DNA of 38,520 bases, from IMG/VR virus record IMGVR_UViG_3300025151_000114, positions 1 to 38,520 of that record. One strand, given 5' to 3'. This document shows positions 1-38,520 of the stretch, piece by piece. Position numbers and translations under genes: made by a program. The first letter of the stretch is position 1. Each line of letters starts with the position of its first letter. The notes under the pieces were generated by a model, which did no database searches, had not been told where the DNA came from, and was given only the letters and a program-made list of their open reading frames with translations. The DNA is from a virus.

Positions 1-2
1 CA

Positions 3-1115
3 AAGAGAAAACGGCTCTATGAAGCCATTTCCCAGGGTTCTGATGGTATTATTATCGTCAGTTACGAGACACTTCGTACCGATTTAGGCACACGATTCAC
101 ACCAAGAAACATTGATGTTCTCATTGTAGACGAGGTGCATAGGCTGCGTAATTACAAAACAAAACAAAGTAAAGCGTTGCTTACACTTGGCAGACTTTGT
201 GAGACAGTGTACGCACTCACAGGTACGCCTGCAGTCAATCACTCATCCGATGTATACGGTATCTTAAAGTTGTTGAGACCAGATAAGTATAAAAGCTATT
301 GGCAATTCATAGAACGATACTTCGGCACAATGGATGGGCATTTTGGTAAACAAATTCTTAACTTGAGAAAAGATAGGTTTGATGAATTTACTTATTTATT
401 ATATGATATATCTGTCAACAGAAAGCGTAAAGATATAATGAAGTGGATACCAAAAGTAACGAAGCGTACAATAGAGTTAGACTTTGATAGCAAGCAACAG
501 AAACATTATAAGCGTGTGTTAAAAGATTTAGTGTACGGTCTTGAAGGTGAAGAGAAGAGTGTACCCAATGCACTAGCACAACTAACAAGACTAAGACAAA
601 TATGTGTTGACCCTGCATTACTAGCTTTAGATGGCAAAAGCCCTAAAGTAGAATTTATAAAGGAGTTTATCAATGACAATACTGGAAGCATTATTATATT
701 TAGTTCTTTTACATCCTTTCTTAATAACCTTGCTAATGTGGTCGATGATGCCGTTCTTCTTACTGGCGAACAGACACAAGCAGAAAAGCAAAGAAACATC
801 GACAGATTCCAATTCAAGGAAGCAAGAGTACTATTAGCAAACATCAAAGCAGGTGGTGTAGGGTTTACACTTGACAGAGCAGACACCATTATATTTGCAG
901 ACCGTTCGTATAATCCAGTAGACAACGAGCAGGCTGCTGACCGTTTCATACCTACAAGAAAAGATGTAGAGTACGGAGCAAAACAAATCATTGACTTAAC
1001 AATCGCTGGGTCTATCGAGGTAGGTATCAACAAACTACTGAAAGATAAGCAAAACATAATTTCATATGTTAATACTTATATTGATAATCTAGGCGTAAAA
1101 TTAGGTATATTGTAA
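3..1115 (+). CDS. SNF2-like superfamily 2 DNA helicase/translocase, 5' end missing
   Basis: An open frame enters from the left edge and gives 370 residues. Visible helicase motifs are SYETLR (motif Ib region), DEVH (motif II, residues 43-46), LTGTP (motif III, about 72-76), then a C-terminal RecA lobe with IIIFSSF, AGGVGFTL and a degenerate motif VI ending ADRFIPTR where the family usually has DRxxRxGQ. The Walker A motif and the true start lie outside the window. An in-frame GTG at 135 is the Val codon inside DEVH, so it is not a start. SNF2-family ATPases translocate on duplex DNA. In phages of this type they sit in replication/recombination clusters, which fits the ERF gene 24 bases downstream. 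The helicase call is firm; the exact role is not. Confidence 0.9.
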   Translation, partial: KRKRLYEAISQGSDGIIIVSYETLRTDLGTRFTPRNIDVLIVDEVHRLRNYKTKQSKALLTLGRLCETVYALTGTPAVNHSSDVYGILKLLRPDKYKSYWQFIERYFGTMDGHFGKQILNLRKDRFDEFTYLLYDISVNRKRKDIMKWIPKVTKRTIELDFDSKQQKHYKRVLKDLVYGLEGEEKSVPNALAQLTRLRQICVDPALLALDGKSPKVEFIKEFINDNTGSIIIFSSFTSFLNNLANVVDDAVLLTGEQTQAEKQRNIDRFQFKEARVLLANIKAGGVGFTLDRADTIIFADRSYNPVDNEQAADRFIPTRKDVEYGAKQIIDLTIAGSIEVGINKLLKDKQNIISYVNTYIDNLGVKLGIL

Positions 1116-1139
1116 ATAATAAAGATGCGGAGGTAAAAA

Positions 1140-1733
1140 ATGACGATATATCAGAAGTTGCAAAAGGCTCGTATTGCCTTACAAAATACGAAACTAAAGA
1201 AGAGCGGACATAATAAGTTCGCAGGTTTCAAGTACTTCGAACTCGGAGACATCCTACCACACATCAATAATATCTTTGATGACTTGGGTATGACCAGCGT
1301 GTTCAGTATTAGAGATAACTTGGCTACGCTAACCATTGTAGACACAGACAACCCTGAAGCTAACGCAGTTCAGTTTACATCACCAATAGCGTCCGCACAA
1401 GTAAAAGGGACAACACCCGTCCAAAGTTTAGGTGCAGTGCATACATACCTCAAGAGATATTTATATCTAAACGCACTTGAGATAGTAGAGAACGATATGC
1501 TTGATGCAAATGTAGGCACGACTAAGTTAGTAACCGAAGACCCAGCAGCAAGAGAAAAACTGTTAGCTGCAATCGGCACACTAATTAAAGATGGCGAACC
1601 AGCGTGGTTTGCAGATATGAAGAGTCAGGCAAACGAGAAGTATGGCTTGACAGATTGGAAAGAGTTACCAATGGCTTCGTTAATGAAAGTACTTGGTAAG
1701 TTGAAGGAGGAAGCAAATGTTCCGAAAGGGTAG
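1140..1733 (+). CDS. erf: ERF-family single-strand annealing recombinase
   Basis: This 197-residue protein carries the ERF-family pattern. It has an N-terminal helix, then KSGHNKFAGFKYFELGDILP (residues 21-40), a central beta region with FTSPIAS, then QSLGAVHTYLKRYLY and LEIVENDMLDA (about 99-124). ERF proteins form rings that anneal complementary single strands in phage recombination. The start has an AGGAGGTAA-like ribosome site (ggagg at 1129-1133). The C-terminal 60 residues are variable, as is normal in the family. It probably partners the YqaJ-like exonuclease encoded at 10758 and the DUF669 protein at 2250. The gene overlaps the next one by 17 bases, which suggests translational coupling. 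Confidence 0.9.
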   Translation: MTIYQKLQKARIALQNTKLKKSGHNKFAGFKYFELGDILPHINNIFDDLGMTSVFSIRDNLATLTIVDTDNPEANAVQFTSPIASAQVKGTTPVQSLGAVHTYLKRYLYLNALEIVENDMLDANVGTTKLVTEDPAAREKLLAAIGTLIKDGEPAWFADMKSQANEKYGLTDWKELPMASLMKVLGKLKEEANVPKG

Positions 1734-2250
1734 ATTAAAAAGACTATACGGTGTGACACACTACTATACAGACAACAACAAACGCTTCGAGTTCTACTAT
1801 CGTAAAAGTTGGACAGGACAGTTTGACTTGATGGTGTATGATATTGAGAACAGAAGTAACCGTTGGTTTACGATGACTCCAGCTGTGTTCTATGCGTTGT
1901 TAGGTATTGACAAAGATGGCAATATCAAAACATACAAAAAGAACATAACTAAAGCACCAAAACCTAGAGTAGTTAACGAGTTTCTACACAATAAATACTA
2001 TACACTTATATCACACCAAGTAGCTAGGTACAATGCACATACAGTTATAGGTAGAACAGGAGAGTTCGGACCACCTGAAGCAAGAGAAAAAGTGTTGTTG
2101 TTAAAAGCTGTAGCCTCAATACCAGAGCAAGATTTAATGGTGTTAGGTATGGACACAATGGAGATACCGTTTGAGGGTGTCAAAAAGTTAATAGAGATAA
2201 TAAAAGAAAAACATTTTAAAGGTGTTGAAATAGAAATGGAGGAAAAATAA
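1717..2250 (+). CDS. Conserved-looking phage protein of unknown function
   Basis: The 177-residue product is not recognised. Its first 60 residues are rich in aromatic and basic residues, with alternating patterns typical of beta strands (YYTDNNKRFEFYYRKSWTG), followed by RWFTMTPAVFYALLGI. The C-terminal third is helical and ends in a lysine/glutamate-rich tail. There is no signal peptide, membrane segment or cysteine motif. A strong AAGGAGG site lies inside the end of the ERF gene, and its stop shares one base with the next start (TAATG). Its place between ERF and a DUF669 protein suggests a role in recombination or single-strand DNA handling, but that is position-based inference only. Confidence 0.75.
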   Translation: MFRKGRLKRLYGVTHYYTDNNKRFEFYYRKSWTGQFDLMVYDIENRSNRWFTMTPAVFYALLGIDKDGNIKTYKKNITKAPKPRVVNEFLHNKYYTLISHQVARYNAHTVIGRTGEFGPPEAREKVLLLKAVASIPEQDLMVLGMDTMEIPFEGVKKLIEIIKEKHFKGVEIEMEEK

Positions 2251-2675
2251 TGCCGTTAATTAGAATCAAAGATGTTGAAACTAAAAAGTCAACAAAGCCA
2301 GAGATACTACCAGAAGGTAGTTACGAGGTGTATGTATCAGAGTACACATTAGATAATGAAGAGAAGGGTTCCTTCACACTCATTGTTAGAGATGACATCG
2401 AGCAGAAGTATGCAAGGCGTAGAATGTGGGTAAACCTAAATACCAACCCAAACATTGCTTGGAAGTTATCAACCATTGCCAGAGCTGCAGGGATACCATC
2501 AGGTACCGACTTCGATAAGTTCGAAGACTATATGAAAGCAGTGACAGGTAAGTCTATGAAAGTAACCGTAGCACACAGAGAGTACAACGGTAAGACTTAT
2601 GTAGATGTCAAAGGTTTCTACCCTACAAGAGAGAAGCCATACACAGATATTGTAGATGAAGATATGATTATATAA
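2250..2675 (+). CDS. DUF669-family phage protein, likely single-strand DNA-binding partner
   Basis: The 141-residue product matches the DUF669 pattern: LPEGSYEVYV near residues 20-29, then IVRDDIEQKYARRRMWVNLN, IAWKLSTIARAAGIPSG, and a C-terminal KSMKVTVAHREYNGKTYVDV. DUF669 proteins are small, OB-like, often acidic at the C terminus, and usually encoded beside SSAPs and helicases. They are thought to act as phage single-strand DNA-binding proteins. The acidic end (DIVDEDMII) resembles the protein-interaction tip of SSBs. Translation is probably coupled to the upstream gene through TAATG. The family call is good; DNA binding is inferred. Confidence 0.8.
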   Translation: MPLIRIKDVETKKSTKPEILPEGSYEVYVSEYTLDNEEKGSFTLIVRDDIEQKYARRRMWVNLNTNPNIAWKLSTIARAAGIPSGTDFDKFEDYMKAVTGKSMKVTVAHREYNGKTYVDVKGFYPTREKPYTDIVDEDMII

Positions 2676-2690
2676 TGGAGGTGAGGGTCA

Positions 2691-5477
2691 GTGATTTTAT
2701 TTGAAAATTACTTTCCTGATGTCGACTTCGACGGAGCCAACACAAATGATGAGGTAGCGGTCAACTGTCCGTTCCCACATCACGCAGGCGATGTCGAGTA
2801 CTTCGAAACTGTACCCTCAGCCCATATCAATGTAGAGAAGAATGTATTTCATTGTAAAGTTTGTGGTGAACAGCATAGTGAGCCAAGTTTCTTTAAGAAA
2901 GTATTAGCAATAAGCTATGCACAAGCTATTAAACTTATCAAAAACTTAGAAAGCAATGCCCTACCTGACAGGTGGAGTGTCGCTAGGTCAGCTTTACTAG
3001 AAAGTAAAGTCGCAGTTAATTTAGTAAACAGATTAAGAATATCACAAAAAACAGTCAAGGAGCTACAACTAGGATTTGAAGGAGAAGGTCTTTCTTTCCC
3101 TGTATTCGTTTATGGCTCACTGATGGATGTTCGTAAATACAGACCTAGCAAAACACCAAAGGTAAAGAGTAGACTTGGAGTGAACGCTGGATACTTTATC
3201 CCTGATGTTGCAAAGATGAGAGACACACAAACCGTCTTGATTTGCGCAGGCGAGAAAGATATGGCGATAGCAAGAAGTTTAGGCTTTGAGGCATACTGTA
3301 TCACAGGCGGTGAAGGTCGCATACCAAAAGATTATGGCTACGCATTTAGAGGTAAAAAAGTATTTATCATCTACGATAATGACGATGCTGGAATCAATGG
3401 TGCTAAAAAACTTGGCTCGTTTGTTTATGAGAATGGTGGAACACCACATCTTGTATTCGGACATCATAAAGTGGCCAAGGGAAAAGGCGAAGACTTATTT
3501 GACTACCTTGTGAAATACCAGAAAACAAAAACAGATTTAGTTACTATGCTTGCAGACACTGAACCAATGTCTATGGAAGAGTATCATAAAGAGCGTAAGA
3601 AAGATATACCCGAGATTAACTTGGCGTATGCTGCTTTACCTCAATACCGTAATAGATATGTAACATCATCCGTTCAGGTCACAGCAACCTATAATAGTAC
3701 ATTTGGTATACCTAATGTGATTGAGGTTAAGAAGGTAGCTGTTGGTGAAAAACCATCATACAATAAACTACCAGCTAACTACAATGCGATATACACTATC
3801 GATGAAACAAACAACCAAGATATACTCTACTTGATGGATAGTGGGTTGAAGGACATACAAGTACAAAAGAACATCAGAGATTTATTAAAAGTACCACAAA
3901 AGGAAGAATATGTAGAGATAAGACACCTGTCCCACGCGACAGTATACAAATCTACAGTATTTAACCACAACCTAAGCGATGAAAATGCCGCACCAACGGA
4001 GTTAGATGTATATACATTTGAACCGTTAGAGAATGGGCATAAGTATAAAATTACATATAAAACTGTGCAACACCCTTTGCGACAGCAAGAATTAGTTTTG
4101 ATAGCTAAAAGTATTGTCAGTGTTGACAATGACTTAGAAGATTTTAAAGTAACAGAAGCTGTGAAGCAAAGATTATCTGTGTTTAAGCAGAAGGCGGGAG
4201 AGACAGTAACACAAGCGATGGATAACCTTTTTGAATATGATAAAGGTTATATCGGTGCAGAAGCAAACAAGGACATTTGTCAGACAGTAGATTTAGTTTA
4301 TAGTACACCGATGGACATACAGCTTGGTAAGAGAAAAATGCGAGGTGCACTTGATGTGTTTATGGTCGGTGCAACGCGTACAGGAAAATCTAAAACATCG
4401 AAAGTTAAAAGGGAAATATATAACTTAGGTAGTGTAATTAACTTAGGGACAACAACCGTTCCAGGTCTAATAGGTGGTACAAACAAAGCAACACATAGAA
4501 CTAAAATCGGTCTACTACCGAGAGAACACAAGAACCTCGTTGTTCTCGAAGAGTTTTCTAGTATGAAAGATACAGCTTTCATTAAGGCAATGACTGATAT
4601 TCGGTCTTCAAATGAGGTGCGTATTGTTCGTGTTGACAGTGACTTACGAGTCCCTTGTCAGTTAAGAATGCTAACAATATCAAATCCTAAGAACCAAGCA
4701 GGTGGTGGCACAAAGTCAATGAAGGCATACCCCAATGGCATTCAGATTATCACAGAACTTATTGATAGTCCTGAAGACATTGCAAGATATGATTTCTTCA
4801 CACTCGTACCAGAACCTGAACAGTATGCGTCGTTTCTAGATATTGACTACGACAAAATACCAATAGAGAATTATCGTGACAGAGTACGATGGATTTGGAC
4901 AAGAAAACCTGATGACATCATCGTAGCACCTAGGGTACAAGAGTATCTATGGGAAGTGTCACAAGAACTAAACAAGAAGTTTAATACACATATAAAAATA
5001 TTCGGTACGGAGGCTTGGATGAAGATAGCCCGTATCGCAGTAGCTTCTGCAGGTATGTTAGCATCAGCGACAGAAGACTACGAAAAGATTATTGTAACTA
5101 AAGAACATATAGATTGGGCTAAAGACTTTCTCATTCGTTTATACGACAACGATGTATTTAAAATAAAAAGATTTGTAAAAGAACAGAGAAAGTATACAGA
5201 TGTAGATAGCGCACTACTCAAGGACTTACAAGACTTGTATACAAAAAACTCAACTTTGTTTAACTTCCTAGAAATGACAAGTGGTGTAACCCGTGCAACA
5301 CTACGAGATGTATCAGGTATGAACAACGAAGACTTCAGTATCTTACTTAATGAAATGTCAAGACTATACTTATTCAAATGGTCTGGCGGTAACTTGATAC
5401 CTTCTGAACGATTCCGTAACGGACTGTCCCGTATCAACCGTAATGTAAAAGTTGAAAGGGGTGGTGGCATTGTATAG
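2691..5477 (+). CDS. Fused DNA primase and MCM-like AAA+ replicative helicase
   Basis: A 928-residue multidomain replication protein starting at GTG behind a GGAGGTGAGG site. Residues 26-58 hold a CHC2-type zinc-binding motif (C26, H30/H31, C55xxC58). Residues 183-240 are a Toprim domain with GEKD (catalytic E188) and YDNDDAG (D229, D231). Residues 275-530 are a linker with no recognised domain. Residues 545-710 are an AAA+ ATPase: Walker A GATRTGKS (560-567), Walker B LVVLEE (615-620), sensor-1 asparagine in ISNP (about 665) and IARYDFF (about 697-703). The spacing and the block EVRIVRVDSDLRVPCQLR resemble MCM helicases rather than DnaB or D5. The remaining 200 residues are helical, possibly a winged helix. 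It should prime and unwind at the phage fork with the downstream polymerase. Confidence 0.85.
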   Translation: MILFENYFPDVDFDGANTNDEVAVNCPFPHHAGDVEYFETVPSAHINVEKNVFHCKVCGEQHSEPSFFKKVLAISYAQAIKLIKNLESNALPDRWSVARSALLESKVAVNLVNRLRISQKTVKELQLGFEGEGLSFPVFVYGSLMDVRKYRPSKTPKVKSRLGVNAGYFIPDVAKMRDTQTVLICAGEKDMAIARSLGFEAYCITGGEGRIPKDYGYAFRGKKVFIIYDNDDAGINGAKKLGSFVYENGGTPHLVFGHHKVAKGKGEDLFDYLVKYQKTKTDLVTMLADTEPMSMEEYHKERKKDIPEINLAYAALPQYRNRYVTSSVQVTATYNSTFGIPNVIEVKKVAVGEKPSYNKLPANYNAIYTIDETNNQDILYLMDSGLKDIQVQKNIRDLLKVPQKEEYVEIRHLSHATVYKSTVFNHNLSDENAAPTELDVYTFEPLENGHKYKITYKTVQHPLRQQELVLIAKSIVSVDNDLEDFKVTEAVKQRLSVFKQKAGETVTQAMDNLFEYDKGYIGAEANKDICQTVDLVYSTPMDIQLGKRKMRGALDVFMVGATRTGKSKTSKVKREIYNLGSVINLGTTTVPGLIGGTNKATHRTKIGLLPREHKNLVVLEEFSSMKDTAFIKAMTDIRSSNEVRIVRVDSDLRVPCQLRMLTISNPKNQAGGGTKSMKAYPNGIQIITELIDSPEDIARYDFFTLVPEPEQYASFLDIDYDKIPIENYRDRVRWIWTRKPDDIIVAPRVQEYLWEVSQELNKKFNTHIKIFGTEAWMKIARIAVASAGMLASATEDYEKIIVTKEHIDWAKDFLIRLYDNDVFKIKRFVKEQRKYTDVDSALLKDLQDLYTKNSTLFNFLEMTSGVTRATLRDVSGMNNEDFSILLNEMSRLYLFKWSGGNLIPSERFRNGLSRINRNVKVERGGGIV

Positions 5478-7521
5478 AAGAGTAATAGTAGATACTAACG
5501 ATAAGTTAAATACTTTGATAAATGAAGTTGCCAGAGGCGAGGGTTGGATGGCATTTGACACAGAGACAACCGGACTTCATCTTAAAAAAGATTTACCTTT
5601 CCTTATCACCCTGACATTTACAGGGTCAAGTTATGCACTAATCATTGACAAATTAGACAAGCATAAGATACAAAAGTTGTTTGACAAAATGAAACACTAT
5701 GAGTTTGTATTAGGTCACAATGTTAAGTTTGACTTACATATGTTAGCCAATATAGGTATCACATATAAACACAGCAACTTAGCAGACACGATGACAATCG
5801 CACGACTTTCTTTAGATACAGACGAGGTTATGACTATAGCCTTAAAATCGCTTGCAAAGCGTTATTTGTATGCCGAAGCAGATGAAGATGAGAAGCTAAT
5901 AAAAACAGGTATGACAGCGATTAAGAGGGCAAATACAGCATATTTGAAGAGCTTGTTGAAAGAAGCAGGTAAAACTAAGAAATGGTTTGACAATATTGTG
6001 AGTGACACGATATTTGAGGCAAAAGATTTAGGTGATTTCTTACCTACATACATAAAATTTGTGGCAGAAAACCCTGAACCTACATACGAAACCGTGTTCA
6101 AAGACCCTGTGTACCGAGATGCAATGCTATCATATGCAATGAACGATACAGAAATCACCATAGAACTAGCAAAGAAAATGTATCCTTCGCTGATTGCAAA
6201 AAATCAAAGTGATATATTTAAGTTAGAAAGTGACTTGATATTACCACTATTCAGAATGGAGCGTGTAGGAATCAATGTCGATAGAGAATACATCGAAACC
6301 AGTAGAGATAAAACTCGCAGGTATATCAAACATAAACGCGAAGAACTTGGGCGCCTTGCTGGCGAACATATCAAGATTGGACAGCACAAGCGAATTAAAG
6401 ATTTGTTTAGAGATAGATGGGGAGTGGTGCTACAGTCCAGTGATGACAGAGCTCTTGCAGGAGTTTCACAAGGAGACGCTAAAGTTACGGCTGAGATTAT
6501 TAGAGAGCTTAGAACCTTGGAAAAATGGTACAGTGCATACATTTTACGCTTGCTCGACAAATCCGAATACGATGGAAGAGCCTACACACAAATCAACCAA
6601 AGCTCCGCAGTCACAGGACGAGTAAGTTCTGACTTCCAACAGTTTCCAAAACACGGAATGACTAATGACAAAGGTGAAGAACTGTTTCACCCAAGACGCG
6701 CAGTGACTGTAACAGGAGAAGGTTACGACCACATATACTATCTTGACTATTCACAGATAGAGTTGCGTGTTCAAGCAAACTACACTTATGACATCAGTGG
6801 TGGCGACACAAATATGTGCAGAGCATATATGCCATTTAACTGTCATACAAACACAGGGAAGAAGTTTAACCCTGCAGAAGACAAAGACCTTATATTTAAA
6901 CAACAATGGCTACAAGACGAAGATAATGCGGTCTGGAGTCCTGTTGACTTACACAGTGCGACTGCTTCTAAAGCATTCCCTGATGTTGACCCGAAGAGTG
7001 ATGAGTTTAAACACTTGAGGTTCTTAGGCAAGTCAACAAACTTTGCAAAAAACTACGGTGCAACAACCAATGCACTTATACAACAGTTTGGTTTTGAACG
7101 AAACATCGCAGAGAAACTAAACAAAGGATACTACGAAGCTTTTCCAAAGATATTAGATTATCAAAAGTTAGTAACACAAACCTACCATAGACGAGGTTTT
7201 GTAAAAAATCGTTACGGTCGTAGATATTACCTAAACAACAAACGATTTGTTTACCGATTATATAACTATATTATACAAGGAACCTGTGCTGATATGCTCA
7301 AAGCAAAGATACTTGAGGTAGATAAACTGTTATTACCATACAAATCACGCTTTCAAATGAACATACACGATGAGTTGTCGTTTGAAATATACAACGGTGA
7401 GGAGTTTTTGATACCTGTTATCAAGAAAATTATGGAAGACATCGACTGGATGACAATACCGGTCGTAGCAGATGTAGAAAAAACAAAAACAAACTGGGCA
7501 GAGAAGGAGAATGTACGATGA
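5470..7521 (+). CDS. Family A DNA polymerase with 3'-5' exonuclease
   Basis: Replicative polymerase of 683 residues. The exonuclease has DTE (D30, E32), GHNVKFD and YAMND (about 222-226). Polymerase motif A is DYSQIELR (D426), motif B runs RxxxK...NFAKNYG (R517 to Y529) and motif C is HDE (633-635). The residue equivalent to E. coli Phe762 is phenylalanine (F525). About 50 extra residues lie between motif A and the DLHSATASKAF helix, absent from E. coli Pol I. The preferred start is TTG at 5470, seven bases after a GGGGTGG ribosome site; an in-frame TTG at 5452 has no good site. The start overlaps the primase-helicase gene by eight bases, so the two are probably translated together. There is no 5'-3' exonuclease domain. 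Confidence 0.93.
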   Translation: MYRRVIVDTNDKLNTLINEVARGEGWMAFDTETTGLHLKKDLPFLITLTFTGSSYALIIDKLDKHKIQKLFDKMKHYEFVLGHNVKFDLHMLANIGITYKHSNLADTMTIARLSLDTDEVMTIALKSLAKRYLYAEADEDEKLIKTGMTAIKRANTAYLKSLLKEAGKTKKWFDNIVSDTIFEAKDLGDFLPTYIKFVAENPEPTYETVFKDPVYRDAMLSYAMNDTEITIELAKKMYPSLIAKNQSDIFKLESDLILPLFRMERVGINVDREYIETSRDKTRRYIKHKREELGRLAGEHIKIGQHKRIKDLFRDRWGVVLQSSDDRALAGVSQGDAKVTAEIIRELRTLEKWYSAYILRLLDKSEYDGRAYTQINQSSAVTGRVSSDFQQFPKHGMTNDKGEELFHPRRAVTVTGEGYDHIYYLDYSQIELRVQANYTYDISGGDTNMCRAYMPFNCHTNTGKKFNPAEDKDLIFKQQWLQDEDNAVWSPVDLHSATASKAFPDVDPKSDEFKHLRFLGKSTNFAKNYGATTNALIQQFGFERNIAEKLNKGYYEAFPKILDYQKLVTQTYHRRGFVKNRYGRRYYLNNKRFVYRLYNYIIQGTCADMLKAKILEVDKLLLPYKSRFQMNIHDELSFEIYNGEEFLIPVIKKIMEDIDWMTIPVVADVEKTKTNWAEKENVR

Positions 7522-7655
7522 GTTTAGCAACATATTATGAAATAAAAGATGCTTTAAAAAAATTAAGCAGTAGAAATGAGCATTTTGTAGTAAGAATTAT
7601 AAATGGGGAGGTATACATTGAAGAGTTCAAAAACAAAACTTGTATTATCGCTTGA
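7518..7655 (+). CDS. Small 45-residue protein, unknown function
   Basis: A short frame begins at ATG 7518, overlapping the polymerase stop as ATGA, with an AAGGAG site (7504-7509) about eight bases upstream. It encodes 45 residues, MSLATYYEIKDALKKLSSRN and onwards, ending in TGA at 7653-7655. The predicted fold is a helix followed by a beta hairpin (FVVRIINGEVYIEEF). There is no membrane segment. Its last 38 bases overlap the start of the resolvase gene, whose ribosome site lies inside it. The ribosome site and four-base overlap make it likely to be translated. It could be a small accessory protein or serve to couple resolvase translation to polymerase. Confidence 0.6.
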   Translation: MSLATYYEIKDALKKLSSRNEHFVVRIINGEVYIEEFKNKTCIIA

Positions 7656-8172
7656 CCCCTCGGGTAATTTTGTAAACGGGTACGGGAAGACAGGTTATGT
7701 TCTTGCCCGTACAAGCGACACAGGTTACGCCGTACTTGATAAAGGTACGCTAGATGCAAAAGATTATGATTCAGCACTTGAGTTTTGGTCAGCACACTTA
7801 GATATTATACAACCAGGACTTGACGCATTAGTGGTAGAAGATTACTTGTTGTATCCGTCAGTCAATCAAAGTTTTTCTTATATGGAAACACCTAGGTTGA
7901 TTGGCATCATACAAATGCACGCACATATACTAGACATACCTACTATAATGCAAAGAGCAACAGAGACTTCGTTTCTAAAAGAATCGTTTCTAGTAGAAAA
8001 GGGTATATTAGAAAAAAGAAAAGGAAGATATTGGCACAATAAAAAAATATACAAAGACCACGAAAGAAGTGCCTTAAAACATTTTCTAAGGTGGTACGAG
8101 AAGGAGTATAAAAATGGATTTATTTACAAGACGATTAAATTTGAAGCCTTATCAATACCCGGCCGTACTTGA
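7618..8172 (+). CDS. RuvC-like Holliday junction resolvase
   Basis: A 184-residue RNase H-fold nuclease. Acidic catalytic positions are visible in RuvC order: LSLDPSG (D13) on strand 1, LVVED (E74) on strand 4, and DHERSALKH (D147, A152) on the C-terminal helix, where RuvC has DxADAxxxA. Such enzymes cut four-way junctions made by recombination or before packaging. I start it at TTG 7618 because GGGGAGG (7605-7611) lies seven bases upstream; an in-frame ATG at 7603 precedes that site and cannot use it. The last 59 bases overlap nrdB. The resolvase family call is strong; the junction specificity is inferred. Confidence 0.8.
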   Translation: MKSSKTKLVLSLDPSGNFVNGYGKTGYVLARTSDTGYAVLDKGTLDAKDYDSALEFWSAHLDIIQPGLDALVVEDYLLYPSVNQSFSYMETPRLIGIIQMHAHILDIPTIMQRATETSFLKESFLVEKGILEKRKGRYWHNKKIYKDHERSALKHFLRWYEKEYKNGFIYKTIKFEALSIPGRT

Positions 8173-9094
8173 GTATGTAGATGCAATCAGGCACTCATAC
8201 TGGGTACACACCGAGTTTAACTATTCTGCAGATATACAAGACTTAAAAGTCAACCTTTCTACAGAAGAGGCAGCGATTATTAAGAAAGCAATGCTAGCCA
8301 TTGCACAAATAGAAGTATCAGTTAAAACATTCTGGTCAAAGTTATATGATTACTTTCCAAAGCCTGAGTTCCAGGCAGTGGGTGTGACATTTGCTGAGTC
8401 AGAAGTGAGACACATTGACGCATACTCAAACTTACTAGAGCTTGTAGGCTTGAACGGTGAGTTTGAAAAGTTATTAGATGAGCCAGCCATTGCGAGACGA
8501 ATCAAGTATTTCGATAAAATGGATAGATTGTTAAACAGACCAGATTCAACCAACCAGGACTTGTTCCATCAGGTTGCACTGTTCTCAATGTTTATTGAGG
8601 GCGTATCGCTGTTTTCACAGTTCCTTATAATGATGTCCTTCAACAAATATAAAAACGCGTTAAAAGGCATTTCTAACGCCGTAGAAGCGACATCTAAAGA
8701 GGAAGATATTCACGCTCGTTTTGGTTATGAAATTGTAAACTTAATGAAGAAAGAACACCCTGAGTGGTGGACAAAAGAATTACAAAGCTCGCTATACGAA
8801 GCAACACAAGAAGCATATGAAGCTGAGATAGGTATTGTAGATTGGATTTACAATGACTCTGAACTAGAGTTTCTACCTAAGCGTATAGTCAAAGAGTTTG
8901 TAAAAGACAGATTTAACAAGGCACTGAAAGCAATAGGCCTTGAACCAATGTTTGACACAAATCAAGCACTGTTAGATAAGACAGCCTGGTTTGTAGAAGA
9001 AACATTAAGTACTAAGAATATAGACTTCTTCGTAAAACGCTCGGTTGCATACTCCAAAAAGACCAAGTCGTTTACAGAAGATGATTTATTTTGA
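8114..9094 (+). CDS. nrdB: Class I ribonucleotide reductase, small (beta) subunit
   Basis: A 326-residue ferritin-like radical-generating subunit. Metal ligands and the radical tyrosine can be traced: E67 (QIE, where E. coli has Asp84), E97xxH100 followed at +4 by Y104 (the E. coli Tyr122 position), E162 (FIEG), and E197xxH200. The tyrosine indicates a class Ia/Ib tyrosyl-radical type. The start has a strong AAGGAG site inside the resolvase gene. It is followed after 10 bases by the large subunit, in beta-alpha order, opposite to the common nrdAB order. No nrdI, glutaredoxin or thioredoxin gene was seen in the window, so reducing partners probably come from the host. Confidence 0.93.
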   Translation: MDLFTRRLNLKPYQYPAVLEYVDAIRHSYWVHTEFNYSADIQDLKVNLSTEEAAIIKKAMLAIAQIEVSVKTFWSKLYDYFPKPEFQAVGVTFAESEVRHIDAYSNLLELVGLNGEFEKLLDEPAIARRIKYFDKMDRLLNRPDSTNQDLFHQVALFSMFIEGVSLFSQFLIMMSFNKYKNALKGISNAVEATSKEEDIHARFGYEIVNLMKKEHPEWWTKELQSSLYEATQEAYEAEIGIVDWIYNDSELEFLPKRIVKEFVKDRFNKALKAIGLEPMFDTNQALLDKTAWFVEETLSTKNIDFFVKRSVAYSKKTKSFTEDDLF

Positions 9095-9104
9095 GAGGTG
9101 AGAG

Positions 9105-10757
9105 ATGGCATTCAATTGGCTAAATGAAGAGTCGCGCCGTTTTCTATCACGCGGATACTTGCTAGAGGGAGTGACAGCAGAAAGTCGTATTAGACAGATT
9201 GCTGAAAAAGCGGAGGAGTATCTGGGTATAGAAGGGTATGCTGACAAGTTTTACAACTATATGGGGAAAGGTTATTTCTCACTATCCTCACCTGTCTGGG
9301 CTAACTACGGCTTAGACAGAGGACTACCTGTATCTTGCTTCGGTTCGTATATCGAAGACACGATGGAGTCCATCCTTTATTCGCACGCCGAGAACGGTAT
9401 GCTTATGAAGAACGGTGGAGGTACATCAGGTTACTTCGGCAATGTAAGACCGAGAGGAGCTAAGATAAACAAAAGTGGTGAATCAAATGGTTCGGTACAC
9501 TTTATGCAACTGTTTGACACACTAGCCAATGTGGTATCGCAAGGCAATGTGCGTCGTGGTTACTTTAGTGCTTACCTACCTATTGAACACCCAGACGCTG
9601 ATGAGTTTCTGGACATCGGTACGGAGGGAAACCCGATACAAGGGCTAACGACAGGGATTACCGTAACCAGTGAGTTCATCAACCGTGTAGTTAACGGAGA
9701 CAAACCTGCTCGTAAATTATGGGCAAAAGTGTTAAAGCGTCGTAGCGAGGTTGGCTATCCCTACATTTTGTTTGCAGATAATGTAAACAACAATAAGCCA
9801 CAAGTGTACAAGGATAAAGATATGACTATCCACGCAAGTAATATGTGTAGTGAGATTGCACTACCATCAAGTCCGGACGAGACTTTTACTTGTGTGCTGT
9901 CATCCATCAACTTGTTGCACTGGGATGAAATAAAGGAGACAGATGCGGTGGAGACATTAACAATGTTCCTAGACACAGTTGTTACAGAATTTATTAAGAA
10001 GACAGAGGGGAAAAAGTATTATGAAAGAGCGCATAATTTTGCTAAACGACACCGAGCACTCGGTCTCGGGGTCTTGGGTTGGCACTCATTTTTACAATCA
10101 CATCTATTCTCGTTTGAAAGCAGAGACGCGGCTACAAAAAATCTCGAGATTTCAAAAGTAATCAAAGAGAAAACATACGCAGCCTCTGTGAGATTAGCAC
10201 AGATGTTTGGTGAACCAGAAGTGTTAAAAGGCTACGGTCGTAGAAACGCAACGCTAATGGCTATCGCACCAACGAAATCATCGTCCACTATTTTAGGTCA
10301 AGTATCACAGTCAATAGAACCTGAGTTCTCTAACTATTATGTTAAAGACTTATCTAAGACTAAGATGACCGTAAAGAACCCGTATCTTAAAAAGCACCTA
10401 CAATCTATAGGTAAAGATACACCAGAAGTATGGGAGTCTATCCGTCTCGCAGACGGGTCCGTACAACACTTAGATTTTTTAGAAAACAAAATCAAAGCAG
10501 TGTTCAAGACATTTGCTGAAATCAGTCCGTATACTCTTATAGACCTTGCGTCAGTAAGACAAGAGTACATCGACCAAGCACAATCACTTAATCTGATGAT
10601 ACCGCCAGATATGGAAGTGAGAGAAATCAATGCGTTATATATGTATGCGCACGGTATGGGACTAAAATCATTATATTATCAGTACAGTATGAGTCAGGCT
10701 CAAGCGTTATCACGCAAGAAAGCTATGATAGAAGACTGTGCGGCTTGTGAGGCGTAA
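9105..10757 (+). CDS. nrdA: Class I ribonucleotide reductase, large (alpha) subunit, compact form
   Basis: A 550-residue catalytic subunit that reduces ribonucleotides to deoxyribonucleotides. Active-site elements are present: C78 (PVSCFG), N246-C248-E250 (NMCSE, thiyl radical site), C263 (the redox partner cysteine), the tyrosine pair Y524-Y525 of the radical path, and the C-terminal pair C545xxC548. The protein begins directly at the ten-stranded-barrel leader (WLNEESRRFLSRGY), so the N-terminal ATP-cone that gives dATP feedback is absent. It is shorter than cellular NrdA (about 760 residues). The ribosome site is GAGAGG after the nrdB stop. The loss of the ATP-cone suggests activity not switched off by dATP. 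Confidence 0.94.
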   Translation: MAFNWLNEESRRFLSRGYLLEGVTAESRIRQIAEKAEEYLGIEGYADKFYNYMGKGYFSLSSPVWANYGLDRGLPVSCFGSYIEDTMESILYSHAENGMLMKNGGGTSGYFGNVRPRGAKINKSGESNGSVHFMQLFDTLANVVSQGNVRRGYFSAYLPIEHPDADEFLDIGTEGNPIQGLTTGITVTSEFINRVVNGDKPARKLWAKVLKRRSEVGYPYILFADNVNNNKPQVYKDKDMTIHASNMCSEIALPSSPDETFTCVLSSINLLHWDEIKETDAVETLTMFLDTVVTEFIKKTEGKKYYERAHNFAKRHRALGLGVLGWHSFLQSHLFSFESRDAATKNLEISKVIKEKTYAASVRLAQMFGEPEVLKGYGRRNATLMAIAPTKSSSTILGQVSQSIEPEFSNYYVKDLSKTKMTVKNPYLKKHLQSIGKDTPEVWESIRLADGSVQHLDFLENKIKAVFKTFAEISPYTLIDLASVRQEYIDQAQSLNLMIPPDMEVREINALYMYAHGMGLKSLYYQYSMSQAQALSRKKAMIEDCAACEA

Positions 10758-11696
10758 ATGAAAGAGGTAACTAAAAAGAGAACATCCGTATCGAGTTCAA
10801 AGATAGCTTCGATACTAAACAAAAGCCACTTCAAAGATGTTGTAGAACAATGGTTGCTTGACACGAAACAGAAGAAAGCATCATTCACACCGACATCGAT
10901 ACAGAAGATGGAGATGGGTACAAGACTTGAGCCTATCATTAAAGAAGCCATAGAAAAATACTTTGACACCGAACTAACAGTTGACAAGAATCGCTATCAT
11001 CACGATGAGAAAGATTACTTTACTATAGAGTTCGATGCACTAGACCATAAAAACAAGGTAGTGTATGAGTTCAAAAATACAGAAATGGCAGAGAAACATA
11101 TCCTTGAACAATACTATCCACAAGTTCAGTTTGCAATGTACATCATTGGTTGGGACACAGCACGCATATGCTATCTAAGAAACGGTTGGGACTTAGGTTA
11201 TGTTGAGATTAAGAGAGACGAGAACTTTATAGAACATATGGTTATTGCCTGTGACTATTACTGGCATTGTCTTGACAATCACATCGAACCTGACCCAATA
11301 ACAATAGATAGATTTGTAAGCAATATCGAGTTTTATAATCATAAAGAGAATCGTGGGGATGTCGAAGCTACAATGGCTGAAGAAGACATAGAACTATTAC
11401 ACGACTGGGGAAAATTAAAAAGAAAAATAAACGAACTTGAAATTGAAGAAGCCCGTATCAAAGGACATTTTGCAGAGAAGTGGGGTAAATATAAAGATGA
11501 CCATATCAACTATTCGAACCTAGAGTTTGAGCGTGACGGTGGATATGACATAAGAGCATTGATAAAAGACCATCCAGAAATAGACTTTACTAAATATAAA
11601 AGACCAAGTAGTGTGTACAAGAGACAGGTTCTAAAGTATAAACTACCAGCCGAACAGGAGGAAGTTCGAGTAAAAATTAAAGAAGACCTTGTATAA
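10758..11696 (+). CDS. YqaJ-like viral recombinase exonuclease (PD-(D/E)XK fold)
   Basis: The 312-residue product fits the lambda-exonuclease/YqaJ family. It shows MEMGTRLEPI with E58, FTIEFDALD with D93, and VVYEFKNT with E104xK106, together the PD-(D/E)XK catalytic set, followed by YYPQVQFAMYI with the conserved glutamine (Q122). Such 5'-3' exonucleases resect duplex ends and load an annealing protein, here most likely ERF. The C-terminal 100 residues are a charged helical region (LKRKINELEIEEARIKGHF) that may form a coiled coil. The ATG follows the nrdA stop directly. It is the last gene of the rightward replication block. The stop lies within a TATAAT sequence that is part of the downstream promoter-like element. 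Confidence 0.82.
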   Translation: MKEVTKKRTSVSSSKIASILNKSHFKDVVEQWLLDTKQKKASFTPTSIQKMEMGTRLEPIIKEAIEKYFDTELTVDKNRYHHDEKDYFTIEFDALDHKNKVVYEFKNTEMAEKHILEQYYPQVQFAMYIIGWDTARICYLRNGWDLGYVEIKRDENFIEHMVIACDYYWHCLDNHIEPDPITIDRFVSNIEFYNHKENRGDVEATMAEEDIELLHDWGKLKRKINELEIEEARIKGHFAEKWGKYKDDHINYSNLEFERDGGYDIRALIKDHPEIDFTKYKRPSSVYKRQVLKYKLPAEQEEVRVKIKEDLV

Positions 11697-11728
11697 TCGT
11701 AGGTTTTTGATAACAATATAAATGAGAG
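11689..11728 (+). promoter_or_regulatory. Promoter-like element before the lipoprotein gene
   Basis: TTGTAT at 11689-11694, 17 bases, AACAAT at 11712-11717, then ATGAGAG at 11722-11728. The distance from TTGTA to ATGAGAG is identical to that in the element before the scaffold gene on the other strand (33186-33225), and similar to the one before terminase. The -10 box matches the sigma-70 consensus at only four of six positions. The placement argues for an independent transcript for the lipoprotein gene. Prediction from sequence only. Confidence 0.45.
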
Positions 11729-11732
11729 TAGG

Positions 11733-11761
11733 TTTTCCTCCCTTTCCCTGCTCTCCCCCTT
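11733..11761 (+). other. Pyrimidine tract in the lipoprotein gene leader
   Basis: Twenty-nine bases containing a single purine (G at 11750) lie between the promoter-like element and the start codon. The transcript would begin GAGAG and then carry this C/U-rich run, which could pair with the GGAGA ribosome site (near 11774) or bind a regulator. No other gene in the window has such a leader. Its function is unknown. Confidence 0.3.
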
Positions 11762-11783
11762 AATATATAGAACGGAGAAAACA

Positions 11784-13430
11784 ATGAAGAAATTTTTATT
11801 AGCAGTACTCGCTATCTTCGGGGTTGTGTCAATCACAGCTTGTACCGTAGAAGCAGAAACATTTAAGATTGCGATGATTACCGACGCAGGTGACATCGAT
11901 GATAAATCGTTCAACCAAGGTACTTGGGAAGGTATCGAAGAGTGGGCGTTAGAAAACGAAGTATCATATAAATATTATAAACCAACAGAAGTATCAGACG
12001 ATGCGTATGTTGCAGCAATCGACTTGGCTGTAGTAGGTGGAGCAGAAATAATTGTAACACCAGGTTTCTTATTCGAACCAGCTATTTACACAGCACAAAC
12101 TAAATACCCAGATGTTAAGTTCGTACTCATTGACGGTGTACCACACCCAGGAGACTGGACAACATTTGAAGTAGCTGAAAACACAAAATCAATATTATTT
12201 AGAGAACAAGAGTCAGGATTCCTAGCAGGTTATGCTGCAGTTATGGAAGGCTACAGAGAATTAGGATTTATGGGCGGTATCGCTGTACCAGCAGTTGTAC
12301 GCTTTGGTAAAGGCTATGTTGCAGGTGCATACTATGCAGCAAAAGAATTAGGACTTGATGACTTTGAGTTCGATATGACTTACTATGAATATCTAGGTGG
12401 TTTTGCACCAGATGATAGTCATAAAGCAAAAGCAGCATCTTGGTATACTGCAGGTGTTGAAGTGATACACGCAGCAGCAGGCGGCGCTGGTAACTCAGTA
12501 ATGGCAGCAGCAGAAGAACACGAAGGAGCTAAAGTTATTGGTGTTGATGTTGACCAAGCATCACAATCAGAAACAGTTATATCATCAGCAATGAAAGCAT
12601 TAGGCGTTGTTGTAAAACAAGCATTGACTGAATGGAAAGAAGGAACATTTGCAGGTGGCGCAACCGTCACATTAGGTGCAAAACAAGGAGCAGTTGGTTT
12701 ACCATTAGGCGAATCATTTAAGTTCACTAACTTCACAGAAGAGCAATACCTAGCAATCTTAGGTAAACTTGCAGACGAAACAATCTTATTACCGATGGAT
12801 GAAGAAGGACTTGACGCATACATTGAAACACTCAAGCCTGAACCAGCACCAACAAGTATTGAAGTTGCATTAGATACACCAGAAGGAGCAGAAATACTCT
12901 TGACAGTTGTAGGTAAAGTCATTGCAATCACTAACCACAAAACATTTGTTATCGCAGATGGCAAAGCAGCTATCTTCGTATATGATGCAAGTGCAGAGTT
13001 TATTGGCGACTTAGCAATTGGCGACATTATTGAACTAGAAGGTACAAGAGGCGGATACAAAGGTATGAACCAATTGTCACCAACTAGTGTAGTTAAAATT
13101 GCAGACTTAGTAATGTTAGACTTACCAGTTATAGATGGTAACACAGCAGACTTATCTGGTGACTTGTCACACTTACAAGGACACTACTTCACATTTACAG
13201 GGGTAACTATCAGTGCAGTATCTGAAGATAACTGGGGTAACCTCACATTCACATTTACTATTGGGGAGTTAACTTTCCCAGTGCGTTATGACTCAAGATT
13301 AGCAGGGTCAGAGGCAGCTGCAGAACACTTGAAAGCATTTGCAGAAGGTGCAACTGTAGACTTACACTTAGTCTTAGGATGGTATGACGGACCTCAGTTC
13401 TTATATCAAGCAGTAAGTAATATAACATAA
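11784..13430 (+). CDS. BMP/PnrA-like nucleoside-binding lipoprotein with C-terminal OB-fold region
   Basis: A 548-residue secreted lipoprotein. It has a signal peptide (MKKFLLAVLAIFGVVSITAC) with a lipobox at C20, so it should be anchored to the outer face of the membrane. Residues about 25-345 are a type I periplasmic-binding fold of the BMP family: AMITDAGDIDDKSFNQ, TPGFLFEP, FREQESGFLAGY, GGAGNS and GVDVDQ, the ligand-contact blocks of PnrA/TmpC. Residues about 355-548 hold two OB-like beta units, the first beginning VVGKVIAITNHKTFVIADGK. BMP proteins deliver purine nucleosides to ABC importers. No permease or ATPase gene is nearby, so it would need the host's. It stands alone between its own promoter-like site and a terminator, facing the late genes. 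The combination of domains resembles lipoproteins of Mollicutes and other low-GC Gram-positives, a sign of host origin. Confidence 0.9.
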   Translation: MKKFLLAVLAIFGVVSITACTVEAETFKIAMITDAGDIDDKSFNQGTWEGIEEWALENEVSYKYYKPTEVSDDAYVAAIDLAVVGGAEIIVTPGFLFEPAIYTAQTKYPDVKFVLIDGVPHPGDWTTFEVAENTKSILFREQESGFLAGYAAVMEGYRELGFMGGIAVPAVVRFGKGYVAGAYYAAKELGLDDFEFDMTYYEYLGGFAPDDSHKAKAASWYTAGVEVIHAAAGGAGNSVMAAAEEHEGAKVIGVDVDQASQSETVISSAMKALGVVVKQALTEWKEGTFAGGATVTLGAKQGAVGLPLGESFKFTNFTEEQYLAILGKLADETILLPMDEEGLDAYIETLKPEPAPTSIEVALDTPEGAEILLTVVGKVIAITNHKTFVIADGKAAIFVYDASAEFIGDLAIGDIIELEGTRGGYKGMNQLSPTSVVKIADLVMLDLPVIDGNTADLSGDLSHLQGHYFTFTGVTISAVSEDNWGNLTFTFTIGELTFPVRYDSRLAGSEAAAEHLKAFAEGATVDLHLVLGWYDGPQFLYQAVSNIT

Positions 13431-13434
13431 AAAG

Positions 13435-13460
13435 AAAAGAGCCGATTGGCTCTTTTTTTT
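13435..13460. terminator. Intrinsic terminator at the meeting point of the two transcription directions
   Basis: A nine-base-pair stem, AAAAGAGCC and GGCTCTTTT, with loop GATT, follows the lipoprotein stop by four bases and runs into eight T residues. On the opposite strand the stem is followed by TTTTCTTT, so it can probably stop leftward transcripts too. It sits exactly between the converging blocks. Confidence 0.9.
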
Positions 13461-13500
13461 ATCCCTTGCAACCACAGCCGCAATATTTACATCTGCACAT
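13459..13500 (-). CDS. 13-residue cysteine-rich micropeptide
   Basis: On the minus strand an AGGAGGT ribosome site (13506-13512), overlapping the stop of the 1696-residue gene, is followed after five bases by ATG and the peptide MCRCKYCGCGCKG, then TAA. Five of 13 residues are cysteine, in a CxCxxCxCxC arrangement with three basic residues and no acidic ones. The stop lies at the base of the terminator hairpin. The site is as strong as those of the real genes around it. The peptide could bind a metal ion such as zinc, or be disulfide-linked. It may instead be a chance frame behind a relic ribosome site. No homologue is known to me. Confidence 0.5.
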   Translation of the reverse strand: MCRCKYCGCGCKG

Positions 13501-13510
13501 AGTGCACCTC

Positions 13511-16500
13511 CTAGTTAAATAAGTTATCGAACACTCCACCTGTTGGGTCTTGTTCGTTTGCTATTTTTTGTAGGTCTTCTAACGAAGGTAATTTTCCTTC
13601 ATTTTCTTGTTCATATAAATCTTTAGCATCTCTTAACTTGTCTAAGTTTTGATAGAGTGAAGCTATTTCTATCTTATCTAATTCTTGTACTCTAGTTATA
13701 CCTAACGAATCAAGAACTGCTTGTATCATATTACCTCTTGTTTGTGTTCCTTGTGTGTAATCGTATATATCAATAGCTGATGTACCGTAACTAAATATAG
13801 AACGGAAACCTATATCATTTAAAAATTTTGCAATGTAAGGGTCGGTAGATAAAGTAAACCTTCCTTTTTGGTCTCTCATACTAGATAAGAAACCTTCTCC
13901 TTGGTATTCATTTTTTTGACCTGGGAACTCGCGTATTTGTTGTCCTGTAAATAAATCACGACCAGTACCTAATTCAATAAACATTTTAATCGGAGCAGTT
14001 AAAGATACAACACCACGCTGGAAAGGGTTCTCTACAAATTCTGTAAAGTCAGACGGTGGTAAGTTTGCTCGTAACCAAGCGATGGCTTCTTTGTCATCTT
14101 TTTTAACTTGGAAAGGCATTGGCAACCACAAGTTATCTGTCATATAGTTTGGTAAATCTTCAACATCCATACCTGTCATTGATTCTGTATAGTAACGGTA
14201 CGAACGGAACAACTTAGCGTATTGTCCTGGTCTTTCAAATATAGTCTTAGCTTGTAAGATTAAGTTGTTCTTAAAGAAGGTGTAGAAGGGGAATAATCGC
14301 TTCATATACTCCTTTTCAAAGGCTGTCAAGTGTGAGTAGTCGAAGAGTGCTTCAGAAACCTTTTTATACGCTTCTCTTCGTTTTAACATTTCAATTTGAT
14401 TTTTTGAAGCTCCGACATCTATAGCACTTCTAACGGCTTTACTGTTGTCTGCAGTATCAAAAGCCCATAGGTATAATGAATATCTTTGGTAATCATCCAT
14501 TGCTTCTGCAGCACTATAATTTATATTAAGTATCGCATCACCAAGTTTTCTAACAGGACCTCTTCGTTGTCCTTTAATTTGTCGCATACCTTCTTTAATA
14601 ATTTCTAAGTCACGAACACCTCTATGTGACTGAGATGCACCTGAGCGATAGTATTGGTCAACACGCTGAAACGCATCAAGTACACTTTGATTAAGGCCTG
14701 TTATATCTTCTCCTCTTTCTAACATTCTCATTACTCGTTTGTATCTTGTAAAATCCCAAGAACTTCTAAACATATACTGTGCTTGAGCAGGTAAACTCAT
14801 ACCTACCATAAATGAGTTAGTAATGTTACCAAAGAAGTTACGCATATGATAACCTGGTGTAATCAATGCAAAGGTTTTCCAAAATTTCATATACTGGTCA
14901 AAAGTTTTTACAAACTCAGGTAATTGCACATAAGCATTGTCTAATCGTTTAAGCACACCATACGCTGATTTTTGTATAGCGATTGCTCTTCCTGCTTCTC
15001 CTAAACCACTATCAGCAAAATATTTAAGTAACATTTCTTGTGTTTGTGGACTAATATTTTTAAATAAGTTAGGAAACTCTGCTTTGAAGGAACCGCCTAA
15101 AATGTTAAATTGACCTTTTAAACCTCTTGCAATTATGTCTTGCTCGCTAACTATTTCAAACAAACTACGCCCAATAACATCTTGTTGTTTTAACATAGCA
15201 CCAAGAACTTGTGACATTTCATTTTTTGTAGTCGCAACACGAACAAGGTCTGCAAAATTATAAGTTACATCTGTAGAAAATAAATCAATGTTAATACCAA
15301 ACATATCTCTAACGGCTGCGTTTATTTCAGCAACACTACCTATATATAAACGCTCTTTAAGCAAGTCTGTACCAGCATCTAAAAATTGTTTGATACTTGC
15401 TGCTTGTGAATTTTTCTTTAAATAAGCTAACATTTTAGGATTGATTGCGTGTCTAAAGTAAGAACCCGTACCTAACATACCTTCTTTAAACTCAAAACCT
15501 AGTTGTCTTAACAACTCTCTTTGAGAAAGTGTTTCTTCAATAATTTGTTGTACTTGAGGGTTAAACTCTTTAGCAAGTGCTAACTGTTCCGAAGTAAGAT
15601 TACCCTTACCTAAATCAAAAACAACATCTCTATTAACTGCACTTAAATTTTTTCCAAACTCTTCTAACTCTTTAACTGTAGTTCCTTCAGCAAATTCAAC
15701 CGCTGTATACGCATTTGTTTGCCCTACATTTTTTTGTGTAAATTTAATAAAGTCGTCAGAATAACCTTCTTGCCTTAAAATTCTTTTCCACTGTTCTACA
15801 AAGTCTGTAAATTTTTGTGCATCCATTGCTGCAAACTGAGAACGGCCTGCTCTTGCGTATTGTTGTGTCCAGCGAAGCCAAGTGTTTTCAAGAGTCATTT
15901 TTCTAAGTAATGTAGCACTTCCGTCCCAACCTTGCTCAATAAGTAAGTTGATAGTTTCTTTAACAAATTTTGGGTCGTATCTTCCTTTTGTTGCAGCGAC
16001 AATATCATTTGTAATGCTATCTACTTTTGCTACAGAAACTCTAGCTGCTTGTATATCCTCTGCAGGAACTTTAGATAAAAACTCTGCTAGTTCATCTGTC
16101 AATCCTGCTTTAGCATCAAACAAAAATGAGAGTGCTTCAACACCTTTTTTTATTAAACCTACAGTAGGAGATACTAAAGGAATGCCTGCTCTTTCTACAT
16201 AGTTTAGCATTTTTACTGCAATACCTTCTTTTATAACTTTTTCTTGTTTTAATACTTTTTCAGTGACTGCTTCTACAGTTTCAAACTCTCTAGGCAGCCA
16301 ATCATTTCGTTTTACAAATTCATCTAACTGAAGTTCAGGAACATCTAAACCATAATACGCTCTAAAAAAAGATTGTTTTGCACCTGATGACCTTGCAGTA
16401 TTTGAAATCATTATATTTTTAAATTTTATCTTCTTAAAAAATTCATCTGGACTTAGTATAACAAGTTCTTCGACACCTTGAGCATTTTTAACAATCACAC

Positions 16501-18601
16501 CATATGCGTCTTTTGTACCTTCTTCTAATAAACCTAAAAGTTCTTTTGCGTAATCTTCTCCTAAAGTTCCTTTTTCGTAAATGTTAGGTGTCATTTTAAA
16601 TCGTCTTGTACCCTCAATACGAAAATCTGCGTATATTCTGTCTCTTAATTGTAAAATATCTTTGTTTCTTTGTTTTCTTGCAGCTGCAGTTAATTTACCA
16701 TTGCTACCTTTAGCATAATTTTTTGCTGCATCTAAATCGTCAACTGCTCTATAAAATTCTTGTAACTTGTCAAAATACTGACTTATTGTGTAACCATTGT
16801 CTACACCGTCACGAATAATTTTTTGAAACTGTCTTTCCAACTTGTTATATTGTTCTTGTCCTATTCTTCTAATAATCTCTTTTCTTTTTGTTCTGTTAAT
16901 AATAAAACCAGGAACACCTTCGGATTGTCTAAGTATTGTTTCAAGCTCAAGAACTTCTTCTTGTAAATCTGCTAACTTTTCTACTTCAGAAGCTGTTTTT
17001 GTTGCTTTTTGTTTTAATGTGTTAATTCTGTCTTTTAATCCATTTATATAATCGTAATTAACAGGTGTTAATGAATGTGGTGTTAGCGCAAATCTCTTTC
17101 CGTTTTTAACCTCAAAAACAAACGGTTTACCATTTCTACCTTGTAACTTGACAAAAGTCTCAGTACCGTTTTCATCTACTTTTCTAAGATATATTTCTAA
17201 ATCTACACCAGTATCTTTTACTTTTCTTTGTACTACAAAAATATTATCTGATAAATCTCTGTCTAGTTTACTTTGCATTAACTCACGAAGTTTTTTTGCA
17301 GCTAATATCTCAGCTTCTTCACCTGGTAATTTTTTTAACAAATCAGCAAAAGTTTGAACACCTTCGTCTGATAGCATTTTTGTCATAGATTTTCTTTGTT
17401 TGATTAAATATTTTCTTGCTTCTGTTAAGTCTTGGAATCTTCTTGTTTGTGCAGCTGTTCTACCTCTTTGACCTAACAAAGGAGCTCTTTCTAAATCTAT
17501 TCTTACTAATGCGTCATCTAAAGCTTGTAGGGCTTCATCTCCGCCTTTAGCAGCTGCTTCAACAAGGTCGTCTCCAAACCCACCAAGAACATTTTTTATT
17601 CTTTTTGAAATTCTGTCTATAATACGACTTAACTTTCTAGTTGTCTTTCCTACTGTTTTTGTATTTATAATTCGTCCTGTTACTGGGTCAATTGCTTGGT
17701 TAAGTTCAGTTAATATATCTTTAAATTGTTTATTATTGTATATACCTGCTGCTTCTAAAGCATCATCATACGCTTTTCTTGCAACTGTACCCCATTCATT
17801 TAATGGTTTTTTTACAAGTTCTACAGCAGCTTCTCTAGACATACCGCCTCTGACCAATACTTCTATAGCATCGTCTGTACCTTTTTTAGCGGCTGCCTTT
17901 ATTGCATCATCTGTTAACTCAATTAAACCTGCTTTTCTTGCTTGAACAATGACATCATCAAGTTTTGATACAATTTTAGAATCACTTAATATTCCAAGTT
18001 GTTTTAATATTCTTATAGGTCCTGTATATGTCAATGGGTCTGCAAAAATATCAACACCAATATCTAATATAAGTTTTTGTTCAGCACTTGCATTTCTCAA
18101 AGTCGCTTCTGGTATAACACCTATGTTAACAAGAAACTGAGAACCTTCTAAGTAACCCTCTTCAAAAGGACCTGGTCTATTTCCTTTAAAGGCTTCCCAA
18201 GCAGTTGCAACACTTTGGTCAGACAAACCTTCTTTAATAGCACGAACGGGTCTATCGATAAGGTCAAACGCATCCATCCACCACACTTGTCCTGCAGGAA
18301 GGTTAACCATTTTTTCAAACCAATTTCTGCCGTCACCTTTTTCACCTTCTGATTCTGTTAACCTTTTTGTTAAATTATCTACTTGTTTTTGTAAAGCAGC
18401 TATTCTTGCTTCTGTTTCTGTTGGAGCTGCTTGAGGTTGTATAGGTCTTCCAAATAAATCTCTCTTTTGTTCCGTAGGTAAAGAAGGTTGTGTCGATTGT
18501 CGAAACAACCCTCCTGTTAATGTAGATGTAAAGCGAGGAGTGTAGGTGCTTTGTTTTGTGTTAAACTCTGGCAGTTTGAACTTAGGTTCATTTGGTTGCA
18601 T
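13511..18601 (-). CDS. Very large virion-associated protein, probable ejected internal protein
   Basis: A 1696-residue protein, the largest in the window. The N-terminal 60 residues are low-complexity and proline/glutamine-rich. A coiled coil follows (ALQKQVDNLTKRLTESEGEK), then long alanine/lysine-rich helical regions. The last 400 residues hold segments typical of 'large polyvalent' phage proteins: PGYHMRNFFGNITNSFM and KRLFPFYTFFKNNLILQAK. In T7-like phages, giant helical proteins in this place (compare gp15/gp16) are stored in the head and ejected to bridge the cell envelope. No lysozyme or transglycosylase motif was found. The ribosome site is AAGGAGG. It follows the 738-residue gene by 14 bases. 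The ejection role is inferred from size, position and composition. Confidence 0.65.
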   Translation of the reverse strand: MQPNEPKFKLPEFNTKQSTYTPRFTSTLTGGLFRQSTQPSLPTEQKRDLFGRPIQPQAAPTETEARIAALQKQVDNLTKRLTESEGEKGDGRNWFEKMVNLPAGQVWWMDAFDLIDRPVRAIKEGLSDQSVATAWEAFKGNRPGPFEEGYLEGSQFLVNIGVIPEATLRNASAEQKLILDIGVDIFADPLTYTGPIRILKQLGILSDSKIVSKLDDVIVQARKAGLIELTDDAIKAAAKKGTDDAIEVLVRGGMSREAAVELVKKPLNEWGTVARKAYDDALEAAGIYNNKQFKDILTELNQAIDPVTGRIINTKTVGKTTRKLSRIIDRISKRIKNVLGGFGDDLVEAAAKGGDEALQALDDALVRIDLERAPLLGQRGRTAAQTRRFQDLTEARKYLIKQRKSMTKMLSDEGVQTFADLLKKLPGEEAEILAAKKLRELMQSKLDRDLSDNIFVVQRKVKDTGVDLEIYLRKVDENGTETFVKLQGRNGKPFVFEVKNGKRFALTPHSLTPVNYDYINGLKDRINTLKQKATKTASEVEKLADLQEEVLELETILRQSEGVPGFIINRTKRKEIIRRIGQEQYNKLERQFQKIIRDGVDNGYTISQYFDKLQEFYRAVDDLDAAKNYAKGSNGKLTAAARKQRNKDILQLRDRIYADFRIEGTRRFKMTPNIYEKGTLGEDYAKELLGLLEEGTKDAYGVIVKNAQGVEELVILSPDEFFKKIKFKNIMISNTARSSGAKQSFFRAYYGLDVPELQLDEFVKRNDWLPREFETVEAVTEKVLKQEKVIKEGIAVKMLNYVERAGIPLVSPTVGLIKKGVEALSFLFDAKAGLTDELAEFLSKVPAEDIQAARVSVAKVDSITNDIVAATKGRYDPKFVKETINLLIEQGWDGSATLLRKMTLENTWLRWTQQYARAGRSQFAAMDAQKFTDFVEQWKRILRQEGYSDDFIKFTQKNVGQTNAYTAVEFAEGTTVKELEEFGKNLSAVNRDVVFDLGKGNLTSEQLALAKEFNPQVQQIIEETLSQRELLRQLGFEFKEGMLGTGSYFRHAINPKMLAYLKKNSQAASIKQFLDAGTDLLKERLYIGSVAEINAAVRDMFGINIDLFSTDVTYNFADLVRVATTKNEMSQVLGAMLKQQDVIGRSLFEIVSEQDIIARGLKGQFNILGGSFKAEFPNLFKNISPQTQEMLLKYFADSGLGEAGRAIAIQKSAYGVLKRLDNAYVQLPEFVKTFDQYMKFWKTFALITPGYHMRNFFGNITNSFMVGMSLPAQAQYMFRSSWDFTRYKRVMRMLERGEDITGLNQSVLDAFQRVDQYYRSGASQSHRGVRDLEIIKEGMRQIKGQRRGPVRKLGDAILNINYSAAEAMDDYQRYSLYLWAFDTADNSKAVRSAIDVGASKNQIEMLKRREAYKKVSEALFDYSHLTAFEKEYMKRLFPFYTFFKNNLILQAKTIFERPGQYAKLFRSYRYYTESMTGMDVEDLPNYMTDNLWLPMPFQVKKDDKEAIAWLRANLPPSDFTEFVENPFQRGVVSLTAPIKMFIELGTGRDLFTGQQIREFPGQKNEYQGEGFLSSMRDQKGRFTLSTDPYIAKFLNDIGFRSIFSYGTSAIDIYDYTQGTQTRGNMIQAVLDSLGITRVQELDKIEIASLYQNLDKLRDAKDLYEQENEGKLPSLEDLQKIANEQDPTGGVFDNLFN

Positions 18602-18615
18602 AAGCTACCTCCTTT

Positions 18616-20832
18616 TTAAAATGTTTTATCGTAAATTTTCTTAATAGTTGAATAACGACCACCGGTTACTGAATCAAAAGCTCCACCTGGGTCTGCAGGC
18701 ATATTATTAAATATTGTCTTTGCTGTGTTAAATAAAGCTTTATATTGTGTTTTACTATAACTACCTGCTTTTAAAGCAACAGCTAAAGCCATTATATCTG
18801 CGCCTTCCATACTGTATTGTGTTCCATCTACTGTAATAAGGTATTCTTGTTGAGCAGCATTTGAAGTTGCTTGTCCTGCAGGTTTTGTAATTTCAAGAGA
18901 ACTAAAATCTCCGTTCCAAATTTCAGGTCCTTCATTCATCATTAAATCAGAAGCCATTAAAGAGCTAGATACTTTACTCATATCAGCTTTATTAACATCT
19001 TGTTCAAAAGCAGCATATAAACCAGCAATACCGCCTATAATCCATCCTGGGCCTGGAAAGATAGAACCAGCAGCAACACCTGCCATAACTGTTCCAACTT
19101 TTTCTCCCCAATCAGAATCTGGTATATTGTTTAAAACAGCCATCATACGATTTTCTAATTGTGTTGCTTCATTACTCATTTGCCAGTTTTCGTATGTTTT
19201 CTGTTCATCTAAAAAGCTAGTATCTAAACCTAATCGCTCTAGTTCTGCTATCGCTCCAGCTTTATCCATTGTTCCCGCTGCTATTTGGGCTTCTATTGCA
19301 GTTTGGAATACAGATTGCACATCTTGTAATCCATATTCTTGTGCTAGGCCATTTGCTTCTGCTAGACTCATCGAACCATCTAAAACTCTTTGACTTAATT
19401 GTTGACTAAACGCTAATCTTGCTTCAGATGTTGCGCTTTCTAACTGTAAACTTTGTATGTAATTTGTTTTTGCTATGTCAGGTATATTACCTCTTTCTAA
19501 TTCAATTGCTTGTAATGCTTGGTCTCTTTCTCTCATTAGTGCGTCCAAAGCTACCATTTCTTGTGTAGATAGGTAGTCTTGAATTTGTTGACCAATACCG
19601 CCTGTAAATCCTTGTTGTTCTAAATTACCTCTTACAGCACCTCTGTTAATAGCAAGTTGCATAAACTGATTGTATCTTTGATTATAGTTTTGAAGAACCG
19701 CTTCTACTTCTGCATCTAGTTGTTCATTTAATCTTGTTTCTTCGTCTCTAATTCCTGCATCATAACTTGCTGAAGCACCACTTAAAGTAATTTGATTTCC
19801 GTCATTATCTGTTTGACCGTCTCCTTCAACAGGTTCTGGTGTAGTGTCGCCGCCTTCTGTTCTTAGTCTGTCTCTTTCTTCTTCTTCAGCTATCACTTGT
19901 TTTTCTTCTTCACGAGCTCGTTGCAGTGCATCTGGCTGTAGACCTGCGCCTGTGTAATCTGGTTGTAGACCTGCGCCTGTGTAATCTACTTCACCAGGTG
20001 TAGGAGCCGTATAAGCGTCGCCTGTCATTTGTTCTAAACTAGGTAGTGTGTTTCCTGGTAAAATCATTTCTCCTTGTGCCGCTCTCGCTTCTGCTGCTTT
20101 TCTTCTTGCTTCTGCTGCTCTTCTTTCTGCTATGATAGCATCTTCTTCTGCATTTGTCGCTTTTTCAATACTAGGCATTGTGTTGCCTGCTAAATAATCT
20201 CCTTGTTCTGCTCTTGCTTGTGCCGCTCTTTGTCTTGGAACAGGGTCAGCTTGAGTGTAACCAGATTGGGTAGGACTAATAGCACCTGTATAAGTACCGG
20301 CTAAAGAACCTAACCTTTCGTCGACACCAAACCTACCAGGACCTCTTTGAACAGGGTTTGTAAAAGCTTCTCTTCTTTGTACATCAAATTGAGAACTTTC
20401 TAGAGTAGGCATACCTCCTAGACCTATACCATCTCCTTGTTCTGCTCGTGCCATAGCACCTGCTCTTCTATCCATAGCCATTTGTGCAGTGTCAACAGGA
20501 CTATATCCTGCTCTTTGTGTTGCGCTTACACCTCTACGAAGTTCGTCTTCTCTTCGTTCTTTTGCTATCAATGCGTCTTGCTCTATAATTGCGCGTTGCA
20601 TACCAGTTGCTTGAGCTTGACCACCTGCACCAGAAAGACCTGGTACAACAGGAGGCATAGCCGTATTTGCTGCCAATCTTTCTTGACCCATATTTCTTTG
20701 GATACCACTGCTTAATTGTCTAGTAAAAGCAGCCTGTCCTAATGCAGCAGGGTCATTATTTCTGACAAAATTTTCTTGATAAATATCTGCGTAATCTCTT
20801 TCTTCTCTCTTAACTCTTTTCGGTGTTGCCAT
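18616..20832 (-). CDS. Probable internal virion/ejection protein with N-terminal sequence repeats
   Basis: This 738-residue protein has a disordered, charged N-terminal half. It contains three related segments of about 20 residues (128-147, 206-225, 249-268), each with ARAxQG followed by a G-x-PS/TLE motif, and a tandem DYTGAGLQP pair at 283-300. Residues 355-550 are helical and glutamine-rich. Residues about 578-609 form a glycine-rich hydrophobic stretch (TVMAGVAAGSIFPGPGWIIG) that could insert in a membrane. The C terminus is compact. Size, a membrane-active-looking segment and the position just before the giant 1696-residue protein fit an ejected internal protein. The start has AAGGAGG and overlaps the upstream membrane-protein gene by 23 bases. 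Confidence 0.6.
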   Translation of the reverse strand: MATPKRVKREERDYADIYQENFVRNNDPAALGQAAFTRQLSSGIQRNMGQERLAANTAMPPVVPGLSGAGGQAQATGMQRAIIEQDALIAKERREDELRRGVSATQRAGYSPVDTAQMAMDRRAGAMARAEQGDGIGLGGMPTLESSQFDVQRREAFTNPVQRGPGRFGVDERLGSLAGTYTGAISPTQSGYTQADPVPRQRAAQARAEQGDYLAGNTMPSIEKATNAEEDAIIAERRAAEARRKAAEARAAQGEMILPGNTLPSLEQMTGDAYTAPTPGEVDYTGAGLQPDYTGAGLQPDALQRAREEEKQVIAEEEERDRLRTEGGDTTPEPVEGDGQTDNDGNQITLSGASASYDAGIRDEETRLNEQLDAEVEAVLQNYNQRYNQFMQLAINRGAVRGNLEQQGFTGGIGQQIQDYLSTQEMVALDALMRERDQALQAIELERGNIPDIAKTNYIQSLQLESATSEARLAFSQQLSQRVLDGSMSLAEANGLAQEYGLQDVQSVFQTAIEAQIAAGTMDKAGAIAELERLGLDTSFLDEQKTYENWQMSNEATQLENRMMAVLNNIPDSDWGEKVGTVMAGVAAGSIFPGPGWIIGGIAGLYAAFEQDVNKADMSKVSSSLMASDLMMNEGPEIWNGDFSSLEITKPAGQATSNAAQQEYLITVDGTQYSMEGADIMALAVALKAGSYSKTQYKALFNTAKTIFNNMPADPGGAFDSVTGGRYSTIKKIYDKTF
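19933..19986 (-). repeat. 27-base tandem repeat, two copies, in the 738-residue protein gene
   Basis: Two adjacent 27-base units (19933-19959 and 19960-19986) differ at one base and encode DYTGAGLQP twice. The near identity suggests a recent duplication, with possible copy-number variation between relatives. Confidence 0.85.
20029..20451 (-). repeat. Three diverged 20-residue repeats in the 738-residue virion protein
   Basis: Copies begin at residues 128, 206 and 249 with ARAEQGDG, ARAEQGDY and ARAAQGEM, and end with MPTLESS, MPSIEKA and LPSLEQM. The spacer between copies is irregular (58 and 23 residues). They look like short binding motifs in a disordered region rather than a folded repeat domain. 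Confidence 0.7.
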
Positions 20833-21694
20833 TTCTTACCTCCTTGACCTTATCACTAAGGTAGTCTCTAATTATATTAAATCTTGTTTGTAAATCTACA
20901 AGCAAAACTTTCTTCATATAATCTTCTGCATAGCTTCTACCCATAATAAACATATAAAGTAAGATAACTAAACTGAAGAACACTTGAAACCAAAATGCAA
21001 CATCACCAACATTTGCTGTATAGATAAATGAGTTAATAAATAAAACAAACCCAAATCCTAGTAAAAATCTTGGCGTACTGTCCTTGATAATTCTACCAGG
21101 TCCAGCAAGTTTTTGATTTTGCTTCTTCGTTTCTTTTGCTTCTCCACTTTCAATAAACGAACGGTTAATTTCGTCATAGTCGACTTTCATCGAAATTATA
21201 AATCTTTCTAATCTCTTTTCATCAATTAGTTTTAATAACTTGTTTCTTCTTTTGCAATATTTGTTTTTCTTTTTCTCTGCAGGTGTGCCATTATACCACG
21301 CATTCAAATCTGCAGGTTTTGCTTTTATTTCTTCTTTGGCGATTATACCTTTTATTTGTTCTGTGTATGCTCTCTTTTTTTCTATTTTATTTTTACCAAA
21401 CACCCACTGACCAAAATCAGATTGGATGTCTTGGCGAACCGCTTTGGTTACTGTAGCATCTAAATCTAAGTAAGCTTTGTTCTCTTCCATATTTCTGTTA
21501 TTAAATAAACTAATGGTCGTTGAGAACACAATTAAGTTCGCCAAATTTTGTGATATTGTTTTGTTCCAAAACTCGGAACTTGTTATGATGTCTGCTCTAA
21601 ACTCTGCAGATACAAAGTTAAATAAACCTACGACTGCAAATGAGAACAGATACAGTAACACATATGGTGCTACTCTCCCTATTTTTCTCCACAT
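20810..21694 (-). CDS. Membrane protein with a central charged cytoplasm-like domain, unknown function
   Basis: The 294-residue product has hydrophobic segments at about 8-30 and 50-66, then a lysine-rich central part (about 70-205), then two more hydrophobic segments at about 208-255 (FLLGFGFVLFINSFIYTA and VFFSLVILLYMFIMG). Four membrane passes with a large soluble loop are therefore likely. No enzyme motif was recognised. Its ATG overlaps the stop of the upstream 139-residue membrane protein (TAATG), and its end overlaps the 738-residue virion gene. A role in lysis, envelope contact or superinfection exclusion is possible but not shown. Confidence 0.65.
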   Translation of the reverse strand: MWRKIGRVAPYVLLYLFSFAVVGLFNFVSAEFRADIITSSEFWNKTISQNLANLIVFSTTISLFNNRNMEENKAYLDLDATVTKAVRQDIQSDFGQWVFGKNKIEKKRAYTEQIKGIIAKEEIKAKPADLNAWYNGTPAEKKKNKYCKRRNKLLKLIDEKRLERFIISMKVDYDEINRSFIESGEAKETKKQNQKLAGPGRIIKDSTPRFLLGFGFVLFINSFIYTANVGDVAFWFQVFFSLVILLYMFIMGRSYAEDYMKKVLLVDLQTRFNIIRDYLSDKVKEVRNGNTEKS

Positions 21695-22113
21695 TATTCA
21701 TTCACCCACTCTTTAAACTTTTCTACTTTATGCTTATGTATCAATGTATGGAAGATTCCGCCTATCATATAAGACACAACCCACCAACCGACTACAAATG
21801 TAAACTCTGCTGTGTAACCTGCAGTTATTTTAAGTAACATAAATGCAAGTATAAACGGTATGACATATACGAGCCACATTGTAATACCTCTTAATAAATC
21901 GACACGGTTAAATGTTTTTGCATATTCAACAATGCGATTTCGAAAGAAGAAGAATATCATTGCAAACACAATGATTAAACCAATACTCATCTTATACCAA
22001 GTTGACTTGCCCTCAAATAAATCTGTAAATGGAAACTTAATGTTGACAATAAATATAGGCACAAGCAAAGAAAAGGTTATGTAGCCTAGCCATAATAGTA
22101 TTCTTCTTTTCAT
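21694..22113 (-). CDS. Small multi-pass membrane protein, unknown function
   Basis: The 139-residue protein has four likely membrane segments: about 5-24, 43-58, 74-97 and 105-124, joined by short charged loops (FFRNRIVEYAKTFNR). The C terminus is basic (HKHKVEKFKEW). The ribosome site is AAAGGAGGAG. It lies between a one-pass protein and a four-pass protein; three consecutive membrane proteins in a late operon could be a lysis or membrane-remodelling group. There is no holin signature beyond size and hydrophobicity. Confidence 0.6.
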   Translation of the reverse strand: MKRRILLWLGYITFSLLVPIFIVNIKFPFTDLFEGKSTWYKMSIGLIIVFAMIFFFFRNRIVEYAKTFNRVDLLRGITMWLVYVIPFILAFMLLKITAGYTAEFTFVVGWWVVSYMIGGIFHTLIHKHKVEKFKEWVNE

Positions 22114-22125
22114 TTTGCTCCTCCT

Positions 22126-22545
22126 TTATTTAAGTTGGCTTCTTAGTTTAGATATAGCGTCTTCTCCAACTTTTTCTAACTCTTGTACTAATGCTTTGAC
22201 TGGTGCAGGTTTTTCTTCCTCACCCTCTAACTTCGGTAATAACTCTTCATATGCTTTCTTCACCTCTTCAAAAACTTCTAATGCTTGCTCTTTTGCTTCT
22301 GGTGATAAGTTTGAGTTAATGACTGCATTTTTATATAACAATGTTGATTGAAATGTTATTGTTGCAATCGCACGAAGTTGAACAGCTAAGTTCGCGTGTT
22401 TTTCAAGTGCTGCTCTGTCTTCAGCCAATGCGCCGACGCCTTTAATTATTGAGCGTACGAGGACACCTGCTAAACCTAAAACAACAAATGAAATAATATT
22501 TGCGACTAATGTGCTATTCTCTAAATAATTTAATAACTCTTGCAT
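22126..22545 (-). CDS. Small protein with one N-terminal membrane segment, holin-like candidate
   Basis: Residues about 13-35 (ANIISFVVLGLAGVLVRSII) form one membrane segment. A long charged helical tail follows, with LSPEAKEQALEVFEEVKKAYEELLPKLE and a proline break. This layout of one membrane helix and a coiled cytoplasmic tail resembles LLH-type phage holins, but the match is weak and other roles are possible. Its start overlaps the stop of the 54-residue gene (TAATG). It is 139 residues long. Confidence 0.55.
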   Translation of the reverse strand: MQELLNYLENSTLVANIISFVVLGLAGVLVRSIIKGVGALAEDRAALEKHANLAVQLRAIATITFQSTLLYKNAVINSNLSPEAKEQALEVFEEVKKAYEELLPKLEGEEEKPAPVKALVQELEKVGEDAISKLRSQLK

Positions 22546-22709
22546 TATTTCATACCTCTCATTTTCTTCATCTTGCTGAAGTAATCTGGTCCACCCGCTG
22601 CAGGGTTTTTACCCTTCATCATAGGTTTCTTCATTCCACCCTTTGGTTTTGTAATCTTTTTCTTTGGTCTCCCTACTTGGCTACCGTATGTTCCTTTTCC
22701 TTGTGGCAT
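22545..22709 (-). CDS. 54-residue basic protein with C-terminal DYFSKM motif
   Basis: ATG at 22709 to TAA at 22545, joined to both neighbours by TAATG overlaps. The product is strongly basic and glycine/methionine/lysine-rich (SQVGRPKKKITKPKGGMKKP) and ends PDYFSKMKKMRGMK. There is no membrane segment. The same DYFSKM-x-x-M-x-G motif opens the 147-residue protein encoded beside the portal gene (35004-35447). Small basic proteins of this kind in late operons may bind DNA or the virion. The frame is well supported by its overlaps and the AAAGGA site; the function is unknown. Confidence 0.7.
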   Translation of the reverse strand: MPQGKGTYGSQVGRPKKKITKPKGGMKKPMMKGKNPAAGGPDYFSKMKKMRGMK

Positions 22710-23128
22710 TATAACAACCGTCCTTTCTTCTCGATTTCTTCGACATAATCTAACACTTTGCCGATAAGTGTTCTTGTTTCATCAATTTTTGCTTCTAATT
22801 GATGTATTTTTTCTGGGTAAGCTTCGTCAATGCTTTTCCCAAATACAACTGCGTATGTTAGTGGTAAACGGTCTACTGTAAATCGTTCAACACCTTCACT
22901 TCCTGTTGCTGTGATAACGAGGTCAATATGTGCTTTTTTTAACTCATTTACACCTATAACAATGTTGTCTTCAAAGCTTTTAAACTTAGACCCGTTAACA
23001 GAATATTCAAATTTTTTATTCTCAAAGTCCTCAATATGCTCTTTGATTACAGAGGCCTCTATACTATTGTTAGCAAGACCGCTGTTATTTACTATATGTA
23101 TGTGACCTTCTTTTAGTATAAACTTCAT
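22709..23128 (-). CDS. Late-operon protein of unknown function
   Basis: A 139-residue soluble protein. The first 100 residues look beta-rich with amphipathic strands (EYSVNGSKFKSFEDNIVIGV, IDLVITATGSEGVERFTVDR). The last 35 residues are a helix with heptad-like pattern (HQLEAKIDETRTLIGKVLDY). This is compatible with a small trimeric or tail-associated structural protein or fibre chaperone. The ribosome site is TAGGAGGTAT. It lies just downstream of the fibre genes. No family was recognised. Confidence 0.65.
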   Translation of the reverse strand: MKFILKEGHIHIVNNSGLANNSIEASVIKEHIEDFENKKFEYSVNGSKFKSFEDNIVIGVNELKKAHIDLVITATGSEGVERFTVDRLPLTYAVVFGKSIDEAYPEKIHQLEAKIDETRTLIGKVLDYVEEIEKKGRLL

Positions 23129-23138
23129 TTTATACCTC

Positions 23139-23378
23139 CTATACTTCTGTTGTGGTTATAACATAATAACCCATTGCCTTTATTGTTGTCCACACTTCGT
23201 CTCCAAAGTGTCCGTGTAAATCCTCGTCAAAGTTGTCTTCTAATATTTTAACAAGATTTTCTTTACTACCTTGTATCGTTCTTTCGTTCTTTCTACCATC
23301 GTCAAGCAATTCAGTAAAAATAATACCTCTATCAGAACCTAACTCTTTTATTTGATTGATAACATCTAATTTTTTCAT
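23139..23378 (-). CDS. Small acidic protein of unknown function
   Basis: The product has 79 residues, with alternating acidic and hydrophobic residues and no membrane segment or cysteine. It begins MKKLDVINQIKELGSDRGI and ends in a predicted beta strand (GYYVITTTEV). The start follows a TAGGAGGAAA site, nine bases after the MAM-domain gene. Function not recognised; the position suggests an accessory to the fibre genes. Confidence 0.6.
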   Translation of the reverse strand: MKKLDVINQIKELGSDRGIIFTELLDDGRKNERTIQGSKENLVKILEDNFDEDLHGHFGDEVWTTIKAMGYYVITTTEV

Positions 23379-23387
23379 ACTTTCCTC

Positions 23388-24245
23388 CTATGTTATTGTC
23401 CTTGATACAACATTTGATATAGTCTCACCACTTGCTTGTGCGGTTGCATACATTGTAAATGTTGCGAATGATGGTTGTGAACTTGTTACTGTAACACTTG
23501 AACCACTTGCTATCGTACCTCTATTTACATCTGGTGTAGAGTCACTTTCTTCTGCCATAATTACCGCTGAGTTGTTATCATTGTTTGTAACTTGTATTTG
23601 CCACTGGTTAACCATATAAATACCTGCGGATATACTTGGGTCTGCTGTTTGTGCTTGCCCTGCTGCGTAAACAACTGTTGAAGCCCAATATACTTTATCT
23701 ACTTCTGTGCTACCAAAATATACTTTACTTGGCTGTGCTGTTCCCCAATATAAATTGTTTGTTCCAGTTGCTGGAGCTGAAGAACTTACTTCAATATAGT
23801 CTAATGCGACATCTCCTCGGTATCCTCCGGCTGCTACATTTCTAAACCGCAAAGCTGTGGCTCCTGTAAAAGTCGCAGTTTCAGTATTCCATTGATTACC
23901 TTGGTTACCTGTGCTACTCCAAATACTTGTCCACGAACTACCTGTGTATGCTTCTAAATACAGCGTTCCTTGCTCGATTCCGTATTGATGTGTGTAAAAA
24001 TCAACAGTTCCTTCTGTTTCACCACTGGGTAAGTTATATTGTATAATATCTGTGTTACCAGAACTATACGAACTACCACTTGATGTTTCTACATAAATGT
24101 AATGAGAACCACTATATGCTGAACTTGGCCCTGTACTACCTGATGGAGTGCCTCCACTTCGCCTTGCCCAGCCTGTTGTACTAAATTGAGTAATATTGGT
24201 CCAAGAGCCAAAACTTGATTCAAAACTTTCTAAATATGTTGACAT
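23388..24245 (-). CDS. MAM-like-domain adhesin/tail fibre protein
   Basis: A 285-residue serine/threonine/glycine-rich protein. Residues about 5-155 match the MAM jelly-roll pattern: FESSFGSWTNIT at the start, a GWARRSGGTPSGSTGP loop, GSHYIYVETS, FYTHQYG and a closing ALDYIEVS. MAM domains are adhesive beta sandwiches, found in some phage and bacterial surface proteins. Residues about 165-195 hold short W/VY repeats (LYWG, KVYFGSTEVDKVYWAS), common in phage structural proteins. The C-terminal 90 residues resemble an Ig-like beta domain. It lies at the end of the fibre gene group and probably helps in host-surface recognition. Ribosome site GGGAGG. Confidence 0.72.
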   Translation of the reverse strand: MSTYLESFESSFGSWTNITQFSTTGWARRSGGTPSGSTGPSSAYSGSHYIYVETSSGSSYSSGNTDIIQYNLPSGETEGTVDFYTHQYGIEQGTLYLEAYTGSSWTSIWSSTGNQGNQWNTETATFTGATALRFRNVAAGGYRGDVALDYIEVSSSAPATGTNNLYWGTAQPSKVYFGSTEVDKVYWASTVVYAAGQAQTADPSISAGIYMVNQWQIQVTNNDNNSAVIMAEESDSTPDVNRGTIASGSSVTVTSSQPSFATFTMYATAQASGETISNVVSRTIT

Positions 24246-24258
24246 AATAGACCTCCCT

Positions 24259-24903
24259 TTATGTGACTATATATAGCCAACCACTGTATTTTGATGAACA
24301 GTCTGTCGAGCCTATATAGACTTTTAGACCTGTTGAGTTTGCGGATGTTGGGCAAGATGTGACATATGTCAAAGCTGCCGCTGCCGCTGTTGAACCTAAT
24401 TTACCATCCAAACTAGATTGTAAGTTATCTACATTTGCAATGGTATGATTGTGTGAATCATCTGCTACTGTTACTGACAATGTTGCATTACCTAAGTTTG
24501 TAAAGGTTGCCGAACCTGAAGCATCGCCCGATAGCGTTAGCGTTGGGTCTGATGTTGCTGTTGTTGTTATAGACACATTACCTAAGTTTGTCATTGTAGC
24601 TGACCCTGTGACTGCACCTGTTAAAGTAATTGTTGGGTCACTAACATTAAAATCTAAAGTACCATCACCATCTTGATAAGTAACTGAAATACCTGATTCA
24701 CTGTTACTGCTAACCATTGCTCCTACAATGTCTTGTACCTGCTCAGTAGTTAACTGCGTGTTGTCATCAGCAGGAGTAGCCCAAGCTCCATCGCCTCGTA
24801 AAAAGGTTGAGGAACTCGGTGTACCTGTTGCTACGATAGCACTTACATCTACTTCGGGGTACTCTTGAACCCAAGCAGACCCCGACCATTTTTTAACTTT
24901 CAT
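24259..24903 (-). CDS. Tail fibre protein, short
   Basis: A 214-residue fibre protein. It opens with MKVKKWSGSAWVQEYP, nearly the same as the start of the next fibre gene, so both probably attach to the same virion site. A LRGDGAWATP block follows (about 35-44), common in phage fibres, then two 30-residue beta repeats starting SDPTITL (88) and SDPTLTL (118). The C-terminal region (SSLDGKLGS, then GLKVYIGSTDCSSKYSG) may be the receptor-binding tip and has two cysteines. The ribosome site is AGGAGG. Fibre identity is strong; the receptor is unknown. Confidence 0.8.
   Translation of the reverse strand: MKVKKWSGSAWVQEYPEVDVSAIVATGTPSSSTFLRGDGAWATPADDNTQLTTEQVQDIVGAMVSSNSESGISVTYQDGDGTLDFNVSDPTITLTGAVTGSATMTNLGNVSITTTATSDPTLTLSGDASGSATFTNLGNATLSVTVADDSHNHTIANVDNLQSSLDGKLGSTAAAAALTYVTSCPTSANSTGLKVYIGSTDCSSKYSGWLYIVT
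24463..24642 (-). repeat. Two 30-residue repeats in the short fibre
   Basis: Residues 88-117 and 118-147 share SDPTxTLxGxxxGSATxTNLGN. They are probably one turn each of a beta-prism or beta-helix shaft. Confidence 0.8.
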
Positions 24904-24918
24904 ATTGCTAGCCTCCTT

Positions 24919-26277
24919 TTAGCTGAGGTCAAACCATAACGCTCCGTCTGTTACTCTATAATCATTTCCACCTGTTGGATTACTTCCTCCATCTGCATCA
25001 ATTGCAATTGGATAAGTCATTTTAACATAGGTTGCATCTGTACTAATACCTACGCCTGCTCCTGCGTGAACTGTAGAACCTGATAGATAAAGACCATTGC
25101 CATAACTTCTTGAACCTTCTTTGCCATCTAATTGTGTTTGTATTGCTGAGGTCACACCATTTAAGTAACCTAACTCAGTTGTACTAACTGTAGATAGTAC
25201 CGCAACTTTACCTGAGCTGTTTGATACTAATGCTTTTGATGCTGTTAAGTTTTCAGTGTCAATAGTTGTTGCCGCACCTGTAATAGTTGCTTGTTTTCCA
25301 TCTAACTGTGTTTGTACATTACTTGTTAATCCATCGAGTAAATCAAGTTCTGCACTAGTTATATTACTTACAGCTATCTTACCTGAACTGTTTGATACTA
25401 ACGCACGAGATGCTGTTAAGTTAGAACCAGTAACTGTAGTTGCTGCACCTGTGATTGTTCCTTGTTTTGTTCCTAATTGTGTTTGAATATTACTTGTTAC
25501 ACCATCTAAGTAATCAAACTCTGTAGCTGTAACACCTGTTGCGTGTAGTGAGTCAAGATAGTTAAGTTCTGTAACACCACCTAAATAACCATCTAATTTG
25601 TTAAGTTCTGTAGTGTTTGCTGTAATACCATCTAACACATTAAGTTCTGCAGCTGACGCTGTAACATCTGTTGCACCATTTGCTAAAGTATGTGTATGTG
25701 ATGTTGTTGAATATCCACTAAGAACACTTGATAAACCTGCAGGAGTGACTGCAAGTGAAGTACTTGAACCTGCTGCTTCTGAGTTTGTTGCAAGCTCTAC
25801 GATACCTGCGGAACCTGTTGAAGCACTTCTATATGTGTTGTTTATTATTGCTACTTTATATGTATCTGGGTCTGTGGATGTATCAATTTCAGTTAATACC
25901 ATCCAGTCTCCAGCTTCTAGTGTTACTGGGAGTGAACTATCGCCTTCATCTCCTGGTGCTTGTACTGCTAAAGTAAATGTGCTAGCGCCACTTGTAATGT
26001 TACCACCTGCGGTTACAATTAAGTAGTCACCTGATTGAACCATTTTACCTGAAGCAGCAGATAACGCAAATAAATCATCTCCGTCTTTAGCTGTCGATAA
26101 ATCTACTGTACCGGCAAAGTTCATACCACCTATAACGGAATCTGGTAAATAACTAGCAATCAATTTATTGTTGCTGTCAAATAACGCTGTTGAACCGTTA
26201 GATGTAAAAACTTGTTGACCGGTTGTTTTTGGATACTGAGCGACCCAAGCCGAGCCCGACCATTTTTTAATAATCAT
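24919..26277 (-). CDS. Tail fibre protein, long, with shaft repeats
   Basis: A 452-residue fibre. The start MIIKKWSGSAWVAQYP matches the anchor of the shorter fibre. Residues 45-150 form a beta domain (IGGMNFAGTVDL, GDYLIVTAGG, GDWMVLTE) typical of phage fibre necks. From 211 on, ELNxLDG-type motifs recur six times, and the 57-58-residue units at 253-309 and 310-367 each carry IQTQL or VQTQL, ITGAATT, NLTAS and ALVSNSSGK. The last 70 residues form the distal end (YRVTDGALWFDLS). Trimerisation and receptor binding are expected from such fibres. Its ATG overlaps the coiled-coil gene stop (TAATG). Confidence 0.88.
   Translation of the reverse strand: MIIKKWSGSAWVAQYPKTTGQQVFTSNGSTALFDSNNKLIASYLPDSVIGGMNFAGTVDLSTAKDGDDLFALSAASGKMVQSGDYLIVTAGGNITSGASTFTLAVQAPGDEGDSSLPVTLEAGDWMVLTEIDTSTDPDTYKVAIINNTYRSASTGSAGIVELATNSEAAGSSTSLAVTPAGLSSVLSGYSTTSHTHTLANGATDVTASAAELNVLDGITANTTELNKLDGYLGGVTELNYLDSLHATGVTATEFDYLDGVTSNIQTQLGTKQGTITGAATTVTGSNLTASRALVSNSSGKIAVSNITSAELDLLDGLTSNVQTQLDGKQATITGAATTIDTENLTASKALVSNSSGKVAVLSTVSTTELGYLNGVTSAIQTQLDGKEGSRSYGNGLYLSGSTVHAGAGVGISTDATYVKMTYPIAIDADGGSNPTGGNDYRVTDGALWFDLS
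25177..25521 (-). repeat. Two 57-58-residue shaft repeats in the long fibre, plus a third partial copy
   Basis: Units at residues 253-309 and 310-367 align through most of their length, and a third partial unit starts at 368 (ELGYLNG). Shorter ELNxLDG motifs precede them from residue 211. The DNA copies are recognisable but diverged, so the duplication is not recent. Confidence 0.85.
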
Positions 26278-26642
26278 TATTTTTCTCCTTCTCCACCATT
26301 AAAGGTAGTTATTTTTATATTTAGTAGTTCTTGAGTACGAAGTGCATTTCTTAAAAATAATTTATTTGTTTCTAAAATATCACTGTTTGCTGACAATACT
26401 TGGTCAAACAAAGCTGCTAATTCATTATATTTAGAAGATAGCCTTTCGTATTCTTTTCTACCTGAATCAATTGTTTTTTGCGCAGTTTCAAATTTTCTTC
26501 TGTGGTCAAAGTTTTCTTGTATCATTTGTTTTTCTCTTGCTGCGTAATTATTTATTCTATCCTTTAACTCGTTAGTACTTGGAACCTTGCTTAATTTTTC
26601 TTCGAGTTCTGCAACTCTTTTTTCTAATTCTAATTTTGTCAT
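26277..26642 (-). CDS. Coiled-coil protein between the nozzle and fibre genes
   Basis: The 121-residue product is almost wholly helical and charged, with heptads from LELEKRVAELEEKLSK through RRKFETAQKTIDSGRKEYER to about residue 75, and a second helix to residue 110. There is no membrane segment. Ribosome site AAAGGAG; its stop overlaps the long fibre start. It may be a fibre-attachment adaptor or a fibre chaperone; this rests on position only. Confidence 0.65.
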   Translation of the reverse strand: MTKLELEKRVAELEEKLSKVPSTNELKDRINNYAAREKQMIQENFDHRRKFETAQKTIDSGRKEYERLSSKYNELAALFDQVLSANSDILETNKLFLRNALRTQELLNIKITTFNGGEGEK

Positions 26643-26654
26643 TTTATTTCTCCT

Positions 26655-26849
26655 TTAATTTCCGTCAAACCATATATCTCCGGTAACACCTGTTGGTGTA
26701 TCTGTACCGGTAAATAATGCTTGACCTTGTACTATATTTCCAATTCTTTCTAATTCGTCTAATATTAGACCTCTTTCATATACATAGGCTCGAGCAGTAA
26801 ATGTTTGCCCGCTTACCCAGCTTTTAAATGATGCTCTGTTTATTGCCAT
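26655..26849 (-). CDS. Small 64-residue tail-region protein, unknown
   Basis: It starts at an ATG overlapping the stop of the 1022-residue gene (TAATG), with GAGGAG upstream. It has a short amphipathic helix (VYERGLILDELERIGNI) and ends TPTGVTGDIWFDGN, a pattern often seen in phage fibre or tail proteins. There is no membrane segment. It may be a small tail component or fibre connector. Confidence 0.6.
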   Translation of the reverse strand: MAINRASFKSWVSGQTFTARAYVYERGLILDELERIGNIVQGQALFTGTDTPTGVTGDIWFDGN

Positions 26850-29800
26850 TAGCTGCTCCTCGCTCTCTTAAATTTAAATGTAATACCAATATTTTCTATT
26901 GTCCACTTAGCTCTACTTCTATCTGTTATAAATAATTTATAATTATAACCTCGTCCTGATAACTTAACTGTTTCAACTGCAGTAATCCTATTATCAAACT
27001 CTGACGCATCAAACTTCCAAGTTTCGTTAGGTCCAAAAACTGTACCTAGGTTAATTTTTACAATAGCTTCGCTTGCATCATAACCAACATTATCTAAGTT
27101 CAATGTGCCTTCTTCTGACAATGAAAATGTGTTAAAATTTAAAGTGTGGTCAAAAGTATTATCTGTCAACGCTGCTGCATCAAAGTCAATAGTACTTGAA
27201 TGTGTAATTAAAATGTTAATAGTATCAAAATCTTTATAAGGAACATCAAAGTATAATGCGTTTACAATTTGTTCATCGTCTGTTCCTGCGTTTAGTGTGC
27301 CAATATAACTAAAAGTTGTATTTGTTGCACTACCGCCATCTAGTTGATATTGTACATTTGTTATTGTTGCATTTTCTTCAAAACCAAGCTGATAACTATG
27401 TCCTTTTAATAATTTGTTTGTAAAACTTAATGTTGACACACCGTTAGATGGTCCAGGTGTTGTAAATGCAATTTCATCTTTTGAAGTGTTATATTCGTTT
27501 TGTAAAGTAAAATCTAATCTGTTTTCCATATACTTTTTCTGATGAAACGGATACCCTTGATTTAGATTTGCTGTTTCAAATGATGATTTAATAGCTTTTG
27601 TAAAGTCACTTGGTAAAGTTTTATCAATAACTATTTCATAAACTGACTTAACAGGTGAGTCGCCTGTATCTAACTCGGTCACATTACTTATAAACGATAA
27701 TACGCCGTCCTCTGAATAGTATTTAAACACACCGTCAAAGTCAAATGTATTAGCTGCATAACTTGAGTTTTCATCTTTACCGTAAGTATCTTTTACCCAC
27801 GCTTTTTTATCTACATAATATCTTAATGTTTCGCCTGTCGAAGGAAAGTTAATCCAGTATTGGTAATCGTGTTGTATAGCGACTGCTTCTACATCACGGG
27901 GTACAATGTTCTTAATGTTTCTATCTAACTCATTTACATTGTACTTCTCGTCAAATGCAAACGCTAAATTTGTCAATTCTACAATACCCTCTCGAGATAG
28001 GAAATACAATCTATTTCGTACAGGTCGTACACTTTTAGGTGCAATCGTTCCATATATCGGACTAATATCAAATTTTTGATATAATGTTGTTCCAATATTA
28101 GGATTTTCTAAATCTAATTGCGGTGTATCACCTTTAATTCCAAATGTTTTTGTTTCGGTTTGTACAATAAGTACATTCATAAACGGAACAACAGACTTAA
28201 TTGGTTCGTCTTCGTTTGTGTCAAATTTTAAACTATAGCCACCTGGAAACCAGTTATAGTATTCGTTGTGTCCAAAGAAAACATATTCTGGCATTGAGGT
28301 TGAACCCCAAGCACACAAGCGACCGTCTCGTTCTCTTACCTGATTGCAAGTAATTAAACCGTCTTCTTTGAAACCTAAATCAGTTATACTTAGTTTTGCT
28401 GGTGTTATTTGTATGTTAGTATATTCTGTAGTAAATGTCTTTAAAATATCAACTTTACCAGTATTGCTAGTATCCATATATTGTCTTTCATAAGTCCAAA
28501 CTACTTTAAAATCGTAATTACCGACAGAAAGTCCGTCAAGAACAATATGTAATGGATTTAATGTTTGTTCTGTTGTTGGTGCTGTGTTAAAAGTTTCAAA
28601 TGAAAATCCAACAGTTGTAATATCAGGGTTATCTGCAATTTGACTTGGTTTATTACTAAAATCAGAAGTATTATCTGCATTAGAGTAAATTCTTTTGTCT
28701 ACTATATTGCCTTCAGGAATATCTTCCCAAGCATCATCATTTTGTCCTGATGTACGGTATTGAATAGTTGTAGGAATAATCTGGTAATTTTGATTTGTCG
28801 TACTTGTGTTTGTATCAACATTTGCATCTACAGAGCAAACATAATACTCAAGGATTGGATTGTTATTTGAGTCAGTATTTCCAGTATCCCAAAACACTCT
28901 AGAACCAACACCTGCAGATGTACAATCTACACCGTCTGGGTCAGAGTTTGACTCTATATAAAACTTTGTAACATCAAAATCTTCTTCTTGATAAGTAAGA
29001 TAACCTGCTTGATGTGAAAACGAACTAAATTTTTTATAATAATCTGAGTGTGCTACAAGGTTAATTGATGCTTCTAATTTAAGTTGTGCAGGAACACCTT
29101 CAAATGTTGTTGTATGATTAGCACTTGGTATTAACGGTGCGTGTCTAGTTTGTATTGTGTTGAGTCGTGGTTGAAACAAAATTTTATTAAGTGTATTATT
29201 TGAGATATAAGTTGTATCTGATTCAAGAAGTTCTAAATCATCATAACCATATACTTCATCGTAATCTTCACCTAAAAGTAAGTTAACACCGTTATTAAGA
29301 CCTGCTATTTCGTTCCAAGATGGAATAAAGTAAGGCATTGCGTAAACAGTTCCGTTACTTAATGCTGCTCCTGTTGATATATTGTGTCTTGAATATATCA
29401 GTGGGTAAGTTCCTGTAAAGATATAAAGATTATTTTTTATTCTTGCCATACCAACATCGCGTGTTGCTTGAAACTCAGCATTGGCACGAGATTGTTCAAT
29501 AGTTGTGTCTGTAGGATAACTTAATCCTGTAATTTTCTCAAAACCTGTTTGATTCGGACCGGCAAATACTGTAAAACTAGTTTGCCCGTGTTCTTTTATA
29601 TATATTTTACCACCAACAGCAAGTATTTCATCTGTAGAGGTGCCATATTTAAACTTGTAATGACCTTGAACACGAGCGTTTGAGTTTCCTGCAGTAAGGT
29701 CAATACTACCACCGTGACTTATTAACTTTTCTTTTTCTGCTAAACCGTATCTTTTTTCTAAAAAACCAAACTCAGATATGGATACATTTTCTGCTTGTCT

Positions 29801-29917
29801 TAAATAAAAATCTTTTAACGCATCATCTGTATCTACAGTTTTCAAACCACCGTTAAACTGTTTATGAGTATCGATAAGTTTAGTTGCTGTGTTAACATTA
29901 AAATACTGTCTAGCCAT
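26849..29917 (-). CDS. Large tail protein, probable tail nozzle (T7 gp12-like role)
   Basis: A 1022-residue, mostly beta protein. The N terminus (KQFNGGLKTVDTDDALKDFY, about 18-37) and repeated blade-like segments, including VRPVRNRLYFLSREGIVELT and VEAVAIQHDYQYWINFPSTG (between about 630 and 710), suggest a beta-propeller, as in podovirus nozzle proteins. The C-terminal 300 residues look like further beta domains (SYQLGFEENATITNVQYQLD). It lies directly after the adaptor-like gene, matching the gp11-gp12 order of T7-like phages, and no tail tube or tape measure gene is present. Its start overlaps the adaptor gene by eight bases. The nozzle assignment is by analogy of order, length and fold pattern. 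Confidence 0.65.
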   Translation of the reverse strand: MARQYFNVNTATKLIDTHKQFNGGLKTVDTDDALKDFYLRQAENVSISEFGFLEKRYGLAEKEKLISHGGSIDLTAGNSNARVQGHYKFKYGTSTDEILAVGGKIYIKEHGQTSFTVFAGPNQTGFEKITGLSYPTDTTIEQSRANAEFQATRDVGMARIKNNLYIFTGTYPLIYSRHNISTGAALSNGTVYAMPYFIPSWNEIAGLNNGVNLLLGEDYDEVYGYDDLELLESDTTYISNNTLNKILFQPRLNTIQTRHAPLIPSANHTTTFEGVPAQLKLEASINLVAHSDYYKKFSSFSHQAGYLTYQEEDFDVTKFYIESNSDPDGVDCTSAGVGSRVFWDTGNTDSNNNPILEYYVCSVDANVDTNTSTTNQNYQIIPTTIQYRTSGQNDDAWEDIPEGNIVDKRIYSNADNTSDFSNKPSQIADNPDITTVGFSFETFNTAPTTEQTLNPLHIVLDGLSVGNYDFKVVWTYERQYMDTSNTGKVDILKTFTTEYTNIQITPAKLSITDLGFKEDGLITCNQVRERDGRLCAWGSTSMPEYVFFGHNEYYNWFPGGYSLKFDTNEDEPIKSVVPFMNVLIVQTETKTFGIKGDTPQLDLENPNIGTTLYQKFDISPIYGTIAPKSVRPVRNRLYFLSREGIVELTNLAFAFDEKYNVNELDRNIKNIVPRDVEAVAIQHDYQYWINFPSTGETLRYYVDKKAWVKDTYGKDENSSYAANTFDFDGVFKYYSEDGVLSFISNVTELDTGDSPVKSVYEIVIDKTLPSDFTKAIKSSFETANLNQGYPFHQKKYMENRLDFTLQNEYNTSKDEIAFTTPGPSNGVSTLSFTNKLLKGHSYQLGFEENATITNVQYQLDGGSATNTTFSYIGTLNAGTDDEQIVNALYFDVPYKDFDTINILITHSSTIDFDAAALTDNTFDHTLNFNTFSLSEEGTLNLDNVGYDASEAIVKINLGTVFGPNETWKFDASEFDNRITAVETVKLSGRGYNYKLFITDRSRAKWTIENIGITFKFKRARSS

Positions 29918-30593
29918 AATAGAACACCTTGTTCTCTGTAATAATGGTGGTTAGTGGAACAGATGTTGTTTTACTAGCGTCTGTATAAATTGTGCCTGTA
30001 ATACCGCCTTCTGTTGTAAATGATGATAAGAATACACCAACTGGTTTTCTAACAGTTACTTTACCTTCTAAGTTTGCATTTTGGTAAAAAGTAACATCAA
30101 CAGCTGTTGCAACTTCTGCATAGACAGTTTGTTTTTGCCATATACCAGCAACAGGTGAGCGTGTCATATCAGACAAATACACATTTTCTCCGAGTTGAAA
30201 AATACCAATATCACTGTTTTGTTGATTTAATAATTCTGCGTGTGGAACATTTGTACTTGCTTTCCACATTCTAGCATTTTGTAAAAATTCTTGTAATGCT
30301 ACTTGTCGTTCTTGTATAGAGGATTCTTGTAGTTTAACACCTGATACAAGATATGGCAACATTACACCTAACATAAAACTATCAGAAAAACTATAATAGT
30401 CATCATTTAAGAAATAGTCAGTTTCTGCATCACCCTCGATTCTATTTCTAGAATTTACTGATTTGTATGTAGTTAGCGGAGGTATTAGGTTATATTGCGC
30501 AATACCTCTATTGAACCAAAGTACAATTTGTTCAGCAGTAAAAGTGTCATCAACATCTTGGTTTACATATGTAGTTAGTGTTGCTATGTCCAT
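29910..30593 (-). CDS. Probable head-tail adaptor with added C-terminal beta domain (T7 gp11-like role)
   Basis: A 227-residue protein. The N-terminal 130 residues are helical in the manner of podovirus adaptors: DVDDTFTAEQIVLWFNRGIA, then DSFMLGVMLPYLVSGVKLQE, and VALQEFLQNARMWK. The C-terminal 75 residues are a beta-rich module (VYAEVATAVDVTFYQNANLE, GITGTIYTDASKT) that looks like a separate domain. The ribosome site is AGGAGG. It is the first gene after the terminator that follows the capsid genes. Adaptor identity is inferred from position between capsid and nozzle genes and from the helical pattern. Confidence 0.55.
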   Translation of the reverse strand: MDIATLTTYVNQDVDDTFTAEQIVLWFNRGIAQYNLIPPLTTYKSVNSRNRIEGDAETDYFLNDDYYSFSDSFMLGVMLPYLVSGVKLQESSIQERQVALQEFLQNARMWKASTNVPHAELLNQQNSDIGIFQLGENVYLSDMTRSPVAGIWQKQTVYAEVATAVDVTFYQNANLEGKVTVRKPVGVFLSSFTTEGGITGTIYTDASKTTSVPLTTIITENKVFYYG

Positions 30594-30611
30594 AGGTTTT
30601 ACCTCCTGTTC

Positions 30612-30647
30612 GTAAAAATAGGGGAACCCCGATTAACAGGATTCCCC
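30612..30647 (-). terminator. Intrinsic terminator after the capsid genes (minus strand)
   Basis: Read leftwards, GGGGAA (30647-30642) pairs with TTCCCC (30626-30621). The stem is extended by two further G-C pairs after a one-base bulge, and is followed by TATTTTTAC. It sits 10 bases after the stop of the 106-residue gene and ahead of the adaptor gene. The stem and T-run are moderate, so partial read-through is likely. That would give more transcript of the capsid genes than of the tail genes. Confidence 0.7.
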
Positions 30648-30656
30648 GTTACCCAT

Positions 30657-30977
30657 CTAATCGTTAAAGATTTCTTCGGGTGTGAGTCTTTTTTGTGCTT
30701 TACTAAGTACAGCACCTTTCATCAAGCGTTGTGCGTGTAATGCGTGTGCTTCGGGGACTTGCATTTTTTTGCCAATTGGTATTGCCACTGGAATACCGTT
30801 GACTGAAAATTTCAAAGGGTCTCCAAATGCAGCACGGTAAGCTTCTGGTACAAGTACTTCTACCATCTTGCTACCTTTCATTTTCGCATTTGCTTCTTGT
30901 AAGTCTTTTTGTAACTCAGACTCTTTTTTTGTTGACTGCTTTAGGGTAGCAGTCGTATTTATGTTCTTTTTCGCCAT
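30657..30977 (-). CDS. Small protein directly after the major capsid gene
   Basis: A 106-residue protein. The first 35 residues are basic and helical (TLKQSTKKESELQKDLQEAN). A beta unit follows: FSVNGIPVAIPIGKKMQVPE (about 57-76), then a C-terminal helix. Proteins with this 'VNG...IP.GK...VPE' core often follow capsid genes in podoviruses and are sometimes guessed to be head-completion or decoration proteins. The ribosome site AAAGGAGGTC lies 19 bases into the gap after the capsid gene. It is the last gene before a terminator. Function is not established. Confidence 0.65.
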   Translation of the reverse strand: MAKKNINTTATLKQSTKKESELQKDLQEANAKMKGSKMVEVLVPEAYRAAFGDPLKFSVNGIPVAIPIGKKMQVPEAHALHAQRLMKGAVLSKAQKRLTPEEIFND

Positions 30978-31006
30978 AAATGACCTCCTTTATTAGTTTA
31001 ATTTAA

Positions 31007-32281
31007 TTATACAACTTTGATGTAGATAGTATCGTCAGCACTTAATGCAGATGCTTTATTTACTGCACTTGTTCCGTCTGCTGCTAACCAGTACTGAATT
31101 GTTCCTGGAGCTGCAACGCCTGCTAATGCAATCGCGTCACCATAAGTGTATCCTTCGCCAACAGCTAATTTAACTTCGCTTCTACCAAGTTGGAACTCTC
31201 CTGGAGCTGATGAAACTGGTGCGAAAGTTATAGTGTATTCACGAGGTGAATCTGCAAAGTCAGAAACTGAAGTTTCGAACTGAGGAGCTGAGAAGTAGTT
31301 TACAATTGCTTCTGGGTTAATAACCTTAGCACCGAAACCAGTGATTTTCCAACCAATTGATTGTCTTTGGTCTAGTGGGTCTTCAACACCAGCAGAACCT
31401 AATCCTTTAGAGATAACTCTTAAGCCAGCGCCTTCTAATTTAGTAATTGCATATGCTTCTTCACCAATAATTGTTGAGATGTGTACACTTGAAGTGTGTG
31501 TTACACCACCGTCAACTGTTGAGTGTGAGAATATTGGAGCGTTTAATACTTCTTCAAAACGGATTCCAAATAAGTCTACTATCATACCATCAGTAAACAT
31601 TGCATTTGTTCTACCAAAGTTCATAAAGTTTTGAACTTTAGTGTCTTCAAATAATTGAGCCATAACATCTGGTGATACTAATGCTACATATTTTCCACCA
31701 GCTTTTCTGTTTCCACCAATGAAAGCTTTTTTCATTGCTAATACGATTTTACGGAAATCGTCAATTGCAGGGTTTTCGTTAGCTGCACTTAATTGAACAA
31801 GTGCGTCTAAGCTAGCAGCTCCACCTGCAAAGTATGCTGAACCTTCAGCAATCAATACATCACGAACGATTTCATCTAATGATTCTTTCGCTTGGAAACC
31901 TAATTCCACTGTGTATTCTTGCTTAATTTTGTCTAATTGTTGTAATTCTACAATGTCAGTGAAGTACATTACATTACCGTATTGTGCAATAACTGCTGTA
32001 ATGCTTTCTCCTGATACTGTTTGTCCTGAAGGAGTTTCTCCTTCTACTAGAGCTCTCTTAGTAACATCTAGTTTGTTGAATCTTCTCCAGTTAATTGTGT
32101 CACCAAAGTTCTTTGGTAACGATTTTTCGATTGCGTATTTTGAGTAATGGAACTCTAATTGACGCAACATTTTGAGCAACAGTCTGTCGTAATATGCGTC
32201 TGGTTTAATTACATAAGAACCAGATTGGTTTGCACCACCATATTGTACAGCTGAAGCTGGGCTTCCACCTAATACTGCCAT
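31007..32281 (-). CDS. Major capsid protein, N4-gp56-like HK97 fold
   Basis: A 424-residue major head protein. It shows the N4-gp56 family pattern: YYDRLLLKMLRQLEFHYSKY near the N terminus, GDTINWRRFNKL, ALVEGETPSG (about 78-87), AQYGNVMYFTDI (about 99-110), a VSPDVMAQLFED helix in the middle, and DPLDQRQSIGWKITGFGAKV near residue 305. After about residue 345 there is an extra beta-rich C-terminal segment (TITFAPVSSAPGEFQLG, VGEGYTYGDAIALAG) that is not part of the usual core and may project from the capsid. The start has AAGGAG. It lies right after the scaffold gene, as expected. Confidence 0.88.
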   Translation of the reverse strand: MAVLGGSPASAVQYGGANQSGSYVIKPDAYYDRLLLKMLRQLEFHYSKYAIEKSLPKNFGDTINWRRFNKLDVTKRALVEGETPSGQTVSGESITAVIAQYGNVMYFTDIVELQQLDKIKQEYTVELGFQAKESLDEIVRDVLIAEGSAYFAGGAASLDALVQLSAANENPAIDDFRKIVLAMKKAFIGGNRKAGGKYVALVSPDVMAQLFEDTKVQNFMNFGRTNAMFTDGMIVDLFGIRFEEVLNAPIFSHSTVDGGVTHTSSVHISTIIGEEAYAITKLEGAGLRVISKGLGSAGVEDPLDQRQSIGWKITGFGAKVINPEAIVNYFSAPQFETSVSDFADSPREYTITFAPVSSAPGEFQLGRSEVKLAVGEGYTYGDAIALAGVAAPGTIQYWLAADGTSAVNKASALSADDTIYIKVV

Positions 32282-32303
32282 TTTATATTCTCCTTATAGT
32301 TTT

Positions 32304-33089
32304 TTATTTTATAAGGCGTTGCTCTCTAAGTATGTTTTCAATTTCATTATCCCAGTTGTCAGACTCTTCTGTGGGTCTACCACGAGTGCCTGTTCTACCG
32401 GCTGCTGTTTTTGAACGCTTCTTAGATGTTTTAAGCTGTTGTTGTCTGCCTCGCTCAAGGGCACTATCGTAATTTGTCGCCTTATACACAAATTCTAATA
32501 GGTCTGGGTTTTCGGTTATATCGATACCCATTTCGTTAGCTTGTGCAAACATATCATCTACATCATCTTCGGAAAGTTCGTATTTATCAACAAGTGCTTG
32601 AGTTCTTACATTAAATATCTCTTTACGATTTTGTAATTCTAACTCTTGAACTTTTTGTTCAAGCTCTTGCTGTCTGGCAAACTGTGCAGGGGTAATACCC
32701 TGAGATTTTGCGCGCTTTCTTGCCGCTTCGTTTCTCCAATTGTTGATGAGCTGTTCTTTGCTCAAACCATATTCAGCTGCAATCTCCTCTAAAAATTTAT
32801 CGGTTTCTGCATACTGGTCGCGCTCTTCGCGTAATCGCTTAAACGCTTCATTTCTGCGGTGAAGTTCTTCGTCTACTTCTTCATCTTCTTCCGCTTCTTC
32901 CTCGACTTCTTCGTCCTCTTCTTCTTCCTCGTCATCAAGCTCTTCGTCTATTTCTTGCTCGGCCTCTTCTTCCACCGGCTCTTCTTCGACCTGTTCTACA
33001 GGACTGTCTTCTGACTCTGCTTCAGAAGCAAACTCTTTGTCGAGTTCATCGACTATACTATCGATGTTAAAACCTTGTTTTTCTTGCAT
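32304..33089 (-). CDS. Capsid scaffolding protein
   Basis: A 261-residue, highly charged protein. Residues about 20-85 are almost continuous glutamate/aspartate. Helical coiled-coil segments follow (NEAFKRLREERDQYAETDKF, ARQQELEQKVQELELQN), then a basic C terminus (KTSKKRSKTAAGRTGTRGRP) that would bind the inside of the coat, as in other scaffolds. I place the start at ATG 33089 because CGGAGGAGAG lies just upstream. A TTG at 33134 in the same frame would put that ribosome site inside the gene. It lies between portal and major capsid genes, the classic scaffold position. Confidence 0.8.
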   Translation of the reverse strand: MQEKQGFNIDSIVDELDKEFASEAESEDSPVEQVEEEPVEEEAEQEIDEELDDEEEEEDEEVEEEAEEDEEVDEELHRRNEAFKRLREERDQYAETDKFLEEIAAEYGLSKEQLINNWRNEAARKRAKSQGITPAQFARQQELEQKVQELELQNRKEIFNVRTQALVDKYELSEDDVDDMFAQANEMGIDITENPDLLEFVYKATNYDSALERGRQQQLKTSKKRSKTAAGRTGTRGRPTEESDNWDNEIENILREQRLIK

Positions 33090-33185
33090 TTTCTCTCTCC
33101 TCCGTCTTGAGATTCTTTTGGGCGACGATGCCAAAAGGTTGAAAAGGCGCTATACACTAACATTATCCAGCTTGGACGCTGAACC

Positions 33186-33225
33186 CTCTCATACTTTTTA
33201 TTACAAGTTCTGCCCTTTTTTACAA
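33186..33225 (-). promoter_or_regulatory. Promoter-like element before scaffold and capsid genes
   Basis: On the minus strand: TTGTAA at 33225-33220, 17 bases, AATAAA at 33202-33197 preceded by TG-T (extended -10), then ATGAGAG at 33192-33186. It begins just after the portal stop, and the 97 bases from it to the scaffold start are otherwise non-coding. The sequence TTGTAAAAAA...TTGTAATAA is shared with the element before terminase, with the two TTG triplets exactly 19 bases apart in both. Confidence 0.55.
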
Positions 33226-33229
33226 CTAA

Positions 33230-35020
33230 CTACTGTGGTGTTCCTTCTTGTCGTCTCTGAACATTGCCTAATCCGTCTTCTTGACCTTCAGCTTGTTCAG
33301 GATTCATAGTCTGGAAAACCATCTCCGCAATCATTTGAGGGTCATACCCCGCCTGCATTGCTTGCATTACCTGTTGTGTAATCTGTGATGCTTTTTCAAT
33401 AGATTTATCTTGTCTATCTTTTTCGATACGAGCAAGAATGACATCTCTATTATCTGGGTTAAACGCTTTGACAATATCTTCTGGTCGAACTAACTCAATA
33501 CCAGGTGCGTATTGTAGTTGCCACTCAGACAACATACGCATTGTTTCGCGTTTTGTTTCTTCGTTGTTTTGCATTTTAGCTTGTATATCTATGTTGAAGT
33601 CCCACGCGAGGTCAACGAACTCCTCTGCTCTAAATGGAACATACTCATACTCAAAGTCATTGTTTGGATTTGGGTCACGCATACGCATCAATCTATCATC
33701 AGTGTAATATTGTATTGCGTTTTGTAACAACGCATAACTTACTTTTTCTATAAAGTGTTCAAACAATACCATCTCGTCTTGGAAGACAACAAGTGAACGC
33801 TGTATCATTGAGTTGACACCACCACTTGTTTGGATACTACCTGAACTCGCTCCTGTGTTAAAGTCAGTCATACCTGTAAAATCATCAATCTCTTTTTTGA
33901 GATATTCCATATAATTCATCAGTGTCATCGGTATATCAGCTACATCGACATTACGGATAACATTTGCTAGGTCTGGATACTTGGATAAGAACACAAGTCC
34001 GAACGCATTACCATACTTACTTATAATTCTTGGGTCAATACCACTACCTTCATACACAATCTTCTGTGGATTCTGGTACAATGTTGCTAATGTACCTATG
34101 ATTGATTGTATTTTGTTTAACATTTTGACATTTGGTAGTATCAATTGTGCATCACTGATACCCCAGAAGTCTTGACGCTGTTCATATTGTCTTAACATAA
34201 TAAATGGAAAGACATTTGGTTGTATTTCTTCGATTTCTTTAATCATTACACCATCTGCAATGTATTTTACACAAATTGTGTAACCAACGCCGTCTTCATT
34301 TGGTTTTTTCTCATAATATGTAATTAAATCTACCACATCTTCTTGATATGAGCTATAATCTCTGTTGTTATAAATTTCACCACGGTCTTCTTGTCCCATT
34401 ATGGCGTTGCCTGCAAAGCTTCTTCGTTCTTCAAACTCCTTTTTCTTTTCTTTGTCGATTGAAGGGTCCATCATTATGTGTTCTTTAGTCGTACGGACAA
34501 AAGTTCCGCAGTATAAAGCTTCTTCGAGTGTAAATGCCTTCGGGTCAACAAAGAATGTAGAGGGTTCGATTTCTTGAACTAATATTTCACCTTGGTATAG
34601 GTGCCCTCTTGTACCGCCAATGTAGTTTTCATCCCATCCGACATACAAAATGCCAGTCCCTAACAATCTGGAAGTACGAATAACCTTTGCAATGTGCTTT
34701 TTCATATTAAGTTTATCAAATAACTGTTCATAAAAGCGTTGCAACATCCATATTTGTGGTTCATTCTCTGGTGCTAACGGTATCAACTCGCCGAGATAGT
34801 CGTCGAGCATCAAGTTACCTGTCTTAAACTTCTTAACTTTGTTTACATAGTTACTTTGTGGTTTTGGTATCCAGCTTGGCATACCGCCTTTGATGGTCCA
34901 CTCTTCGCCACGGTCAAATGAGTCAAGTTCTTTCCATAAGTTGTCTTTCTTATTGCGTCTATATTGTATTGCCTCACTAGCTCTCTGCCATATGTCATTT
35001 ATATTATCTTTGTATGCCAT
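33230..35020 (-). CDS. Portal protein
   Basis: A 596-residue portal of podovirus type. It begins MAYKDNINDIWQRASEAIQY and contains a wing/stem pattern with GTGILYVGWDENYIGG, VQEIEPSTFFVDPKAFTLEE, YCGTFVRTTKEH and a LPNVKMLNKIQSIIG helix. It ends in a glutamine/methionine-rich helical tail (ASQITQQVMQAMQAGYDPQM). I start it at ATG 35020, seven bases after GGAGGT; an in-frame GTG at 35029 overlaps that ribosome site. The start overlaps the 147-residue gene by 17 bases. It forms the dodecameric DNA channel at one capsid vertex and works with the terminase encoded at 36875-38428. Confidence 0.88.
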   Translation of the reverse strand: MAYKDNINDIWQRASEAIQYRRNKKDNLWKELDSFDRGEEWTIKGGMPSWIPKPQSNYVNKVKKFKTGNLMLDDYLGELIPLAPENEPQIWMLQRFYEQLFDKLNMKKHIAKVIRTSRLLGTGILYVGWDENYIGGTRGHLYQGEILVQEIEPSTFFVDPKAFTLEEALYCGTFVRTTKEHIMMDPSIDKEKKKEFEERRSFAGNAIMGQEDRGEIYNNRDYSSYQEDVVDLITYYEKKPNEDGVGYTICVKYIADGVMIKEIEEIQPNVFPFIMLRQYEQRQDFWGISDAQLILPNVKMLNKIQSIIGTLATLYQNPQKIVYEGSGIDPRIISKYGNAFGLVFLSKYPDLANVIRNVDVADIPMTLMNYMEYLKKEIDDFTGMTDFNTGASSGSIQTSGGVNSMIQRSLVVFQDEMVLFEHFIEKVSYALLQNAIQYYTDDRLMRMRDPNPNNDFEYEYVPFRAEEFVDLAWDFNIDIQAKMQNNEETKRETMRMLSEWQLQYAPGIELVRPEDIVKAFNPDNRDVILARIEKDRQDKSIEKASQITQQVMQAMQAGYDPQMIAEMVFQTMNPEQAEGQEDGLGNVQRRQEGTPQ

Positions 35021-35447
35021 CAATATCACCTCCGCGCGTGCTTTCTGGTTCTTTCATTGCTTCGCGCTGTCCACCAAGAGCTGTAATATATTTATATATT
35101 TTACTTTGCTTCAAAACTTCAGGTTTATTGTTTATAATTGCGTCTGCAACCAACTGAACCTCTTTCATTATCTCTGCTCCTTTACCTTCGTTCTCAGGCA
35201 AGTCATAATAACCCATTTTTTGCAGAGATGCTTGAATTTTTGCAACTATTGCGCCTTCTTTTATCTTACCTTGTTGTTCTGGTCCTGTTGCTTTTGACAA
35301 ATCTAGCCCTGAACCTCTGTTCATTGTGTCTTGTTGTGGCATAGGACCAGGCATTGGACCAGGCATAGGCCCTGGCATCGGTCCTTGTGTTGGTTGTGGT
35401 GCTGATTTACCCTTCATTCCTTGCATTTTGCTAAAATAATCTTGCAT
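35004..35447 (-). CDS. Unknown protein with N-terminal DYFSKM motif and GPMP repeats
   Basis: A 147-residue protein. It starts MQDYFSKMQGMKGK, a motif also found at the end of the 54-residue protein encoded at 22545-22709. Four tandem GPMP units follow (residues 22-37), then a helical region (GAIVAKIQASLQKMGYYDLP) and a helix-rich C-terminal half. There is no membrane segment. The ribosome site is TAGGAGG. It lies just upstream of the portal gene and may be a portal- or head-associated protein; a small terminase subunit seems unlikely because no DNA-binding helix-turn-helix is visible. Confidence 0.65.
   Translation of the reverse strand: MQDYFSKMQGMKGKSAPQPTQGPMPGPMPGPMPGPMPQQDTMNRGSGLDLSKATGPEQQGKIKEGAIVAKIQASLQKMGYYDLPENEGKGAEIMKEVQLVADAIINNKPEVLKQSKIYKYITALGGQREAMKEPESTRGGDIDGIQR
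35337..35384 (-). repeat. Tandem 12-base repeat encoding GPMP, four copies
   Basis: The four 12-base copies vary only at third codon positions. Short proline-rich repeats of this kind usually act as flexible linkers and are prone to change in copy number. Confidence 0.85.
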
Positions 35448-35458
35448 TTTGTAGCCTC

Positions 35459-35722
35459 CTACTTGCTAATCTTCCTTGGAAGTCCAAATTCAGGTGCCAT
35501 TCCTGGTGGAAATAGCTCTCCTGGCTTGTAATTTGCCGGTTCTTCCATTGGTTTGTTCATTGTTTCTATCATTTCTTCCAATTGTTTTATTTTTGCTTCG
35601 TAATCTTCTCTTTTAGAAACTTTAAGATAGATTTTAAAACGAGCAGCAACGAGCCCGCCAAGAAGAAAACCGAATAAAAATATAAAACAAAAAGAAAGCC
35701 AATAAAAAAGTTGTTCATACAT
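35459..35722 (-). CDS. Small membrane-anchored protein, unknown
   Basis: This 87-residue protein has one N-terminal membrane segment at about 5-27 (LFYWLSFCFIFLFGFLLGGL), then a basic stretch, a short coiled coil (EDYEAKIKQLEEMIETM) and a proline-rich tail (KPGELFPPGMAPEFGLPRK). The positive residues after the membrane segment predict a cytoplasmic C terminus. The ribosome site GAGGAGG overlaps the end of the HPr-like gene, two bases away. No family was recognised; a membrane-docking or lysis accessory role is possible. Confidence 0.6.
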   Translation of the reverse strand: MYEQLFYWLSFCFIFLFGFLLGGLVAARFKIYLKVSKREDYEAKIKQLEEMIETMNKPMEEPANYKPGELFPPGMAPEFGLPRKISK

Positions 35723-35723
35723 A

Positions 35724-35933
35724 TTATGCCTCCTCTAAAATGCTATAGATTTCATCCATAACATCCATATCATTTGTTATCACATCGATATTATCTATAT
35801 CTACCAGTGACATTACCCCTAGTATCGACTTTGCGTCGACTTGTATAAAGCCTCGTTTGAGGTATACCGCTTGTTTCGTCTTCTGTGCAGCTAATAAAAT
35901 ACTAACTGCTAGGTCTCCATTCATTGTTTTCAT
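35724..35933 (-). CDS. HPr/Crh-like protein lacking the catalytic histidine
   Basis: A 69-residue protein whose central part matches HPr-family phosphocarriers: VDAKSILGVMSL (32-43) aligns with the conserved loop around HPr Ser46, which here is Ser36. The following DNIDVITNDMDVMDEIYSIL fits HPr strand 4 and the C-terminal helix. The N-terminal strand is missing, and the HARPA site with His15 is replaced by NGDLAVSIL, so it cannot carry phosphate from enzyme I. Bacillus Crh is similar in lacking His15 and keeping Ser46. It could therefore be a target or decoy of HPr kinase, or bind a catabolite regulator. The start has GGGGAAAG. It lies in the late packaging block between small unknown genes. 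Confidence 0.7.
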   Translation of the reverse strand: MKTMNGDLAVSILLAAQKTKQAVYLKRGFIQVDAKSILGVMSLVDIDNIDVITNDMDVMDEIYSILEEA

Positions 35934-35942
35934 ACTTTCCCC

Positions 35943-36113
35943 TTATTTTTTGTACGCAGTTTTTGCTGATTCGTAGAAATCTTTTTTAGTTGGTGCGCCT
36001 TTGCTTCCTACTTTTCTAGGTTTCTCGCCTCTTTTTTTCTTTTGGTTTATATTATAGTATAAACCTTTCTTAGCCATACGACCGTCTTTTGTTTTATGAT
36101 AACCTTTTTTCAT
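35943..36113 (-). CDS. 56-residue basic protein, unknown
   Basis: ATG at 36113 overlaps the stop of the 90-residue gene (TAATG), and TAA lies at 35943. The product is lysine-rich, beginning MKKGYHKTKDGRMAKKGLYY and ending KKDFYESAKTAYKK, with a net charge well above +10. There is no hydrophobic core or cysteine. A gap of nine bases separates it from the HPr-like gene. Small basic proteins in this late block may bind DNA or the inner capsid. The frame is supported by its overlap and by filling an otherwise empty 179-base gap. Confidence 0.65.
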   Translation of the reverse strand: MKKGYHKTKDGRMAKKGLYYNINQKKKRGEKPRKVGSKGAPTKKDFYESAKTAYKK

Positions 36114-36385
36114 TACCACTTCACCTTGTCAGCCCAGTATGCTGCTGACATTTTTCCTTTCGCAATATTTTTACCGTGTCTTGCCTTGAAAGACTTTCTT
36201 CTTGCTTTGGACTTCTTGTCCATCTTTTTACCTGCGGTGCTTACACCTTGTTGTCCAAACCTGATGGTTTTGACTTGTTCTCCACTTTTAGCCACAACAA
36301 TATGTGACTTCTTTGGGTGGCCAGGTGTACGCTTTGGTTTATTATAACCGGATACGCCTGCCGCTTTTAATCTACTGTCCGCCAT
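36113..36385 (-). CDS. Small basic phage protein with SFKARHxxNIxKGKxSAAYW motif
   Basis: A 90-residue basic protein. It begins MADSRLKAAGVSGYNKPKRT, continues PGHPKKSHIVVAKSGEQVKT and IRFGQQGVSTAG, and ends ARRKSFKARHGKNIAKGKMS plus AAYWADKVKW. I recognise this as a family that recurs in unrelated tailed phages with this whole pattern conserved, usually near terminase or portal genes; its function is unknown. The ribosome site is GAAGGAGGTC. The high conservation of such a short basic protein suggests a packaging or DNA-binding role. Confidence 0.75.
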   Translation of the reverse strand: MADSRLKAAGVSGYNKPKRTPGHPKKSHIVVAKSGEQVKTIRFGQQGVSTAGKKMDKKSKARRKSFKARHGKNIAKGKMSAAYWADKVKW

Positions 36386-36875
36386 TATTGACCTCCTTCG
36401 TCCATTGGTCGTCTATCATTTGTAGTCTCTCTTTTCTTAACTTGGCTCTAAACTTCTTACGCTTCACTTCACTCTCTGCTTCTACCTTCTTCGCCATCTC
36501 GAGTATCATATCAATCTCTTCTGATGTCAAGTATACAGATAGTTGGTTTTGTAGTTGTAGTTTTCTAAATGCTTCTTTGACATCTAGGTATGCTTGTTTG
36601 AACCAACCGCGTAACCATCTAATAAATAAAGCTAATAAGATTGTTACTAACCATCCTGGTGTGAGAGCGCCTAGTCCCCACCAAAATGCTGTCCATCCTA
36701 GTGCAAAGGATTGGAACGCTGGGTCATCGATAAATGCAACGGCATACATTGGGAAGTTAAATATCAGTAATGCAAGTAGTGCATCGATACCATACTTCTT
36801 AAGAAAATCTATTGCCCATTTAAACCCAGTCCATTTCGCGAGCATCGCGAAAAATTTTTTCATCTTCTCTTTCAT
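36372..36875 (-). CDS. Membrane protein beside terminase, unknown
   Basis: A 167-residue protein. Hydrophobic segments lie at about 27-47 (GIDALLALLIFNFPMYAVAF) and about 55-87 (tryptophan-rich ALGWTAFWWGLGALTPGWLV, then TILLALFIRWL), giving two or three membrane passes. A long charged helical tail follows (DVKEAFRKLQLQNQLSVYLT, MILEMAKKVEAESEVKRKKF). I choose ATG 36875 because it overlaps the terminase stop as TAATG, the pattern used repeatedly here. GTG 36893 would add six residues. Its stop overlaps the 90-residue gene by 14 bases. No family was recognised; it could be a holin or a membrane-associated assembly factor. Confidence 0.6.
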   Translation of the reverse strand: MKEKMKKFFAMLAKWTGFKWAIDFLKKYGIDALLALLIFNFPMYAVAFIDDPAFQSFALGWTAFWWGLGALTPGWLVTILLALFIRWLRGWFKQAYLDVKEAFRKLQLQNQLSVYLTSEEIDMILEMAKKVEAESEVKRKKFRAKLRKERLQMIDDQWTKEVNNGGQ

Positions 36876-38428
36876 TAAAAATCTGTGTACCACCCATCTG
36901 GTACTTCCTCCGTTTCATCTTGTAGTGCCTTTGGCCATTGGAATCCACGCTTGCTATTCCAATTCGCGTTGCTGTTCCCTTCATACACCGCAGCTACCAT
37001 ATTGTCTGGGTCATCTGGTAGTTCCATAATCATATATCTTAGTGCATCCATTGCGTGGTTGTTTGCATCGATTGGTTTCTCGCCACGGTTCTTTGTTTGG
37101 TCGATACTGTTCTCTCTATATTTATATGCGCGTGCTTCTTTAATTGTATTGACACAGTTCGACATTATCTTGAGCTTGTGTAAACTAAAGTAGGTATACA
37201 CTTTCATAATGCCTGGCTCAAGCTGGTTGTTACCTTTCTTAAACCATAACCCATACTCGGCGTAGTGGTTAAAATAACTTCGCATTGTGGTTCCGCCACG
37301 CTTGTCACCAGCAGGGTCTGCAATGACTTGTCCGTACATCAGTCCCGGAGGGACGCGAGATAGTATGGCTTTCATTTTTGTGCTGTGGTAACTTACGGGT
37401 TTCTCTGACTCGTAGTGTTCATCGTAGATGTATAGGATGCCGTCTTCTGGGTCAATCGCGCCAGCCAACATTACCGTTGGGTCACGCAATCCAAAGTCGA
37501 CTGCAAACATTCGTTTCCAATTGGCTGGTATGACAAACGGGTCGACAATGTTATCACCTATTTGTGGGTACACCATACCCTCTGAATAATCAAAGGACCC
37601 ATAGATATACCTTTTAACCCACCAATCGGGTTTCCCCCTACCAATACGAATTTGGAAATCGGGGTCAAGATATTTGTTCTGGTAACTCGAGTGCAAGTGT
37701 GTGGATAGGAACGGGTTGTAGTCGTCCATCCTTGGATACTTCTGATTGCTAAATACCTTATCGGATTTTAACAACACCTCACTTCGTATCCATCCCACAT
37801 CCGGGTTACTACAAACAATACCGAGTAAACGCGATTTTTTTATTTTCGGCCTGTAGACTTTTGCCTTCTCATCGTACACCGTTTCAACAGTGCCATCCGG
37901 TTTTTTGGCATAAGTAATGGCTGCCTTGTTTCTGGTTCTGGCTGTCAGTTCCAAAAACACATCGTACTTCGCGTTACTGGCTTCTTCTAAATAGAACGCT
38001 GATAAGTTTAGACTTCGTATCTTATCCGCATCGTTACTTGGTAGTAGTAAAATCTTATGCCCGTTCTTGAGCGTTATGGATTCACTACCCCTTGTTTTCG
38101 ATTCCGATAAGATATGCGTATGAGGAAGAAACTTATTCAGTTCTAGGTAGGAGGTTTCCTTTAGCATTTGCATCGTTGGAGCCAGCATTGCCGATAGGCC
38201 GTTGGGAACACTGAGTGCGTGGCGTATCAACTCCAACACCGCCGTGGTCGTTTTTCCCGAACCGTATGCACCAAAAATCGCTTTGAATGTGTGTGGGTCT
38301 TGATGAAACGCTTTCTGGTGTGCTTGCGGCACATAGACAATTTCGGCAGCCATACACACATCACACACGCGGTACATTTTGCCATCGGGTTGATTCATTT
38401 TTCCGCTAGCGCAAACTTTGCATTGCAT
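36875..38428 (-). CDS. terL: Terminase large subunit with N-terminal zinc-ribbon-like motif
   Basis: A 517-residue packaging motor. The ATPase has Walker A GAYGSGKT (53-60), Walker B AFYLEE (144-149) and a motif C-like CSNP (about 206-209). The nuclease has AVDFGLRDPT (D311), IADPAGDKRG (D371) and DANNHAMDALRYM (D454, D461). Unusually, the N terminus carries two CxxC pairs (C3-C6 and C22-C25) that could bind zinc and contact DNA or a partner. ATG is preceded by GGGAGGC. It is the first gene of the leftward late block, just downstream of a promoter-like element. No small terminase gene was recognised in the window. Confidence 0.92.
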   Translation of the reverse strand: MQCKVCASGKMNQPDGKMYRVCDVCMAAEIVYVPQAHQKAFHQDPHTFKAIFGAYGSGKTTTAVLELIRHALSVPNGLSAMLAPTMQMLKETSYLELNKFLPHTHILSESKTRGSESITLKNGHKILLLPSNDADKIRSLNLSAFYLEEASNAKYDVFLELTARTRNKAAITYAKKPDGTVETVYDEKAKVYRPKIKKSRLLGIVCSNPDVGWIRSEVLLKSDKVFSNQKYPRMDDYNPFLSTHLHSSYQNKYLDPDFQIRIGRGKPDWWVKRYIYGSFDYSEGMVYPQIGDNIVDPFVIPANWKRMFAVDFGLRDPTVMLAGAIDPEDGILYIYDEHYESEKPVSYHSTKMKAILSRVPPGLMYGQVIADPAGDKRGGTTMRSYFNHYAEYGLWFKKGNNQLEPGIMKVYTYFSLHKLKIMSNCVNTIKEARAYKYRENSIDQTKNRGEKPIDANNHAMDALRYMIMELPDDPDNMVAAVYEGNSNANWNSKRGFQWPKALQDETEEVPDGWYTDF

Positions 38429-38438
38429 AGATGCCTCC

Positions 38439-38475
38439 CTGTCATTATTATTACAACTATATTGTTTTTTTACAA
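38439..38475 (-). promoter_or_regulatory. Promoter-like element before terminase
   Basis: On the minus strand: TTGTAA at 38475-38470, 17 bases, AATAAT at 38452-38447 with an upstream TG-T (extended -10), then ATGACAG at 38445-38439. Predicted transcription starts near 38440, giving a leader of about a dozen bases. The remaining 45 bases to the window edge contain no gene that I can see. It shares TTGTAAAAAA...TTGTAATAA with the element at 33186-33225. Confidence 0.55.
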
Positions 38476-38520
38476 CCGCCTGTCAGCAAAAGATTGTTAT
38501 CACATACACCACACCGTAGC

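Follow-up and report, generated by a model that had tools for sequence, protein, structure and literature searches.

A small phage protein with the HPr fold that lacks strand beta-1 and keeps the Ser46 loop

In many bacteria, HPr connects the uptake of sugars with gene regulation. In the viral DNA analysed here (38,520 nucleotides of a bacterial virus from an uncultured sample, hereafter the window), a preliminary description had pointed out a short gene, lying among virion genes, whose product resembles HPr around the regulatory Ser46 and lacks the phosphorylatable His15. The question raised by this locus is what use a phage would have for such a shortened HPr. The gene and the sites considered here are the following.

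35724..35933, minus strand: HPr-like gene without strand beta-1, 69 aa (open reading frame and translation)
35805..35840, minus strand: VDAKSILGVMSL, residues 32-43, the HPr Ser46 loop and helix 2
35826..35828, minus strand: Ser36 codon, equivalent of HPr Ser46 (alignment to HPr)
35919..35921, minus strand: Asn5 codon, equivalent of HPr His15 (alignment to HPr)
35934..35945, minus strand: codons TAA-GGG-GAA-AGT ahead of the gene, containing an in-frame stop and a probable ribosome-binding site (direct sequence reading)

The open reading frame at 35724-35933 (minus) encodes MKTMNGDLAVSILLAAQKTKQAVYLKRGFIQVDAKSILGVMSLVDIDNIDVITNDMDVMDEIYSILEEA. Ahead of its ATG stand three codons for G-E-S and, before them, a TAA, as in the identical contig L001. 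Because of this in-frame stop just upstream, the protein cannot start earlier in the frame and its short N terminus is fixed; with a stop codon and a probable ribosome-binding site directly upstream, a mis-called start was ruled out. The initiating Met lies four residues ahead of HPr position 15, so that beta-1 is missing in all 12 usable members of the family, which were gathered from related viral contigs and include the window protein. The proposed loss of the N-terminal strand is thus borne out. Bacterial HPrs matched by the same profile had open frames of 75-418 residues, most of them at least 88.

Taken as a single sequence, the 69-aa protein matched the Pfam PTS-HPr family (PF00381) with E = 0.001 and 19.5 bits, below the gathering cut-off of 23 bits, and the NCBIfam Crh-type HPr with E = 2.5e-4. 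At the level of the 12-member family the link is firm. PF00381 was matched by every member (best E = 8e-10), and the family profile retrieved solved HPr and Crh structures from the PDB at E = 1.9e-7, the next non-HPr match standing at about 1. A profile-profile comparison with bacterial HPr gave a probability of 98.8%. The alignment is gapless over HPr residues 14-53, a 40-residue block with about 50% identity to Bacillota HPr, whereas the phage protein is about ten residues shorter at the N terminus and about two residues shorter in the loop after Leu53. The profile, the fold and the gapless alignment rule out a chance motif match; the similarity to HPr is far above chance and the product is an HPr-fold protein.

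The AlphaFold model of the 69-aa protein (pLDDT 93.6) led to the same family. Its best 32 PDB matches were all HPr-family chains, with Crh first (TM 0.78), and nearly all the confident fold matches were HPr or Crh. Helix 1, strands 2-4, helix 2 and helix 3 are present in the model and superpose on HPr/Crh; beta-1 is absent, so the four-strand, three-helix open-faced beta sandwich of PF00381 is incomplete by this one strand. A second member, 42% identical and carrying His at position 15, gave the same structural result (pLDDT 87.2). A model without the HPr sandwich had been named beforehand as evidence that would refute the preliminary description; the HPr fold was seen, minus beta-1. The original reading of VDAKSILGVMSL and of the strand and helix that follow it as HPr-like is therefore borne out by Pfam, NCBIfam, the PDB profile search and the structural model.

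No match was found among annotated phages with the window protein as query, and weak matches only with a His-bearing homologue. A genome scan for a prophage copy returned none, only ordinary full-length bacterial HPrs, and no described phage HPr was found in the open PMC literature. Other phage proteins with an HPr-like fold or motif do exist, namely a BFVD ‘PTS HPr component’ of Siphoviridae sp. ctCIv11 and IMG/VR contigs L013 and L025. They differ from the present family in being separate lineages of 75-84 aa with different gene neighbourhoods. The genes at L013:4947-5177 and L025:2868-3092 form a second, separate HPr-like lineage that contains VDAKSILGV; its N terminus is distinct and no HARPA-like site is present.

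The preliminary description went too far in stating that the HARPA phosphorylation site had gone: the gapless alignment shows that it is present and degenerate. The family profile aligns phage residues 4-5 with HPr 14-15, so that Asn5 corresponds to His15 and Ser36 to Ser46. The HARPA equivalent reads N-G-D-L-A in the window protein, where the phosphorylatable His15 and Arg17 are replaced by Asn5 and Asp7; in homologues it reads H-A-G-I-A, H-S-R-L-A, H-A-K-L-A, H-P-G-L-A or H-T-D-L-A. Seven of the 12 members, which fall on five separate branches, carry His at position 15; the remaining five, the window protein among them, carry Asn or Asp. No member retains Pro18 and most have lost Arg17, its equivalent being D, R, G or K across the family. 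The seven His-bearing homologues suggest descent from a His-bearing HPr and not from bacterial Crh, with few outgroups and short sequences to go by. The family tree, with weak internal support, fits an ancestral His, which was probably replaced by Asn or Asp in the group of the window phage.

The other half of the protein behaves differently. DAKSILGV and L43 are invariant in all 12 members, and Ser36, encoded by TCG, TCT or TCA among the homologues, is invariant in all relatives found; a Ser36 not conserved among orthologues would have refuted the preliminary description. Between the window gene and its nearest homologues dN was about 0.1-0.16 and dS 0.8-1.7; over the eleven codons of DAKSILGVMSL all changes were synonymous (dN zero). 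From these sequence comparisons the gene, the Asn/Asp alleles included, is under purifying selection. Conservation was also mapped onto the residues given in PMC3724859 for the modelled contact surface of HPr with enzyme I. Within the phage family it amounts to 98% for the part formed by the Ser46 loop and helix 2, and to 60% for the part formed by His15 and helix 1.

Two points bear on how this conservation should be read. AKSILGVM was among the search patterns, so that the invariance of the motif is partly ascertained and relatives with a changed motif may have been missed. Because of this bias the portal gene, which is free of the HPr motif, was then used as a search anchor, and no degenerate version of the HPr-like gene was found among the relatives recovered in this way. 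Moreover, Ser46 caps a helix even where HPr kinase does not exist, and it is conserved also in HPrs that are not known to be Ser-phosphorylated, such as enteric HPr. Its conservation therefore does not prove phosphorylation.

The best structural match, Crh of Bacillus subtilis and relatives, is also among the closest known systems, and it is the parallel drawn in the preliminary description. Crh carries Gln at position 15 and is phosphorylated on Ser46 by HPr kinase for CcpA binding (PMC9631020). The two proteins share the HPr fold, the Ser46 loop and a replaced His15 (Gln in Crh, Asn5 in the window protein, where Ser36 is kept). The analogy holds for the window phage's own group and fails for the family, other members of which keep His15. 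Crh, moreover, is a full-length domain that dimerises by swapping beta-1 (PMC3724859), whereas the phage protein has no beta-1 in any of the 12 members and Arg17 is not conserved.

We then considered the genomic neighbourhood, of which the following features are needed.

36372..38428, minus strand: 173-aa membrane protein and terminase large subunit, opening the operon
35943..36385, minus strand: two small basic phage proteins of 58 and 90 aa (phrog_16028 and phrog_7595), upstream of the HPr-like gene
35459..35722, minus strand: 87-aa protein with one N-terminal transmembrane segment, its start one base after the HPr-like stop
33230..35029, minus strand: portal protein, downstream; motif-free search anchor

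The operon runs from the terminase through the 173-aa membrane protein, the two small basic proteins, the HPr-like gene and the 87-aa membrane protein to a 147-aa protein, the portal, a probable scaffold (by position) and the major capsid protein. The two small basic proteins also occur in marine phages. The 173-aa protein (36372-36893, minus) matched PTS EIIC very weakly (E = 0.024), probably through hydrophobic composition only. A 43-aa hydrophobic frame (35587-35718, minus) begins four bases inside the 87-aa gene in another frame; several relatives have it with the same start and length, and it could be a real overlapping gene. Further along, a tail-region protein (23388-24245, minus) carries a MAM domain (PF00629, E = 1.4e-14), best known from animal cell-surface proteins. 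The protein downstream of the terminase in Paenibacillus phage API480 is not HPr-like.

The HPr-like gene is accessory. It is absent from two contigs spanning terminase to portal (L089 and L090) and from the examined stretch upstream of the portal in a third (L085), in relatives whose portal is 69-77% identical to that of the window; a DUF502 membrane protein and a 39-aa lipoprotein stand in its place at L089:2130-2797. Alleles are also exchanged. The window and L023 share a portal at 94% identity and an HPr-like protein at 42%, and L020 and L021 an HPr-like protein at 97% and a portal at 69%. The 87-aa gene is the next gene after the HPr-like gene in most relatives, and the groups formed by its product agree better with those of the portal than with those of the HPr-like protein; these different histories rule out a fixed partnership of the two genes. 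The HPr-like gene is also found in a second type of phage, whose terminase region differs, where it adjoins the 90-aa basic protein (L019, and similarly L011). Presence or absence and allele exchange together are more in keeping with a gene for host interaction than with a component of the virion. The earlier suggestion that the protein is packaged in the virion finds no support, as phages whose portal and terminase are about 70% identical do without the gene.

The host is probably a member of the Bacillota, judging from gene similarities. Terminase and portal have good matches only to Paenibacillus phages (40% and 34%), and the ribonucleotide reductase is nearest to those of staphylococcal phages (58.6%). 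The 90-aa basic protein, which roseobacter phages and cyanophages also have, and the DUF502 membrane protein and tiny lipoprotein of L089 point away from Bacillota. The window contains no tRNA genes that could serve as a clue. It does encode a 548-aa BMP/PnrA-like lipoprotein, a nucleoside-binding ABC transporter component (11784-13430, plus), which exceeds the open frames of related bacterial proteins by about 125-180 aa. Its best matches, 47-57% identical, came from 15 of 398 genomes of the one phylum sampled, that of Alicyclobacillus. Host assignment from this protein was not decisive, since these genomes are mixed: HPr kinase is found in three of the 15, a CcpA-like regulator in few, and enzyme I in some and not in others.

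What, then, would the protein do? Because the phosphocarrier site decays while the Ser46 face stays fixed, we favour a Crh-like reading, in which the protein would be an accessory mimic of the HPr surface, acting through its Ser46 face on host regulators and not as a sugar phosphocarrier. We put the probability of this reading, drawn from sequence, structural model and analogy, at about 0.55. A phage ancestor would have taken up a bacterial HPr, which would then have lost strand beta-1 and let its histidine phosphotransfer site decay while retaining the Ser46 loop and helix 2. From the place of the gene we infer that the mimic would be made together with the virion operon, late in infection, and would bind host proteins that read HPr via the Ser46-loop/helix-2 face. 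The likeliest targets would be on the Ser46 regulatory side, HPr kinase/phosphorylase and CcpA being plausible by analogy, and the mimic may serve as a Crh-like co-regulator or as a decoy, altering host carbon control during infection. Arg17 of HPr is also a CcpA contact, and its lack of conservation in the phage family counts against these two targets, as does the small number of the 15 genomes above that have HPr kinase or a CcpA-like regulator. A narrower proposal is tentative at best: that Ser36 would be phosphorylated by host HPr kinase, the beta-1-less protein replacing or titrating P-Ser-HPr at CcpA, while its open edge might capture beta-1 of host HPr or Crh. A swap of the Crh type is impossible; that the exposed edge could accept a strand is speculation.

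The conserved face is shared with another partner, however, as the Ser46 loop and helix 2 also form part of the enzyme I interface (PMC3724859). The protein could thus poison the PTS by taking the place of host HPr on enzyme I or enzymes IIA, blocking sugar uptake during infection or against superinfection, and Asn or Asp at position 15 would make it a dead-end competitor unable to pass phosphate. We regard this as unlikely: residues 16, 17 and 20 make most of the enzyme I contacts (PMC8509676), and the helix-1 half to which they belong is the variable part, while the seven homologues that keep His have no need of it as pure poisons. That same His, which seven of 12 members carry exactly there and whose ancestral state is consistent with the tree, could instead mean that these members relay phosphate from enzyme I to host PTS proteins, the Asn/Asp forms being decayed alleles. 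The loss of Pro18 and beta-1 in all members and of Arg17 in most, together with purifying selection on the Asn/Asp alleles, makes a working phosphocarrier highly doubtful.

One surface can also serve many partners. Complexes of HPr with glycogen phosphorylase and Rsd were among the fold matches, and unphosphorylated HPr in some bacteria acts on such proteins; a target of this kind (glycogen phosphorylase, an anti-sigma factor or a PRD-type regulator) is quite improbable here, as nothing singles out such a partner. Finally, the location between terminase and portal, adjoining small membrane proteins, would suit a fold that has been reused for some task in the virion or in lysis and has nothing to do with the host partners of HPr. 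This we consider very improbable indeed, since the gene is missing from otherwise similar phages, its alleles move independently of the portal and the neighbouring membrane gene, and conservation is concentrated on the HPr signalling loop.

With the regulatory loop alone preserved, a viral HPr of this kind would amount to a separation-of-function mutant made by nature. Should the mimicry reading be true, it would show phages intervening in host carbon control through protein mimics, and the family would provide a small ready-made probe for HPr partners; if the reading through Ser46 phosphorylation is true, the virus would be hijacking carbon catabolite control by means of a signalling mimic.
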